The translations under genes and the position numbers were made by a program. Positions 1 to 61,230 of a DNA stretch of 61,230 nt are shown one piece after another; positions within the stretch are counted from its first letter, which is position 1; each line of letters starts with the position of its first letter. The notes under the pieces were generated by a model. That model searched no databases, was not told the origin of the DNA, and saw only the letters and a program-made list of their open reading frames with translations. The stretch comes from a bacterium BMS3Bbin13 (GTDB lineage Bacteria > Pseudomonadota > Gammaproteobacteria > 21-64-14): assembly GCA_002897735.1 (NCBI GenBank), contig BDTW01000022.1, positions 1-61,230 on the forward strand. The letters run 5' to 3'.

Positions 1-35
1 AGGCGGGATTGTCGGCTCATACCTGGCTTCCGGCG

Positions 36-51
36 TATCCCCATGGGGATA
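36..51. repeat. Perfect 16-bp palindrome, unknown role
   Basis: The sequence TATCCCCATGGGGATA reads identically on both strands. It lies in an otherwise featureless stretch (1-116) left of the tRNA-Ser gene that becomes AT-rich near the tRNA. A symmetric site of this length could be an operator for a dimeric repressor, but no gene for it to control is visible inside the window. Nothing else is recognised in 1-116. Confidence 0.4.
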
Positions 52-116
52 AGTCCGATAGGTGTGGGCACTGAATGGAGAGTTTATTTCAGTATTTTCA
101 AGACCTTAAAGAAAAA

Positions 117-208
117 TGGCGGAGAGGGTGGGATTCGAACCCACGTGGGGCGCAATGCCCCCAACCGATTTCGAGTCGGTGCCGTTGTGACCGCTTCGGT
201 ACCTCTCC
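117..208 (-). tRNA. tRNA-Ser, anticodon CGA
   Basis: On the minus strand the gene begins GGAGAGG at 208 and ends with the matching CCTCTCC, discriminator G and encoded CCA at 117. The anticodon loop CTCGAAA gives anticodon CGA, which reads UCG serine codons. The 92-nt length and long GC-rich variable arm are typical of class II tRNA-Ser. The T-arm holds the usual GGTTCGAATCC. The 3' end faces the left edge of the window, where the sequence turns AT-rich; tRNA 3' ends are common integration targets, but no attachment repeat can be tested here. Confidence 0.97.
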
Positions 209-368
209 GGTGACTCTTGTAGGGCGCGGCTGCAACCGGGCCGCGGGGTAAAGTCCCATGGCCGCGCGCCCGATGAACGGACGGCCCGTTTCCGGGCCGG
301 ACACGGCAATTGCGGGACGTCCCCGCGCGCCGCCGGAGCGCTGATGTTCACAATGTTATTGTACCCTA

Positions 369-1844
369 ATGAGCCGACGACGATCGAACCCTCTCGCGAG
401 GTGGCACCTCAGCCGGATTTCCGCCATCCGCCCCCCCTGGGGAGGGGTGGCATGGCTGGGCGTGTTGGCGCTGGCGCTCTCGGGGTGTCACCATCGACCC
501 GTTCTGAATGCGCTTCAGAAGGTCGAGAAGCGCGGTGTGCTGCGGGTCATCACCCGCAACAACCCGACCACCTATTACCAGGGGCCGGCCGGACCGGAGG
601 GGCCCGAGTATGACCTGGTACACCGCTTCGCCGCCGAACTGGGGGTCAAGCTTCGGCTGATCGTCCCGGACAGCTTCAATGAGATCCTGCCCATGATCGC
701 GGTGGGAAAGGCGGATCTGGCGGCCGCGGGCCTCACGGTGACGCCCCGGCGCGAGCGCTACGTGCGTTTCACGCCGCCCTACCAGATCGTCACGGCACAG
801 GTCGTCTACCGCGTGGGCCACCCGCGCCCGCGCGACGTTCAGGGGCTGATCGGCGGGCGGTTGATGGTGGTGGCCGGCAGCAGCTACATCGAGCGGCTCA
901 AGGCCTTGAAGATGCGTTACCCGCGTCTGAAGTGGGAGGCGACCACGGATTTCAGCAGCGAGGACCTGCTGGGGCTGGTCTCGGAGCAGGAGATCGACTA
1001 CACGATCGCCGATTCCAATGCGGTGGCCCTCGATCGGCGCTTCTACCCGGAGTTGCGGGTGGCCTTCAATTTCAGCAAGCCCTCGGGGCTGGCGTGGGCG
1101 TTTCCGCGCACGCGCGATGAGAGTCTGTACCGGGTGGCGGCTGCGTTCATCGAGCGAATGCAAAAATCCGGGGTCTTGGCACAAATCCTGGAGCGCTATT
1201 ACGGGCATATCGCCAGTCTCGGCTACGTGGGTACCAAGCGCTTCATGCAGGACATCAAGACCCGGCTGCCGACCTACCGGAAGCTGTTCGAAGAAGCGGG
1301 CACCAAGACCGGAATCGATTGGAAGCTGCTCGCCGCGATCGGCTACCAGGAATCGCACTGGAACCCGCATGCGGTCTCCCCGACCGGCGTGCGCGGACTC
1401 ATGATGCTGACTCTGGATACCGCCGATCACATCGGCGTGGACAACCGCGTCAATCCGGAGCAGAGCATCCTCGGGGGGGCGCGCTACTTCAAGCAGATCG
1501 AGAAGAAGATTCCGACGCGGATCCCGCAGCCGGTACGCACGTGGATGGCGCTGGCGGCATACAACTTGGGATTCGGGCATCTCGAGGATACCCGGATCCT
1601 CACCCAGGAGCGCGGCGGCAATCCCGACAGTTGGGTGGACGTGAAGCGCAATCTGCCGCTGCTGAGCCAGAAACGCTGGTATCGCAAGACGCGGAACGGC
1701 TACGCACGCGGCATGGAAGCGGCGCACTACGTAAGCAATATCCGCACCTATTTCGACATCCTGACGCGGGTGGAGAGCAAGCAACCTCCGGCACCGGCAC
1801 TACCGCCGGTGCCGGTCGAGAGCGTGGCATCGGGCCTGCCGTGA
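369..1844 (+). CDS. mltF: Membrane-bound lytic murein transglycosylase F
   Basis: A 491-aa lipoprotein that cleaves peptidoglycan glycan strands to 1,6-anhydromuramic acid products in the periplasm. The N-terminus has a positive start, a hydrophobic segment and a lipobox LALSGC with acylated Cys40. Residues about 55-290 form a solute-binding (SBP_bac_3-like) module containing PEYDLVHRFA and PPYQIVTAQ. From about 300 the lysozyme-like SLT domain follows, with the catalytic Glu328 in the YQESHWNP motif and a GVRGLMML stretch after it. Length and two-domain order match MltF. It converges with tadA across a 185-bp gap filled with palindromic repeats; mltF next to tadA and guaA is a conserved gammaproteobacterial arrangement. 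The short Pro-rich tail is unremarkable. Confidence 0.93.
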   Translation: MSRRRSNPLARWHLSRISAIRPPWGGVAWLGVLALALSGCHHRPVLNALQKVEKRGVLRVITRNNPTTYYQGPAGPEGPEYDLVHRFAAELGVKLRLIVPDSFNEILPMIAVGKADLAAAGLTVTPRRERYVRFTPPYQIVTAQVVYRVGHPRPRDVQGLIGGRLMVVAGSSYIERLKALKMRYPRLKWEATTDFSSEDLLGLVSEQEIDYTIADSNAVALDRRFYPELRVAFNFSKPSGLAWAFPRTRDESLYRVAAAFIERMQKSGVLAQILERYYGHIASLGYVGTKRFMQDIKTRLPTYRKLFEEAGTKTGIDWKLLAAIGYQESHWNPHAVSPTGVRGLMMLTLDTADHIGVDNRVNPEQSILGGARYFKQIEKKIPTRIPQPVRTWMALAAYNLGFGHLEDTRILTQERGGNPDSWVDVKRNLPLLSQKRWYRKTRNGYARGMEAAHYVSNIRTYFDILTRVESKQPPAPALPPVPVESVASGLP

Positions 1845-1885
1845 CATCGATCGGAAATGGCGCCGGCTTGGCACGATGATCCGGC

Positions 1886-2005
1886 GTCGGCGGGGCGAGC
1901 CCCGCCCTACAGATGCCGCGCCGGTAACCGCGCAAGGGCCGGGCTTGCCCGGCCGGTGTCGCCTGGAGCGTGCGGCGCAATGCGCTTCGCTTATTGCCCC
2001 TACGG
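1886..2005. repeat. Intergenic palindromic repeat pair (family A, copy 1)
   Basis: Between the convergent genes mltF and tadA. The first hairpin is GGCGGGGC-GA-GCCCCGCC (1889-1906) followed by CTAC. The second is GGCCGGGC-TT-GCCCGGCC (about 1937-1954). A third piece at 1977-2005 has GCAATGCGCTTCGCTTATTGC followed by CCCCTAC in the opposite sense. Related bipartite copies lie at 35445-35528 and 45146-45256. It resembles REP/BIME elements; either strand could fold, so a role as a bidirectional transcript end is plausible but inferred. Confidence 0.8.
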
Positions 2006-2029
2006 GAGGGGCACTCCGCCGGAATGGGA

Positions 2030-2503
2030 TCAGCCTCGGCGCCGGGCGCGGAAGAATTCCCGCAACAGCGCGCCGCATTCGGCGGCGAGCAGGCCGCCTT
2101 CGGCCGGTACGCGGTGATTGAGCCGCGAGTCGCCGAGGATCTCGAATACGCTGCTCACGGCACCGGCGCGGGGGTCGTCGGCGCCGTAGATCAGACGCGC
2201 GATGCGCGCGTGAAGCATGGCGCCGGCGCACATCGCGCAGGGTTCGAGCGTGACATAGAGCGCCACGCCGGGCAGACGATAGTTGCCGACCCGTTCGGCG
2301 GCGGCCCGCAGGGCCTGGATCTCGGCGTGCGCGCTCGGGTCGCACCGCCCGATCGGCTGATTCCAACCCTCGCCCAGCACCACTCCGTCGCGGACCACAA
2401 CCGCCCCGACCGGCACCTCGCCGGTCGCGGCCCCACGCCGCGCCAGCGCCAGCGCACGGCGCATCCAACGCAGGTCTTCGGTGTTGTCGAGAGTCGTGGA
2501 CAC
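2030..2503 (-). CDS. tadA: tRNA(Arg) adenosine-34 deaminase TadA
   Basis: A 157-aa zinc-dependent deaminase that converts adenosine 34 to inosine in the wobble position of tRNA-Arg(ACG). The cytidine-deaminase fold is marked by His59 and the proton-shuttle Glu61 in SAHAEIQAL and by the zinc ligands Cys89 and Cys92 in LEPCAMCAGAM. Length matches the family. In relatives tadA follows guaA on the same strand. Here about 3.4 kb of inserted sequence separates the two, so any guaBA read-through would have to cross the insert. The 170 bp just upstream holds degenerate insert-end sequence and I see no convincing promoter in it. Confidence 0.95.
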   Translation of the reverse strand: MSTTLDNTEDLRWMRRALALARRGAATGEVPVGAVVVRDGVVLGEGWNQPIGRCDPSAHAEIQALRAAAERVGNYRLPGVALYVTLEPCAMCAGAMLHARIARLIYGADDPRAGAVSSVFEILGDSRLNHRVPAEGGLLAAECGALLREFFRARRRG

Positions 2504-2519
2504 CGGCCCGCCATCACGC

Positions 2520-2561
2520 CCATTCAGTCGTAAATAAGCCGAGAAAAGCCAATAATGGCGC
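2520..2561. repeat. Degenerate second copy of the island end sequence
   Basis: This 42-bp stretch aligns with 2683-2723, the left end of the insert, with about 30 of 42 positions matching and one gap. The best-conserved part is the shared TAATGGCGC at the right end. Translated on the minus strand the two copies end in ..LFTTEWA and ..SFTIEWE, both resembling the GuaA C-terminus. I read it as the worn remnant of an earlier insertion or of a duplicated attachment site. The intervening 2562-2676 contains only AT-rich sequence, including a 12-bp palindrome ATTATCGATAAT at 2605-2616, and no gene. Confidence 0.5.
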
Positions 2562-2676
2562 GGGTTTTCCGGTGACTGTCGGTGTCGATGCCATAAAAAA
2601 TACCATTATCGATAATTCTTGGTGCAATACCGCCTCAACCGGCCTTCCTGAGCGGTGCCACTTCCATGAAACACCC

Positions 2677-2694
2677 CTACTCCCACTCGATTGT
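2677..2694. repeat. Direct repeat of the guaA 3' end (left attachment site)
   Basis: CTACTCCCACTCGATTGT here matches CTATTCCCACTCGATGGT at 5872-5889 in 16 of 18 positions and in the same orientation. The right copy is the true end of guaA (..TIEWE stop). The left copy also encodes TIEWE-stop in minus-strand translation but is not joined to a guaA gene. This is the pattern left by site-specific insertion into the 3' end of guaA, a known integration hot spot. Confidence 0.75.
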
Positions 2695-2767
2695 AAACGA
2701 GACTGAAAAACCAGTAATGGCGCAGCCCTCTGTGCCAATGTAAGTGATACATCTTCCCCCAAGTAAA

Positions 2768-3157
2768 TTACTGTAGAGGGGGTCGCGGATTTTCAAGACG
2801 CGCTTCATCAACTGAATCAAGGAAAAACCATGCTTCTCCCGTTGATTGCAGCCATGACTGGAAGAGATTTTCCCCACCTACCTCAAATGCCTTATAGAAA
2901 TCGGCTTCGATATCCTCGATGCGGATAAAAAAGGACGGCTTGCCTTGACTCGCCAGAACACCTGCCCGTTGCCGAAACTCTTCGGTCTTACCCGCACCTG
3001 CTTCAGCCAAAATCACACAACGATACTCGCGGTCAATATCATCCCATGTCTTTGGTTTGTCATGACCCAAAACTGAAAAGATATCATCGATTTCTCCCTC
3101 TAGTTTATCATTTGGGAGAAGCGAAAATTGTCGGTCTAATAGAACATGACTATCCAT
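2768..3157 (-). pseudogene. 5' fragment of a NACHT-type STAND ATPase (truncated)
   Basis: The 129 residues contain a P-loop AEAGAGKT (51-58) preceded by YRCVIL, and a Walker B region WFFLDSVDEAR (110-120). This is the N-terminal part of a NACHT/STAND NTPase, a class that normally continues for many hundreds of residues through the rest of the ATPase and a sensor region and is often used in anti-phage defence. Here the frame stops nine residues after Walker B (..LENPRPPLQ), about 75 bp from the island end, so the ATPase and sensor are lost. I infer a deletion between the gene and the attachment site near 2780. It starts 9 bp after the preceding gene, as in an operon. A functional short protein is unlikely. 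Confidence 0.75.
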
Positions 3158-3166
3158 TCAAATTCT

Positions 3167-3535
3167 CTATAGTGAGCCCGCGTCTCGGATCTCCTGCAGT
3201 TGGCGCAGGTGCTCAAGGTTCCTCGACGCTGTGTCTCGATCCAGCTTGCGAAGTTTGTCAAAGTAGTACGGGTCGAAATGTGGCCATTTCAATAGCGACT
3301 GCAGCATAGCTCGAAATGACCCCAGCCCTTTGTCAGGGCGTTCCGTCAGCTTATCAAGTATTGTATCGACGACTTCATGGCGCCTGAGCGCATTCTCACC
3401 GTCTATCTTCAGGCAGCTCACTTCAGCTTTGGGGCACCCATGCTTCTCGAGGAATCCTATTATGTCTTTACGGGGCCAGAACAGCGACAGGATGCTGTCT
3501 TTCATACAACCTTGGATGTCTGCGGGAAAACTCAT
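3167..3535 (-). CDS. Hypothetical protein, island operon
   Basis: A 122-aa protein starting MSFPADIQGCM. I do not recognise a characterised family. It is rich in charged residues, predicted mainly helical, has no membrane segment or signal peptide, and ends in a helical stretch (HLRQLQEIRDAG). The motif PHFDPYYFDKLRKLD and the N-terminal LFWPRKDI look like conserved signatures. Its end may be artificially short, because the helix looks as if it should continue. A GTG at 3547 overlapping the upstream stop codon is an alternative start. It lies between the AbiEii-like gene and the NACHT fragment in one transcription unit, which suggests a part in the same defence cassette. Confidence 0.6.
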   Translation of the reverse strand: MSFPADIQGCMKDSILSLFWPRKDIIGFLEKHGCPKAEVSCLKIDGENALRRHEVVDTILDKLTERPDKGLGSFRAMLQSLLKWPHFDPYYFDKLRKLDRDTASRNLEHLRQLQEIRDAGSL

Positions 3536-3546
3536 GTCTTTGCCCA

Positions 3547-4446
3547 CTATTTATAAATTCGGTCAAGTAGTTGCGCAATAATATCGCTGACTTGCCGCTG
3601 CCGTAGAGCTCGTGCTTCACGTCGCTCAGGTTCTTCACTCTCACCCAACTCGAATTTTGCAACTGAAACAGGGCCATCCTTGCGATAGCCTTCTGTCTTT
3701 TCATCATCCGCGAAACGCGTACTCAGAATGGCAAGTGATGCGTCGATGACGGCGCCATGCTTGCCACTACACTCCTTGTGGAATTCCTCGCTCACAGCGT
3801 TGATCCCTTCGGGCGCATGCTCGATGCAATAGATCAAGTCGTGAGCATCCTTACGTTCGAAACGTTGGTCGAACGCGAAGGCCTTTAGACAGGTAAAGCT
3901 GACAAGGTTGGCGTGCCTTATCTTCTCGGTCGTGATGCCGTTACCACCCAGCAGTTCGGCTTTGATCTCGGTGACTTGGTAAAGGTCAAAAACGATGGAT
4001 GAATGCGGAATATTCAGTGCTGAGATCGCACCTTCCGTGGGTAGGGGTTGGACCTTCCCACCAGCAATGTCTGGAGCGTCCGCCAGCAGTTCCAATACCA
4101 TCAGCGCACCATGTTCGGTACGGGTTTGCCATCGCCAAGAGAGCTTCTGTTGTTTTTCATTCTCGGCGCGTTCGAAGCCCATTTTCTTAAGGTTGTCCTC
4201 CAGCGTATGGTAAGCTTCAGTGTCCGCCAGAATTTGTAAATCAATCACAATATCAACATCAAGCGTTCCTGCATGTGCGGGTACTGTTGGCGGCCGCGCA
4301 GCAACGAGGTACCGCGGGGTAAGTCCCCCGACCAGGTAGACTGAATCCTTCCACGGACCTAACCCACGCAACAACGTTACGAGGACACGTTCACAATCCG
4401 CCGTATACTGGTCGCTGTAGCCATCGAGCGTTACAGGTTTGGCCAT
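3547..4446 (-). CDS. AbiEii-like nucleotidyltransferase (putative type IV toxin)
   Basis: A 299-aa protein of the DNA polymerase beta-type nucleotidyltransferase superfamily. The fold is indicated by YLVGGLTPRYL (residues 38-47; helix-capping GG) followed by the metal-binding TLDVDIVIDL with Asp63 and Asp65. A later K188, then R/KDAHDL (198-204), resembles the Lys/Lys-Asp motifs of AbiEii toxins. AbiEii proteins transfer nucleotides to tRNA and cause growth arrest or abortive infection. The start codon overlaps the stop of the upstream AbiEi-like gene (TGATG), the coupling expected for an antitoxin-toxin pair. The C-terminus is charged and may differ from classical AbiEii. Toxicity is inferred. 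Confidence 0.75.
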   Translation of the reverse strand: MAKPVTLDGYSDQYTADCERVLVTLLRGLGPWKDSVYLVGGLTPRYLVAARPPTVPAHAGTLDVDIVIDLQILADTEAYHTLEDNLKKMGFERAENEKQQKLSWRWQTRTEHGALMVLELLADAPDIAGGKVQPLPTEGAISALNIPHSSIVFDLYQVTEIKAELLGGNGITTEKIRHANLVSFTCLKAFAFDQRFERKDAHDLIYCIEHAPEGINAVSEEFHKECSGKHGAVIDASLAILSTRFADDEKTEGYRKDGPVSVAKFELGESEEPERREARALRQRQVSDIIAQLLDRIYK

Positions 4447-5543
4447 CAGAAGCCAATCCTTTCCTTGCGGAAGTGTTCGGCCATTTCTTTAGAGCGGCCT
4501 TCGCCTTGCAACAGATCGAGATAAATCTGGATCGGACTGGCCATCCATAGATCATCAATCCGCTCGCGGAACAACAACTCGCCCGGCGACTTTGCTTCGA
4601 TAATCGCCAGATTGGCGCCTTCATTCACAACCCGCGCTCCAAGGTCTCCGATAGCGGTGTCGGCGTTCGATCCGGCCAGTAGCCGTGCACGCACTTGGGA
4701 AACGTTGGAGAGAAATGGCGTATAACGTTGCGCGGCAGCCTCATGACTGATCGCGTACTCGACGCCATGAGCGTCGAACACTTCTCCGACCCAATTCATT
4801 AAGGTGTCCGGCTTAGCAGCCGGGACGTAATACCGGCGCATGGTGGGCGGGCGGATGGTCGCGAGTTGCTTTACCCATGCATCCAGCAAGGCCGTGGGCT
4901 CGCGAAGATGTCTCTCTTTGCTCGGCCCTTTCCCACGCGACGCCATCCAGTCGAAGCGTTCAAGTCCAGTCAGCACTTGCGAGGCGGTCGCAGGCGATAC
5001 CATCGCATGCTTTGCCAACCCCGTAACACCGAACCAATCCTGGTGCTGGATCAGCAGGCTATGGAGCACCTGCGCTCGTCGACCGGTGAATAGGGAGCGA
5101 ACCGACTTCGCCAGGTTCTTTGGTGGTGGTTTATCGATGTAGAAGTAGGCACCTGGGGCAGGCAGATACAGACTCCCACCGCTGTCGTAGTAACCGACAC
5201 GCTCATTTCTGAGCAGTTCTTTTGCCCCTGTGGAAATAGACTCAGCCACGAGGAAATATAGAGGATCGTTGACCCGAGCCTGCGGCCAGCGGTGGCTTGT
5301 TTCCCGAAACTGCCAGATCACTTGCCTGACATCACGGGGAAAGACAGATTTCTTGACTTCTATGTGCAAAACGAAAGTCTTGCCGGTGACGTTCAGATCG
5401 ACCTCGGCATCATGGACACGGTCACCACCCTGGCCCTCTGGTTCCAAGCGTTCGAACTCCGCATGTACCTCCGGGAGTTCCCGCAGGACATCAACAAGCT
5501 GCCCGACCAACTGGTGTTCACTAAGAGAAGATTTAAGAACCAT
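4446..5543 (-). CDS. AbiEi-like antitoxin/transcriptional regulator with an N-terminal ExK-type domain
   Basis: A 365-aa protein. Residues about 155-215 form a winged-helix segment (GVTGLAKHAMVSPATASQVL) like the DNA-binding domain of AbiEi antitoxins, and the C-terminal half corresponds to the AbiEi C-terminal region. Unusually, the N-terminal 80 residues carry AEVDL (Asp49), HIEVKK (Glu62, Lys64) and WQF (Gln78), a spacing reminiscent of PD-(D/E)xK nuclease folds. Whether it is active cannot be told. The ATG at 5543 is preferred over an in-frame TTG at 5549. It is followed without a gap by the nucleotidyltransferase. Two palindromes around the promoter suggest it represses its own operon. 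Confidence 0.72.
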   Translation of the reverse strand: MVLKSSLSEHQLVGQLVDVLRELPEVHAEFERLEPEGQGGDRVHDAEVDLNVTGKTFVLHIEVKKSVFPRDVRQVIWQFRETSHRWPQARVNDPLYFLVAESISTGAKELLRNERVGYYDSGGSLYLPAPGAYFYIDKPPPKNLAKSVRSLFTGRRAQVLHSLLIQHQDWFGVTGLAKHAMVSPATASQVLTGLERFDWMASRGKGPSKERHLREPTALLDAWVKQLATIRPPTMRRYYVPAAKPDTLMNWVGEVFDAHGVEYAISHEAAAQRYTPFLSNVSQVRARLLAGSNADTAIGDLGARVVNEGANLAIIEAKSPGELLFRERIDDLWMASPIQIYLDLLQGEGRSKEMAEHFRKERIGF

Positions 5544-5550
5544 ATTCAAC

Positions 5551-5570
5551 CATTTACTGTTCAGTGAATA
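5551..5570 (-). promoter_or_regulatory. Operator palindrome O2 at the transcription start
   Basis: ATTTACTG-TT-CAGTGAAT is an inverted repeat with one mismatch and shares its core with the perfect palindrome at 5605-5624. It overlaps the predicted transcription start and ends 8 bp before the ATG of the AbiEi-like gene. A bound repressor here would block initiation. Confidence 0.65.
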
Positions 5571-5575
5571 TACGA

Positions 5576-5604
5576 AGATTAGCGAATATCACGCTATATT
5601 GCAA
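5576..5604 (-). promoter_or_regulatory. Predicted sigma-70 promoter of the AbiEi/AbiEii operon
   Basis: On the minus strand a -35 box TTGCAA (5599-5604) and a -10 box TAATCT (5576-5581) are separated by exactly 17 bp. The start point would fall near 5569, about 26 nt before the ATG. The core promoter lies precisely between two copies of the same palindrome, the layout of an autorepressed toxin-antitoxin operon. Confidence 0.65.
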
Positions 5605-5624
5605 TATTTACTGTTCAGTAAATA
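5605..5624 (-). promoter_or_regulatory. Operator palindrome O1 upstream of the promoter
   Basis: TATTTACTG-TT-CAGTAAATA is a perfect inverted repeat with 9-bp arms and a 2-bp centre, directly upstream of the -35 box. Its centre is 54 bp from that of the second copy, roughly five helical turns, so two dimers would bind the same face of the DNA and could interact. Confidence 0.7.
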
Positions 5625-5871
5625 ATCGGGGTTAGAGGGAAACCAAGTGCTTATAAGCGGCTGTTATTGAGTGAATCAGTAAGGAGCCATGTCGGTTGCG
5701 GCCAACATCAAGTCAACCCATCCAGTCACACCACTACCATCATGAGGTAGTGGTGATTACCTAGGCTTCTGCTAAAAGCTCTTTGTTTTTTAAAGTAAAA
5801 AATCTCATTGATAATTTATAAAATTTATCAAACCATGATTTTATACTTAAATTCAATTAGTTATATGCGAC
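5625..5871. other. AT-rich island end without a gene, containing two inverted repeats
   Basis: No coding region is supported here. A strong inverted repeat CACCACTACC-ATCATGA-GGTAGTGGTG (5729-5755) has a 10-bp perfect stem, but no T-run follows on either strand, so it is not a standard terminator. A second one, TTGATAA-N10-TTATCAA (5808-5831), lies 40 bp from the guaA end. Both are where arm sites for an integrase or excisionase would be expected in an integrated element. That role is a guess from position. Confidence 0.4.
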
Positions 5872-5889
5872 CTATTCCCACTCGATGGT
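5872..5889. repeat. Direct repeat at the guaA terminus (right attachment site)
   Basis: CTATTCCCACTCGATGGT is the last 18 bp of guaA read from the plus strand, coding TIEWE and the stop. It pairs with the near-identical copy at 2677-2694. The target codons are strongly conserved among GuaA proteins, which makes them a reliable integration site, and insertion leaves the gene product unchanged. Confidence 0.75.
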
Positions 5890-7446
5890 GGCGGGGGGTT
5901 TTCCCGAGATATCATAGGCGACCCGCGAGACGCCCGGCACCTCGTTGATGATGCGCCGCGAGACCCGCTCGAGGAAATCATAGGGCAGGCGCGCCCAGTG
6001 CGCGGTCATGAAATCCACCGTCTCGACCGCGCGCAGTGCGATGACGTGGTCGTAGCGGCGCGCGTCGCCGACCACCCCTACCGAGCGCACCGGGAGGAAT
6101 ACGGCGAAGGCCTGGCTAACCTTGTCGTAGAGCCCGTCGGCGCGCAGCTCCTCGATGAAGATGGCGTCGGCCAGGCGCAGGGTATCGGCGTAGTCCTTGC
6201 GCACCTCGCCGAGGATGCGCACGCCGAGGCCGGGCCCCGGGAAGGGGTGGCGATAGACCATGTCGGAGGGCAGGCCGAGTTCGACCCCGATCTTGCGCAC
6301 CTCGTCCTTGAACAGTTCGCGCAACGGCTCGACGAGCTTGAGGTGCATGCGCTCAGGCAACCCGCCCACGTTGTGGTGCGACTTGATCACGTGCGCCTTG
6401 CCGGTGGCCGCGCCGGCCGACTCGATCACGTCCGGGTAGATCGTGCCCTGGGCGAGCCAGCGCACGCCCTCGATCCGCGCGGCCTCCTCCTCGAAGATCT
6501 CGATGAACAGGCCGCCGATGACCTTGCGCTTGCGTTCCGGGTCGGTCACGCCCTCGAGCGCATCGAGGAAGCGTTTTTCGGCGTCGACGCGCAGCACGCG
6601 CACGCCCATGTGTTCCGCGAAGGCGGCCATTACCTGGTCACCCTCGTGCAGGCGCAGCAGGCCGTTGTCCACGAACACGCAGGTCAGTCGCCCGCCGATG
6701 GCCCGGTGCAGCAGCGCCGCCACCACCGAGGAGTCCACGCCGCCCGAGAGCGCAAGGAGCACCGGGTCGTCGCCGACCGCCGCGCGCACCCGCCCGATGC
6801 TGTCGTCGATGATCTGCGCCGGGGTCCAGAGCGTGCCGCAGCCGCAGATCTCGTGCACGAAGCGCCCGAGGATGCGCGCGCCCTGGCGGGTATGGGTGAC
6901 CTCGGGGTGGAACTGCAGCCCGTAGAAGCCGCGTTCGTCGTCGGCCATACCCGCGAGCGGCGCGCTGTCGGTGGTCGCGATGACCTTGAAGCCCGGCGGC
7001 AGGGCCGCGACCCGGTCGCCGTGGCTCATCCATACATCGAGCAATCCGTAGCCCTCGGGGCTCGCATGGTCCTCGATGTCGCGCAGCAGGCGCGAGTGAC
7101 CGCGCACGCGCACCTGGGCGTAGCCGTACTCGCGCTTGCCGGAGGGCTCCACCTCCCCGCCGAGCTGTGCGGCCATCGCCTGCATGCCGTAGCAGATACC
7201 GAGCACCGGTACGCCGAGTTCAAAGACCGATTCCGGCACGCGCGGCGTGGCGGCCTGCGTGACCGACTCCGGCCCCCCCGAGAGCACGATGCCGCGCGGG
7301 GCGAACTCACGCACGCGGGCGGCGTCCACGTCGAAGGGCATGATCTCGCAATACACGCCCGCCTCACGCACGCGGCGCGCAATCAGCTGCGTGTACTGGG
7401 ATCCGAAGTCCAGGATCAGGATACGTTCGGCATGAATATCGGACAT
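5872..7446 (-). CDS. guaA: GMP synthase (glutamine-hydrolysing)
   Basis: A 524-aa cytosolic enzyme that aminates XMP to GMP using glutamine and ATP. The N-terminal class I amidotransferase domain contains FGSQYTQ, the nucleophile in VLGICYGMQ and QFHPEVTH. The PP-loop pyrophosphatase domain starts at about residue 220 with LSGGVDSSV. The C-terminal dimerisation domain ends in the invariant KPPATIEWE. The length is standard. guaB lies 76 bp upstream on the same strand. The 3' end has served as the attachment site of the adjoining island and the protein is intact. Confidence 0.97.
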
Positions 7447-7522
7447 GGCTGGAGGGAGATCGCGTGCCGCACCGACGGTGGATCCCGCGGCCGTGGGCGG
7501 CCGCGGGTCCGGGCGCTGCGCC

Positions 7523-9053
<1,531 letters not shown>

Positions 9054-9138
9054 CGCACCTCTTGCCCGCGGACGCCCATCCCACCGGGCGGGGGCGTCCG
9101 CGGGGGGGGGTTGGGCGACCGGCGGCCGGGGGTTTATC

Positions 9139-10533
9139 ATGCGCACCATGCTCAGCCTCGACGCCGGCCCGCTCGAGACACGCCCGCAGCGCGATGTCTA
9201 CACGATCTCGCGGCTCAACCGCGAGGTCCGTATGCGCATCGAGGGCGGTTTCCCGCTGCTCTGGGTGGAAGGGGAGATATCCAACCTCTCGCGACCGGGC
9301 TCGGGACACCTGTACCTCACGCTCAAGGACCCCCAGGCGCAGGTGCGCTGCGCGATGTTCCGCGCGCGCAACCGCAACCTCGCCTTCGTGCCGCGCGACG
9401 GGATGCAGGTGCTGGTGCGCGCGCGCGCCGGGCTCTACGAGGCGCGCGGCGATTTCCAGCTCGTCGTCGAGCACATGGAGACGGCGGGCGACGGTGCACT
9501 GCGCCGCGCCTTCGAGGTCCTCAAGCGGCGCCTCGCGGCCGAGGGGCTCTTCGCGGAGGCGCACAAGCGCCCCCTGCCGACGCCGCCTCGGCGCATCGGC
9601 GTGATCACCTCGCCCACCGGCGCCGCCATCCGCGACATCCTGAGCGTCCTGCGCCGGCGCTTCCCGGCCATTCCGGTGCTGATCTACCCGGTGCCGGTGC
9701 AGGGCGAGGGTGCGCCGCGCGAGATCGCCGCGGCGCTCGAACTGGCCTCGGAGCGGGCCGAGTGCGACGTCCTGATCCTGACACGCGGCGGCGGCTCGCT
9801 GGAGGACCTGTGGGCCTTCAACGAAGAGATCGTCGTGCGCGCGCTCCACGCCTGCGCCATCCCGGTGGTGACCGGCATCGGCCATGAAATCGACTTCACG
9901 ATCGCCGACTTCGTGGCCGACCGGCGCGCCCCCACCCCATCGGGGGCCGCCGAGGTCGTGAGCCCCGACCAGGCGGAATGGCTGGCGCGCCTGGAACACC
10001 AGGGCGCGCGCTTGGTACGCGCCGCCGCGGCCGCGCTCGCGCGTCGCAACGAGCGCCTGGACGCACTGGCCCGGCGGCTACGCACCCAGGACCCCGGCCG
10101 GCGGCTGCGCCAGCGCGCCCAGCGCCTCGACGACCTGGATCTGCGACTGCGCGGCGCCCTGCGCGGCGAGCTGCGCGGGCGGCGCTCGACGCTGGCGGAG
10201 TTCGCCGCGCGGCTGGAGCACCACTTCCCGCTGGCCCGCGTACAGCAGCTCGCGGGGCATTGCTCCCACCTCGATCACCGGCTGCACACCGCGCTGCACA
10301 CCGCGATCGCGACACGCACCCAGCGCCTCGCCGCCCTGGGCCGTGCCCTGGACGCGGTCAGCCCGTTGGCGACGCTCGGGCGCGGCTACGCGATCGTGCG
10401 CCGCCTGCCGGACGGCACGCTGCTGCGCGAGGCCGCGCAAGTACGCATCGGCGCACGGGTCGAGGCACGGCTCGCACACGGGCGCCTGGTGTGTCGCGTG
10501 GAGGACATCGAGTCACCCGCGGACCCGACATGA
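9139..10533 (+). CDS. xseA: Exodeoxyribonuclease VII large subunit
   Basis: A 464-aa subunit of the exonuclease that degrades single-stranded DNA to oligonucleotides in both directions, working with small XseB subunits. An N-terminal OB-fold (LWVEGEISNLSRPGSGHLYLTLKD is its start) is followed by the catalytic domain with RIGVITSPTGAAIRDIL, RGGGSLEDLWAFN and GIGHEIDFTIADFVAD, then a long Arg/Ala-rich coiled coil. A second ATG nine bases in is an alternative start. The stop overlaps the next start (ATGA). xseB is not in the window. Confidence 0.95.
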   Translation: MRTMLSLDAGPLETRPQRDVYTISRLNREVRMRIEGGFPLLWVEGEISNLSRPGSGHLYLTLKDPQAQVRCAMFRARNRNLAFVPRDGMQVLVRARAGLYEARGDFQLVVEHMETAGDGALRRAFEVLKRRLAAEGLFAEAHKRPLPTPPRRIGVITSPTGAAIRDILSVLRRRFPAIPVLIYPVPVQGEGAPREIAAALELASERAECDVLILTRGGGSLEDLWAFNEEIVVRALHACAIPVVTGIGHEIDFTIADFVADRRAPTPSGAAEVVSPDQAEWLARLEHQGARLVRAAAAALARRNERLDALARRLRTQDPGRRLRQRAQRLDDLDLRLRGALRGELRGRRSTLAEFAARLEHHFPLARVQQLAGHCSHLDHRLHTALHTAIATRTQRLAALGRALDAVSPLATLGRGYAIVRRLPDGTLLREAAQVRIGARVEARLAHGRLVCRVEDIESPADPT

Positions 10534-11432
10534 ACGCCGCCCCCGCCCCCCGGCCGGCCCGCACCCTGCCCGGCCTGTTCCTCCTGTGTGCGGGCCTGCT
10601 CGCGTCCCTTGCCGCGCACGCCGGGCGCCTGCCCCGCTCGGAACCCGTCCCGGGCGGCGTGTTCGTGTCGGCGCTCGCCCCCGCCGCGACCCCGCCGCGC
10701 GCGAACTACGACGGCCGCCGGGTGCTCGTGATACGCGGCGCCGGGCGCTGGTACGCATTGGTGGGAATCCCGCTCCGGGCGCGTCCCGGCAAGGTCGTCC
10801 TGACGGTCCACGAACCGGGCCGCACGCGCACGGTCTCGTTCCGCATCCGCCCGCACCGCTACCCGACCCAGCGCATCACGCTCAAGAACAAGCAGATGGT
10901 CACCCCCTCGCCGAAGGAGCTGCGGCGCATCCGACGTGAACTCGCCCGCATCCACGCCGACCTGCGTCACCGGCGCCCGAGCCGCCGCGTCGACACGGCG
11001 TTCCGCACACCGATCGAGGGTATCCTGACGAGCCCCTTCGGCGCGCGCCGCATCCTCAACGGAAAGCCGCGCCAACCCCACAGCGGCATCGATATCGCCG
11101 CGCCCGCGGGCACCCCGATCCGCGCCCCAGCCGGGGGCGAAGTGCTCGATACCGGCGACTACTATTTCAACGGCAAGACCGTGTTCATCGACCACGGCCG
11201 CGGTCTGGTCACGATGTACTGCCACCTGAGCACCATCGACGTACGCCGCGGCCAGACCATCAAGACCGGGCAGGTCATCGGCAAGGTCGGGCGCACCGGC
11301 CGCGTCACCGGTCCCAACCTCCATTGGGGCGTGAGCCTCGACGGCACCCTCGTCAATCCGCTGCTGTTCCTGCCCAAACCGACCGTCGCGGCCCTGAAAC
11401 AAGGCGCCCGAACGCAATCCCCCATCCCGTAG
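10530..11432 (+). CDS. M23-family (LytM-like) metallopeptidase, exported
   Basis: A 300-aa protein with an N-terminal signal sequence (LPGLFLLCAGLLASLAAHA), an N-terminal beta-rich region and a C-terminal M23 domain. Zinc-binding motifs are all present: HSGIDIAAPAG (H-x3-D), the later H in MYCHLS, and GPNLHWG. It is therefore predicted to cleave peptidoglycan peptide crosslinks in the periplasm, unlike the degenerate LytM activators EnvC and NlpD. It starts within the xseA stop codon. The final residues SPIP and the TAG stop come from the first unit of a 110-bp repeat, so the original C-terminus may have been slightly different. Confidence 0.88.
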   Translation: MNAAPAPRPARTLPGLFLLCAGLLASLAAHAGRLPRSEPVPGGVFVSALAPAATPPRANYDGRRVLVIRGAGRWYALVGIPLRARPGKVVLTVHEPGRTRTVSFRIRPHRYPTQRITLKNKQMVTPSPKELRRIRRELARIHADLRHRRPSRRVDTAFRTPIEGILTSPFGARRILNGKPRQPHSGIDIAAPAGTPIRAPAGGEVLDTGDYYFNGKTVFIDHGRGLVTMYCHLSTIDVRRGQTIKTGQVIGKVGRTGRVTGPNLHWGVSLDGTLVNPLLFLPKPTVAALKQGARTQSPIP

Positions 11433-11680
11433 CCCGGATACAGCGAAGCGAAATCCGGGGGGAACCCACCATCAATCCAACACCCCGGATTTCGGCCTTC
11501 GGCCTGCATCCAGGCTACAGGGCTCCATCTCTCCATCCCGTAGCCCGGATACAGCGAAGCGAAATCCGGGAAGCCCACCCACTAATCCAACACCCCGGAT
11601 TTCGGCCTTCGGCCTGCATCCAGGCTACAGGGCTCGATCTCTCCATCCCGTAGCCCGGATACAGCGAAGCGAAATCCGGG
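11422..11680. repeat. Tandem ~110-bp repeat (2.3 units, family B)
   Basis: The element beginning CCATCCCGTAGCCCGGATAC recurs at 11422, 11533 and 11643, with spacings of 111 and 110 bp. Between them lies an inverted partner, CCCCGGATTTCGGCCTTCGG (11484 and 11594 regions), which ends CATCCAGGCTACAGGG. Each unit is thus a pair of facing palindromic elements around a short variable spacer. The block fills the gap between the convergent M23 and nrdJ genes, and the last unit is partial. A related inverted pair lies at 13599-13691. Too long and too regular for CRISPR. Confidence 0.9.
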
Positions 11681-11689
11681 AACGAACGC

Positions 11690-13510
11690 TCAATCCCCCT
11701 CCCGCTCCGGGGTACAGCAATGTACGCCGGCGGCGGGGGCGGCCTCCAGGACCGCGCCGGTCACTGGGTTGGGGCGAAACGTGGTGCAGCCCTTGAGCCC
11801 CTTGCGGTAGGCGCTCTCGTAGACGCCCTGGAAGGATCCGAAGTCGTAGTCGGCCGGAACGTTGATGGTCTTGGAGATGGAGTGATCCACGTACGGCTGC
11901 AGTGCCGCCTGCATCGCCAGGTGCGCCTCGGGGTCGAGTTCCATGGCGGTCACGAAGACCCGCGGGAGGGACTCGGCGCCGCGCAGGCGGCGCCACAACG
12001 CGTACGCGTAGTCGGCCACACGGTACTCGCGGCGAACGCCCCCGTCCTCGACCACCGCGCGCGTGTACTCGAAGCCGAACACCGGCTCGATGCCGCTGGA
12101 GACGTTGTTTGCGAGCAGGCTGACCGTACCGGTCGGGGCGATGGCGAGCAGGTGGCTGTTGCGGATACCGTCGCGGGCGACGGCGTCGCGCAGTCCGCCG
12201 GGCAGGGTACGCACGAATGCACTGTCGAGGTAACGATCGCGCTCGAAGAACGGGAACGCGCCCTTCTCACGCGCCAGTTCCACCGAGGCGCGGTAGGCGT
12301 GTTCGCGAATGGCACACATCACGCCGGCCGCCCACTCGCGGGCGTCGGCCTCTCCGTAGTGCAACCCGAGCAGGATCAGCGCATCGGCGAGCCCGGTGAT
12401 CCCCAGGCCGATGCGGCGGCTGCCGCGCGCCTCCCGCTCCTGCGCCGGCAGCGGGAAGCGCGAGGCGTCGATGACGTCATCGAGCAACCGCACCGCCGTG
12501 CGCACGATACGCCCGAGCGCGGCGAAATCGAACGTGGCGTACGTCGAGAACGGTTCGCGCACGAACGCGGTGAGGTTCACGGAACCAAGGTCGCAGGCCC
12601 CGTAGGGCGGCAGCGGGATCTCGCCGCACGGGTTGGTGGCACTGAGGTATTCGCGGTACCCGAGGTTGTTGGCGCCGTTGATGCGGTCGATGAACAGCAC
12701 GCCGGGCTCGGCGTAGTCGTAGGTGGCGCGCATGATGCGCTCCCACAGCGCGCGCGCCCGCACGGTGCGCAACACGCGGCAGGCGACCGGCCGCGGGCGG
12801 CCCGGCCAGCGGCGCGCCGGCGCCGCGCCCTCCCCGGCATCGGCCTCGAGGTCCCGGTCCGGAAACACCAGCGGCCAATCGCGGTCCGCGTGCACCGCCT
12901 CCATGAACGCGTCGGAGATCTGCACGGACAGGTTGAAATGGCGAAGCTCGCGCGGGTCGCGCTTGGCCTCCACGAATTCCAGCACGTCCGGGTGGTCGCA
13001 GCGCAGCGTCGCCATCATGGCACCGCGCCGGGCCCCGGTGGAGAGCAGCGTCGCGCAGGCGGCATCCCAGATGCGCATGAACGAGACCGGACCCGAGGCG
13101 ATCGCGCCGGTGGCCCGGGCGCGCACCCCGCGCGGGCGCAGCGTGGAGAAGTCGTAGCCCACGCCCCCGCCCTGCTGGAGCGTGAGCGCGCCCTCCTTGA
13201 GGGCGTCGAAGATCCCGTCCAGGGAGTCCTCGATGACGCCCATGACGAAGCAGTTGAACAGCGTGACGCGACGCCCGGTACCGGCACCGGCCTGGATACG
13301 CCCGCCGGGCAGGAAGCGGAATCCTGTGAGGATCTCGTAGAACCGCTCCGCCCAGCGCGCGGGCTCGGGCTCCACGGACGCCACGGCGCGCGCGACGCGG
13401 CGCCAAGTCGTCGTGACTTCGGGCTCGGCGTCGCCGCCGGGCGGCCGGTATCGATATTTGAGGTCCCAGATGTGACGGGAGATCTCGCCGGTGAACGGAT
13501 CCCGCGGCAT
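11690..13510 (-). CDS. nrdJ: Adenosylcobalamin-dependent (class II) ribonucleotide reductase
   Basis: A 606-aa single-subunit enzyme that reduces ribonucleotides to deoxyribonucleotides using vitamin B12, so it works with or without oxygen. Visible motifs are LFNCFVMG, LQQGGGVGYDFS, STGARRGAMM, the active-site NPCGEIPLPPYGACDLGSVN, IAPTGTVSLLANN and the C-terminal redox pair in GVHCCTPE. The ATG at 13510 is chosen because a GGGGGTG ribosome-binding site precedes it and the protein starts at the family's usual DPFTGEISRHIW. The open frame extends 78 codons further upstream, but that part reads through repeat B and is spurious. No other ribonucleotide reductase is in the window. Confidence 0.93.
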   Translation of the reverse strand: MPRDPFTGEISRHIWDLKYRYRPPGGDAEPEVTTTWRRVARAVASVEPEPARWAERFYEILTGFRFLPGGRIQAGAGTGRRVTLFNCFVMGVIEDSLDGIFDALKEGALTLQQGGGVGYDFSTLRPRGVRARATGAIASGPVSFMRIWDAACATLLSTGARRGAMMATLRCDHPDVLEFVEAKRDPRELRHFNLSVQISDAFMEAVHADRDWPLVFPDRDLEADAGEGAAPARRWPGRPRPVACRVLRTVRARALWERIMRATYDYAEPGVLFIDRINGANNLGYREYLSATNPCGEIPLPPYGACDLGSVNLTAFVREPFSTYATFDFAALGRIVRTAVRLLDDVIDASRFPLPAQEREARGSRRIGLGITGLADALILLGLHYGEADAREWAAGVMCAIREHAYRASVELAREKGAFPFFERDRYLDSAFVRTLPGGLRDAVARDGIRNSHLLAIAPTGTVSLLANNVSSGIEPVFGFEYTRAVVEDGGVRREYRVADYAYALWRRLRGAESLPRVFVTAMELDPEAHLAMQAALQPYVDHSISKTINVPADYDFGSFQGVYESAYRKGLKGCTTFRPNPVTGAVLEAAPAAGVHCCTPEREGD

Positions 13511-13598
13511 GGCGCTGCACCCCCGGCGGCGCGTGGCGTGCACCCTGCGTGCCCACCTCCCATTATTCACGAAGGCGGCCGACGACTCCAGTATCATT

Positions 13599-13691
13599 CC
13601 CCGGATTTCGCTTCGCTGCATCCGGGCCACGAGACTTGGAAGATCGGCGCGCCCGTAGCCTGGATGCAGGCCGCAGGCCGAAATCCGGGGA
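13599..13691. repeat. Inverted pair of family B repeats
   Basis: CCCCGGATTTCGCTTCGCTG (from 13599) and GTAGCCTGGATGCAGGCC..AAATCCGGGG (13655-13690) face each other, as in the 110-bp units downstream of nrdJ. This copy lies upstream of nrdJ. Read through on the minus strand it translates as peptides like ISACGLHPGY and ARMQRSEIRG, which are false N-terminal extensions. The rest of 13511-13843 shows no gene. Confidence 0.85.
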
Positions 13692-13843
13692 AATGGATCG
13701 GCGGCGGGGTCGTCCCCCCATACCACCAATGTCGATCCCGGCACGGTCGCGTTTGGTCCGGCACCGGAAATAACCTCAATTCAGCCTGTAAATACCTCCT
13801 GTGCCACCAAATTCCGGGCACACCACCGCCCGCTCACCCCAAA

Positions 13844-14035
13844 CTCAAGCGCATCCCCCTGCCCGGAGAAAAATCCGGCTACGTCTGGGCGGCGCCGCGT
13901 TTGTGCTACCTGCCCGTGCGTATCGCCTACCAGCGCTCCGATGGACCCGCCTTCAACATGGTCCTGGACGCATTGCAGGGGAACATCACCACCGCCGCGC
14001 AGGCGCGCACCGACAACGCCACCGCAACTCCTTAA
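13844..14035 (+). pseudogene. C-terminal remnant of a DUF3108 (periplasmic) protein
   Basis: In this frame the last 63 codons before a TAA read LKRIPLPGEKSGYVWAAP, then LCYLPVRIAYQRSDGPAF and a short tail. The pattern of a Trp-containing strand, a YLPVRI strand and a charged hairpin is the C-terminal signature of DUF3108 proteins. No start codon or upstream domain is present, and the preceding sequence is repeat B and unstructured DNA, so the 5' two-thirds of the gene is gone. It is the only sign of a gene between nrdJ and der. 14036-14186 shows nothing further. Confidence 0.55.
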
Positions 14036-14186
14036 CCAAAAAGGAGTTCAAGGAGTCAGCGGGCGGCGGCACTTACTTAAGGCGCCTTTGGGCGAAGGCA
14101 TGAGGCCAAGGGGGTGAACAAAAAGAGGAAGGCCGGCCCGTCGGAAAGGGTAGGAGGTTGTCATCGAATACCCACATACGCCGGGT

Positions 14187-15536
14187 TCAGTGCCGCCGCG
14201 CCCCGCCGCGCACGCGCGGGCGGTAGGGGTTCTCGCCCTCCCGGAACTCGATGCGCACCGGCGTGCCCTGCAGGTCCAGCGCCGTGCGGAAGGTGTTGGC
14301 GAGGTAGCGCCGATAGGCGACGGGGACGTGCCGGGTGCGGCTGCCGTGGATCACCACGATCGGCGGATTGGTGCCGCCGGCGTGGGCGTAGCGCAGTTTC
14401 ACCGAGTGCCCCTGCACCAAGGGCGGCTGGTGGGCGCGCAGCGCCTGCTCGAGGATGCGCGTGAGCTGTGGCGTGGACAGCCGTCGCGTGGCGGCCTCGT
14501 AGACGCGCGGGATCCGGTCGAAGAGACTGCCCACCCCGGTGCCGTGCAGCGCCGAGATGAATTCCACCGGCACATAGTCCACGAAGCCCAGGCGCCGATC
14601 CAACTCGTCGCGGGCGTGCCGGCGCTGCTCACCGCTCAGCCCGTCCCACTTGTTGACCGCAATCACCAGGGACCGGCCGCTGTCCAACACGAAACCCAGA
14701 AGGGCCGCGTCCTGATGGCCGATGCCGGCGTGCGCGTCCAGCACGAGGATCACCACGTGGGCCAGATCGATGGCCTGCAGCGTTTTGACGACGCTGAACT
14801 TCTCCACCACGTCGGTCACCCGGCCGCGGCGGCGCAGACCGGCGGTGTCGATGAGGGTATAACGCCGCCCGCCGCGCTCGAAGGGTATGAACACGCTGTC
14901 GCGCGTAGTGCCGGGCTCGCCGAAGGTGACCACGCGATCCTCGCCCAGCAGCCGGTTCACCAGGGTCGACTTGCCGGCGTTGGGACGGCCCACCACCGCC
15001 ACCCGCACGGCATCCCCGTCCGTGGCCCCGGCGCCCTCCGGCTCTTCCGGCAGCGCCGCGAACACCGCCGCGAGCAGCGTCTCCAGGCCTCGGCGATGGG
15101 CGGCGGCGATGGCGTGCGGGGTGCCGAGACCGAGGGAGTGGAACTCGGCGCAGGCCACCGCCGGATCGAGGTCCTCGCTCTTGTTGACGGCGACGAACAC
15201 CGGGCGCCCGCAACGACGCAGATCGGCGGCGATGTCGGAATCGGCGCCGGTCAACCCCCCGCGCGCGTCCACCAGGAACACCACCGCGGACGCCTCGCGA
15301 ATGGCGCGCCGCGTCTGGCGCTCGACCGGTTCGTCGACCGGGGCGTCGACACCGGACAACCCGCCGGTATCGACCACCAGGTAGGATCGCGCGCCGATCC
15401 GCCCCCGGCCGTAGATGCGGTCGCGCGTCAGCCCCGGCCGATCCGCCACCAGCGCGTCACGGGTCCGGGTGATCTGATTGAACAGGGTGGACTTGCCCAC
15501 ATTGGGACGCCCCACCAGCACGAGTGTCGGCAACAT
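14187..15536 (-). CDS. der: Ribosome-assembly GTPase Der (EngA)
   Basis: A 449-aa protein with two tandem G domains used in maturation of the 50S ribosomal subunit. The first P-loop is GRPNVGKST near the N-terminus with DTGGLSG and NKSE; the second is GRPNAGKST near residue 185 with [11 protein letters not shown] and NKWDGL. The C-terminal KH-like domain ends in the usual Arg-rich tail ([13 protein letters not shown]). It is the last gene of the rlmN-to-der cluster, 48 bp after bamB. Confidence 0.97.
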
Positions 15537-15584
15537 CGTAAGAAAGACCGCCTGTTGCGAGCCGGCGCAGCCGGCACGAGTGAC

Positions 15585-16742
15585 TTAGTGCGCCGGTTTT
15601 CCGATCCGGTAGGCCGCCAACTTCCCGTCACGGGCCAGCGCGTAGAGTGTATCGCCGTCGGCGACCGGCGGCACCAGCACGCCGGAGTCGTCAAGTCGCA
15701 CGCGCGCCACGAAGTGCCCGTCGCTCCGATCGAGCCAGAAGAGGTAACCCTCGCGGTCGCCGACGACGACGTAGCGGTCGCCGAACGGCACCGGTGCGGT
15801 CACCCCGCGATAGCCGAGCTTCTTCTGGCGCCAGAGTGTCGCGCCGGTGGCGCGATCCAGCGCCCACACGTCGCCATGGTCGTCGGTCACGAACACCTGC
15901 GCGCCCACCACCCCGAGCCCCGCGTAGGACGGCACATCGCGCTCCCAGAGGATCCGGCCCGAGGCGAGGTTGAGGGCGGCGACCCGCCCGTGATAGGCGG
16001 CCACGTAGGCGACGTCACCGGCCACCTGTGGCTCGCTGTCGACGTCCACCATGCGCTGCAGCTCCGAGTTGCCGCGCGGGATCGCCACGGTCGTCTGCCA
16101 GAGCAGGGTCCCGTCCCGCACTCGGATCACCTCGAGCCGCCCGCTCGCCAATCCGCACAGCGCCACGCCCGAGAGCAGCACCGGCGAGGCGGTCCCGCGC
16201 AACGTGAGCACCGGGATCGTGTTGCCGACCATCCAGAGTTGGTGGCCGTCCTCGACCGAAAGGCCGAAGACGTTGCCGTCACCGCTCTCCACGACCACCA
16301 CACCGTCGGCGGCGCGCGGCCGCGACAGGACCTCGCTGGATACCTGCGCGTGCCATTTCACCTTGCCGCTCTTCGCGTCGAGGGCCAGCACGCGCCCGTC
16401 GCGCGTGCCGACCAACACCAGGGCGTCGCCGCCGCCCACGCCGCCGCTGATCGACGCACCGGTGTCGGTACGCCAAAGGCGCCGACCGCTGCGTGCGTCG
16501 TAGGCGTATACACGGCCCTTGTGGCCGGCGACGTACACGCGCCCGCCCTCGACCAGCGGGAAGAGCTGCAGGCCGAGATGATCGCTGCCGGATCCGACAT
16601 CGTGTGACCAGACCCGATCGATGGAGACGGTCGCCTTGAACTTCGGCAGCGGCGAGGGTGGGATCGTGTTGTCGCTGCCGCCGAACAGGCTGCACGCGGA
16701 CAACAGGGCACCCGCGGCGAGCACCAGCAGGATTCGCTTCAT
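15585..16742 (-). CDS. bamB: Outer-membrane protein assembly factor BamB
   Basis: A 385-aa lipoprotein of the BAM complex that inserts beta-barrel proteins into the outer membrane. Signal peptide II ends at the lipobox LLSACS. The remainder consists of PQQ-like beta-propeller blades, each with the A..a.d..G...W pattern (GRVYAYDARSGRRLWRTDTG, RVLALDAKSGKVKWHAQ, VWALDRATGATLWRQ). The start overlaps the stop of yfgM by 4 bp (ATGA), so the two are translationally coupled. Confidence 0.95.
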   Translation of the reverse strand: MKRILLVLAAGALLSACSLFGGSDNTIPPSPLPKFKATVSIDRVWSHDVGSGSDHLGLQLFPLVEGGRVYVAGHKGRVYAYDARSGRRLWRTDTGASISGGVGGGDALVLVGTRDGRVLALDAKSGKVKWHAQVSSEVLSRPRAADGVVVVESGDGNVFGLSVEDGHQLWMVGNTIPVLTLRGTASPVLLSGVALCGLASGRLEVIRVRDGTLLWQTTVAIPRGNSELQRMVDVDSEPQVAGDVAYVAAYHGRVAALNLASGRILWERDVPSYAGLGVVGAQVFVTDDHGDVWALDRATGATLWRQKKLGYRGVTAPVPFGDRYVVVGDREGYLFWLDRSDGHFVARVRLDDSGVLVPPVADGDTLYALARDGKLAAYRIGKPAH

Positions 16743-17398
16743 GATGTACCTTGCGCCGCCGGCGCGCCGCCGAGATTGCCGAGCTTGACCTTCAGCAGTT
16801 GCCGCTCCCGGACCGGTGCGCCCGGCGACAGCGCCTTCAGCGCGGCCCCGTACGCCGCGCGCGCCTTCTGCGTATCGCCGCGCGCCACGTACAGATCGCC
16901 CTCCACCTGGGAAAAGGCGGCGGTGAAACCGCCGGGCGGGGTGCTATGGAGGGTCTTGTCGGCGGCATCGAGCTTGCCTTCCGAGATCTGGACGCGGGCC
17001 AGGCGCAGCGCGGCGAGCCGGCGCAGGCCCTCGTCGCCGGTATGCTCGAAGGCCCATTGCAGTCGCTTCCCGGCGGCCTTGGCGTCCCCCTGATCCATGT
17101 CGATCTTGGCGATCGCGAACGCCGCGAGCGTCCCGTACGACGTGGAACCGTAGTCGACCGTGATCTGGCGCGCCCACTGGCGGGCGGCGTCGTTCTTGCC
17201 CTGGGCGAGCGCCGCGGACATCCGCGCGTATTCGAACGAGGCCTGCTCGCTGCGGTTGTGGCTGTAGTCCTGCCACATCCGCCAGCCGAACAGGCCGGCG
17301 AGCCCCAAGACCACACCCACGACGATCCCCTTGCCGTTTTCCCGCCACCACACGCGGATGGCGTCGATCTGCTCCTTTTCCGATGCGTAGGGATCCAT
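16739..17398 (-). CDS. yfgM: YfgM-family ancillary SecYEG chaperone (UPF0070/TPR-like)
   Basis: A 219-aa inner-membrane protein with a short cytoplasmic N-terminus (YASEKEQIDAIRVWWRENG), one transmembrane helix (IVVGVVLGLAGLFGWRMW) and a periplasmic TPR-like domain. In E. coli it binds the SecYEG translocon with PpiD and passes substrates to periplasmic chaperones. Length and gene position between hisS and bamB are conserved. A predicted promoter in the 153-bp gap after hisS could give it independent expression. Confidence 0.92.
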   Translation of the reverse strand: MDPYASEKEQIDAIRVWWRENGKGIVVGVVLGLAGLFGWRMWQDYSHNRSEQASFEYARMSAALAQGKNDAARQWARQITVDYGSTSYGTLAAFAIAKIDMDQGDAKAAGKRLQWAFEHTGDEGLRRLAALRLARVQISEGKLDAADKTLHSTPPGGFTAAFSQVEGDLYVARGDTQKARAAYGAALKALSPGAPVRERQLLKVKLGNLGGAPAAQGTS

Positions 17399-17462
17399 GG
17401 ACTCCGCCTGCTCCGCTAACCGATGGGGCGCACCCGGCCGAGGGCCGGGACGCCGATCCGGG

Positions 17463-17492
17463 AGTATACCAAGGACCAGCGCAGTGTTTCAC
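17463..17492 (-). promoter_or_regulatory. Possible promoter for yfgM-bamB-der
   Basis: On the minus strand -10 TATACT (17463-17468) is preceded by GTGAAA (17487-17492) at 18-bp spacing. It lies in the 153-bp hisS-yfgM gap, with a leader of about 60 nt. Confidence 0.45.
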
Positions 17493-17551
17493 GCCGGCGG
17501 CGGACCACCGACCGGCCGGATACAAGGCGCGGCGAAGAAAACGCCGCCCGC

Positions 17552-18835
<1,284 letters not shown>

Positions 18836-18968
18836 TGATGAATTTCCTGGTGGATGGCTGGGGTGTGTGGGTTTTCGGGACGGATCTACGCGGGTCGATT
18901 TTCCGGGGCCGATTTTCCGGAGGCTGCGGGATCCGACGCCGGGGACCGCGGCGCACCGCATGCGCCGC

Positions 18969-19844
18969 TCATGGCGCACGCGGCGTCGGCGCGGTACCGA
19001 CGGTGACCTGCACGACCTTGCCCGGCGGCCGATGCGGCAGCGACACGGGTCGCCCGTCCCACTCGAGCCGCACGGCGGCGGCGTTTCCGAGCAACACTCG
19101 AAACGGCGGCGTGCCGCTCACCCGGCGCACCTCTCCGGCGTGCAGCAGATCGTAAACCAGCCGCCTGCCGCTTGCATCCCGTACCTCGACCCACGAGGCG
19201 CCGCGGCAGCGCAGCACCAGTTCCCCCGGCGACGGCGCGGACGCCCGACGCGGCGACGGCGTGCGCACCGCCGGACCCGGCGACGGCGCGACCGGCGACG
19301 GCGCGACCGGCGGCGACGCGACCGGCGGCGACCGTCCGAGTGCCGGTACCCGGACGGGTTTCGTCGGCGCACGGGGCGGTGCCGGTACCTGCACCGCGGC
19401 GGGGGGCGCACTCGGCGCGGTGAGCGACCGGCCCCGGAACCACCAAGTCAGAAACACGGCCACCGCCAGCACCCCGAGCAGCACATAGAGGCCGCGCCGC
19501 GTCCGTCCCAGTCCGACCTCCGCCGGAGCGGGTCGCGGCACGGGTGCGGCGGGCGGAGGCTCGGGGGGGAAGCTGCGGTGATAGTCCGCCAGTACCGAAT
19601 CGGCGGCGAGCCCCAGGCGTTTGGCGTAGCTGCGCAGATAGCCCTGGATATAAGTCGGCGGCAGCGAACCGAAGTCGTTCCGCTCGAGGGCCTCCAGGAT
19701 CGCCGGCGCCAAGTGCAGTTCCGCCGCGACCCGACCCAGTTCTATCCCGGCGGCCTCGCGGGCGCGACGCAGCCGTTCCCCGGGACCCGGAGGCGGCACG
19801 AGTGGATCGGCGCCCTCGCGGCTACTGTCCGGGTGCTCGACCAT
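18969..19844 (-). CDS. rodZ: Cytoskeletal/cell-shape protein RodZ
   Basis: A 291-aa bitopic protein that links MreB to the cell-wall elongation machinery. An N-terminal Cro-like HTH ([34 protein letters not shown], about 22-80) is followed by one transmembrane helix ([19 protein letters not shown], about 115-134), a Pro/Ala-rich periplasmic linker and a C-terminal DUF4115 beta-domain ([18 protein letters not shown]). The linker contains an in-frame 15-bp tandem repeat. The start lies inside the end of pilW (23-bp overlap) without a clear ribosome-binding site, which suggests translational coupling. Confidence 0.9.
19279..19333. repeat. Short 15-bp tandem repeat inside rodZ
   Basis: About 3.5 imperfect copies of CGGCGACGGCGCGAC encode the (S/P)PVAP repeats of the RodZ periplasmic linker. 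Being a multiple of three, copy-number change by slippage would alter only the linker length. Confidence 0.7.
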
Positions 19845-20619
19845 TCGATTCGGATTCGAGCAATTGTCGGGTCTGAGCGGAGTCCGGATACTTCGACTTC
19901 AGCAGCAGGGCGTCGCTGGCCACCGCGTTGCGGTCTCCCAGTCGCCGCTCGATCCGAATGGCGAGCCACAGGCCGCCGGCCGTATTCGGCGCCACCGCCC
20001 GGTAGCGATCCATGTACGCCCGCGCCTGCGGCCAGCGCTTGCGCCGATAGTTGAGCCGCGCCATCCCCAGCAGCGCCGGAGCGAATTTCGGGTCGCGCCG
20101 CAGGGCGCGGCGCAGATAGATCTCGGCCTTGGCATAGTCACCCGCCTTGACCGCGCAGAATCCCCAATTGGACCATGCCTGTTCGGATCGAGCGTACAGC
20201 GGGTTATCGAGCGCCGCGCGAAAATGCGCCTCGGCCTCCTTGATCCGCCCGCGTCGACACAGGAACACGCCGTAGTTATTCTGGACGTTGGAGTTCTTCG
20301 GGTCCAGGTCGACCGCCCGGCGGAAGTGGCGGCCGGCCTTGTCGAATTCGCCGAGCCGTTCATAGAGCACCGCGATCGCATCGTGGGCCAGGACCAGATC
20401 CGGGTCCTTCCGCAGCGCCTTGCGCAGCGCCCGCATGGCGAGATCGGGCTTGTTGTCGCCCATATAGGCGATGCCGAGCTGCGTGTTGATTGCCGCGAGA
20501 TTCCTATCGTGACCCCGGATCTGCCGGAAGTCGGACCCGGACGTGCTGCAGCCGGACAACACGAAGGCGAGCAGGGCCAACGCCGTCAGGGCGACGGGTG
20601 CACGGATCTTGCGGATCAT
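19822..20619 (-). CDS. pilW: Type IV pilus biogenesis/stability lipoprotein PilW (PilF)
   Basis: A 265-aa outer-membrane lipoprotein (lipobox FVLSGC) made of TPR units, needed for assembly of the PilQ secretin. Six or so TPR repeats are visible, for instance [39 protein letters not shown] and [20 protein letters not shown]. The ATG at 20619 follows a GGAG site by 8 nt and overlaps the rlmN stop (ATGA), so it is preferred over the upstream GTG. Pilus structural genes are not in the window. Confidence 0.92.
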
Positions 20620-21737
20620 GAGTCGCACTCCACTGCGAGTTCGCCGACACGCCGGCTGCGCCGCGTGCGATCGCGCACGCGACCGACCAGTTGCCCGCAG
20701 GCGGCGTCGATGTCCCCGCCGCGGGTCGTGCGGGTCACCGTGACCAGCCCCGCCGCGAGCAGCACCGAGCGGAAGGCGTCGATGGACCGGGCCGCGGAGC
20801 GCCGATAACCGGCGCCGGGAAACGGGTTGAAGGGGATCAGGTTGACCTTCGCGGGCATGTCGCGCAGCAGCCGCGCAAACCTGCGGGCGTGAGCCTCGGA
20901 GTCGTTGACGCCCTCCAGCATCACGTACTCGAAGGTTACCCGCCGATGCGCCCGCCCCGCCACGTAGCGCCGGCAGGCGTCCAGCAGCTCGGCGATCGGA
21001 TATTTGCGGTTCAGGGGCACCAGTTCCCCGCGCAACGCGTCATCGGGGGCGTGCAGCGAGACGGCGAGGCTCACGTCGCAGGCCTCGCGCAATGCGTCGA
21101 TCATCGGCACCAGCCCGGCGGTGCTCAGCGTCACACGACGCTTCGACAGCCCGTAGGCCAGGTCCTCCACCAGCAGGCGCAGCGCCGGGACCACGTTGGA
21201 GAAGTTGAGCAGCGGCTCGCCCATCCCCATGAGGACCACGTTGGTGATCGTGCGCGGCGGATCGAGCTGCGTCAGCCGATGCTGCGCGGCCCACACCTGT
21301 CCCACGATCTCGGCGGTGGTGAGGTTGCGGTTGAAACCCTGGCGCGCCGTGGAGCAGAAGCTGCAGTTGAGTGAGCAGCCGACCTGGCTGGAGACGCACA
21401 AGGTGGCGCGATCCGGCTCGGGAATGAACACCGTCTCGACCGCGTTGCCGTCGTCGAGTCGCAGCAGCCACTTGCGGGTGCCGTCCGCGGAGGCCTGTTC
21501 CGACACCGGCTCCGGCGCGCGCACCACGCAGAGCCCGGCGAGGCGCGCGCGCAACGGCTTGTTGAGATCGGTCATGGCGGCGAAGTCGGTCACACCGCGC
21601 TGGTGGATCCATTGCAGGACCTGGGCGGCACGGAACGGGCGCTCGTCGAGCGTGGCGAAGAACGCCTCCAGACCGGCGCGGTCCAGCCCGAGCAGGTTGA
21701 CTTCCTTCCCAGCCGGTGCAACGCCGCACTCGATCAC
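20616..21737 (-). CDS. rlmN: 23S rRNA/tRNA C2-adenosine methyltransferase RlmN
   Basis: A radical SAM enzyme of about 373 aa that methylates C2 of A2503 in 23S rRNA and A37 in some tRNAs. The iron-sulfur motif is [19 protein letters not shown], preceded by CVSSQVG; further motifs are [14 protein letters not shown] and [10 protein letters not shown]-terminal Cys for the methyl-carrier mechanism lies in [12 protein letters not shown] at 21737 is preferred because GAGGG precedes it by 8 nt; GTG at 21746 is the alternative. It heads the rlmN-pilW-rodZ unit. Confidence 0.95.
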
Positions 21738-21906
21738 CGCACTCACCCTCGCATCGTCTCCGCCGTCCGCGGGTTCGCAGACGGATTGTGATTTTCAGGG
21801 CCGATTCACCGGGATCGATCCGCCGGGGATCGACTGGAGATCCGACAGGCCCCGGGAGCGCGGTCGCACACCCCGCGGGCACCCCCCCTACCCGAAGCGC
21901 CGCCCT

Positions 21907-21912
21907 ATTATA
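21907..21912 (-). promoter_or_regulatory. Candidate -10 box upstream of rlmN
   Basis: A perfect TATAAT on the minus strand lies about 170 bp before rlmN in the 248-bp gap after iscA. The -35 region is poor (GGGTTG at 17 bp). The -10 sits inside the palindrome CCCTATTATAGGG, so a repressor or factor may act here. The rest of the gap is GC-rich without a gene. Confidence 0.4.
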
Positions 21913-21985
21913 GGGCCTGGGGCCGACGACAACCCCTGAAAGGGCATGGGAAATCCGCCGCCGGGGCGGGACCGCCGACAACCCA

Positions 21986-22309
21986 TCAGACGCTGAAGCT
22001 CTCGCCGCAGCCGCATTCGGCTTTGACGTTGGGGTTGCGGAAGCGGAAGTTCTCGTTGAGGCCGTCACGTGCGTAGTCGACCACGGTCCCGTCCAGGGAC
22101 TTGAGACTCTCGCGATTCACCACCACCTTGACACCGAACTCCTCGAAAACGGTATCGCCCTCGGCGAGTTCATCGACGTAATCCAGATCATAGGCGAAAC
22201 CGGAACAGCCGGATTTGCGGATTCCGAGCCGCAGACCCAGTCCCTTGCCACGCCTATCGAGCAGCCGGCGGATATGCCCCGCCGCCGCCTCGGTCAGTGT
22301 AATCGCCAT
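21986..22309 (-). CDS. iscA: Iron-sulfur cluster assembly protein IscA (A-type carrier)
   Basis: A 107-aa A-type carrier with the three cluster ligands at the canonical positions: Cys35 in KSGCSGFAY and Cys99/Cys101 in [10 protein letters not shown]. IscA-type is favoured over ErpA by its 107-aa length and the [13 protein letters not shown] context. ATG at 22309 follows GAGGTG by 7 nt. It is 169 bp downstream of iscS; the scaffold gene iscU that normally stands between them is missing and a cluster of palindromes lies there instead. Confidence 0.9.
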
Positions 22310-22392
22310 ACTGGTCACCTCGACAACCGGTTGCCGTGCACCACCTTCGCGGCCGCAACGCCATATTCATAAGGAGCACTTTACCGGCCAAA

Positions 22393-22418
22393 GCCGATCG
22401 ATCGGCCGCTCGGCCGAT
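22393..22418. repeat. Overlapping GC-rich palindromes between iscS and iscA
   Basis: GCCGATCGATCGGC (22393-22406) is a perfect 14-bp palindrome overlapping the inverted repeat ATCGGCCG-CT-CGGCCGAT (22401-22418). They lie in the gap where iscU would be expected. They could act as a transcript-processing or partial termination structure separating iscS from iscA, but no T-run follows. Confidence 0.45.
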
Positions 22419-22478
22419 TATCGTCCCCTAGCGAGGGCTATAAAATAGGGCCGATGCGTGCCGGATACAAGGCGCCCG

Positions 22479-23615
22479 TCAGGGAACGGCCCGCGACAGG
22501 CGCGCGCGTGCGCGATCGAGCGCCCGCAGCAGGGCGTCCAGGTCCGCGGCCGTGGATTCGTGACCGAGGCTGACCCGGATCGCGCCGTAGGCGAGTTCGC
22601 GCGGCACCCCCATGGCGCCGAGGACGTGGCTCGGCTCGGCTCGCTCGCTGTGACAGGCCGAGCCGCTCGAGACCGCCACCCCGTACCGGTCGAGTTCCAG
22701 GAGCAGGGTCTCGCCGGCGATCCCGGAGAGGGCAAACTGCACCGTGTTGGGCAGGCGCTCGGCACCGGCACCGAACACCACCACATCCGGTCGCGCCGCG
22801 AGCATCCGCTCCAGCGCGTCGCGCAAGTCTTGCAACCGTGCACGGTGCATTTCCAACTCGCGCCGCGCCAGGTCCGCGGCGGCGCCGAAGCCGACGATCC
22901 CGGCCACGTTCTCGGTCCCGCCGCGCAGGCCGCGTTCCTGACCGCCACCCTCGAGGATCGGAATCAGATCCACCGCCCGGTCCGCCACTAGGGCCCCGAC
23001 GCCCTTGGGGCCGTAGATTTTGTGCGCCGAGAGGGTCATCAGGTGAACGCCGCCGGCCGCGAAGTCGACGGGGATCTTGCCGGCGGCCTGCACCGCATCG
23101 GTGTGCATCCAGGCACCCGATTCGCGTACCAGCTCCGCGATCGCCGCCACCGGCTGGATCACGCCGGTCTCGTTGTTGGCCCACATCACCGAGACCAGCC
23201 GGGTCCCGGCGCCGAGCGTCCCGCGCACCGCCTCGGGCAGAATCCGCCCCTCGCGGTCGGCGGGGATCTGCACCACGGATCCGCCCTGGCGCGCGAGGCG
23301 CGCGGCCGGGGCGAGCACCGAGGCGTGCTCCACGGAACTGACCGCGATGCCGACCGCGGCCGTGTCGGCGGCGACCCCCCGGATCGCGAGGTTGTTGGCC
23401 TCGGTGCCGCCGCTCGTGAAGATCACCTGCTCGGGCAGCGCACCCACCAATGCCGCCACCTCGGCGCGGGCCTCATCGACGGCGGCACGCGCCGCGCGCC
23501 CGAAGCGGTGCACGCTGGAGGGATTGCCCGCCGGCCCGGAGAGATACGGGAGCATCGCCTCCACTACCCGGGGATCGATGGGCGTGGTGGCGTTGAAGTC
23601 GAGATAGACGGCCAT
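22479..23615 (-). CDS. iscS: Cysteine desulfurase IscS/NifS
   Basis: A 378-aa PLP enzyme that removes sulfur from cysteine for Fe-S clusters and tRNA thiolation. PLP lysine is Lys199 in SAHKIYGPKG; the persulfide Cys321 lies in SSGSACHSERAEPSHVLGAMG. The ATG at 23615 gives the usual start AVYLDFNATTPIDP. It is slightly shorter than E. coli IscS and ends soon after the helix that follows the active site, so it may lack the C-terminal segment that contacts IscU, which fits the absence of iscU next to it. It lies 23 bp downstream of iscR. Confidence 0.92.
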   Translation of the reverse strand: MAVYLDFNATTPIDPRVVEAMLPYLSGPAGNPSSVHRFGRAARAAVDEARAEVAALVGALPEQVIFTSGGTEANNLAIRGVAADTAAVGIAVSSVEHASVLAPAARLARQGGSVVQIPADREGRILPEAVRGTLGAGTRLVSVMWANNETGVIQPVAAIAELVRESGAWMHTDAVQAAGKIPVDFAAGGVHLMTLSAHKIYGPKGVGALVADRAVDLIPILEGGGQERGLRGGTENVAGIVGFGAAADLARRELEMHRARLQDLRDALERMLAARPDVVVFGAGAERLPNTVQFALSGIAGETLLLELDRYGVAVSSGSACHSERAEPSHVLGAMGVPRELAYGAIRVSLGHESTAADLDALLRALDRARARLSRAVP

Positions 23616-23638
23616 GGGCCGGTTCACGGGATTCCGGA

Positions 23639-24142
23639 TCAGCCGCGCGGCGCCGCGCGCACCGCGGGCCCGGATTCGGTGTGCAGTAACCCGCGCCGCC
23701 CACACTGCAACCGATCCTGCCGGGAGGCCACTTCCCGCACTTCACGACGCGCCATCAACTGCGCGAAGCTGATGCCGCCGAGAAACGCCTGGATCCGGCA
23801 ACTGAGGTCGACCCACAGGTCGTGGGTCAGACAACGCCCGTTGTCCCGGCAATCGCCCGATCCGCCGCAACGGGTGCTGTCCACCTTTTCATCGACGGCG
23901 ATGATCACCTCCGCCACCGCGATCCGTTCCGGCTCGCGTCCGAGCAGGTAGCCTCCTCCCGGCCCGCGGATACTGTGCACGAGCCCCTCGCGACGCAGCC
24001 GCGCGAAGAGCTGCTCCAGATACGACAGGGAGATCGCCTGACGTTGTGCGATCTCCGCAAGGCTCACCGGCGCGGCGCGGGAATGGATGGCGAGATCCAG
24101 CATCGCGGTCACCGCGTAGCGACCCTTGGTGGTCAGCCGCAT
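23639..24142 (-). CDS. iscR: Fe-S-dependent transcriptional regulator IscR
   Basis: A 167-aa Rrf2-family winged-helix regulator that senses Fe-S status. DNA-binding region: [31 protein letters not shown]. The [2Fe-2S] ligands Cys92, Cys98, Cys104 and His107 are at the same numbers as in E. coli IscR ([20 protein letters not shown]). The ATG at 24142 gives this standard N-terminus; upstream in-frame codons are low-complexity. It is the first gene of iscR-iscS-iscA and probably represses itself through the site near 24397-24421. Confidence 0.95.
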
Positions 24143-24477
24143 CGCCGGCCCGCCCCGCTGCGCGGCGTGTGCATCCCGCCCTGCGCCCGACACGAGGCCC
24201 GTGAGGCCCGTGAGGCCCGCGAGGGAAGGACGGCGGCGGACCGGCGACCGGTCGCCCGCACCGAGGCCGCCCGCCACCCGCGGCACGGCCCCCCTTCGCC
24301 TCCGGCGGAGGTGCACACCCCGTGCCCCTGTATCCCCATCGTCCCTATCCCTTCAAGAAGTGCACAGAAATGCCATAAAATCCGAGGAAGTGGACCATAA
24401 CCTTGTAAATTAGTCAATTATTATCCCGATGCCCCGATCCGGCTGACGAGGCGCACGACCCGGCGCACCGGCGATGC
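24143..24477. other. iscR-cysE intergenic region
   Basis: 335 bp without a gene. The half next to iscR is GC-rich and includes a short repeat of GAGGCCCGT at about 24190-24215. The half next to cysE is AT-rich and contains the IscR-like site. No convincing -10/-35 pair for iscR was found; the leader would be about 230-250 nt if transcription starts near the IscR-like site. Confidence 0.5.
24397..24421 (-). promoter_or_regulatory. Possible IscR type 1 binding site
   Basis: On the minus strand this 25-bp window begins ATAATTGACT, continues AATTTA and ends AAGGTTAT. It agrees with the remembered E. coli type 1 pattern (ATA..YGACT...YAGTC..sTAT) in about 20 of 25 positions; the right half-site is weaker. 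It includes TTGACT, which could double as a -35 box. It faces iscR. Confidence 0.45.
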
Positions 24478-25305
24478 TCACTTCAGTCGCTCCTGCTCGG
24501 CCCAGTCCTCCGGCCGCTCCGATACCTCCGGGGTTTCAGGAGTGTCCGGGCCGACGCCGCCGGAGCGGATCTCGCAGGGGCCGAGGTCCGGCAGGTGCAC
24601 GTCGCCGAGTTCGGTTCCCAACGACTTCAACGCATCGCACATGGACTCCATCCTGCGATCCATGGCCTGGATGTGATCGAGCATGCAGTTGATGGCATGC
24701 GCCACCGGGTCCGGCATGTCGCGCGTGGTACCGTAGGAATCGAAGCCGATGCGCCGCGCGAAGGCGCGTCGATCCGCTTCGCGCCCGGTGTCGAGGCGCT
24801 GCACCACGTGGCCGGGAACGCCCACCACCGTCGCCCCCGCCGGGATGTCCTTCACCACCACCGCGTTGGACCCGATGCGCGCACCGTCGCCGATGCGGAT
24901 GGGCCCAAGGACCTTGGCCCCGGCCCCCACGACCACGTCGCGCCCCAGCGTGGGATGGCGCTTGCCCTTCTCCCAGGTGGTCCCGCCCAGCGTTACTCCG
25001 TGGTAGAGCGTGCAGTCATCGCCGATCTCCGCGCTCTCGCCGATGACGACGCCCATGCCGTGATCGATGAAGAAGCGCCGGCCGATGCGCGCACCCGGGT
25101 GGATCTCGATGCCGGTCAGCCAGCGCGCGAGGGTCGACAGCCAGCGCGCCGGCCAGTGGAGGCCGGCATTCCACAGGCGATGCCCGATCCGATGGAAGAT
25201 GACGGCGTGCACGCCCGGGTACGTGGTGAGCACCTCGAAGGTGGTGCGTGCCGCCGGATCGCGGTCGAAGACACACTGTATGTCCTCGCGCAGGCGCTCG
25301 AACAT
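24478..25305 (-). CDS. cysE: Serine O-acetyltransferase
   Basis: A 275-aa enzyme that makes O-acetylserine, the carbon skeleton of cysteine. The N-terminal helical domain ([36 protein letters not shown]) is followed by the left-handed beta-helix with hexapeptide repeats ([34 protein letters not shown]) and [19 protein letters not shown] long acidic, Pro-rich tail follows the helix. The start ATG at 25305 is the family's MFERLREDI. It lies 14 bp after trmJ and upstream of iscR, linking cysteine supply to IscS. Confidence 0.95.
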
Positions 25306-25319
25306 CGACACTCCCTCAC

Positions 25320-26096
25320 TTACGGGGTTGAGCCCATCGAACCGTCCCCGTTTCCCGCCCCGCTTTCGACTTGGGGCCGTATACGCCGGGCCTGAACCGC
25401 ACTGAGGATGCCCCGCAGGATCGCCAGCTCGTTCCGGTCCGGCCGTGCGCGGCTGAACAACCGGCGCAGGCGGCGCATCAGATGACGCGGACTGGCCGGC
25501 TCCAGGAAACCGATCTCCACCAACACCGCTTCCAGGTGCGTGTAGAAACGTTCCAGGTCCGCGGCAACGGCCGGCGGCGCATCCTCCGTCGCGGGCGACG
25601 CTTCGGTGCCGCTCTCCGCGGCGAGGCGCAATTCGTAGGCCAGCACCTGCACCGCGGCGGCCAGGTTCAGGGAACTGTACACCGGATCGGCGGGGATGCG
25701 CACCAGGAAGTTGCAGCGCGCCAGTTCCTCGTTGCTCAACCCGGATTGCTCGCGTCCGAACACCAGCGCGACCGGTCCGCGTCCCGCGGCGGTCACGGCG
25801 CGGCGCGCCGCCGCACGCGCTTCCAGCATCGGCCACGGCAGGCTGCGGACCCGCGCACTGACCCCCAACACCAGCGTGCAATCGGCCACCGCGTCCGTCA
25901 GCGTCTCATGACACTGCGCGGCGACCAGCAGATCGTCGGCGCCGGAGGCGCGCGCGGTCGCCTCCGCACTGGGGAATCGCGCCGGACGCACCAGATGCAG
26001 GCGCGCGAGCCCCATGTTCTTCATGGCGCGCGCGGCGGCGCCGATGTTGCCCGGATGGCTGGTGTCGACCAGCACGATGTGAACGTTCCGCAACAT
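25320..26096 (-). CDS. trmJ: tRNA (Cm32/Um32) 2'-O-methyltransferase TrmJ
   Basis: A 258-aa SPOUT-class methyltransferase that methylates ribose 32 in several tRNAs. Motifs of the trefoil-knot fold are [36 protein letters not shown] and [12 protein letters not shown]. The C-terminal extension is helical and typical of TrmJ. It is divergent from suhB (129 bp) and co-directional with cysE, a common gammaproteobacterial order. Confidence 0.94.
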
Positions 26097-26225
26097 GGAC
26101 TTCCCACTCCCCCCCGCGGCTCACGCACGCCCACCGCCCGAGACCGGGCGCGCATTCTCTGCTATCCTGTGCCCCCCTTGGCGGGTCCGCAGGACCCCGC
26201 CGCACGCGCACGGACCGAAACCCCG

Positions 26226-27026
26226 ATGAATCCGGCCCTCAACATCGCGATCCGCGCAGCGCGCAGCGCCGGCGACCTCATCGTCCGGCACATCCAACGC
26301 GTGGACTCCCTCGTGGTCACCGCCAAGGCGCGCAACGACTTCGTCACCGAGGTCGACCGCATGGCCGAACAGGAGATCATCCGCATCCTGCGCAGGGCCT
26401 ACCCGGGCCACGGTATCCTCGCCGAGGAGAGCGGCGAGCAGCCGGGCCGGGATACCCACGTGTGGGTCATCGACCCCCTGGACGGGACGACCAACTTCCT
26501 GCACGGCTTCCCGCAGTACGCCGTCTCCATCGCGCTCAAGGCGGCCGGGCGGGTGGAACAGGCGGTCATCTACGACCCGCTTCGCCAGGAACTGTTCGTC
26601 GCGGGGCACGGCGAGGGGGCACGGCTCGATGACCGGCGTATCCGCGTGAGCCGCTGCCATGGGCTCGACAGCGCCCTGATCGGAACCGGATTCCCCTTCA
26701 AGTACCCCGAACACCTCGACGCCTACCTGTCGATGTTCCGCACCCTGCTGGGCCGGGCCTCCGACCTGCGCCGCCCGGGCGCCGCGTCTCTCGATCTCGC
26801 CTACGTCGCCGCCGGGCGGCTCGACGGTTTCTGGGAAATCGGCCTGAAGGAGTGGGATATGGCCGCCGGAACGCTGCTCATCCGCGAGGCGGGCGGCCTG
26901 GTGGGGGACTTCTCCGCCGGTCCCGACTACCTCACCACCGGCAACGTCATCGCCGGACCGCCCAAGGTGTTCCAGGCGCTGGTAAGCACGATCGCACCGC
27001 ACCGCACCCCCGCGCTGCAGCGTTGA
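26226..27026 (+). CDS. suhB: Inositol-1-monophosphatase SuhB
   Basis: A 266-aa Mg-dependent phosphatase; in E. coli SuhB also joins Nus factors on rRNA operons. Metal sites are ILAEESGE, the DPLDGTTNF motif and WDMAAGTLLIREAGG. ATG at 26226 gives the family's usual N-terminus. It converges with secF across 11 bp, leaving no room for a separate terminator. Confidence 0.94.
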   Translation: MNPALNIAIRAARSAGDLIVRHIQRVDSLVVTAKARNDFVTEVDRMAEQEIIRILRRAYPGHGILAEESGEQPGRDTHVWVIDPLDGTTNFLHGFPQYAVSIALKAAGRVEQAVIYDPLRQELFVAGHGEGARLDDRRIRVSRCHGLDSALIGTGFPFKYPEHLDAYLSMFRTLLGRASDLRRPGAASLDLAYVAAGRLDGFWEIGLKEWDMAAGTLLIREAGGLVGDFSAGPDYLTTGNVIAGPPKVFQALVSTIAPHRTPALQR

Positions 27027-27037
27027 GGCCCTAGCCC

Positions 27038-27979
27038 TCACGGGCGACGGTCGGCCTCGGTCATCTCCTTGCTGCGCGCCGGCATCAGGTCGGCGCGGCT
27101 GACTCCCAGCCACATTGCCAACGGGCTGGCCACGTAGATCGAGGAGAAGGTGCCGATGCAGATCCCCACGATCAGCGCGATGGAGAATCCGCGCACGATC
27201 TCCCCGCCCAGGAAGAACAACGTGACCACGACGAGCATGGTCAGCAGGCTGGTCATGATGGTGCGCGACAGGGTCTGGTTGATGGCGGAGTTCATGACCT
27301 CGGGCGTGCCGCCCTTGCGCATGCGCCGGAAGTTTTCGCGGATCCGGTCGAAGACCACGATGGTGTCGTTGAGCGAGTAGCCGATCACCGCCAGGACCGC
27401 CGCCAGGACCGTCAGATCGAATTGGATCCGGAATACCGAGAAGAATCCGAGCGTGAAGATCGTATCGTGCACCGTGGCGAGCACCGCCCCCAGGGACAGC
27501 CGCCACTCGAAGCGCAGTGCCACGTAGGCGAGGATCCCGAGCAGCGCGTAGAGAAGGGCGAGACCGCCCTTCTCGGCCAACTCGGCGCCCACCTGTGGGC
27601 CCACGAACTCCACGCGCTTGAGGTCGAGTTTGGATCCGGCGTGCTTCTCCAACACCGCCAGCACTTGACCGCTCAGGTCGGCGCTCGACTCCTTGCCGTG
27701 CGGCGGGACGCGCACCAGGACATCACGCGCGGTGCCCAGATGCTGGACCACCGCCTCGGGGAAGCCGGCCTTTCCCAGGGTCCGCCGGACGCCGGGCAGC
27801 TCCACGGCACGCGGATATTCCACCTCCAGCAGGGTGCCGCCGGTGAAATCGAGGCCCAGGTTGAGCCCCTGGGTCGACAGGGACACCAGGCTGATCACGA
27901 TCGTGATGACCGAGAATCCGGCCATCCAGACCCGTTTTCCCATGAAGTCGATGTTGAGGGTGGATCGGAAGAATTCCAT
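27038..27979 (-). CDS. secF: Protein translocase subunit SecF
   Basis: A 313-aa inner-membrane protein that works with SecD to use the proton-motive force in late stages of Sec export. An N-terminal membrane helix, a small periplasmic domain (from LGLDFTGGTLLEV), then five helices with VIGYSLNDTIVVFDRIRENFR are visible. Last gene of the queA-tgt-yajC-secD-secF run, 11 bp after secD. Confidence 0.96.
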   Translation of the reverse strand: MEFFRSTLNIDFMGKRVWMAGFSVITIVISLVSLSTQGLNLGLDFTGGTLLEVEYPRAVELPGVRRTLGKAGFPEAVVQHLGTARDVLVRVPPHGKESSADLSGQVLAVLEKHAGSKLDLKRVEFVGPQVGAELAEKGGLALLYALLGILAYVALRFEWRLSLGAVLATVHDTIFTLGFFSVFRIQFDLTVLAAVLAVIGYSLNDTIVVFDRIRENFRRMRKGGTPEVMNSAINQTLSRTIMTSLLTMLVVVTLFFLGGEIVRGFSIALIVGICIGTFSSIYVASPLAMWLGVSRADLMPARSKEMTEADRRP

Positions 27980-27990
27980 GGTCCCGTGCC

Positions 27991-29850
27991 TCAGATCGAC
28001 AGCCGCTTGATCCTGCGGCCGCCGTAGAGCAGGTTGGTGATGGCGCGCGTACCCATGATCGCCGTGAACATCGAGGTCAGGATACCCAGCGAGAGTGTCA
28101 CCGCGAAACCCTTCACCGGTCCGGTCCCGAAGCTGAACAGCACCACCGCCGCGATCAGCGTGGTGATATTGGCGTCGGCGATCGTGGAGAACGCCTTCTC
28201 GTAGCCGGCGTGGATGCTCGCCTGGGGTGTATTGCCGTTGCGCATCTCTTCGCGGATACGCTCATAGATAAGCACATTGGCGTCGACCGCCATGCCCACG
28301 GTGAGCACGATGCCGGCGATGCCCGGCATCGTGAGCGTCGCCTGCAACAGCGAGAGCAGCGCCACCACCAACACCAGGTTGAAGAACAGCGCGAGGTCCG
28401 CCATCAGGCCGAACGCCCGGTAGTAGAGGGCCATGAAGAGCAGCACCACGACGAAACCGACCACCACCGCCTCGAAACCCTGATGGATGTTCTCCTGGCC
28501 GAGGCTGGGACCGATGGTGCGCTCCTCGATGATCTCCATCGGCGCCGCCAGGGCGCCGGCGCGCAGCAGCAGCGCGAGGTTGCGCGCCCCCTGGGTGCTG
28601 TCGAGGCCGGTGATCTGGAAACGCTTGCCAAAGCGGCCCCGGATCACCGCGACGTTGATGACGTTTTCGACCCTCTTGGTCACCCGCACCGGCTTACCGT
28701 TCACCATGTGGGTCGAGACCTTGTTCTCGATGAAGACCACCGCCATACTCCGGCCGACATTCTTGGCCGTGGTGTTCTCCATGATCCGCGCGCCCCGGCC
28801 GTTCAGGGTGATGAACACCGCCGCCTGCCCGCTCTGCTGATCCAGGCCCGAAGCGGCGTCGGTGACCTGGTTGCCCGTTATGATGACGCGCCGCTTGAGC
28901 AGGATCGGCCGGTGCTGGCGGTCGTAGTAGATCCGGTCGCCCGCCGGGGCGTGGCCGGTGGCGACGGCGTCCTCGACGTTGTGCTCCTCGTCGACCAGAT
29001 GGAACTCCAGTGTCGCGGTGGCGCCGATGATCTCCTTCGCGCGCGCGGTGTCCTGCACGCCCGGCAGCTCGACCACGATGCGGTCCTTCCCCTGCTGCTG
29101 GATGATGGGCTCGGTCACGCCGAGTTCGTTGATGCGGTTGCGCAGCGTGGTGATGTTCTGCTGTACGGCGAAGTCACGGATCTTGGTCAGTTCCTCCGGA
29201 CTGAGGGTCGCGCGCAACGCGAATCCGCCCTGCCCGGAAGGCGTGCTCAGCACGAGGTCGCGGTTCCGGGCCTGGATCAGCGAGCGGGCACGATCCAGGT
29301 CGCGCGCGTCGCGGAACCGCATCTGAATCGCGTCCTTGCTCCGGGAGACGTCCAGATAGCGGATGCGCTTGCCCTGCAGCAGGCTGCGCAGGTCGCCGAC
29401 GTGGCGTCCCAGTGCCTGCTGGAGCGCCGCGCGCATGTCCACCGCCATGAGGAAATGGACCCCGCCGCGCAGATCCAGCCCCAGGTACATGGGCCGCGCA
29501 TTGATCGCGCGCAGCCACCCCGGGGTGGAGGGCGCCAGGTTGAGCGCCACCACGTAGTTGCCGCCCAACGCGACTTCCAGGAGGTCGCGGCCCCGGAGCT
29601 GGGCCTCGGAGTCGTGGAAGCGGATCAGGAGCCGTCCGTCATGCTCGGTGACCGACTTGTAGCGGATGTCGGCCTTCTCCAGCGTGGCCACCGCCTTGTC
29701 GCGGATCGGCGCGCCGACCGGCTCGCCGCCCCTGGAGGAGATCTGCACCGCCGGGTCCTGCCCGTAGAGGTTCGGCAACGCGTAGACGATGCCGAACAGC
29801 AGCACGCCGAGAATCAGCAGATACTTCCACAAGGGGTATTGATTGATCAT
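27991..29850 (-). CDS. secD: Protein translocase subunit SecD
   Basis: A 619-aa RND-like membrane protein. The first helix (YLLILGVLLFGIVYALPNLYG) is followed by a large periplasmic P1 domain with LDLRGGVHFLMAVD and ELPGVQDTARAKEIIG, then helices 2-6 with VGMAVDANVLIYERIREE, the conserved Asp/Arg region used in proton transfer. Length matches the proteobacterial form. Confidence 0.97.
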   Translation of the reverse strand: MINQYPLWKYLLILGVLLFGIVYALPNLYGQDPAVQISSRGGEPVGAPIRDKAVATLEKADIRYKSVTEHDGRLLIRFHDSEAQLRGRDLLEVALGGNYVVALNLAPSTPGWLRAINARPMYLGLDLRGGVHFLMAVDMRAALQQALGRHVGDLRSLLQGKRIRYLDVSRSKDAIQMRFRDARDLDRARSLIQARNRDLVLSTPSGQGGFALRATLSPEELTKIRDFAVQQNITTLRNRINELGVTEPIIQQQGKDRIVVELPGVQDTARAKEIIGATATLEFHLVDEEHNVEDAVATGHAPAGDRIYYDRQHRPILLKRRVIITGNQVTDAASGLDQQSGQAAVFITLNGRGARIMENTTAKNVGRSMAVVFIENKVSTHMVNGKPVRVTKRVENVINVAVIRGRFGKRFQITGLDSTQGARNLALLLRAGALAAPMEIIEERTIGPSLGQENIHQGFEAVVVGFVVVLLFMALYYRAFGLMADLALFFNLVLVVALLSLLQATLTMPGIAGIVLTVGMAVDANVLIYERIREEMRNGNTPQASIHAGYEKAFSTIADANITTLIAAVVLFSFGTGPVKGFAVTLSLGILTSMFTAIMGTRAITNLLYGGRRIKRLSI

Positions 29851-29863
29851 CGCGCGCGGGCGC

Positions 29864-30193
29864 TCAGAGCTTCTTCAGGCTGCCCTTGGGGAGCACGGTC
29901 GAGATCGCCTGCCGCTGGATCCGCACCTGGACGTTGCCGGCGATCTCCACCCTCACGAAGTTCTCACCCATCTCCGTGACCTGGCCCACGAGACCGCCGG
30001 TGGTCACCACCTCGTCGCCCTTGGCCAGGGCGGCCACCATCTTGCGGTGCTCCTTGGTGCGCTTGGCCTGCGGACGGATCAGCAGGAAATAGAAGACCAC
30101 GAAGATCAGCACCAGGGGCAGGAAGCTGAGCAACGGGTCGCCGCCGCTCGACGAGGCGCCCTGCGCCCAGGCATCAGGGATGAACAGGCTCAT
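29864..30193 (-). CDS. yajC: Preprotein translocase subunit YajC
   Basis: A 109-aa membrane protein of the SecDF-YajC complex, with one transmembrane helix (LSFLPLVLIFVVFYFLLI) followed by RPQAKRTKEHRKM and a cytoplasmic domain (LAKGDEVVTTGGLVGQVTE). It lies 13 bp before secD and 106 bp after tgt. Confidence 0.95.
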   Translation of the reverse strand: MSLFIPDAWAQGASSSGGDPLLSFLPLVLIFVVFYFLLIRPQAKRTKEHRKMVAALAKGDEVVTTGGLVGQVTEMGENFVRVEIAGNVQVRIQRQAISTVLPKGSLKKL

Positions 30194-30299
30194 GCCGTAT
30201 CCTTAATCGGTTCGCCGAAGGTTTGGAATCGGTAATGGCACGCAACGGCCGGCGGGGCCCGCCCCCCCGTTCCGGCATCCGCACCGCAAGAGTATCCCA

Positions 30300-32464
<2,165 letters not shown>

Positions 32465-32537
32465 GGGGCGCGATGGTAGCACAGCGGCATCACGCACGAG
32501 CAGGGATACGCCGCCCGGCGCCACTCCCCGACGACGC

Positions 32538-32565
32538 TTGCCCGGGAGCCCGAATGGCTTATACT
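32538..32565 (+). promoter_or_regulatory. Predicted promoter of tRNA-Leu
   Basis: -35 TTGCCC (32538-32543) and -10 TATACT (32560-32565) are separated by 16 bp. The start near 32572 is just 8 nt before the mature tRNA 5' end. Confidence 0.65.
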
Positions 32566-32579
32566 AGCCCGTCCGACAG

Positions 32580-32666
32580 GCCGGGATGGCGGAACTGGTA
32601 GACGCGCCGGACTCAAAATCCGGTGGTGGCGACACCGTGAGAGTTCGAGTCTCTCTCCCGGCACCA
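32580..32666 (+). tRNA. tRNA-Leu, anticodon CAA
   Basis: GCCGGG at the 5' end pairs with CCCGGC before ACCA. The anticodon loop CTCAAAA gives CAA, which reads UUG. Long variable arm and GGTAGACGCG D-loop as in class II tRNA-Leu; the T-loop is GTTCGAGTC. The CCA is encoded. No copy of the tRNA 3' end was noticed downstream. Confidence 0.97.
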
Positions 32667-32881
32667 AACCCCGCATAGGCGTCCGTACCGCCGCGGGAGC
32701 CGTGCCCGGACCATCGTGCGCCCCGACCGATCCCCGGGCACACGGCGGTGTTGGCGTGGCCGCGAAGCCCGATTCACGGGCGATGCGCCTCCCCGCAGCC
32801 CCCCCATCAGGCCATCCCGCCGGGACGCGGAGGCCGGGCGTCCCGCGACCCCGGCAGCGGCCAAAACGAAGAGATCCGGCG

Positions 32882-35440
32882 ATGACAGGCACCCGATACC
32901 GGCTGGAGGTTCAACCCCACATTCCCGAGCGCCTCGCCCGGCTCCAGGAACTCGCGGGCGATCTCGCCTATAGCTGGAACCGCCAGGTGCGCGGGCTGTT
33001 CTACCGCCTCGATTCGAAACTCTGGGGACGCTGCGGACACAACCCCAAGGTCTTCCTGCGCCGCGTCGCCCAGAATCGCCTCACCGAGGCCGCCGAAGAC
33101 CGGATCTACCTGGAGGAATACAACCGGGCACTCTCGGCCTATGACGCCTACCAGCGCGAGGGGATGCGCAGCGACATCGAACCGCACCTCGACCCCGCCG
33201 TCGATCTGGTCGCCTACTTCTGCGCCGAATTCGGACTGCACGAGAGCCTGCCCATCTACTCCGGCGGGCTCGGCATCCTGGCCGGCGACCACTGCAAGGC
33301 GGCCGGCGACCTCGGCATCCCGTTCGTGGCGGTGGGCATGCTCTACCGGCAGGGGTATTTCACGCAGACCATCGACGGCCAGGGCAACCAGCTCGCCCAC
33401 TACCACCCGACCGCGTTCGCCGATCTCCCGGCGGAACCGGCCCGGGATCCGTGCGGGAGCGAAATCCAGGTCCACGTGGACCTTTCGGGACGCCGGGTCG
33501 CCCTGCGCGTGTGGCACGTGAAGGTCGGGCACATCGACCTGTACCTGCTCGACAGCGACACCGCGGAGAACAACGAGGCCGATCGCTCCATCACCTACCA
33601 GCTCTACGGCGGCGACAACAATACCCGGATCCAACAGGAAATCGTGCTTGGGCTCGGCGGTGTGCGCGCGTTGCGCGCCCTGGGCCTGGCGCCCACCGTC
33701 TGGCACATCAACGAGGGGCATCCCGCGTTCCTGATCCTGGAGCGCTGCCGCGAATACGTGGCGCAGGGCATGGACTTCGACAGCGCCCTGGAACTGGTCG
33801 CCTCCGCCACCGTGTTCACCACCCACACGCCGGTACCCGCCGGACACGACATCTTCGATCACGGCCTCATTACGAGCTATCTCGGTGAGACCATGTCGCA
33901 GCTCGGGATCGGCACCGATCAGTTCCTCGCGCTCGGTTCCAGCCCCAACGCCCAGGGCGGATTCAACATGACCGCGTTCGCCCTGCGCGGCTCCCGCTGC
34001 CACAACGGCGTGAGCCGCATCCACGGGACCGTGGCCTCGCGCATGGAGAGCTACATCTGGCCCCAGATCCCACCCGACGAGAACCCCATCCATCACGTCA
34101 CCAACGGCGTACACGTGCCCACGTTCCTGGCGCGCGAATGGGCCAATCTCCTCGATATGCGACTCGGCGGCGAGTGGCGCAACAAGCTGCGCAACAAGGA
34201 GTACTGGGATCATATCGACGAAATCCCGGACTACAGCTTCTGGAGCCTGCGCCAGTCGCTCAAGTCGGAGTTCCTGGCGGAGGTGGGGCGCCGGGCGACC
34301 CGTCAGCACCGACGTAACGGCTGCAGCCCCTCGCAGATCGAGCGCCTGACCCGTTACCTGTCTCCGGAGGAACTCAACGTGTTGACGCTGGGCTTCGCCC
34401 GGCGCTTCGCGACCTACAAGCGTGCGACGCTGCTGTTCAGCGACCCGGAACGCTTGGCGCGCATCCTGAATGATCCGCAGCGCCCCGTGGTGCTCATCTT
34501 CGCCGGCAAGGCGCACCCCAACGACCTGCCCGGCCAGCACCTGATTCAGGTGATCCACGATTTCTCGCGGCGCCCCGAATTCGAGGGCAAGATCCTCGTG
34601 CTCGAAGGCTACGATCTGGCCCTGGCCCGCAAGCTGGTCACCGGCGTAGACGTGTGGGTGAACACCCCGGAGTATCCGATGGAGGCGAGCGGGACCTCGG
34701 GGCAGAAGGCGGGCATCAACGGAGTGCTCAATCTCAGCGTCCTGGACGGCTGGTGGGGCGAGGGCTACAACGGCGAGAACGGTTGGGCCATCGAGCCGCA
34801 CGGACCGGAATTCGACGCCGACTACCGCGACCGGGAGGAGGCCCGGGAACTGCTGGACATCGTGGAACACCAGGTGGTTCCGCTCTACTACGATCGCGAC
34901 GGCCACGGCTACTCCGAGGAATGGGTGCGGATGTCCAAGGCCTCGGTGAAATCCCTGCTGCCGCGCTTCAACGCCGTGCGGATGGTGAACGACTACGTGA
35001 CCGGCTACTACGGGCCGGCGCGGCGTCATTCACGCATGCTCTCCAAGGACGGCGGCGCGCCGGCACGCGAACTGGCGATGTGGAAGCACAAGATCGCCCG
35101 TTCCTGGCACAAGGTGAGCCTGCGCCGCATCGATCCGGGTCCGCAGGAGATCATCGCCGGCGACTCGTTGCCGATCCGGGTCGCGGCGCATCTCGACGGC
35201 CTCGACACCCACGACGTGGTCGTGGAATGCCTGATCGGAAGAGAGACGATGAACGGGGAGTTCCGGCTCCATCAGCGGCTGTTGCTGGAACCCGCCGGGG
35301 CGCGCGTCAAGGGGGAATTGGTGTTCGCCCTGGACCTGCAGCCCGACTTGTCCGGATTGATGTACTACAAGCTGCGCATGTATCCCCACCACGAACTGCT
35401 CTGCCACCCCTTCGAGACCGGCTGCATGACTTGGTTGTAG
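32882..35440 (+). CDS. glgP: Alpha-glucan (glycogen) phosphorylase
   Basis: An 852-aa GT35 enzyme that releases glucose-1-phosphate from glycogen or maltodextrins. It belongs to the alpha-glucan phosphorylase type with an N-terminal DUF3417 domain (PERLARLQELAGDLAYSWN). Further landmarks are EFGLHESLPIYSGGLGILAGDH, HINEGHPAF, RRFATYKRA and EASGTSGQKAGINGVLNLSV, which contains the Lys corresponding to the PLP-binding residue. It is read towards malQ and ends in a repeat-filled convergent gap. The 215 bp between tRNA-Leu and glgP show no further gene. Confidence 0.94.
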   Translation: MTGTRYRLEVQPHIPERLARLQELAGDLAYSWNRQVRGLFYRLDSKLWGRCGHNPKVFLRRVAQNRLTEAAEDRIYLEEYNRALSAYDAYQREGMRSDIEPHLDPAVDLVAYFCAEFGLHESLPIYSGGLGILAGDHCKAAGDLGIPFVAVGMLYRQGYFTQTIDGQGNQLAHYHPTAFADLPAEPARDPCGSEIQVHVDLSGRRVALRVWHVKVGHIDLYLLDSDTAENNEADRSITYQLYGGDNNTRIQQEIVLGLGGVRALRALGLAPTVWHINEGHPAFLILERCREYVAQGMDFDSALELVASATVFTTHTPVPAGHDIFDHGLITSYLGETMSQLGIGTDQFLALGSSPNAQGGFNMTAFALRGSRCHNGVSRIHGTVASRMESYIWPQIPPDENPIHHVTNGVHVPTFLAREWANLLDMRLGGEWRNKLRNKEYWDHIDEIPDYSFWSLRQSLKSEFLAEVGRRATRQHRRNGCSPSQIERLTRYLSPEELNVLTLGFARRFATYKRATLLFSDPERLARILNDPQRPVVLIFAGKAHPNDLPGQHLIQVIHDFSRRPEFEGKILVLEGYDLALARKLVTGVDVWVNTPEYPMEASGTSGQKAGINGVLNLSVLDGWWGEGYNGENGWAIEPHGPEFDADYRDREEARELLDIVEHQVVPLYYDRDGHGYSEEWVRMSKASVKSLLPRFNAVRMVNDYVTGYYGPARRHSRMLSKDGGAPARELAMWKHKIARSWHKVSLRRIDPGPQEIIAGDSLPIRVAAHLDGLDTHDVVVECLIGRETMNGEFRLHQRLLLEPAGARVKGELVFALDLQPDLSGLMYYKLRMYPHHELLCHPFETGCMTWL

Positions 35441-35444
35441 CAGC

Positions 35445-35528
35445 GTCGCCGGCGGGGCAAGCCCCGCCCTACGGGTGGATACGGAAACCGCGTCGCCTCC
35501 CCGGTAGGGCCGGCCTTGGCCGGCCGAC
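35445..35528. repeat. Intergenic palindromic repeat pair (family A, copy 2)
   Basis: GGCGGGGC-AA-GCCCCGCCCTACGGG (hairpin, 35451-35474) is followed after about 28 bp by GGTAGGGCCGGCCTTGGCCGGCCGACG (35502-35528), the two halves facing each other. It lies between the convergent glgP and malQ genes. The next 90 bp to the malQ stop show nothing else. Confidence 0.8.
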
Positions 35529-35618
35529 GACGCGAAACCGCACCACACGACAGGAGAATCTCCAACGCCGTCGGCGGGGTCCGGGACTCGCGTCGCCCCC
35601 CCCCCGGCCGGCCCACCG

Positions 35619-37103
35619 TCAACCGCCCGCGGGCTCGCGTCCGTAGATCCGAATCAGGTGGTGCATGCGTTGCGCCACGTCCTGCGGAAACCAGTCCCAG
35701 CCGAAGCGCCAGGTCCAGTTTCCTTCGGTGGTGCCGGGGCGGTTCATGCGGTGGGCGGCATCCAGACCCAGCACGTCCTGCAGCGGCACCACCGTGAGGC
35801 GTGCCACGGAGGCGAACGCCCAGCGGACCAGCGGCCATGGCATGGGATCGGAAGGGTGGGCGAGATAGTCTCGCACCGCGTATTTGCGCTCCTCCGTCAA
35901 CTCCTCGAACCAGCCGAGGCTGGTGTTGTTGTCGTGGGTACCGGTATAGACCACGCAGTTCTCCCGGTGGCGGTGCGGCAGGTAGGGGTTGTCGGTGCTG
36001 CCGTCGAAGGCGAACTGCAGAATCTTCATGCCGGGAAAACCGAAGCGCGCGCGCAACGCCTCGACCTCGGGGGTGATCAACCCCAGGTCCTCCGCCACCA
36101 GCGGCAGGTGCGGACCCAGTCGCTCGCGTAGCGTGCGGAACAAGGCCTCGCCCGGTGCCTTGACCCAGCGCCCGTTCGTGGCGTCGGGCGCATCCGCCGC
36201 CACCTCCCAGTAGGCCTCGAAACCGCGGAAATGATCGATCCGGATCAGGTCGAACAGCTCGCGCTGCCCGGCCACGCGTTCCACCCACCAGCGGAAGCCG
36301 TCCGCCTGCATCACGTCCCAGCGGTAGTGGGGATTGCCCCAAAGCTGGCCGGTCGCCGAGAAGTAGTCCGGCGGCACACCGGCGACGGTGAGCGGGCGGC
36401 CCTGATCGTCGAGTGCGAAGTAGTCGCGGTGCGCCCAGACCTCGGCGCTGTCGTGGGAGGCGAAGATCGGCAGGTCGCCGAGCAGCAGGATCCCGCGTTC
36501 GTTCGCATAAGCGCGCAGCAACCGCCACTGGCGGCGGAACAGAAACTGCACGAACCGGATTCGCTCGACGGCATCGGCGAGTTCACGGCGCACGCGCGCG
36601 AGCGCCTTCGGCGTGCGGTCGCGTCGGCCGCGGGGCCACTGCGTCCAGGGCTTGCCCTCGTAGACGTCGCGCAACGCCTGGAACAGCGCGAAGTCCTCCA
36701 GCCAATGGGCGTTGTGCTCGCAAAACGCATCGAACTCCGCACGTGCCGGCGCGTCGGCGTGCTCCCGGAACCCGTCCCAGGCCGCGCCGAGGACGTCGTC
36801 GCCGGCGGCCTCCGCGGCCTCGGGCGAGAGGCCCGGCAGCCAGCCCCATTGCACCAGCAGCGCGCGACTCACCAGGCGCGGATCGCCGGCGTGGACCGAG
36901 AGGCTCTGGTAGGGCGAGCCGCCGTCGTGGGTGGGACCCAGCGGCAGCGTCTGCCACACCCCAAAGCCCGCATCTCGAAGAAAATCGACGAACCAGTAGG
37001 CGTCGGGGCCGAGCCGCCCGCACGAACCGGGGCCGGGCAGCGAAGTAGGATGCAGCAGCAGACCGGCACGGCGCCGGTCCAGGACCGTGTCGGGTTGCGT
37101 CAC
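35619..37103 (-). CDS. malQ: 4-alpha-glucanotransferase (amylomaltase)
   Basis: A 494-aa GH77 enzyme that transfers glucan chains between maltodextrins. Motifs: GLLLHPTSLPGPGSCGRLG, GGSPYQSLSVHAGDP, LIRIDHFRGFEAYWEV (nucleophile Asp), VAEDLGLITPEV (acid/base Glu) and TGTHDNNTSLGW. The start is GTG at 37103, overlapping the stop of the GH57 gene (GTGA), so the two are coupled. Upstream in-frame sequence overlaps the neighbour. Confidence 0.95.
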   Translation of the reverse strand: MTQPDTVLDRRRAGLLLHPTSLPGPGSCGRLGPDAYWFVDFLRDAGFGVWQTLPLGPTHDGGSPYQSLSVHAGDPRLVSRALLVQWGWLPGLSPEAAEAAGDDVLGAAWDGFREHADAPARAEFDAFCEHNAHWLEDFALFQALRDVYEGKPWTQWPRGRRDRTPKALARVRRELADAVERIRFVQFLFRRQWRLLRAYANERGILLLGDLPIFASHDSAEVWAHRDYFALDDQGRPLTVAGVPPDYFSATGQLWGNPHYRWDVMQADGFRWWVERVAGQRELFDLIRIDHFRGFEAYWEVAADAPDATNGRWVKAPGEALFRTLRERLGPHLPLVAEDLGLITPEVEALRARFGFPGMKILQFAFDGSTDNPYLPHRHRENCVVYTGTHDNNTSLGWFEELTEERKYAVRDYLAHPSDPMPWPLVRWAFASVARLTVVPLQDVLGLDAAHRMNRPGTTEGNWTWRFGWDWFPQDVAQRMHHLIRIYGREPAGG

Positions 37104-38806
37104 GACTGGGCTTGGCCCGAGCGCATGGTACCCCCCGCCCGGGGCGCCCCGCCGCCATGGGCAAAGGGCTGATCCAGATACGCCGGCGGCTCCTTGCCGA
37201 TGAACCGATAGAGATTCGACAGGTGGCGCCGGTACAGCCGTTCGAAGTCGCTCACCGTATCGGCGGGGTTGTAGTCGCCGAACCACCAGAACCAGTCGGA
37301 ACCCTCGCACACGGCAAGCTGCTCGAGTGCACGCGCGCGTTGCTCCTCGCCGAGCCGCCCCGAGGCGAGCGCCGCATCGTAGGCCCGCTTGGCCGCGCCC
37401 AGCATGTCCCATCCGCGGTTCTTGTCCGGGTCTCCGATCCACGTGGAAAAGGTTCCGTAGACCCAACTGCCGGCGACCAGCCGCGGCAACTCCGCCGGCG
37501 CCGGGCACCGCTCGATCGCCTCGGAGAAGGTCGTCAGCTCGATCCCCGGATGCTCCACGAGCCGCCGGTAGAGCGCGCTGAGAAAATAGTAGCCGTTTTC
37601 CGGGTAATGCTCCCAGGCGTTCTCGCCGTCCAGGATGATGGACACCACCGTATCGGGCCGCTCGTTCTCGGCGGCGGCGATATCCTCCAGGTGGCCCACC
37701 AGGTTGGCCACCGCGTCGTCGGCGTGCCAATCCGAATAAGTGAAGCCGATCAGGTCGGAGAGTCCGTCATCGCGGAAGAAGGTGCCGAGACGCCCGCCCT
37801 TCAATCGGTAGGGGCGGTGCACGCCTTGCGCGGCCCCGTCCCCGCCCTGGATCTGTTGCAGGGAGTTGGTCAGTACACCCTGACCGCTCGCCGCCCAGCG
37901 GAAACCGTGATCCTCGAGCAGGCGCAGGGTCGCCTCGCTGAGCCCGCCCTCCGAAGGCCAACAGCCCTGTGGCAGGCGGCCGAAGTGGTGCTCGAAGGTC
38001 TCGATCGCGGCGCGCACGTGCCAGCGGGCCCGTCCCTTGCCGCCCGGGTAGGCATCGAGCATGGGTAACGCCACGTCCGGCAGCGCCTCGCGGGCGGAGC
38101 CGATGTCGAGCAGCAGCGGTATAATCGGGTGGGCGTACGGGCTGACCGACAGCTCCACCCGGCCACGGTCGGCCAGCGAGCGGTAGCGGCCGATGATCCC
38201 CGCCAACTGCTCGCCGATCACCGAGACGAGCAGCCGCCGGTCGGCGACCGTGAAGCCGGACCCCTTGTTCTGCAGGCGCTTGATGCGGGTGTCCCGGCGC
38301 CGCACCGTCTCGCCCATCCACGCCAGGTGATACCAGACCAGCAGATCGGCGAGATACCGGTCGCTCAGATACTCCACCCCCTCCGCGGCATCGCCCATGC
38401 ACTCGGCGAACCGTGCGAGCTGCCGATAGGCCGGGAACCGGTCGATCAGCCGGGTGCGGTTGGCGCGCAAACAGGCGTTCACCAGTTCCCGGCGTGCATC
38501 GGTGTCGGCGGGCAGTTCCGGGCCCGCGAGCGCCGCGAGCAGCGGGTCGCGGATCTCGACGCCCTCGCTCAGAAAGGCGCCGACCTGCTCCGCGTAGTCC
38601 TCGATCTGCTCCAACAGGATCGGGGCGAAGTTGATCACCGCGCGCGCACCCGGCACCGCCTCCAGGTGCGCCGCCATGTCGACGTAGTCCTTGATAGCGT
38701 GCAGGTAGGTCCACGGGAGCTGATAGGTCCCGCGCACCAGATCCCGGTACTGGGGCTGGTGCATGTGCCAGCACAGCACCACCTTGAGCCGCGCATCAGC
38801 GGACAT
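37100..38806 (-). CDS. Glycoside hydrolase family 57 protein (alpha-amylase/branching-type)
   Basis: A 568-aa GH57 protein. The family signature HMHQPQYRD lies near the N-terminus, WPSEGGLSE near the middle probably carries the catalytic Glu, and [10 protein letters not shown] / [15 protein letters not shown] mark the later conserved regions including the likely catalytic Asp. No signal peptide, so it acts in the cytoplasm on glycogen or maltodextrins. Exact specificity (amylase, pullulanase or transferase) cannot be read from sequence. It overlaps the glgC stop by 11 bp and malQ by 4 bp, so glgC-GH57-malQ form one operon. Confidence 0.88.
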
Positions 38807-40064
38807 AGTGGCGCACCTGGCCCAGCATCTCGGGGGTCACCAACGTGACCCCGCGTTCGGTGACGTGAAATCGCTTGCCGTCTTCCTCCGGATCCTCGCC
38901 GATGACCATGCCCTCCGGGATCCGGCAACCGCGATCGATGACCGCCCGGCGCACGCGGGCGTGGCACCCGATGTCGGCGTCGGGGAGCACGACCGAGTCC
39001 TGGACCAACGCATGGGAGTGGATCTGGACGTTAGAGAACAACAGGGCGTGGCGTACCGTGGCCCCGGAGATCAGGCACCCGCCCGAGACCATGGCGTCCA
39101 CCGCCATGCCGCGACGATCGTCGTCGTCGAAGACGAACTTGGCGGGCGGGAGTTGCTCCTGGTAGGTCCAGATCGGCCAGTGTTCGTCGTAGAGATTCAG
39201 CTCGGGCGTCACACCGATCAACTCCAGATTGGCCTCCCAGTAGGCGTCCACCGTACCCACGTCGCGCCAGTAACTCTGACGCCCGCTCTGCACGTCGCGG
39301 AACGGGTAGGCCATGACCCGGTAGCGGTTGATCACCGAGGGCAGGATGTCCTTGCCGAAATCGCGGGTGGAGTCGGGCAGGTCCGCGTCCTTGATGAGCT
39401 GCTCGTAGAGGAACGCCGTATTGAACACGTAGATGCCCATGGACGCGAGGGCCACGTCCGCCTTCCCGGGGACCGGCTCCGGGTGCGCGGGTTTTTCGGC
39501 GAAGCGCGCGACGCGCCCCTCGCCGTCGGCGGTCATCACGCCGAACGCGCGAGCGCGATCCAACGGTACCTCGATGCATCCGACGGTAAGGTCGGCACCG
39601 CGATCGACATGGTGGGCGATCATCGGACCGTAGTCCATCTTGTAGACATGGTCGCCGGCCAGGATCAACACGTAGCTCGGGTCGTGGCCGCGGATGATGT
39701 CGATATTCTGATAGACCGCGTCGGCGGTGCCCGCGTACCACGAGGACGTGATGCGTTGCTGGGCGGGCAGCAGTTCCACGAACTCGCCGAACTCCCCGCG
39801 CAGAAAACTCCAACCCTTCTGGATGTGCTGGATCAGGGAGTGGGCTTTGTACTGGGAGAGCACGCCGACGCGGCGGATCCCGGAATTGATGCAGTTGGAG
39901 AGCGGGAAATCGATGATCCGGAACTTGCCGCCGAACGGCACCGCCGGCTTGGCCCGCCACAGGGTCAGGTGCTTGAGCCGCGAGCCGCGCCCGCCGGCGA
40001 GAATCAGAGCGAGGGTATCGCGCGTCAGCAGGCTGACGAAGCGGGGCGTGGAGGCGAGGTTCAT
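38796..40064 (-). CDS. glgC: Glucose-1-phosphate adenylyltransferase
   Basis: A 422-aa enzyme that makes ADP-glucose, the regulated first step of glycogen synthesis. N-terminal [17 protein letters not shown] (nucleotide loop), [30 protein letters not shown] and GDHVYKMDY are present, and the C-terminal left-handed beta-helix ([21 protein letters not shown]) carries the regulatory domain. First gene of the glgC-GH57-malQ operon, divergent from glgB. Confidence 0.96.
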
Positions 40065-40225
40065 CTGGGCCTTCCCTCGGCGGGCTGTATCCGGGATCGC
40101 GCCGGAAGGATCTTCCGGGAATCGGGATCACCCGACACCCCGCCGGCCGTCGTCCGGATTCCGCAGATGATCCGCCACTTATGGTACCATCAAACCTCCG
40201 GGTCTTGTCACCGGCGGAGGCGTGT

Positions 40226-42451
40226 GTGCCGCATCGGAACCAGCCATTGACGTCCGAAACCGAGGCCGTATCCGGGCACCTGGACGAGGGGCTGCGACGC
40301 ATCATCGAGGCGCGCCACCACGACCCCTTCGCGGTGCTCGGCCGGCATCGTTACAGCGGTGAGGAGCGGGTCCGCGCGTTCCTGCCGGACGCCGAAGAGG
40401 TGTGGCTCACAGAGACCGGCGCGCGCCTGGAACGGCTGCCCGGTACCGACCTCTTCGAGTGGCACGGTGCACCCGGCTCGGTGCCCGAACGCTACCGCCT
40501 GCGCTGGCGCGACCGCGACGGCGGCGAACACGAAGCCTACGACCCCTACTGCTTCCCTCCGCAACTCCCGGATTTCGACCTGCATCTGTTCGGCGAGGGC
40601 CGCCATCGGCACGCCTACCGGATCATGGGCGCCCACCCGCTCTCCGTAGACGGCATCGCGGGCGTGCGCTTCGCGCTCTGGGCCCCGAACGCCGAGCGCG
40701 TCGGCGTGGTCGGCGACTTCAACGCCTGGGACGGACGCCGCCACCCGATGCGCATCCGCGGATCGACCGGCGTCTGGGAACTGTTCATTCCCGGGCTCGC
40801 GGCGCAGATCTTGTACAAATTCGAGATCCGCAACCGCCGCACCGGTGCGGTGTTGCTCAAGACCGACCCCTACGGCCGGCGTTTCGAGCAGCGCCCGGCG
40901 ACGGCGGCGATCGTGGAGGACCCCCCGCACCATGACTGGGGCGACGAGGAGTGGATGCAGGCGCGCCGCGAGCGCGACTGGTTGCACGCGCCGATGTCGG
41001 TCTACGAGGCGCACCTCGGATCCTGGCGCCGGCGCGACGACGGCGGCTTCCTGACCTACCGGGAACTGGCGCACGAGCTGGTCGACTACGTCAAATCCCT
41101 GGGTTATACGCACATCGAACTGCTGCCGGTGACCGAGCATCCGCTCGATGCCTCCTGGGGGTACCAGACGACCGGCTTCTACGCCCCGACCAGCCGCCAC
41201 GGCAGCCCGGAGGACTTCCGCTACTTCGTCGACCGTTGCCACCGCGAAGGGATCGGGGTGCTGCTCGACTGGGTGCCGGGTCATTTCCCCAAGGACGGCT
41301 ATGCGCTGGCGCGTTTCGATGGAAGCGCCCTCTACGAGCACGAGGACCCGCGCCGCGGCGAGCACCGCGACTGGGGAACGCTGATCTTCAACTACGGGCG
41401 CAATGAGGTCCGCAACTTTCTGCTCTCGAGCGCGCTGTACTGGCTGGAGGAGTTTCACATCGACGGCCTGCGGGTCGACGCCGTGGCCTCCATGCTGTAC
41501 CTGGACTACTCGCGCCGGCCGGGCGACTGGCTCCCCAACCTCTACGGCGGCAATGAAAACCTCGAGGCCATCGAGTTCCTGCGCCAACTCAACCAGATCA
41601 CCCTCGGCCAACAGCCCGGCACCCTGATGATCGCCGAGGAGTCCACCGCCTGGCCCCAGGTGACGCGGCCCACCTGGCTCGGCGGACTCGGCTTCAGCAT
41701 GAAGTGGAACATGGGCTGGATGCACGACACGCTGGTCTACATGAGCAAAGATCCCATCTACCGTCATTACCAACACGATCAGCTCACCTTCGGCCTGCTC
41801 TACGCCTTCACCGAGAACTTCGTGCTGCCGTTCTCCCATGACGAAGTGGTACACGGCAAGCGCTCGATGATCGACAAGATGCCGGGGGACGATTGGCAGC
41901 GCTTCGCCAACCTGCGTCTGCTTTATACTTATATGTTTACCTATCCGGGCAAGAAACTGCTCTTCATGGGCAATGAATTCGCCCACGGCCACGAGTGGAA
42001 CCACGAACGTTCGCTCGACTGGTACCTGCTGGAGCACCCCGAGCATCGAGGGGTGCAACGCCTGATCGGGGATCTCAACCGCCTGTATCGGGAGGAGAGC
42101 GGCCTGCACCGCTTCGACTTCGAGCCGCGCGGATTCCGGTGGATCGACTGCCACGACGCATCGCAGTCGGTGCTGAGCTATCTGCGCCTGAGCGAAGACG
42201 AACTGGTGGTGGTGGCACTCAATTTCACGCCGGTGGTGCGCGAGAACTACCGGCTCGGCGTGCCGCGCCCCGGCGCCTACCGGGAGATCCACAACTCGGA
42301 CTCGGAATACTACGGCGGGAGCAACGTCGGCAACGGCTCGGGGGTCGAGGCCGAGGACGTGCCCTGGATGGGGCAGCCGTATTCGATCCGCCTGACGCTG
42401 CCGCCGCTGGCGGCGATCGTGCTCAAGCCCGCGGCGGCGAACGCCGCCTGA
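40226..42451 (+). CDS. glgB: 1,4-alpha-glucan branching enzyme
   Basis: A 741-aa GH13 enzyme that introduces alpha-1,6 branches in glycogen. An N-terminal region and CBM48 ([25 protein letters not shown]) precede the barrel with [21 protein letters not shown] (nucleophile Asp), MIAEEST (acid/base Glu) and FSHDEVVHG. The start is set at GTG 40226, 5 nt after a clear GGAGG; an in-frame ATG at 40181 lacks a ribosome-binding site. Divergent from glgC, so synthesis genes share the control region 40065-40225. Confidence 0.93.
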
Positions 42452-42464
42452 GACGCGGCGGGCC

Positions 42465-43577
42465 TCAGGCGAAGGCGGCGAGCCGCACGGGCAGGCGTCG
42501 CGCGCCCCACGTGCCCGGACGCGCCTCGAAGACACCGGCGCACGCCGTGCCGCAATCGGGACAACGGCCGTCGGCGGTGAGACTCCAATCGGTGATGACG
42601 TACCAGTCGCGCCCGATCAAACGCCTTCCGCACTCATGGCAGTAGGTGCTGTCGCCCTCCTCGTCGCGCACGTTCCCGGTATAGACGTAGCGCAGGCCGT
42701 TGCGCAGCGCGATACATCGCGCCCGCGCCAGGGTCTCGGGCGGAGTGGGGGGGATGTCGGTCATCTTCCAATCCGGATGGAAGGCGGTGAAATGCATGGG
42801 GACATCGGGACCCAGGTTGTCCGCCACCCACGCGGTCATCGCCTCCAACTCCGCATCGGAGTCATTCTCGCCGGGGATAAGCAGCGTGGTGATCTCGAAC
42901 CATACCGACGTCTCGTGCCTGAGGTAGCGCAACGTATCGAGCACCGGTTGCAGGTGCGCGCCGGTCAGCTTCCGGTAGAAACGCTCCGTGAACCCCTTGA
43001 GATCCACGTTCGCGGCGTCCATGTGGGCGAAGAACTCCCGGCGCGGCTCGTCGCACACGTAGCCGGCGGTGACCGCCACGGAGCGGATGCCGTGTTCGCG
43101 GCACGCGCGCGCCACGTCTACGGCATACTCGAGGAAGATGACCGGATCGTTGTAGGTGAAGGCCACGCTGCGGCACCCGAGCGCCTGCGCGGCACGTACC
43201 AGGACCTGCGGCGAGGCACGGTCGGCGAGGGTGTCGAACTCGCGCGACTTGCTGATGTCCCAATTTTGGCAGAACTTGCACGCAAGGTTGCAGCCGGCGG
43301 TACCGAAGGACAGCACCGGCGTGCCGGGGAGGAAATGATTGAGCGGCTTCTTCTCGATCGGATCCACGCAAAAGCCGCTCGAGCGCCCGTAAGTCGTCAG
43401 TACCACCTGTCCATCGAGGTTCGCGCGTACGAAGCACAGCCCGCGTTGCCCCTCGCGGAGCCGGCACGCACGCGGACACACGTCGCACTGCACCCGCCCG
43501 TCTTCGAGGGCATGCCAATAGCGGGTGCGGACCACGTCGGGACCCCACGATACCGGCGCATCGGAAGACTCTGCCAT
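42465..43577 (-). CDS. amrS: AmmeMemoRadiSam system radical SAM enzyme
   Basis: A 370-aa radical SAM protein. An N-terminal Cys cluster (CDVCPRACRLREGQRGLC) precedes the SAM-binding motif CNLACKFCQNWDIS. NDPVIFLEYAVDVA and VNVDLKGF-type strands follow, and the C-terminus has CHECGRRL and CPDCG, a zinc-ribbon-like pair. Related to pyruvate-formate-lyase activating enzymes; substrate unknown. ATG 43577 follows GGAGG by 8 nt; earlier in-frame ATGs are weaker. Divergent from amrB-amrA, its usual partners; converges with glgB over 13 bp. Confidence 0.9.
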   Translation of the reverse strand: MAESSDAPVSWGPDVVRTRYWHALEDGRVQCDVCPRACRLREGQRGLCFVRANLDGQVVLTTYGRSSGFCVDPIEKKPLNHFLPGTPVLSFGTAGCNLACKFCQNWDISKSREFDTLADRASPQVLVRAAQALGCRSVAFTYNDPVIFLEYAVDVARACREHGIRSVAVTAGYVCDEPRREFFAHMDAANVDLKGFTERFYRKLTGAHLQPVLDTLRYLRHETSVWFEITTLLIPGENDSDAELEAMTAWVADNLGPDVPMHFTAFHPDWKMTDIPPTPPETLARARCIALRNGLRYVYTGNVRDEEGDSTYCHECGRRLIGRDWYVITDWSLTADGRCPDCGTACAGVFEARPGTWGARRLPVRLAAFA

Positions 43578-43722
43578 ACTCAGCGCCTCCGCCGGGGCGT
43601 CGCCCGGCGTCGAACCCATTATCCATCCACTATACTTTAGCTTGCACATCCGGTTTTGCAATCGACCGCCGGACGGATTCCGCGGCCCGATACCCGGCAC
43701 GTAGTCGTAGTCGAGGAGCGTG

Positions 43723-44523
43723 ATGCAGACCGAGTCCAAAGACCGAGTACGCCCGCCCGCCGTGGCCGGCCTGTTCTACCCGGCCGATGCGCGGGAACTC
43801 GACGCCGTGGTGCATCGCTACCTGGCCGAGGCACGGAAAGGGGGCGAACCGCCGGCGGCGCTGATCGCCCCGCACGCGGGCTACATCTACTCCGGTCCGG
43901 TGGCCGCCTCCGCCTACGCCCTCCTGTCCGCGGCGCCCGGGCGTATCCGACGGGTGCTGGTGCTGGGTCCTTCGCATCAGGTCGCGTTCCGCGGGTTGGC
44001 CGCGCCCACGGCGACCTACTTCGCCACCCCGCTGGGGGAGATCCCCGTGGACCGGGAAGCGCTGGAAGGGATCGCCCACCTGCCCCAGGTACTGTGGCTC
44101 GACGAGGCGCACGGCGCGGAGCACAGCGTGGAGGTGCACCTGCCGTTCCTGCAGACCGTGCTCGGCCCGTTCCAACTGATCCCGCTGGTCGTGGGCGACG
44201 CCGGGCCCGAGGAGGTCGCCGAGGTCATCGAGGCGCTGTGGGACGGGCCGCAGCTCCTGCCGATCGTGAGTTCCGATCTCAGCCACTACCACGACTATGC
44301 GAGCGCCCGCGCGCTGGACGCGGCCACCTCGCGCGCCATCGAGGCGCTGCGTCCCGAGGCCATCGGTTACGAACAGGCCTGCGGACGCAATCCGCTCAAC
44401 GGTCTCTTGACCGTCGCGCGGCGACGCTCGCTACGCGCCGAGACCGTCGATCTGCGCAATTCCGGCGATACCGCGGGTCCGCGCGATCATGTGGTAGGAT
44501 ACGGAGCCTATGTCTTCCATTGA
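43723..44523 (+). CDS. amrB: AmmeMemoRadiSam system protein B (MEMO1 family)
   Basis: A 266-aa protein related to human MEMO1 and to extradiol dioxygenase-type folds. Conserved His-containing motifs are ALIAPHAGYIYSGPVAASAY, GPSHQVAFRG, EHSVEVHLPFLQ and SSDLSHYHDY, a likely metal site. The ATG at 43723 is used because AGGAG lies at a suitable distance; the adjacent GTG is too close. It overlaps amrA by 14 bp. The trio's biochemical reaction is not established. Confidence 0.92.
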   Translation: MQTESKDRVRPPAVAGLFYPADARELDAVVHRYLAEARKGGEPPAALIAPHAGYIYSGPVAASAYALLSAAPGRIRRVLVLGPSHQVAFRGLAAPTATYFATPLGEIPVDREALEGIAHLPQVLWLDEAHGAEHSVEVHLPFLQTVLGPFQLIPLVVGDAGPEEVAEVIEALWDGPQLLPIVSSDLSHYHDYASARALDAATSRAIEALRPEAIGYEQACGRNPLNGLLTVARRRSLRAETVDLRNSGDTAGPRDHVVGYGAYVFH

Positions 44524-45091
44524 CCCACCGCCGCTGACCACCGAGGAGCGCAGGGGACTGCTGCGGGTGGCGCGCGAGTCCATCGCCCACGGCGTCGAAT
44601 ACGGCTACCCGCTGACCGTGGATCCCTTCCAGTTCTCGAGCCCGTTGCAGGCGCCGCGCGCAACCTTCGTCACCCTGAAACGCAACGGCAACCTGCGCGG
44701 GTGCATCGGTGCGCTCCAGGCGAGTCGGCCGCTGGTGCAGGACGTGGCCCACAACGCCTACGCCGCGGCCTTCCAGGACCCGCGTTTTCCCCGGCTCGCA
44801 GCCGAAGAGTACCCCGAACTGGACATCCACATCGCGGTGCTCGGCGCCCCTGAGCCGCTGGCGGCGCATGACGAGCGCGAACTCGCGCAACGGCTGCGCC
44901 CGGGCAGGGATGGGGTGATCCTGGAGGAAGGCCAGCGGCGCGCCACCTTCCTGCCCGCGGTCTGGAAACAGATCGCCGACCCCATCGCGTTTCTTCGCGA
45001 GTTGAAGCAGAAGGCCGGCCTCGCGCCGGACTACTGGTCGGACACCCTCAAGGCGTATCGCTACACGGCCGAGTCGTTCCCCGAGGAATAA
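44510..45091 (+). CDS. amrA: AmmeMemoRadiSam system protein A (AMMECR1 family)
   Basis: A 193-aa AMMECR1-domain protein. The signature LRGCIGAL is present (LKRNGNLRGCIGALQASRPL), with AAFQDPRFPRLAAEEYPELDIHIAVL and GVILEEGQRRATFLPAVWKQ typical of the family. It is translationally coupled to amrB. With amrS divergent, the three genes form the complete module. The downstream gap holds family A repeats. Confidence 0.93.
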   Translation: MSSIDPPPLTTEERRGLLRVARESIAHGVEYGYPLTVDPFQFSSPLQAPRATFVTLKRNGNLRGCIGALQASRPLVQDVAHNAYAAAFQDPRFPRLAAEEYPELDIHIAVLGAPEPLAAHDERELAQRLRPGRDGVILEEGQRRATFLPAVWKQIADPIAFLRELKQKAGLAPDYWSDTLKAYRYTAESFPEE

Positions 45092-45145
45092 ACGCCGCGC
45101 GCAACCGGGCACCCACGGCGACCGGCACTGCACGTCCCCCGCGAT

Positions 45146-45256
45146 GTCGGCGGGCCGAGGCCCGCCCTACGGGAGATGCCGCCCCGGCGGGGCGAAACCT
45201 TCCCACACGCACATTGCGGATTGCGCCCCCGTAGGGCCGGGCTCGCCCGGCCGGCA
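45146..45256. repeat. Intergenic palindromic repeat pair (family A, copy 3)
   Basis: GGCGGGCC-GA-GGCCCGCCCTACGGG (from 45149) and CCCGTAGGGCCGGGCTCGCCC (45228 onward) face each other across about 55 bp. Located between convergent amrA and the pentapeptide gene, in the same kind of gap as the other two copies. Confidence 0.8.
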
Positions 45257-45317
45257 CCGTTGGATCCGCACGCAATGTCGCCCGGCCGGCGTCATCCCCC
45301 GGGCGCCGCCCCCCGAT

Positions 45318-46262
45318 TCAGCGGCACTCGCCCACCGAGCCCTGAGCACAGATGCGTCCGTCGGTCCAGATCGCCTGGTTGAGGTTCGCCCCGGTGAGCC
45401 GCGCGCCTGCGAGTCGCGCACCGCGCAGGTTGGCGTAGGAAAGGTCGCTTCGAGACAGGTCGGCGCCTCGCAGATCGGCCCCGCTCAAGCCGGTCCCGAC
45501 CAGTCGCGCGCCCGTAAGGTCGGCGCCGGCCAGATCGGCGATACCGAAGCTCCCGTAGGAGAGATCGGCCCCGACGAGCCGTGCACCGGCCAGATCGGCC
45601 CCACGCAGATCGACACTGCGCAGATCCGCCCGGCTCAGATCGGCCTTGCTCAGGCGCAGCCCCTCCAGGGTGCAGTAGCTCCAGTCCACGCCGGGCGCCG
45701 GTGCGGCGTTGCACTTGGTGCCCGGGTGCCGGACCGGTCCGGGTCCACGCATGGCGGCGTACCACAGCAGGCCCACGACCAGTGCGATGATCACCACGAC
45801 CACCCCATACCGGGTCCGCTGCGGCACTCCATCGCGCAGCGTGCGACTCCTGAGCCGGCGATAGCGGACCATCCAATCCGGTTCCGGTCCACGCCGTTCC
45901 CCTCCTCCACGGCGTTCCCCATGCGTCGCCTCGGGAGCACCTCGCGCCGGATCGGAAACACCGTCACTGCGCCGCTCGGATACATCCCGCTCGTCTTCCC
46001 GCAGTTGCGCCGCCATCAGCCGCTCACGCGCCTCGTCGCTGGTGCGCGCCTCGATCACCAACTCCGGAATCAGCTCCGGGTGCGCACTCAGCGATTCCCA
46101 GAACGTGCAGTCTCGGCTGACCTCGTCGTCCTCACCGAGTCTGCCGAGCAGCACGTAGCGCCGGACCAGTTCCTCCGGGAACGGACCCCGGATCGACACG
46201 CCCCGACGCGTGTACCACAACGTCCGCTGCTGCGGATGATCATCCTCGGTTCGACGGCTCAT
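45318..46262 (-). CDS. Membrane-anchored pentapeptide-repeat protein with N-terminal GYF_2-like domain
   Basis: A 314-aa protein. Residues about 15-70 (TLWYTRRGVSIRGPFPEELV..WESLSAHPELIPELV) resemble a GYF_2/DUF4339-type module. A charged linker leads to one transmembrane helix (YGVVVVIIALVVGLLWYAAM) and then about 20 pentapeptide repeats of the A(D/N)Lxx type (ADLSRADLRSVDLRGADL), which form a right-handed beta-helix outside the membrane. The last residues have a Cys pair (ICAQGSVGEC). The function is unknown. ATG 46262 is used. It is divergent from the GGDEF/EAL gene. Confidence 0.8.
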   Translation of the reverse strand: MSRRTEDDHPQQRTLWYTRRGVSIRGPFPEELVRRYVLLGRLGEDDEVSRDCTFWESLSAHPELIPELVIEARTSDEARERLMAAQLREDERDVSERRSDGVSDPARGAPEATHGERRGGGERRGPEPDWMVRYRRLRSRTLRDGVPQRTRYGVVVVIIALVVGLLWYAAMRGPGPVRHPGTKCNAAPAPGVDWSYCTLEGLRLSKADLSRADLRSVDLRGADLAGARLVGADLSYGSFGIADLAGADLTGARLVGTGLSGADLRGADLSRSDLSYANLRGARLAGARLTGANLNQAIWTDGRICAQGSVGECR

Positions 46263-46552
46263 AGCACCCAACCGGTATGCAGGAAACATGCCGACCCAAG
46301 GGCCAAAACCACCCGAACGCCACCGAACCGACTCTTCTCCCGCAGGTCTCCCGGGGCGAGGAGATCCCGAAGGCCCTCTACGCGGCGGCGGCCGAGGTAC
46401 TCGCCTTCCCCTGCTTTCCGGCCGACCGGGCATCCTCCCCAGCCTGACGCGCGACCCGCTGACCGCCACCACGCTGTATCGGCCTCAAGAATTCCGTCGA
46501 TCGGGCGACATGGGAGAACGGGCCCACGGTTGCCCGGCCAGGGGGGGCGCAT

Positions 46553-48367
46553 GTGAGGCTCGCAGCAGATGACGCACAACCGGAGCACAGGAATCGACCC
46601 GTGACGCGGGCCCTCGCCCAGGCCGAACGGATGCGCATCCTGATCGCCGACGCCACCCCGGCGGCACTCGCCGCGCTCCTCGCCCGCGGAGGCTTCCCGA
46701 ACGTGACCTCGGCGACCGGCGCCGCCGAGGCGCTCGGCCGACTGCGCGAGTGCGCACACCGTCTGCACGGCGCCGTGGACGTCGTGATCATCGGCGCACA
46801 CCTCTCGGATCAGGAAGGCATCGGGCTGTGCCGCACCGTACACACCCACCGCGCTTGGCGCGAGGTCCCGGTGATCCTGATCGCCGACCCGACGGGCGAT
46901 CCGCGCGCGGCGCTGCGCGACGCCGATGAGGCGGGCGCGGACGACGTGCTGTTCACGCCGGTACGGCCCTCGGAATTGTTTTCCCGACTGCTGTGGGCGC
47001 TGTCGCTGAAGCGCGAGCGCGACCTGCGCCGCAGTCGCGAGCGGGCGTTGATGGAGGAACTGGCCGGACGCAAGATTATGGAGGCGCGCCTGGAATACCT
47101 GCTCGATCACGACGCGCTCACCGGAACCGCCAACCGACGCGGCCTGGAACAGGGCCTGGACCAGGCGGTGCTCGATGCCCGCTATCAGCGCCATACCGCG
47201 GCCCTGCTCTACCTCGATCTGGATCAGTTCAAGGTGATCAACGGCACCGAGGGCCACGCGGCCGGGGACCGGATGCTGATCGCCGTAACGGAGGCGTTGC
47301 GCCCGGAGCTGCGTCCCACGGACCTGCTGGCGCGCATCGGTTCGGATGATTTCGCGGTGCTGCTGCGCGGGAGCAATCAGACGCGTGCGCGCGAGATCGC
47401 CGAACGGCTGCGGCGCACCGTCGATGAGCTGCGCTTCACCACCGACGGCTGCGACTATCACATCAGCGCCAGTATCGGCCTGGCGATGATCGAACCGGGC
47501 CGCATCACGAGCACGAGCGAGATCCTGGGGCGCGCCGATCAGGCCTGCTTCATCGCCAAGAACTGCGGGCGCAACCGGGTGCACGTGTTCGCGCTCGATG
47601 ACCGCCACATCCTGCATCAACTGCGCAGCAACGCCTACTGGGTGCCCCTGATCCGCGAGGCGCTGGCCAAGGGCAGCTTCCAACTGTTGTTCCAGCCGGT
47701 CCAGGGGCTGCGAGACGGGCGCATCAACCACTACGAGGTGTTGCTGCGGATGGAGGGCGGGCAGGGCGAACTGCTCGGGCCCGCGGAATTCGTGGCGGTG
47801 GCCGAGCGCATGGGCCTGATCCGCGACATCGACCGCTGGGTGGTACACGAGGCCACCGAACTGCTGCGCACGCTGCCCGAGACCATCTCGCTGCACATCA
47901 ACCTGTCCGGACACGCCTTCCAGGATCCGGGACTCCTGGGGCTGGTCCGGCAGCGGCTGCGCGAGACCGGTGTGTGCGCGCAACGCATCACCTTCGAGAT
48001 CACGGAGACGGCGGCGATCGCCGACCCGCCGCGCACCCGCGCGATGCTCCAGCGTCTGCGCGCACTGGGCTGCCGTTTTGCGCTCGATGACTTCGGCTCG
48101 GGATTCAACTCCTACGGCCATCTCAAACAATTCCCCGTGGATCTGCTCAAGATCGACGGCACATTCGTGAGCAACATCATCCGCAACCCGGTCGACCGGG
48201 TGCTGGTCGAATCGATGGTGATGGTGGCACGCACGCTCGGCAAACAGACCGTGGCCGAGTTCGTCGAGGATCGGGAGACGTTGGAACTGCTGCGACGCAT
48301 GGGCGTGGACTACGCGCAGGGCTACTTCATCGGTGAACCGGCGCGCGAACTGGTGGTCAACGGCTGA
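46553..48367 (+). CDS. Diguanylate cyclase/phosphodiesterase-family protein with degenerate receiver domain
   Basis: A 604-aa cytoplasmic protein with three modules. Residues about 27-150 look like a response-regulator receiver, but the place of the phosphorylated Asp reads IIGAHLSD (residues 79-86), so it cannot be phosphorylated normally. The GGDEF domain (about 180-345) has GSDDF at 263-267 instead of GG(D/E)EF. The EAL domain (about 365-600) has EVL at 395-397 but keeps ETAA, LDDFGSGFNSY, KIDG and AEFVED. Diguanylate cyclase activity is therefore doubtful, while c-di-GMP hydrolysis or binding is possible. GTG start at 46553. It converges with the flagellar operon. Confidence 0.88.
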   Translation: MRLAADDAQPEHRNRPVTRALAQAERMRILIADATPAALAALLARGGFPNVTSATGAAEALGRLRECAHRLHGAVDVVIIGAHLSDQEGIGLCRTVHTHRAWREVPVILIADPTGDPRAALRDADEAGADDVLFTPVRPSELFSRLLWALSLKRERDLRRSRERALMEELAGRKIMEARLEYLLDHDALTGTANRRGLEQGLDQAVLDARYQRHTAALLYLDLDQFKVINGTEGHAAGDRMLIAVTEALRPELRPTDLLARIGSDDFAVLLRGSNQTRAREIAERLRRTVDELRFTTDGCDYHISASIGLAMIEPGRITSTSEILGRADQACFIAKNCGRNRVHVFALDDRHILHQLRSNAYWVPLIREALAKGSFQLLFQPVQGLRDGRINHYEVLLRMEGGQGELLGPAEFVAVAERMGLIRDIDRWVVHEATELLRTLPETISLHINLSGHAFQDPGLLGLVRQRLRETGVCAQRITFEITETAAIADPPRTRAMLQRLRALGCRFALDDFGSGFNSYGHLKQFPVDLLKIDGTFVSNIIRNPVDRVLVESMVMVARTLGKQTVAEFVEDRETLELLRRMGVDYAQGYFIGEPARELVVNG

Positions 48368-48387
48368 AACGCCCGGCCGGGCGCGGG

Positions 48388-48786
48388 TCAACCGGCTTTG
48401 TCGACGCGGTGCAATACCGCGATCAACTCCGCCTCGCCTCGTGCGAGCCCGCAGTTGCGCACCAGTTCCTCGCTGCCCGCGCCGCGATGCACCATGCGGA
48501 TCGCCTGGGTGTAGGAACGCTCGCCCGGATCGCGCAGCTCCACCAGTTCGAGCTTCCCGCCGACCCGGCGCAGGCCGCGCTCCAACCGGTTCTGCCGCTC
48601 ATCGATGCCGGCGGCGCCGGCGCACAGCGATTCCACGTCGGCGCGCAGACCGTGCAGCCGTTCACGCTGACGGGCCAGCCGGCGTGTGAGCACGGCGAGC
48701 CAGGCGCCGAGCCCCGTCAGGACCGCCGCGACGAGCACGGCGCCGGCCGGCGCGATCGCACCGATCTCCGTCCCGATCCAGGACAT
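48388..48786 (-). CDS. DUF2802 protein of the chemotaxis operon
   Basis: A 132-aa protein with an N-terminal transmembrane helix (AIAPAGAVLVAAVLTGLGAWLAVL), a coiled-coil (ARQRERLHGLRADVESL) and the DUF2802 C-terminus (YTQAIRMVHRGAGSEELVRNCGLARGEAELIAVLHR). Genes of this family regularly follow cheW in polar-flagellar clusters; the role is unknown. ATG 48786 is preceded by GGTGA; TTG 48804 is an alternative. Confidence 0.85.
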   Translation of the reverse strand: MSWIGTEIGAIAPAGAVLVAAVLTGLGAWLAVLTRRLARQRERLHGLRADVESLCAGAAGIDERQNRLERGLRRVGGKLELVELRDPGERSYTQAIRMVHRGAGSEELVRNCGLARGEAELIAVLHRVDKAG

Positions 48787-48807
48787 GGCGTTCACCGGGT
48801 CCAACCG

Positions 48808-48981
48808 TCATGCGTAGTCGTCGACATGTGGTCCCTCCTCGTCATCGGCGGGCGGGTGCTCCGCGGGCGGGTGCTTGGGCGGCTCGGGGCGCGGCGGCGG
48901 GCGCCGGCGCGAACCCGGCCGATCCCCCGGTCGTCCCGGGCAGATGGGGGACAACGGAGGGATGTCGCCGGTCTCCACCAT
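48808..48981 (-). CDS. Small Pro-rich acidic protein, tentative
   Basis: A 57-aa open frame between cheW and the DUF2802 gene, starting MVETGDIPPLSP, rich in Pro and Arg and ending DDEEGPHVDDYA. The acidic, aromatic C-terminus looks like a docking peptide, and a Pro-rich small gene at this place would fit a chemotaxis operon. Composition alone could also produce it by chance in such GC-rich DNA. GTG 48990 is an alternative start. Confidence 0.4.
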   Translation of the reverse strand: MVETGDIPPLSPICPGRPGDRPGSRRRPPPRPEPPKHPPAEHPPADDEEGPHVDDYA

Positions 48982-49031
48982 GATCTCCACCCCGGGATCG
49001 CGACCCGGCGGGGGCCGACTTCACCTCCCGC

Positions 49032-49517
49032 CTAAAGGGTCCCGACCTCGTTCCATTCATCTTCCGTCAACAGCTTGTTGAGATCCACCAGGATCAGGAG
49101 CCGGTCGTCGCGGCTTGCCACCCCCTGGATGAACCGTGCGCCCTCGTCGGTCCCGACGTTCGGTGCCGCCTCCATCGCCGACATCGGCAGATCCACCACT
49201 TCCGAGACCCGGTCGACCAGGATCCCCACCACCTGCCCGTTGATCACTTCGATGATCACGATGCGCGTAGCGTCGTCGACCTCGCGCGGCGCCAGTCCGA
49301 ACCGGGCGCGGGTATCCACGACGGTCACCACGTTGCCGCGCAAATTGATGATGCCCAGGACATAGGCGGGCGCACCGGGCACCGGCGCGATCTCCGTGTA
49401 GCGGAGCACTTCCTGGACCTGCATGACATTGATGCCGTAGGTCTCTTCGTCCAGATGGAAGGTGACCCAACGCACCACCGGATCGTCGGCGCCGTGTACG
49501 TGTTCCGGCTGGTTCAT
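49032..49517 (-). CDS. cheW: Chemotaxis coupling protein CheW
   Basis: A 161-aa adaptor that couples receptors to CheA in membrane arrays. The domain shows WVTFHLDEETYGINVMQVQEVL, PAYVLGIINLRGNVVTVVD and GILVDRVSEVVDLP. The ATG at 49517 overlaps the parC stop by 4 bp (ATGA). Only one CheW-like gene is present; a separate ParP is not seen. Confidence 0.95.
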   Translation of the reverse strand: MNQPEHVHGADDPVVRWVTFHLDEETYGINVMQVQEVLRYTEIAPVPGAPAYVLGIINLRGNVVTVVDTRARFGLAPREVDDATRIVIIEVINGQVVGILVDRVSEVVDLPMSAMEAAPNVGTDEGARFIQGVASRDDRLLILVDLNKLLTEDEWNEVGTL

Positions 49518-50446
49518 TTGCAACCCCCGTTTCCGTGACTGGATTCCCCTGCGGCGGACACGGTTTCGCCGGAATTTTGGCGCCCCATCTCCGGAGCCGC
49601 GGATCTGGTTGACTGTGAAGCAATGGAAGCAGAATCCGTGCCAACACCCCCCGGGACGACCACCGCGCGGTCCGGTACCGGACCGTCGAGCAGATCCCCC
49701 AAGAGGAGTCGGTAGGCCTCCACCCCGCGCGCCCGCGGATAGGCCACGGACGGCGGGACCCCCGCCCGGCTCGCCTCCCGGAACCGGGTGTCCACCGGGA
49801 TCGTCGAGCGCCAGGCCTGCTCCGGATAGCGTTCGCGCAGACGCCGCAGGCTCTCGGGAGAGGCCCGGGTGCGCCGGTCGAAGAGCGTCGGCACGATCAG
49901 CGCGGGCAACGGCTGCGGACGCGCACGCGTCACCATCTCCAGCGTGCGCACCATCCGGTCCAGGCCGTGCAGGGCGAGATACTCGGTCTGCACCGGAATG
50001 AGTACCCGTTCGCAGGCGGCCAGTGCATTGACCATGAGGATGCCGAGCATCGGCGGACAGTCGATCAGCACGAATTCGAAACGCGACGCCACGCCGGCGA
50101 GGGCGCGTGCGATTACCAGCCCCATCCCCTCCCGGGTTCCCAACTGCCGGTCCAGCGTGGCCAATGCCGTCCTGGCCGGCAGCAGCGAGAGCCCCGTGCA
50201 GCCGGTCTCCACGATGGAGGCGCCGGCATCGGCGGCGCGTCCTTGCGCCGCCGCCTGGAACAGGGCATAGGCGCCGCCCTCGGCGCCCTCCGGGTCGCGG
50301 CCCAGGTAGCCGGTGAGCGAACCGTGCGGGTCGAGGTCCACCAGCAGCGTGGGATGGCCCGCCTCGGCGAGCAGGCCGCCCAAACAAACCACCGTGGTGG
50401 TCTTGCCCACGCCGCCCTTCTGATTCGCGGAGGCCCAGATCTTCAT
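49514..50446 (-). CDS. parC: ParA-like ATPase ParC of polar chemotaxis arrays
   Basis: A 310-aa P-loop ATPase of the ParA/MinD group. The deviant Walker A is QKGGVGKTTT (9-18), Walker B FVLIDCPPM, and a VDLDPHGSL motif is present. In polar-flagellated gammaproteobacteria the ParA homologue at this place directs chemotaxis arrays to the pole and is called ParC. It has an extra Ser/Gly-rich C-terminal tail of about 55 residues beyond the ATPase fold. It overlaps motD and cheW by 4 bp each. Confidence 0.88.
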   Translation of the reverse strand: MKIWASANQKGGVGKTTTVVCLGGLLAEAGHPTLLVDLDPHGSLTGYLGRDPEGAEGGAYALFQAAAQGRAADAGASIVETGCTGLSLLPARTALATLDRQLGTREGMGLVIARALAGVASRFEFVLIDCPPMLGILMVNALAACERVLIPVQTEYLALHGLDRMVRTLEMVTRARPQPLPALIVPTLFDRRTRASPESLRRLRERYPEQAWRSTIPVDTRFREASRAGVPPSVAYPRARGVEAYRLLLGDLLDGPVPDRAVVVPGGVGTDSASIASQSTRSAAPEMGRQNSGETVSAAGESSHGNGGCK

Positions 50447-51453
50447 GGTGAATGCCCCGCGCCCGCCGGCGCCGCCGCAGGCCGGTGCGCCGACGCACCG
50501 GCACCCGTTCGATGCTCCGGCGCACGCGACCGGCGCCGGCGCGCGGCGCCGGCGAGTTCCTTGACGGCGGCCGCATCGAGGAGTGTGCGCGTATTGGTGC
50601 CGGCGAGCACCACCAGTACCACCCGCCGGTTGCGGCTGCGCCCCTCCGCGGTGGCATTGCTCGCCGCCGGACGATATTCGCCGTAACCGATGGCGGCCAT
50701 GCGATGGGGGGCGACCCCATCCTTCATGAACAGGTGCACCACGCTCGCGGCGCGCGCCGCGGACAGTTCCCAGTTCGACGGATAGGCGAGCGTGTGGATG
50801 GGCACGTTGTCGGTGAAGCCCTCCACGTGAATGGCGTTCGGGAACAACTTCAGGATGTTGGCGATGCGATCGAGCACCGGGGCCGCCGCGCTCGCGAGGA
50901 CCGCGCTACCGCTCGGAAAGAGGATCTTGGTGCGAATCTCGACCTCGATCCACAGTTCGTGCCGACGCACCTTGATCAGCCCCTCCTTGACGAGGGGCTC
51001 GAGACTGCGTTCAAGATCCGCCGCGATCTTCTCGAGCACCGCGGCCCCGTGCCCGGCCTTCCCCGCGCCTCCTCGGGTGCGTGGCCCATTTCCGGCCCGC
51101 GCTCCCCCGCCGGACGCCGACCGGCGCACCGGCGAGGGGATCGGCCCGGTGGACGGCAGCGTGACCGGCGTGGTCATCGGCGCGGACAGCACGGCCGGTT
51201 GGCTCAGCATCTGGTTGCGCGCGTTCACCGGGGCCTTGGCGATGCGCCCGACCTGGATCGGCTCCATGCTCCGCGGGGTGGAGCGAAACGCGGCGACCAA
51301 CGCGTCGGAGAGCACGCGATACTTGCCCTCGTTGATGGAGGAGATCGAGTACATCACGACGAAGAACGCGAACAAAAGCGTGACGAAGTCGGCGTAGGAG
51401 ACCAGCCAACGCTCCAGGTTCTCATGCTCCTCTTGCCTCTGTTTACGGGCCAT
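50443..51453 (-). CDS. motD: Flagellar motor protein MotD (MotB family)
   Basis: A 336-aa stator B subunit. N-terminal WLVSYADFVTLLFAFFVVMYSIS contains the single transmembrane helix with the proton-carrying Asp (SYADF). A long Gly/Ser/Pro linker leads to the OmpA-like peptidoglycan-binding domain (VEGFTDNVPI, SNWELSAARAASVVHLF, GYGEYRP, NRRVVLVV). The Arg/Ala/Pro-rich extension after the OmpA domain is unusual in length. Paired with motC. Confidence 0.92.
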   Translation of the reverse strand: MARKQRQEEHENLERWLVSYADFVTLLFAFFVVMYSISSINEGKYRVLSDALVAAFRSTPRSMEPIQVGRIAKAPVNARNQMLSQPAVLSAPMTTPVTLPSTGPIPSPVRRSASGGGARAGNGPRTRGGAGKAGHGAAVLEKIAADLERSLEPLVKEGLIKVRRHELWIEVEIRTKILFPSGSAVLASAAAPVLDRIANILKLFPNAIHVEGFTDNVPIHTLAYPSNWELSAARAASVVHLFMKDGVAPHRMAAIGYGEYRPAASNATAEGRSRNRRVVLVVLAGTNTRTLLDAAAVKELAGAARRRRSRAPEHRTGAGASAHRPAAAPAGAGHSP

Positions 51454-51477
51454 GATCGCTCCGGGACCGGCTGCGGA

Positions 51478-52218
51478 TCAGTGCAGGTAACCCTGCAACT
51501 TGGTCTCGATGTTGCGCGGGTTCTCACCCTCGGCGATGGCGATGATCCCCTCGATCACCATCTCCCGGAACTGGGCCTCCTTCTGCACCAGCCCCTTGAG
51601 CTTGTTGGAAATCGGCAGTAGGAACAGGTTCGCGGAGCCCACACCGTAGATGGTCGCCACGAACGCCACCGCGATGCCCTCGCCCAGCTTGCCCGGGTCG
51701 GCGAGGTTCTGCATCACGTGGATCAGCCCCATGACCGCGCCGATGATGCCGATGGTCGGACTGTAGCCGCCCATCGCCTCGAACACCTTGGCCGACTGCA
51801 ACGCGGTGTGTTCCTTGGCACTCAGTTCCACCTCCAGAATTCCGCGGATCGCGTCGGGCTCGCTGCCGTCGACCAGGAGCTGCAGGCCCTTGCGGGCGAA
51901 CAGGTCGTCCTCGGTCTCGGCCATGTTCTCCAGGCCGAGCAGGCCTTCCTTGCGCGCAATGTTGCTCCAGGAGACGATCTTCTCGATCGACTGCTCGGGC
52001 GTCTGGCGCGGCGGGAACAGGATCCACGCCGCCATCTTCAGGGCGCGCACGAAGATCGGCAGCGGCGTCTGGAGCATGGTCGCCCCGGTGGTCCCGCCGA
52101 TGACGATGACGAAGGCGGTGAACTGGAGTAACGAGCCGATGTGCCCGCCCTCGAGCATGTTGCCGCCGAGGATCGACCCCAGGGCCAGCGCAATACCGAT
52201 GATGCTGAGCAGATCCAT
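51478..52218 (-). CDS. motC: Flagellar motor protein MotC (MotA family)
   Basis: A 246-aa stator A subunit with four transmembrane helices (first IIGIALALGSILGGNML; the last two around YSPTIGIIGAVMGLIHVM and AVAFVATIYGVGSANLFLLP) and the cytoplasmic loop between 2 and 3. The product resembles proton-type MotC/PomA proteins. It begins 3 bp after cheB. Confidence 0.93.
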   Translation of the reverse strand: MDLLSIIGIALALGSILGGNMLEGGHIGSLLQFTAFVIVIGGTTGATMLQTPLPIFVRALKMAAWILFPPRQTPEQSIEKIVSWSNIARKEGLLGLENMAETEDDLFARKGLQLLVDGSEPDAIRGILEVELSAKEHTALQSAKVFEAMGGYSPTIGIIGAVMGLIHVMQNLADPGKLGEGIAVAFVATIYGVGSANLFLLPISNKLKGLVQKEAQFREMVIEGIIAIAEGENPRNIETKLQGYLH

Positions 52219-52221
52219 GGC

Positions 52222-53325
52222 CTAGAATTGCCGGGCGAGTCCCAACCCGATCTCGTCCAGCGGCAGAATCCAGTCGGCAAGGCCCGCCCCGACCACCGCC
52301 TGCGGCATCCCGTAGACCACGCAGCTGGGCTCGTCCTGAACCCAGATCTGCGATCCGCCCGCCTTGAGCAGTCGTGCGCCCTCGCGCCCGTCCGCACCCA
52401 TGCCGGTCAGCACGATGGCCAGGACCCCGCCCGGCCAGGCACGCGCCGCAGAGGCGAAGCACACGTCCACCGAGGGCCGGTAGGTCACCTCGGGACGGCT
52501 GTCCGTGATGCGCAGGCGGACTCCCCCGGTGCGGCGCTCCGCCAGCATCTGCCGCCCCCCCGGCGCGAGGTAGGCGGTACCGGGCAGCACCGGCTCTCCA
52601 TCCTCCGCCTCCTTGACCCGGATCGTGCAGAGTTGGTCGAGCCGTTCGGCGAACGGCCCGGTGAAACTCGCCGGCATGTGCTGTATCAACAGCAGCGGAA
52701 ACGGATAACCCTCGCGCAGCGTCGGCAGCAGTCGCTGCAGGGCCGCGGGTCCGCCGGTCGAGGTGCCGATCACCACCACCTGGGGACGACGCGCGGCGCG
52801 GACCGCGTGCCGCGTCCGCACCGGCGCCGGTGCGGACACCGGTGCGGACGCGGCGGCACGCACCCACGGCCTGCGGCAGCCCAGTGCGTGGACGCGGGCG
52901 CGCAACACCCGGTTGGCATCCTCGCGGTTGCGGGCGATGTCCTCCAGACGCTTGGGGAGGAAGTCCAGGGCGCCGGCGTCGAGGGCGTCGAGCGTGGCGC
53001 GCGCACCCTCATAGGTGAGCGAAGAGAGCATCAGGACCGGCGTCGGATGCAACGCCATGATCCGGCGCACGGCGCTGATCCCATCCAGCACCGGCATCTC
53101 GATGTCCATGGTGATCACGTCCGGGTGCAGCCGCGCGGTCTGCTCCACGGCCTCGAGGCCGTTGCACGCACTCCCGACCACCTCGATGTCCGGACCGTCG
53201 TTGAGGATCTCGCAGACCCGCCGACGGAAAAACCCCGAATCGTCCACGACCAGGGCGCGCACCGCCGGGCGCCCCTGCGCCCCGACGATGCGGGGATCGC
53301 CCGCCTTGACGCCGATCTCGGTCAT
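52222..53325 (-). CDS. cheB: Chemotaxis protein-glutamate methylesterase CheB
   Basis: A 367-aa response regulator that demethylates and deamidates receptors for adaptation. The receiver has VVDDSGFFRR and phosphor-acceptor Asp74 (ITMDIEMPVLDG). The esterase domain has the Ser/His/Asp triad in GTSTGGPAALQ, IQHMPASFT and TGMGADGREGA. The linker is Arg/Ala-rich. Confidence 0.95.
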   Translation of the reverse strand: MTEIGVKAGDPRIVGAQGRPAVRALVVDDSGFFRRRVCEILNDGPDIEVVGSACNGLEAVEQTARLHPDVITMDIEMPVLDGISAVRRIMALHPTPVLMLSSLTYEGARATLDALDAGALDFLPKRLEDIARNREDANRVLRARVHALGCRRPWVRAAASAPVSAPAPVRTRHAVRAARRPQVVVIGTSTGGPAALQRLLPTLREGYPFPLLLIQHMPASFTGPFAERLDQLCTIRVKEAEDGEPVLPGTAYLAPGGRQMLAERRTGGVRLRITDSRPEVTYRPSVDVCFASAARAWPGGVLAIVLTGMGADGREGARLLKAGGSQIWVQDEPSCVVYGMPQAVVGAGLADWILPLDEIGLGLARQF

Positions 53326-53352
53326 GCCGCTCGCTTTCCCTGTCGTCGACCG

Positions 53353-55332
53353 TTAATGGCGGTGCGCGTAGGCCTTTAACAGGCTCGGCACATCCAGGAT
53401 CAGGGCGATCTTGCCGTCGCCCGTGATAGTCGCCCCGGCCAGTCCCGGCAGCCCCTGCACCAGCGCCCCGAGGGGCTTGATGACCACTTCCTCCTGTCCG
53501 ACCAGGCGATCCACAACGAAGCCGATCCGCTGGTTCCCGACGTGCACCACCACCACCGGCCGGGTCTCCACGGACGCCTGCGCTTCATCGCGCGTCAGCC
53601 AGCGGTGCAGGAAAAACAGCGGCAGGGCGCAACCGCGCGTCATGACCACCTCCTGGCCATTGACCACGTTGGTCTGACGCACGTCGAGGTCGAAGATCTC
53701 GCTGACGCCGGCCAGCGGCAGCGCGAAGATCTGCCGACCGAGGGCCACCATGAGGGTGGGGAGGATCGCCAGGGTCAGCGGTACCTTGATGCGCAGCGTG
53801 CTGCCCACGCCCTTGCGCGAGTCGACCTCGACCGAGCCGTTGAGTTGGGCGATGCGGGTCTTGACCACGTCCAGGCCGACGCCGCGCCCGGAGATATCGG
53901 AGATCTCGGACTTGGTGGAAAACCCCGGCCTGAAGATCAGATGGAAGGCGTCGTGATCGCTCAACCGGGCGGCCGCCTCGGCGTCCATGACCCCCTTCTC
54001 GACCGCCTTGTCCCGCAACTGCCCGGGGTCCATCCCGGCGCCGTCGTCCTCGATGGTGAGCAGGATATGATCGCCTTCCTGGGCGGCGCTCAGCACCACG
54101 GTACCCGCTCGCGGCTTGCCGGCCGCCTCGCGCACGGCCGGCGACTCGATGCCGTGGTCCACGGCGTTGCGCACCAGATGCACCAGCGGATCGGCGATCG
54201 CCTCGACCAGGTTCTTGTCGAGGTCGGTCTCCTCCCCCACCATCTCAAGGTGTACTTCCTTGTCCAGCGAACGCGCCAGGTCCCGGACCACGCGCGGGAA
54301 GCGCCCGAACACCTTGCGCACCGGCTGCATCCGGGTCTTCATGACCGCCGTCTGCAGGTCCGCCGTCACCAAGCCCAGGTTGGCCACGGCCTTTGCGATC
54401 TCCCCGTCGGGTATCGTCGCCTTCAGCGTTTCGAGCCGGTTGCGGACCAACACCAACTCGCCCACCAGGTTCATGATCTCGTCGAGGCGGCGAGTATCGA
54501 CCCGCACGGTCGTATCGGCGGTAGCGGTAGCGGTACCCGTCGCCGGGCCGCTCCCCGCTTTCGCTTTGGCGGGCGGGGCGCCGACGCCTTTTTCCACGGT
54601 GGGCGCCGGGGGCCGGGCGGGGGCCTCGGCGGGCGGCACTTCGGCACCCGGCGCCCGCGCCGCCCCGTAGAGATCATCGAGCAACGCCTCGAATTCGGTA
54701 TCGCTGATGGTGTCCGCGGCGGCGGGCGACGTGCCGCCCGCCGGAGAGTTCCCGGCCCGCGCGGCCTCGGCGGACAACGCGGCGGGGGCCGGAGCGGCGG
54801 GCGCCTTGGGCGCCGCCGCTCCGCCCAAGGCATCGCGGATCATCTCGAATTCCGCATCCGTGCCTTCGGGCGACATCGCCGCGGGCCCCCCGGTCTGCGG
54901 ATCGGACCGGGCCTCGGGGGGCGGGGGAGACGGGGTCTGCGGTCCGGGCGCGGCGGAGAAGCGCGCCAACTCCGCGAGCAGCTCGGCGCCCGCCGGAGTC
55001 GGCGCCCGGCCCTCGCGCACCTCGGCGAACATCGCGTTGACGGTGTCCAGAACGCGAAGAACGGTGTCCATCAACGCCGCATCCACCGTCCGCTCGCCTT
55101 GGCGGAGCAGGTTGAAGACATCTTCGGCGTGGTGACAGACCTCGACCAACGGCGTGAGATTCAGGAAGCCCGCCCCGCCCTTGACGGTATGGAATCCACG
55201 GAACACCGCGTTGAGCAGTTCCTTGTCCTGAGGGCGGCGCTCGAGGTCCACGAGCTGCTCGCCGAGTTGCTCGAGCAGCTCGCCCCCCTCCACCAGGAAA
55301 TCCTGCAAGATATCGTCTTCGGTGTCTGCCAT
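53353..55332 (-). CDS. cheA: Chemotaxis histidine kinase CheA
   Basis: A 659-aa kinase. The HPt domain carries His48 in FHTVKGGAGFLNL. A long Ala/Pro-rich linker (about 130-260) replaces a clear P2 domain, then the dimerisation helices (DEIMNLVGELVLVRNRLE), the ATPase domain (HLVRNAVDHGIE, DDGAGMD, GRGVGLDVV) and a C-terminal CheW-like domain (ILPTLMVALGRQIFALPL..VVVHVGNQRIGFVVD). It works with cheW, cheB, cheY and cheZ of the same operon. Confidence 0.96.
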   Translation of the reverse strand: MADTEDDILQDFLVEGGELLEQLGEQLVDLERRPQDKELLNAVFRGFHTVKGGAGFLNLTPLVEVCHHAEDVFNLLRQGERTVDAALMDTVLRVLDTVNAMFAEVREGRAPTPAGAELLAELARFSAAPGPQTPSPPPPEARSDPQTGGPAAMSPEGTDAEFEMIRDALGGAAAPKAPAAPAPAALSAEAARAGNSPAGGTSPAAADTISDTEFEALLDDLYGAARAPGAEVPPAEAPARPPAPTVEKGVGAPPAKAKAGSGPATGTATATADTTVRVDTRRLDEIMNLVGELVLVRNRLETLKATIPDGEIAKAVANLGLVTADLQTAVMKTRMQPVRKVFGRFPRVVRDLARSLDKEVHLEMVGEETDLDKNLVEAIADPLVHLVRNAVDHGIESPAVREAAGKPRAGTVVLSAAQEGDHILLTIEDDGAGMDPGQLRDKAVEKGVMDAEAAARLSDHDAFHLIFRPGFSTKSEISDISGRGVGLDVVKTRIAQLNGSVEVDSRKGVGSTLRIKVPLTLAILPTLMVALGRQIFALPLAGVSEIFDLDVRQTNVVNGQEVVMTRGCALPLFFLHRWLTRDEAQASVETRPVVVVHVGNQRIGFVVDRLVGQEEVVIKPLGALVQGLPGLAGATITGDGKIALILDVPSLLKAYAHRH

Positions 55333-55400
55333 GGCCGCGTCACGAACCCCGCCGGCCCCGGAGGCCGCCGCGGATCCAAAGTCGGGGGGCGCACACCGGC

Positions 55401-56153
55401 CTAGAATCCCAGGCCGGAGAGCAATTCATCCACGTCGTCCTGCCCGGAAACGACGTCGGTACCGGAACGCCCCGGGATCGCCGGGCCGCTCGGCTCCGAA
55501 TTCCCGGTCGGCTGCTCGTCGACGCGCTCCTCGCGCCGCTCTCCGGACAGGCGCACGAGGTCGACGAGATGCGCCTCGACCTCGTGGACCAGCTCGATCA
55601 CCCGGCGCAGGATCTGGCCGGTGAGATCCTGGAACTCCTGGGCCATCAGCACCTCCGTCAGCTCACCGTGAGTCCGGGCCATCTCCTGTTCGACGCGCCC
55701 CAGGAAGCCGTCCAGATCACTATTCAGTACGCGGAACTCCTCGGCGCTCATGCACCGCCGGCAAAAACACCCCCAGCGCTCGCGCAGGGCCGCCGCCCCG
55801 GTCTGCAGATCGCCGATCACCGGGATGCGGCCCTCCACCGCGGTCAGCGTACGATGAGCGGCCTGCTCGGTCATGGAGATCACGTAGGTCAGCCGGTCCT
55901 GGGCGTCCGGAATCTCCCGGGCGGCGATGTCCATGAGCCGGGCGTCGGTGCGGAAGCTGTTGAGCGATTCGTGGAGCTGGCGGGTGAGCTTTCCGAGTTC
56001 CTCGAACAGGGTGTCGCCGCGCATGCGCGTGAGTTGCTCGAGCACCTGTGCGGTGCCTTCCTCGTCGCCGACCTCGGCCTTTGCAACCAGTTCACGTGCC
56101 GCCGCGAGCAGCGGTGACACCTGCGGTTCCGGTCGCGGCGATCGTTTCGCCAT
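55401..56153 (-). CDS. cheZ: CheY-P phosphatase CheZ
   Basis: A 250-aa all-helical protein that dephosphorylates CheY-P. The catalytic helix region contains EFQDLTGQILRRVIELV with the conserved Gln, and the C-terminal peptide DDVDELLSGLGF is the usual CheY-binding tail. ATG 56153 is preferred over the GTG at 56162. Confidence 0.92.
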   Translation of the reverse strand: MAKRSPRPEPQVSPLLAAARELVAKAEVGDEEGTAQVLEQLTRMRGDTLFEELGKLTRQLHESLNSFRTDARLMDIAAREIPDAQDRLTYVISMTEQAAHRTLTAVEGRIPVIGDLQTGAAALRERWGCFCRRCMSAEEFRVLNSDLDGFLGRVEQEMARTHGELTEVLMAQEFQDLTGQILRRVIELVHEVEAHLVDLVRLSGERREERVDEQPTGNSEPSGPAIPGRSGTDVVSGQDDVDELLSGLGF

Positions 56154-56192
56154 TGCATACACCCCTTGGAAGAAGGTTGAAAAACGGTTTCG

Positions 56193-56588
56193 CTAGGCGT
56201 TCGCTTCGATCCGCTCGAAGATCCTCTCGATCTTCTCCTTCAGAGTCACCGCGTTGAACGGCTTCACGATATAGCCGTTGATCCCCGCGTTGGCCGCCTC
56301 CACGATCTGGTTGCGCTTGGCCTCCGCAGTGACCATCAGCACCGGGAGTCCGGCGAGATTGGGGTCGGCGCGCACCGCCTTCAGCAGATCGAGCCCGTTC
56401 ATGACGGGCATGTTCCAGTCGGTGATAAGGAAATCGCACCTCCCGGACTGGAGCTGCGGCAGCGCGGTCTTCCCGTCGTCGGCCTCGGCGGTGTTGTTGA
56501 AGCCGAGGTCGCGCAACAGATTCTTGATGATCCGGCGCATCGTGGAGAAGTCGTCCACGATCAGAATCTTCATCTCCTTGTTCAGCAT
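56193..56588 (-). CDS. cheY: Chemotaxis response regulator CheY
   Basis: A 131-aa single-domain receiver that binds the FliM switch when phosphorylated at Asp57 ([13 protein letters not shown]). The acidic pair VDDF, the TAEAK switch threonine and Lys in IVKPFN are in place. ATG 56588 follows a GGGGTG site; GTG at 56597 is another option. It lies 70 bp downstream of fliA. Confidence 0.96.
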
Positions 56589-56658
56589 GGCGTGCACCCC
56601 GGGACGTGTAGCTCACGGGCCGTAGCCGACCCCCCGCCGCGTCGCATGAAGCCCCCGT

Positions 56659-57387
56659 TCACTGCTCCGCCAACCAGCCGCTCATGCGCCCACGCAACCG
56701 CAACAGCGCCTGGCCGTGGATCTGGCAGACCCGCGACTCGCTTACCCCGAGCACCTCGCCGATCTCGCGCAGATTGAGCTCTTCATCGTAGTAGAGCGCC
56801 ATGACCAGCCGTTCGCGTTCCGGAAGCGCGGCGATGGCCTCGGCCAGGGCGCGTTTGAAGTCCTCCTGCTGCAGGTAGTCCACGGGGCTGGAGCCCGCGC
56901 CCGTCCCGCTGTCCGGTTCATCGCCCGCGCCCTCCAGATCGTCGAAGCTGAACAGCCGGCACCCGGTCGCATCCATGAGGATCTGGTGGTACTCCTTGAG
57001 CGAGATCTCCATGGCCTCGGCGATCTCCTTGTCACAGGCGTCCCGACCCTTCCGGTTCTCGATCTCGTGCACCACCTCGGCGACCATGCGCGCCTTGCGA
57101 TGCACCGAGCGCGGCGTCCAGTCGGTCTTGCGGATCTCGTCGAGCATGGCACCGCGAATCCGGATCCCCGCATAGGTCTCGAAGCTCGCGCCCTGCGTGG
57201 GGTCATAGTGGCGCGAGGCTTCCAGCAGCCCGATCATGCCGGCCTGGATCAGGTCCTCGGCCTGCACGCTGGGCGGCAGCCGGCTGATCAGGTGATAGGC
57301 GATGCGCTTGACCAGCGAAGCGTGGCGCCCAATCAGATCCTCTTGGCCGTTTTCCTTCACGGTGACATACATGGCTAGTCCGTTCAT
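56659..57387 (-). CDS. fliA: Flagellar sigma factor 28 (FliA)
   Basis: A 242-aa sigma factor for late flagellar and chemotaxis genes. Regions: 2 (SLVKRIAYHLISRLPPSVQAEDLIQAGMIGLLEA..FETYAGIRIRGAMLDEIR), 3 (VHEIENRKGRDACDKEIAEAM) and 4 (LPERERLVMALYYDEELNLREIGEVLGVSESRVCQIHGQAL). The start overlaps flhG by 4 bp. No FliA-type promoter was found in front of cheY. Confidence 0.96.
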   Translation of the reverse strand: MNGLAMYVTVKENGQEDLIGRHASLVKRIAYHLISRLPPSVQAEDLIQAGMIGLLEASRHYDPTQGASFETYAGIRIRGAMLDEIRKTDWTPRSVHRKARMVAEVVHEIENRKGRDACDKEIAEAMEISLKEYHQILMDATGCRLFSFDDLEGAGDEPDSGTGAGSSPVDYLQQEDFKRALAEAIAALPERERLVMALYYDEELNLREIGEVLGVSESRVCQIHGQALLRLRGRMSGWLAEQ

Positions 57388-58271
57388 GGCGGCAACTCCC
57401 TGTCATTGCAGCCGGAACGAACCAGACGCTCGACGAAGAACTCCAAGTGCCCGCCTGCGACCGTCGGTACCGGCCATCTATCGGCCCGTTGGGCCAGATT
57501 CTTGAATGCCTGCGCCGCGCGGCTGCGCGGATAGGCCTCCACCACGGCGCGTTGCTTCTGCACGGCGCGGCGAAGAAACTCGTCATGGGGAACGGCCCCG
57601 AGAAAATCCAGGGTCACGTCCAGAAACCGGTTCGTGACCCGGGTGATCTTATTGAACAGTTCACGCCCCTCCCGCGCGCCGGCGACCATGTTGGCCAGCA
57701 CGTGGAAACGCGGAATGCCGTATTCGCGGCTGAGGAGCTTGATCAGGGCATAGGCGTCGGTGATCGATGCCGGCTCGTCACAGACCACCACGATCACCTC
57801 CTGGGCGGCGCGCGTGAAGCTCACCACGCTCTCGGAGATGCCCGCCGCGGTGTCCACCAGGAGTACGTCCAGGCGGTCGCTGAGTTCGCTGAAGGCATGG
57901 ATCAGGGCGGCGTGTTCGGCGGGGCGCAGCTCCGTCATGTGCTTGACCCCGGAGGTGGCGGGGATGATCTTGATCCCGCACGGACCGAGAACGATCACCT
58001 CCTCGAGTGTCCGCTGCCCGTCGAGCACGTGCGAGAGATTCCCGCCCGGCTGCAGGCCCAGCAGGACGTCGATGTTGGCCAACCCCAGGTCGGCGTCCAG
58101 GAGCATGACCGAGCGCCCGGCACCCGCCATGGCCACCGCCAGATTGACCGACACGTTGGTCTTGCCCACGCCCCCCTTGCCGCTGGTGACCGCCACCACC
58201 CGGACCGGGCGCGGCTCGACCATGCGTCGCAGGCCGGCGGCTTGGTCGGGCTCCCACTCAGACATGAGCAT
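57384..58271 (-). CDS. flhG: Flagellar number regulator FlhG (FleN, MinD-like ATPase)
   Basis: A 295-aa ParA/MinD-type ATPase that limits flagellar number, acting with FlhF. The deviant Walker A is SGKGGVGKTNV (30-40), followed by LLDADLGLANID and LLVDTAAGIS. An N-terminal extension before the ATPase probably contacts FlhF or the flagellar C-ring. ATG 58271 has AGGGG upstream; ATG 58265 is an alternative. It overlaps flhF by 14 bp. Confidence 0.94.
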   Translation of the reverse strand: MLMSEWEPDQAAGLRRMVEPRPVRVVAVTSGKGGVGKTNVSVNLAVAMAGAGRSVMLLDADLGLANIDVLLGLQPGGNLSHVLDGQRTLEEVIVLGPCGIKIIPATSGVKHMTELRPAEHAALIHAFSELSDRLDVLLVDTAAGISESVVSFTRAAQEVIVVVCDEPASITDAYALIKLLSREYGIPRFHVLANMVAGAREGRELFNKITRVTNRFLDVTLDFLGAVPHDEFLRRAVQKQRAVVEAYPRSRAAQAFKNLAQRADRWPVPTVAGGHLEFFVERLVRSGCNDRELPP

Positions 58272-59493
58272 GCGCCGCCACCCCTCCCCGGGCCTGCCTC
58301 GCGCCCGCCGCTGCGATCCGGGGCGCGGCGACGTCCAGGAGTCCGGCGGCGCGCGCCACCAGCACCGAGGCTCGCGCCGGCTGGATGTCCTCGGGCACCC
58401 GCTGGCCATCGCCGATGTAGGCGAGCGGCAGGTGCCGGCGCACCGCCACCGACAACGCGCCGCCGAGGCTCGCGGTCTCGTCCAACTTGGTGAGGATCCC
58501 GCCCGCCAGCGCCACGCCGCGGAATGCCTGCGCCACCTCGTCGAGTACCGCGCGTTGCGTGGTAGCCGACAGTACCAGGTAGGTCTGGATGCGGGGACCA
58601 CCACCGTGCAGGGTGGTGAACTGTTCGGACAGGCGCAGGTCGCGCTGGCTCATGCCGGCGGTGTCCACCAACACCAGACGCCGATCCTGGAGTTCATGGA
58701 GCACGGCCCGCAGTTCGTTCTCGTCGCCGGCCGCATAGACCGGCGCGCCGAGGATGCGCCCATAGGCGTGCAACTGCTCCTGGGCGCCGATCCGGTAGCT
58801 GTCGGTGGTCACCAGGGCGACGTGGCGCCGGCCGTGGCGGAGCACGAAACGCGCCGCCAGCTTGGCCACCATCGTGGTCTTGCCCACGCCGGTGGGTCCT
58901 ACCAGGGCCACGACCCCTCCTTGCGTCAAAATATCGTCATCGGCCACCGGCACACGCCGGCACAGGCACTCCAGGGCCGAGCGCCAGACCCGCGGAAAAT
59001 CCTCGTTCGGACCGATCTTGCCCGCCAGGTCCTGGGCCAGCTCCGGGTCCAGTCCCAAGTCCCCAAGCCGTTTCAGCAGCCGCGCCCGTAGCGGCTGGCG
59101 CCGTGCCATTTCGCCCCACGCGAGACTCGAGAGCTGATCCTCCAGCAGATCGCGCAGGAAACGCAGCTCGCGCTGCATCTCCACCAGGGTGGGTTCCTGG
59201 GACCAGATATTGGCGCCGCGCCCGGCCGGAGAAGACGCCGCCGGCCCCGAAGACCCCGCGACATCCGCTTCCTCCGCCGTCTGCGGTTCCCGTGACGGCT
59301 CCCGGCGCGACTCCGCGGGAGCTACGGCAATCGCTTGATCGAGAAGCGTCTCGTCGTAGTCCACCGCGGCGATGATCTCCACCCCGCCCGACACCCGGCG
59401 GTTGGACAGGATCACCGCCTCCGGTCCCTGTTCCTCCCGAACCTGGCGGATCGCCTGGCGCAGCTCGGGGGCGAAGTAACGTTTGATTTTCAT
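58258..59493 (-). CDS. flhF: Flagellar biosynthesis GTPase FlhF
   Basis: A 411-aa SRP-family GTPase that places the flagellum at the pole. The basic N-terminal B domain (KIKRYFAPELRQAIRQVREEQGPEAVILSN) is followed by an acidic Pro-rich linker, the helical N domain and the G domain with GPTGVGKTTMVAKLAA, VTTDSYRIGAQEQL, DTAGMSQRD and TKLDETASLGG. ATG 59493 follows AGAGG. Confidence 0.95.
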   Translation of the reverse strand: MKIKRYFAPELRQAIRQVREEQGPEAVILSNRRVSGGVEIIAAVDYDETLLDQAIAVAPAESRREPSREPQTAEEADVAGSSGPAASSPAGRGANIWSQEPTLVEMQRELRFLRDLLEDQLSSLAWGEMARRQPLRARLLKRLGDLGLDPELAQDLAGKIGPNEDFPRVWRSALECLCRRVPVADDDILTQGGVVALVGPTGVGKTTMVAKLAARFVLRHGRRHVALVTTDSYRIGAQEQLHAYGRILGAPVYAAGDENELRAVLHELQDRRLVLVDTAGMSQRDLRLSEQFTTLHGGGPRIQTYLVLSATTQRAVLDEVAQAFRGVALAGGILTKLDETASLGGALSVAVRRHLPLAYIGDGQRVPEDIQPARASVLVARAAGLLDVAAPRIAAAGARQARGGVAAHAHV

Positions 59494-59578
59494 CGCGTAT
59501 GCCTCTTTGCCACGGTCCCCCGGCGCATCGGACGCCGCACGCGGCGGGCCTCGGCCGGCTCGTACTTGGATCGGGCCA

Positions 59579-61230
59579 TCACGTCTGCCCGACCGTCGCC
59601 AGTACCCGGATCTGCTTGTTGTCCGGAACCTCGTTGTAAGCCAGTACGCTCAGCCCGGGGATCGTGTGTCGCAACCAGCGCGCCAGCCAGGGCCGGATCT
59701 GGGACGGGACCAGGAGGACCGCGGGCTGACCCGCCACCTCCTGGCGTTGCGCCGCCTGCGACAACGAGCCGTGCAGCCGCTCCGCCAGTCCCGGTTCCAT
59801 GCCCCCTCCGCCTTCGCCACTGGACTGCAGTGACTGGTGCAATATCTGTTCCAGTGCAGGATCCAGCGTGATCACCGGCAGCTCGCTGCTCATCCCATTG
59901 ATATGTTGGACGATAAGGCGCCCCAGGGCGGTCCGCACCGCGGCCGTGAGGACGCCGGGGTCTTGACTTTGCGGGGCGTGGGCCGCCAGGGTTTCGGCAA
60001 TCGTGCGCATATCGCGGATCGGAATCCGCTCCGCCAGGAGGTTCTGCAGGACCTTCAGCATCACACCCAAAGGCAGGGTCTTGGGAACGAGATTCTCGAC
60101 CAGCTTGGGCTGGGAGCGCGCGAGCAGATCGAGTAGTTGCTGGATCTCCTCGTGGCCGAGCAACTCGTGGGCGTGATCCTGGATCACCTGGCTGAGGTGT
60201 GTGGCGATCACCGTGCCGGCGTCGACCACCGTGTAACCCATCGCCTGCGCCTCGTCGCGCTGCCCCGGCTCGATCCAGACCGCCTCCAGGCCGAATGCCG
60301 GGTCCTTGACCGTCACCCCCTGCAGGGTGCCGAACACCTGTCCCGGGTTGATGGCCAACTCGCGATCCGGGAACACCTCCGACTCGCCGACCGGGACGCC
60401 GAGCAGACTGACCCGGTAGGTGTTGGGAGCCAGGTCCAGGTCGTCGCGGATGTGCACCGGCTGCACCAGGAAGCCGAGTTCCTGGGAGAGCTTCTTGCGC
60501 ACCCCCTTGATGCGCGCCATCAACTGCCCGCCCTGGTTCTTGTCTACCAGCGGGATCAGCCGGTAGCCGACCTCCAGACCGATGAGATCGACCGGCTGCA
60601 CGTCGTCCCAGCTCAGGTCGTGCGACTCGGCGGACGCCTGCTCGGGCGCGGTCTGCGGCGCCTCGACCTCCTCGGCGCCGGCGCGGGAGTACAACCAATA
60701 GGCCGCGACGCCCAGCAGCACGGCGAGCGTCAGGAAGGCGAAGTTGGGCATGCCGGGGATCAGTCCGAGCAGGCCGATCACCCCCGCGGTGATGGCGAGC
60801 GCCCGGGGGCTGCTGAAGAGCTGGCTGATTACCTGCTGGCCCAGATCCTGTGCGGAGGAAACCCGGGTGACGATGATCGCGGCGGCGGTCGACAGGAGCA
60901 GCGCGGGGATCTGCGCCACCAGGCCGTCACCGATGGTCAGCAACGTATAGGTACGCAGAGCGTCCTGCAGCGGCAGGTGGTGCTGGAGCACGCCCACCGC
61001 CAGACCGCCCAGGATGTTGATGATCAGGATCAGGATGCCGGCGACGGCATCTCCGCGCACGAACTTGCTGGCACCGTCCATCGACCCGTAGAACTCGGCC
61101 TCTCGGCTGATCTCGGCGCGCCGCTCGCGGGCCTCCTCATGGGTGATGATGCCCGCGTTGAGATCGGCGTCGATGGCCATCTGCTTGCCGGGCATCGCGT
61201 CCAGGGTGAAGCGCGCGGTCACCTCGGAGA
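59579..61230 (-). CDS. flhA: Flagellar export apparatus protein FlhA (C-terminal part)
   Basis: The visible part of FlhA, whose N-terminus lies beyond the right edge. The FHIPEP-like loop end (DAMPGKQMAIDADLNAGIITHEEARERR) is followed by the last transmembrane helices (VAGILILIINILGGLAVGVL, LLTIGDGLVAQIPALLLSTAAAIIVT, ALAITAGVIGLLGLIPGMP) and the large cytoplasmic domain that docks export chaperones. The protein ends SVLAYNEVPDNKQIRVLATV. It is the most upstream gene of the flagellar/chemotaxis run, 85 bp before flhF. Confidence 0.95.
   Translation of the reverse strand, partial: SEVTARFTLDAMPGKQMAIDADLNAGIITHEEARERRAEISREAEFYGSMDGASKFVRGDAVAGILILIINILGGLAVGVLQHHLPLQDALRTYTLLTIGDGLVAQIPALLLSTAAAIIVTRVSSAQDLGQQVISQLFSSPRALAITAGVIGLLGLIPGMPNFAFLTLAVLLGVAAYWLYSRAGAEEVEAPQTAPEQASAESHDLSWDDVQPVDLIGLEVGYRLIPLVDKNQGGQLMARIKGVRKKLSQELGFLVQPVHIRDDLDLAPNTYRVSLLGVPVGESEVFPDRELAINPGQVFGTLQGVTVKDPAFGLEAVWIEPGQRDEAQAMGYTVVDAGTVIATHLSQVIQDHAHELLGHEEIQQLLDLLARSQPKLVENLVPKTLPLGVMLKVLQNLLAERIPIRDMRTIAETLAAHAPQSQDPGVLTAAVRTALGRLIVQHINGMSSELPVITLDPALEQILHQSLQSSGEGGGGMEPGLAERLHGSLSQAAQRQEVAGQPAVLLVPSQIRPWLARWLRHTIPGLSVLAYNEVPDNKQIRVLATVGQT

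Follow-up and report, generated by a model that had tools for sequence, protein, structure and literature searches.

A foreign 3.2-kb block separates guaA from tadA in the analysed window, a stretch of 61,230 nucleotides from the bacterium BMS3Bbin13, and we consider it probable that this block is a decayed island of the guaA site in which an AbiE-like repressor and addiction pair outlived its cargo. The repeats, the truncations, the conservation of the operators and of the pair, and the exchange of the third gene are read from the sequences themselves, and the proposal further involves inferred repression, toxicity, neutralisation, addiction and integrase-driven insertion. One or two tandem elements would have inserted themselves into the guaA 3' end, and the block would be what is left after the integrase was lost and two defence genes were cut short, leaving approximately 123 residues of a Mrr-type endonuclease and approximately 125 of a HyoA-type NACHT sensor. 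The AbiEi-like protein is predicted to bind two palindromes 54 bp apart and may thereby repress the pair and any gene coupled behind it, while its nucleotidyltransferase (NTase)-fold C-terminal domain may neutralise the AbiEii-like NTase. The features are as follows.

2500..2561, minus strand: degenerate att-like end, copy 3, with an element arm (2543-2561) common to copy 2
2676..2723, minus strand: att-like end, copy 2, with the guaA terminus repeat (2676-2694) and the element arm (2705-2723)
2768..3157, minus strand: truncated HyoA-like NACHT ATPase, cut to approximately residues 1-125 of 1430, with DNA homology as far as 2780
3167..3547, minus strand: truncated Mrr-type restriction endonuclease, cut to approximately residues 1-123 of 305, with DNA homology as far as 3180
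3547..4446, minus strand: AbiEii-like nucleotidyltransferase, 299 aa, intact ORF whose start overlaps the AbiEi-like stop
4446..5549, minus strand: AbiEi-like protein, 367 aa, intact ORF, with a PD-(D/E)XK-like N-terminal domain, a winged helix and an NTase-fold AbiEi_2 C-terminal domain
5553..5568, minus strand: putative operator 2, with one mismatch and at a distance of 54 bp from operator 1
5607..5622, minus strand: putative operator 1, TTTACTGAACAGTAAA, a perfect palindrome match upstream of the AbiEi-like gene
5872..7446, minus strand: guaA, ending in the host-side att-like repeat, copy 1 (19 nt, 5871-5889)

The G+C content falls from approximately 70% in the surroundings to 44-58% within the block, as expected from the original prediction of foreign DNA at the guaA 3' end. 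Four codirectional ORFs occupy its minus strand (5549-4446, 4446-3547, 3547-3167 and 3157-2768), two of which are whole genes, those for the AbiEi-like regulator and the AbiEii-like NTase. The AbiEi/AbiEii-like pair is present as had been proposed, with both frames intact, and the word remnant is apt as well, since the two other genes are cut short and the integrase is missing.

In the regulator of the window, PF09952 is matched just under its cut-off of 21 (20.3 bits, E 7.6e-4), and among the AbiEi-like members it is found in 39 of 44 at E<=1 (best 2.6e-7). The protein model shows a winged helix and an NTase-fold C-terminal domain, with MenT1 (Z 11.1) and ANT(2'') (Z 10.7) as the top structure rows; an NTase-type fold is also reported for AbiEi itself in the available part of PMC7319586. 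The AbiEi structure 6y8q was not among the best 50 rows for this model, which excludes nothing. In the model, the N-terminal domain is one resembling PD-(D/E)XK folds, at a Z of 8.9 that lies near the level termed “middling” by the tool. A sequence search of solved structures with the AbiEi-like profile gave four weak matches, all of them to the winged-helix part (best 0.0033). No WYL domain was matched at E<=0.1 in the window protein, and none was among the families listed (25 of 29) for the 44 AbiEi-like members.

For the NTase, Pfam gave no match to the window protein, PF08843 (DUF1814) was matched in two of 36 members (best 3.4e-4), and the AbiEii match in PADLOC was weak (E 0.0072). For the two proteins of the window pair, PADLOC yielded no more than weak matches, the best at 2.3e-4 (PDC-M21B), and NCBIfam none. 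The modelled fold is closest to MenT1 (Z 11.3) and TglT/MenT3 (Z 9.5), with the AbiEi structure 6y8q at row 21 (Z 6.8); the NTase profile matched no solved structure by sequence. All 36 aligned rows share the residues G40-G41, D63/D65, K188-x6-R195 and K199-D200-x2-D203, and the gene has a pN/pS of 0.08-0.10 against its eight closest homologues.

The pair is preceded by twin palindromes (TTTACTGnnCAGTAAA), which lie 54 bp apart in 74 of 82 upstream regions and 55 bp apart in one, while the reversed control pattern was found in 1 of 82. Fifty-eight of the 74 regions with the 54-bp spacing are non-redundant at 80% identity. A promoter scan of 5480-5900 gave one site, where shuffles give 1.4.

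In relatives, the genes behind the pair vary. Downstream sequence was readable in 60 loci. In 30 of them, the gene that follows the pair codes for restriction or is a catalogued defence gene (an uncontrolled raw count), and 24 show no coupled ORF of at least 90 aa. Hachiman, HEC-01, Mza-like, Lamassu-like, type IV restriction, CARF-RtcR, caspase-helicase and Mrr genes lie directly or closely behind it, genes of Qat and Gabija a little further downstream, and some pairs adjoin ordinary genes. Two loci were left out of the defence count, one with a match to PDDEXK_1 (L084) and one with a TIR match under the cut-off (L121, E 0.0012). Judged by gene order, the AbiE-like pair recurs as a leader module ahead of an exchangeable third gene. 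As it so often heads operons of different defence systems, it may act as a portable, autoregulated leader and addiction module, and in the window addiction would account for its survival beyond the cargo. A search of the literature by titles and abstract openings, with subscription journals and preprints mostly outside its range, gave no account of an AbiEi-like pair leading defence systems.

The original prediction had gone further and suggested that all four genes, among them one for an “unknown” 122-aa protein, might belong to a larger defence cassette. That protein has 126 aa and corresponds to the N-terminal part of a Mrr-type restriction endonuclease of 305 aa. The pair does recur with the full endonuclease, in 14 of 78 AbiEi-like loci, whereas all four genes were never found together: HyoA was detected in 0 of the 78 loci (tblastn with the Vibrio protein, E<=1e-4), and the pair genes and the endonuclease in 0 of five full-length HyoA loci with flanks of about 1 to 9 kb. 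In addition, guaA is absent from the fetched stretch of all 14 trio loci, and recurrence at unrelated loci, which the original prediction had itself named as speaking against it, is thus seen for the trio.

The strongest alternative, although in our view an unlikely one, is that the pair is purely a regulator of defence operons, BrxR-like and free of toxicity, with the NTase serving as a sensor or signal maker. This would suit a pair that heads many unlike defence systems behind strictly conserved palindromes, and the 48% of cases in which BrxR homologues co-localise with defence systems, as given in the available part of PMC9122601, is close to the 30 of 60 loci seen here. The NTase gene moreover breaks off no later than codon 61 or is absent in eight loci with more than 1 kb behind the AbiEi-like gene. 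The pair is thus not kept everywhere, which favours a pure regulator, and loss of the supposed toxin with retention of the antitoxin is also what a toxin-antitoxin pair allows; the reverse case, an NTase without AbiEi, was not visible because the scan used AbiEi. Against a pure regulator, the NTase is better conserved than its partner, at 68-87% identity to the window protein (36 aligned rows) compared with 48-75% (44 aligned rows) in these aligned subsets, and the pair is retained with little or no cargo in the window and in another locus (L093), where a regulator would be needless.

The repressor and addiction reading can be extended to a general “socket” for bacterial immunity, in which one regulator and one NTase stand under a rigid twin-operator promoter and many kinds of defence system could be plugged in right after the NTase gene, with guaA as one landing site among others. 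Such a module would keep the system silent in the absence of attack and penalise cells that lose it, and defence genes would therefore be guarded and spread by it. We offer this extension tentatively, as possible but doubtful, and hold it far less firmly than the decayed island itself.

The ends of the block bear on how it arrived. The guaA terminus is repeated directly at 2676-2694 and 5871-5889 with 17 of 19 positions identical, which confirms and extends the 16 of 18 first noticed. Local alignment of the two ends scores 30, a value reached by none of 5000 shuffles (best 29), and the far-end repeat is the top terminus-like site of the interval (16/19, runner-up 12/19). Beyond it, the 19-nt element arm at 2543-2561 and 2705-2723 is alike at 17 of 19 positions, and at up to three mismatches the consensus of both copies matches nowhere else in the window. 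Alignment of copies 2 and 3 scores 41 (0 of 5000 shuffles, best 39), while the likeness of copy 3 to the guaA end alone is unconvincing, its score being reached by 44 of 5000 shuffles. The presence of this degenerate third end at 2500-2561 points to two elements in tandem. Because none of the four gene-like ORFs of the block has an integrase match, site-specific insertion rests on the repeats, and the element is therefore termed a remnant rather than a guaA-site island in working order. The core of the guaA 3' end, GAGTGGGA, is the insertion site of GIsul2, an experimentally supported integrase site for that island, which carries three att sites, according to the accessible part of PMC9376610.

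For comparison, 29 guaA loci were fetched from the 54 other genomes of the guaA search, five of them offering less than 400 nt to inspect. In 14 of the 29, tadA lies no more than 0.9 kb past guaA, with a gap below 100 nt in 10. The sole genome of the same genus (G001) holds 8.2 kb of unrelated genes at this interval and is not a clean empty site; no guaA terminus repeat was found there (best 13/19). The pair lies behind guaA in four of the 78 AbiEi-like loci, within 0.53 kb in three and at 2.3 kb in the fourth, and two of these have a second terminus repeat: L093, with the pair alone between guaA and a repeat of 20/23, and L054, with a repeat of 18/23. The element arm gave five one-mismatch matches in 369 genomes of the class, in five other genomes, against six for the reversed control pattern, and thus no relative of the element was found. 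Scans of viral contigs with the endonuclease and AbiEi-like alignments confirmed no relative. Direct repeats of at least 15 nt surround the pair in 10 of 74 loci, compared with two to five in swapped controls; the repeat of L106 was dropped as an artefact of a contig edge, leaving nine.

The block could instead have come from illegitimate or homologous recombination without a guaA-specific integrase, the repeats being incidental. The missing integrase and the missing terminus repeat in the same-genus genome agree with this, as do three loci (L057, L077, L122) in which the direct repeats on either side of the pair, 48 to 173 bp long, are of a quite different kind. We nevertheless regard it as improbable, and somewhat more so than a pure regulator, because the far-end repeat is the best terminus-like match of the interval, its score is unmatched by shuffles, though narrowly, and the position behind guaA recurs in four other genomes.

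Regarding the cargo, the 129-aa HyoA-like fragment matches the first 121 of 1430 positions of the HyoA model NF058534 (NCBIfam, E 6e-44), so that the truncated NACHT ATPase of the original prediction is borne out; a literature search on the names HyoA and EruA gave no relevant match. Both short ORFs are open, codirectional and closely spaced, as they would be if the N-terminal endonuclease domain worked on its own and, like the short NACHT fragment, served as a decoy or partner. This is very unlikely, as both stop where homology breaks off abruptly inside a conserved protein, and three other loci match this endonuclease up to different points (38 residues in L074, 68 in L085 and the first few codons in L097). 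Likeness to the outgroup L049 is also lower for the window piece (0.414) than for five intact homologues (0.46-0.48). That reads from a defence island were wrongly joined to guaA and tadA flanks is hardly credible even for a draft genome of 62 contigs, given that the joins coincide with att-like repeats and that independent genomes have the pair behind guaA.

Little is known about the ways in which islands retain, silence and exchange their defence genes. The probable decayed guaA-site island offers a short, readable example of decay around a compact module, and the recognisable 54-bp twin operator of that module can guide searches for new defence genes behind the pair. The pair also makes it possible to test directly whether immune operons are guarded or controlled by toxin-antitoxin pairs.

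Among known systems, the block shares its presumed insertion at GAGTGGGA of the guaA 3' end with GIsul2 and other guaA-site islands, and three att or att-like sites with GIsul2 as described in that source, whereas it retains no integrase, carries defence-type cargo and has degenerate ends. Of HyoA, a NACHT protein of approximately 1430 aa at full length, the N-terminal start is kept and the rest is missing. The BrxR-type (WYL) regulators likewise place a regulator-like gene at the head of many unrelated defence systems, but the regulator described here has no Pfam WYL domain and is coupled to an NTase. The closest likeness in gene order is to AbiE, a type IV toxin-antitoxin system to which the MenT NTase toxins are related: the two-gene order with overlapping coding is shared, the regulator also combines a winged helix with an NTase-fold C-terminal domain, and the GG, DhD, K-x6-R and +DxxD residues are present in the NTase. 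Compared with AbiEii as presented in the available part of PMC3985639, the NTase has no motif II arginine, and its GG-DhD spacing is 21 instead of 15. Inverted repeats occur in the promoters of both, yet their sequence and spacing differ. The pair is set apart from AbiE by the additional N-terminal domain of its regulator, which resembles PD-(D/E)XK folds, by two 16-bp palindromes 54 bp apart, and by an operon that often runs on into exchangeable defence genes.

The block lies between guaA and tadA; its genes and the two flanking host genes are listed here.

guaA: minus strand, ends at 5872
AbiEi-like gene: 5549-4446, minus strand, 367 aa, first gene of the block
AbiEii-like nucleotidyltransferase (NTase) gene: 4446-3547, minus strand, 299 aa, second gene of the block
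truncated Mrr-type endonuclease gene: 3547-3167, minus strand
truncated HyoA-like NACHT ATPase gene: 3157-2768, minus strand
tadA: minus strand, next host gene in the guaA reading direction, begins at 2503

The original prediction of a foreign block bounded by a repeat of the guaA terminus was borne out: G+C falls from about 0.70 to 0.44-0.58 in the guaA-tadA interval, and the terminal 19 nt of guaA have a second copy at 2676-2694 (17/19 identical), the top terminus-like site of that interval. The local alignment score of the two ends was matched by none of 5000 shuffles, the best being one point short. The arm beside the second copy recurs at 2543-2561, adjoining a degenerate third core; the second and third ends align with a score of 41 (0/5000 shuffles equal it, best 39), and the direct comparison of the third end with the guaA end is unconvincing, 44 of 5000 shuffles scoring as high. 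Two tandem insertions would produce this three-end picture, as would an attL/attLR/attR layout, which PMC9376610 describes for GIsul2, together with an insertion point at the guaA 3' end at GAGTGGGA, the core sequence of our repeat. No integrase gene was found in the block, nor was a clean empty guaA-tadA site found within the genus. In the same-genus genome G001 the interval (L035 8175-16290) is filled with 8.2 kb in which neither the pair nor the endonuclease fragment nor HyoA is matched; it has repeats with GGGGACAGTATACC and a further, incomplete copy of the 3' end of DAHP synthase.

Both cargo genes behind the pair are cut. The third, originally regarded as unknown, matches the start of a 305-aa protein in its nearest plasmid relatives (Delftia, 76.7% identity), the second half of which is Mrr_cat; DNA homology stops at 3180, with a stop codon at most 15 nt beyond. 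Nine nucleotides past that stop begins the fourth gene, the truncated NACHT gene of the prediction, which is the HyoA N-terminus only (NF058534 positions 1-121 of 1430, E 6e-44; homology stops at 2780). HyoA matches occur in eight other genomes of the class, five with open frames of 1434-1464 aa. The endonuclease fragment resembles an outgroup less (0.414) than do five intact homologues (0.46-0.48), a slight hint of relaxed constraint; measured against its eight nearest relatives, its pN/pS (0.17-0.19) is not neutral.

Scanning genome contigs with the AbiEi-like alignment yielded 78 loci. The NTase gene follows at least partly in 70 (E<=1e-4) and is whole or almost whole in 62. The other 16 form two groups of eight, one with over 1 kb and one with under 0.6 kb of sequence past the AbiEi-like gene. 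In the first group (L095, L100, L101, L107, L112, L115, L120 and L125) the AbiEi-like gene is kept with the NTase absent or cut inside its first 61 codons, a pattern that would fit a losable toxin with a retained antitoxin and equally a regulator needing no NTase. A decayed AbiEii-like piece with an internal stop was also seen (L033, G008 C43:8243-8383). A full endonuclease stands behind the pair in 14/78 loci, guaA being absent from the fetched stretch of all 14. The proposed four-gene cassette did not recur: HyoA was found in 0/78 AbiEi-like loci, and neither the pair genes nor the endonuclease in any of five fetched HyoA loci.

From guaA lying upstream in only 4/78 loci (within 0.53 kb in L116, L093 and L054, at 2.3 kb in L074; at least 2.5 kb of upstream sequence in 65/78) and from the repeats in L093 and L054, guaA is, by sequence, a recurrent but minor site of the pair. 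In L093 the stretch from guaA to a second terminus repeat (20/23) is a 2.2-kb unit holding nothing but the pair; in L054 that repeat (18/23) is 6.2 kb off, with a truncated SIR2 gene in third place. No second repeat was found in the available stretches of L074 and L116. Past tadA in L037 (G020, 10855-11172), about 2.4 kb from intact guaA, a decayed guaA C-terminus copy (60% identity over residues 414-519) may be what is left of a further guaA-site insertion.

Two of the 62 NTase-complete loci had too little sequence behind the NTase, leaving 60. In 36/60 an ORF of at least 90 aa begins no more than 35 nt from the NTase stop, and in the other 24 none does; some of these ORFs are probably spurious. 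A directly coupled restriction or defence gene was recognisable in 26/60, and in 30/60 with gapped genes included; these are raw counts, made over those next genes that were scanned.

Restriction and defence genes behind the pair
Endonuclease: 14 full, one truncated (L085)
Caspase-helicase: L056, L061, L103 by Pfam; L052, L062, L080 by shared N-terminal sequence only
CARF-RtcR: L078 (PADLOC E 2e-151)
HamA: L079
Cytosine methylase, MzaC and MzaD further on: L081
LmuA, fused to the endonuclease's first codons: L097
Type IV restriction enzyme: L108
After a gap of 121-251 nt: HamA (L082), HEC-01A (L086), Mrr (L099), SIR2 (L054)

Later genes complete known systems: HamB (L079, L082), HEC-01B (L086), QatABC (L061) and Gabija GajA/GajB with a long Argonaute (L089). 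The Hachiman hamA-hamB genes stand behind the pair in two separate bacterial bins (L079, L082). Further downstream lie QatD (L053) and MkoA (L078); on the Delftia plasmid annotated QatABCD follows. In L089 (11976-19810) an Mrr endonuclease, Gabija GajA/GajB and a long Argonaute follow the pair, all in one direction. Ordinary genes also neighbour it (cytochrome, L060; TctC, L071; HPP/CBS, L102). The third gene is cut or fused near its 5' part in L097 (11982-13268), L074 (12015), L085 (3660), L054 (4288) and the window (3180), a pattern suggestive of ready exchange at the position following the NTase gene. Direct repeats, unlike one another, flank AbiE-like genes in L057 (9856/12106, 48 bp, 98%), L077 (9718/12077, 120 bp, 81%), L122 (9394/13012, 173 bp, 95%) and L100 (9558/12229, 265 bp, 85%; NTase gene cut).

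A match to TTTACTGnnCAGTAAA at 11/14 or better precedes the AbiEi-like start in 78 of 82 regions, vs 0.9% of shuffles; counted among the regions are the window itself, three plasmid loci and a contig present twice (L050 = L070). Paired sites are spaced 54 bp in 74/82 regions and 55 in one, and a reversed control pattern was paired in 1/82. Among the 74, 58 are non-redundant at 80% identity, with the consensus nearly unchanged and GAATATTCG also conserved between the two sites. Allowing up to two mismatches, the site occurs nowhere else in the window. Such putative operators would suit an AbiEi-like protein that represses its own expression; PMC3985639 and PMC7319586 report autorepression for AbiEi and Rv2827c, where repeats and spacing differ.

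In our reading the block is a decayed guaA-site island that would have lost its integrase and most cargo and retained a presumably autoregulated AbiE-like pair; in other loci this pair is often found leading defence systems. The predicted remnant island stands as a decayed block with cut cargo; the larger four-gene cassette finds no support. From its position, often in front, we infer that the pair may control and guard defence systems. This reading covers one draft genome and draws on sequence and models.

The predicted AbiEi/AbiEii-like character of the pair was upheld. Both genes are open and complete, with pN/pS against the eight closest relatives of 0.18-0.23 (AbiEi-like) and 0.08-0.10 (NTase). 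Against AbiEi_2 the AbiEi-like protein scores weakly (E 7.6e-4, a little short of the cut-off), and 39/44 aligned relatives hit the family at E<=1. The structure predicted for the protein (mean pLDDT 84.9) falls into three regions: residues 10-125 resemble the nuclease domain of NucS/EndoMS (2vld, Z 8.9, close to the search tool's 'middling' level, rmsd 3.4 over 103), residues 142-236 form a winged helix (Z about 9) and residues 245-367 adopt the nucleotidyltransferase fold (best seen with MenT1, 8rr5: Z 11.1, rmsd 3.1 over 118). The NTase-fold entries 5KQJ, 4FO1 and 5UVD, reported as similar to S. agalactiae AbiEi in PMC7319586, all appear in the structure list of our model. For the NTase the model is weaker (mean pLDDT 70.7); the nearest folds to it are those of MenT1 (8an4: Z 11.3, rmsd 4.1 over 184) and TglT/MenT3 (6j7n, Z 9.5). 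The GG, DhD, K-x6-R and KDxxD residues of the NTase are unchanged in 36/36 aligned rows. The pair is AbiE-like and not proven AbiE, a label chosen because, compared with AbiEii as described in PMC3985639, the NTase is without the arginine of motif II and has more residues between GG and DhD.

Follow-up and report, generated by a model that had tools for sequence, protein, structure and literature searches.

We identified two copies of a palindrome, O1 and O2, upstream of a gene pair on the minus strand of the window (the whole stretch of DNA analysed, 61,230 nucleotides), and comparative sequence evidence indicates that they very probably form a paired operator through which the AbiEi-like regulator encoded at 4446–5543 represses its own operon of two genes (originally three). 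O1 (5605–5624, minus strand) reads TATTTACTG-TT-CAGTAAATA, is complementary at all nine arm positions around two unpaired centre bases, and abuts the −35 hexamer on its upstream side. O2 (5551–5570, minus strand), CATTTACTG-TT-CAGTGAATA, is a near copy that differs from O1 at two positions of the 20-mer, pairs at seven of nine arm positions, and lies over the presumed transcription start and the 5' leader. Both sites are conserved in relatives, and their centres are 54 bp apart, equivalent to 5.14 turns at 10.5 bp per turn. No further site with up to three mismatches to the O1/O2 pattern was found in the window, where 0.00 were expected from the shuffled sequence, nor in the 2.69-Mb genome. 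O1 and O2 were also the best pair in an unbiased palindrome-pair scan of the upstream region, with a score of 26 versus a null maximum of 23, and surpassed each of the 200 dinucleotide shuffles that made up this null. The two palindrome copies with centres 54 bp apart, as reported in the initial annotation, are thus confirmed by direct reading, genome uniqueness, shuffles, and relatives.

On the minus strand, O1 (5624–5605) is followed by the −35 hexamer TTGCAA (5604–5599), a 17-bp spacer, the −10 hexamer TAATCT (5581–5576), O2 (5570–5551), and the regulator's ATG (5543–5541). TTGCAA directly abuts O1, while TAATCT ends 5 bp before O2, which puts the presumed start point at the O2 edge. The earlier description of the palindromes as lying immediately outside the promoter therefore holds for the hexamers but not for the presumed start point. 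The 17-bp-spaced promoter itself, likewise proposed before, stands on column conservation: TTG occurs at the same columns in relatives, as does TAnnAT (TAgAaT in relatives). Against it count the weak −10 hexamer, which matches TATAAT at three of six positions, and the lack of a call by a plain consensus scan, which is explained by this poor −10. Each palindrome would be a complete dyad read by one regulator dimer via the central winged helix. Occupancy of O1 would cover the −35 edge and occupancy of O2 the start point, and two bound dimers would enclose the promoter and thereby exclude RNA polymerase. We infer repression from the position of the operator and by analogy with the AbiE precedent (PMC3985639).

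A survey of 84,980 species, each represented by a single genome, yielded 20 loci with 65–77% protein identity in Burkholderiales, Thauera, Stenotrophomonas, and others, and plasmids accounted for 71 records extending to alphaproteobacteria and gammaproteobacteria. The phage records searched for the system gave no match; two IMG/VR contigs carry it. The gene pair and the double operator are present, at 54% protein identity, on a contig classed as viral (L050, IMGVR_UViG_3300037043_000141). Both palindromes and the 54-bp centre distance were found in all close relatives with the exception of L030, in which O2 has decayed. Across 18 homologous loci, mean identity to the window fell from 84% for the operators to 57% for the linker and to 28%, the random level, for the 60 bp upstream of O1, so that conservation stops at the outer edge of O1. 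On these identities, the candidate operators are a sharp footprint against a background saturated with change. One outer arm is imperfect in several alphaproteobacterial copies, and the unbiased pair scan is conservative, as it misses L036 and L039, which are true members with imperfect arms.

The half-site of the beta/alpha clade is TTYRCTG-NN-CAGYRAA, with TTTACTG among its variants, and divergent relatives (~30% identity) have TTAGCTG, TTATCTG, or TACGCTG. In most of the divergent relatives both arms and both copies change together, which is the trace expected of a dimeric protein reading both arms of both sites. Dyads of such type are bound by many wHTH families, and the link to the AbiEi-like protein is one of sequence association, so another host or island regulator might bind the palindromes instead; we consider this very improbable, given that the pair accompanies the AbiEi-like gene across genera and neighbourhoods (flanking genes differ almost everywhere among relatives), is unique in the genome, and has a half-site that changes with the lineage of the AbiEi-like regulator itself. 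The proposed role of the palindromes as operator of this regulator is strongly supported by their uniqueness in the genome, their fixed spacing, and their linkage to the gene across genera. A strict recognition code at helix residue 187 (A/C/V), with C accompanying TTAGCTG and V accompanying TTATCTG, was rejected because it is broken by L046 and L052; a loose association of residue 185 with the half-site remains.

The centre distance over 39 loci, down to ~30% protein identity, is 54 bp in 26, 55 bp in 11, and 53 bp and 52 bp in one locus each. With a phasing of 5.1–5.2 turns, two dimers would sit on about the same DNA face, so that mutual contact would be feasible, and cooperative binding is plausible, as it would fit both the fixed 54/55-bp spacing and a palindrome at the midpoint. 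A serious, though less probable, alternative is that O1 and O2 are the same operator but act independently, at a constant distance only because one overlaps the −35 hexamer and the other the start point. TTG after O1 and TAnnAT before O2 indeed stand at fixed columns in the window's clade, where part of the fixed spacing could come from the anchoring of both sites to the promoter, but the 54/55 bp also persist in divergent homologues, in whose linkers these promoter columns are missing. A plasmid of Pseudomonas nitroreducens (L044) carries three TTAGCTGNNCAGCTAA-like palindromes upstream of position 2405 in two successive 55-bp steps, which argues that the step is set by the protein and not merely by the promoter. 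Independent sites would have a functional counterpart in Rv2827c, which binds with no or negative cooperativity (PMC7319586), yet would not account for a symmetric element at the exact midpoint.

This midpoint element, M (5584–5591, minus strand), reads TGATATTC in the window and has the consensus GAATATTC in relatives. Its centre is exactly 27 bp from the centres of both O1 and O2 in the window's clade, where it occupies the −35/−10 spacer, normally free to vary, as conserved GAATATTC. Dyad symmetry over the 39 loci peaks at the exact midpoint (5.08 of 10 pairs, compared with at most 3.79 at the other centres tested), and the divergent clade alone has midpoint symmetry with different sequences (permutation p = 0.0002). 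The left half of M is degenerate in the window, which has only four of 10 pairs. M could be a weaker third site, a point contacted by another domain, or a bend. Together, the fixed spacing and the exact-midpoint palindrome suggest one larger repression complex over two independent sites. In a bolder and rather doubtful extension, O1, M, and O2 would together make up a single symmetric operator of 70 bp, and a higher-order regulator assembly on it would close over the whole promoter; M, 27 bp or 2.6 turns away and thus on the opposite face, would be contacted either by an additional dimer or by the nuclease-like N-terminal domains, and the latter could detect DNA that is foreign or damaged and then free the promoter. 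If true, such a 70-bp assembly with DNA-sensing N-terminal domains would tie toxin expression to infection.

The regulator and presumed antitoxin (4446–5543, minus strand; 365 aa) consists of a PD-(D/E)XK-like N-terminal domain, a central wHTH (residues ~150–213), and an AbiEi_2 C-terminal domain, and its ATG at 5543 agrees with the start of homologues. AbiEi_2 (PF09952, which we equate with COG4861) scores 20.3 bits in the window regulator, just below the cut-off of 21, which is passed by homologues L050 (26.7 bits) and L044 (40.1 bits). Full-length comparison with hhalign to a set containing PF09952-positive relatives gave an E value of 1e-38, and by these profile matches the regulator is a member of AbiEi_2 (PF09952). 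The label AbiEi-like given in the initial annotation is accordingly appropriate at the level of AbiEi_2 but not in the sense of a classical AbiEi, from which the protein departs by the extra N-terminal nuclease-like domain and the other operator layout. The wHTH has weak MarR/IclR profile matches. The N-terminal 125 residues have conserved D45...E62-x-K64 and a PRD motif, and their AF2 model matches the PD-(D/E)XK nucleases EndoMS/NucS and MspJI with a Foldseek probability of 1.00 and an E value of only 2e-3; the model of the regulator is poor at residues 137–217. A sequence search against solved structures returned wHTH and weak NucS matches only. Some divergent relatives no longer have K64, which makes activity doubtful in those. 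The PD-(D/E)XK-like domain on the antitoxin (residues 1–125, window 5169–5543) is common to the whole branch, including PF09952-positive relatives.

The second gene (3547–4446, minus strand; 299 aa), whose start codon overlaps the regulator stop, encodes a nucleotidyltransferase and presumed AbiEii-type toxin. It contains GG at 40–41, DVD at 63–65, and K188-A-F-A-F-D-Q-R195, corresponding to the motifs GG...DhD and K..A(arom)..R. The partner had no hit in a direct Pfam search and nothing was retrieved in the solved-structure sequence search; hhalign against a PF08843-positive set gave an E value of 6.7e-17, and the same method ties regulator and partner over most of their length to sets that include proteins passing PF09952 and PF08843. 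The partner's AF2 model has low confidence, and its best fold match is MenT1 (8an4). The third operon gene is a remnant (3167–3547, minus strand) encoding the N-terminal 123 aa of an Mrr_cat restriction endonuclease. This gene is intact in several relatives, 3' of the same pair (e.g., L007, 6000–6914), which suggests that the operon was originally a three-gene defence operon.

The operon lies within a 3.2-kb remnant island between the guaA 3' end and a gene that we take from its sequence to be tadA-like. A 19-bp direct repeat (17 of 19 positions identical) is present at 2676–2694 and 5871–5889, the latter being the guaA 3' end, and the two copies are probably the attachment sites that delimit this remnant defence island beside guaA. 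Beside the operon, 2768–3157 (minus strand) encodes an N-terminal fragment of the HyoA NACHT antiphage protein (NCBIfam NF058534, E 6e-44) that comprises ~120 of 1430 aa and is cut off near the island end. Location inside a small island bounded by direct repeats might suggest that the palindromes are mobile-element leftovers, or else an RNA hairpin, and not protein sites. We regard this as scarcely credible: the palindromes are away from the island ends and conserved without their flanks, O1 is upstream of the promoter and hence outside the transcript, and the 2-base centre between the arms is too short for an RNA loop.

The most distant relatives (25–28% identity; L054, L056, L058, and L055) have TTTCARC-N4-GYTGAAA palindrome pairs, spaced 66 bp in all but L055, where the distance is 99 bp. 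In three of these four loci, the downstream site extends into the start codon. Among core PF09952 loci in a Gammaproteobacteria sample (n = 22), a significant pair was mostly absent, and a few loci had a single palindrome of other sequence. We therefore dropped the notion that the double operator is universal in PF09952 and regard it as a property of the window's branch. Single palindromes, such as GTACATTATTAATGTAC or GTTCAATTTTATTGAAC, were seen at the core PF09952 loci L063, L070, L071, L069, and L076; upstream of these core regulators, they are possibly single operators.

In the literature found, the AbiE-type promoters studied in detail are all from COG5340 antitoxins, and the pair in the window provides a well-defined, evolutionarily tested candidate operator for AbiEi_2 (PF09952), which is a separate branch. 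Its layout differs from theirs, with two dyads separated by a constant 54/55 bp, or by 66 bp in more distant relatives, plus the midpoint element. The site offers an exact 70-bp target for footprinting, in which simple spacing changes make cooperativity testable, and the half-site variants TTYRCTG, TTAGCTG, TTATCTG, and TACGCTG are a natural set for working out winged-helix recognition. Conservation of the nuclease-like N-terminal domain of the antitoxin across the branch raises the question of what this domain senses.

Autorepression has been demonstrated for AbiEi of S. agalactiae, which binds repeats over its own promoter; this operator is one dyad, TGTTGCTTTTA-N27-TAAAAGCAACA, on which AbiEi monomers bind with positive cooperativity, one to each 23-bp arm (PMC3985639). 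AbiEi (COG5340) has two domains, with the wHTH N-terminal, and forms a type IV toxin-antitoxin system with AbiEii (DUF1814) (PMC3985639). The window shares with S. agalactiae AbiE the gene order of regulator first and nucleotidyltransferase second, a wHTH regulator, and repeats that enclose a 17-bp-spaced promoter, but has two complete dyads 54 bp apart instead of a single inverted-repeat pair, and a regulator of three domains with the wHTH in the middle. M. tuberculosis Rv2827c also autorepresses and binds repeats over the promoter; the Rv2827c-Rv2826c operon has four 23-bp repeats, 13 bp apart within and 4 bp between pairs, bound with negative cooperativity (PMC7319586). More than one set of promoter repeats is common to this system and the window, as is autorepression by the antitoxin, reported for Rv2827c and predicted in the window, whereas Rv2827c is described as a two-domain protein without the N-terminal nuclease-like domain. 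The 16–20-bp dyads over a promoter and the weak MarR profile match to the wHTH resemble the operators of MarR-type dimeric winged-helix proteins, but the window regulator is no member of the MarR family and its wHTH is one of three domains. Compared with COG4861-COG4849 pairs, i.e., AbiEi_2 (PF09952) with AbiEii (PF08843), the window proteins are divergent, the half-site is another, and the spacing is 54 instead of 66 bp, but the profile matches are shared and those relatives, too, have palindrome pairs.
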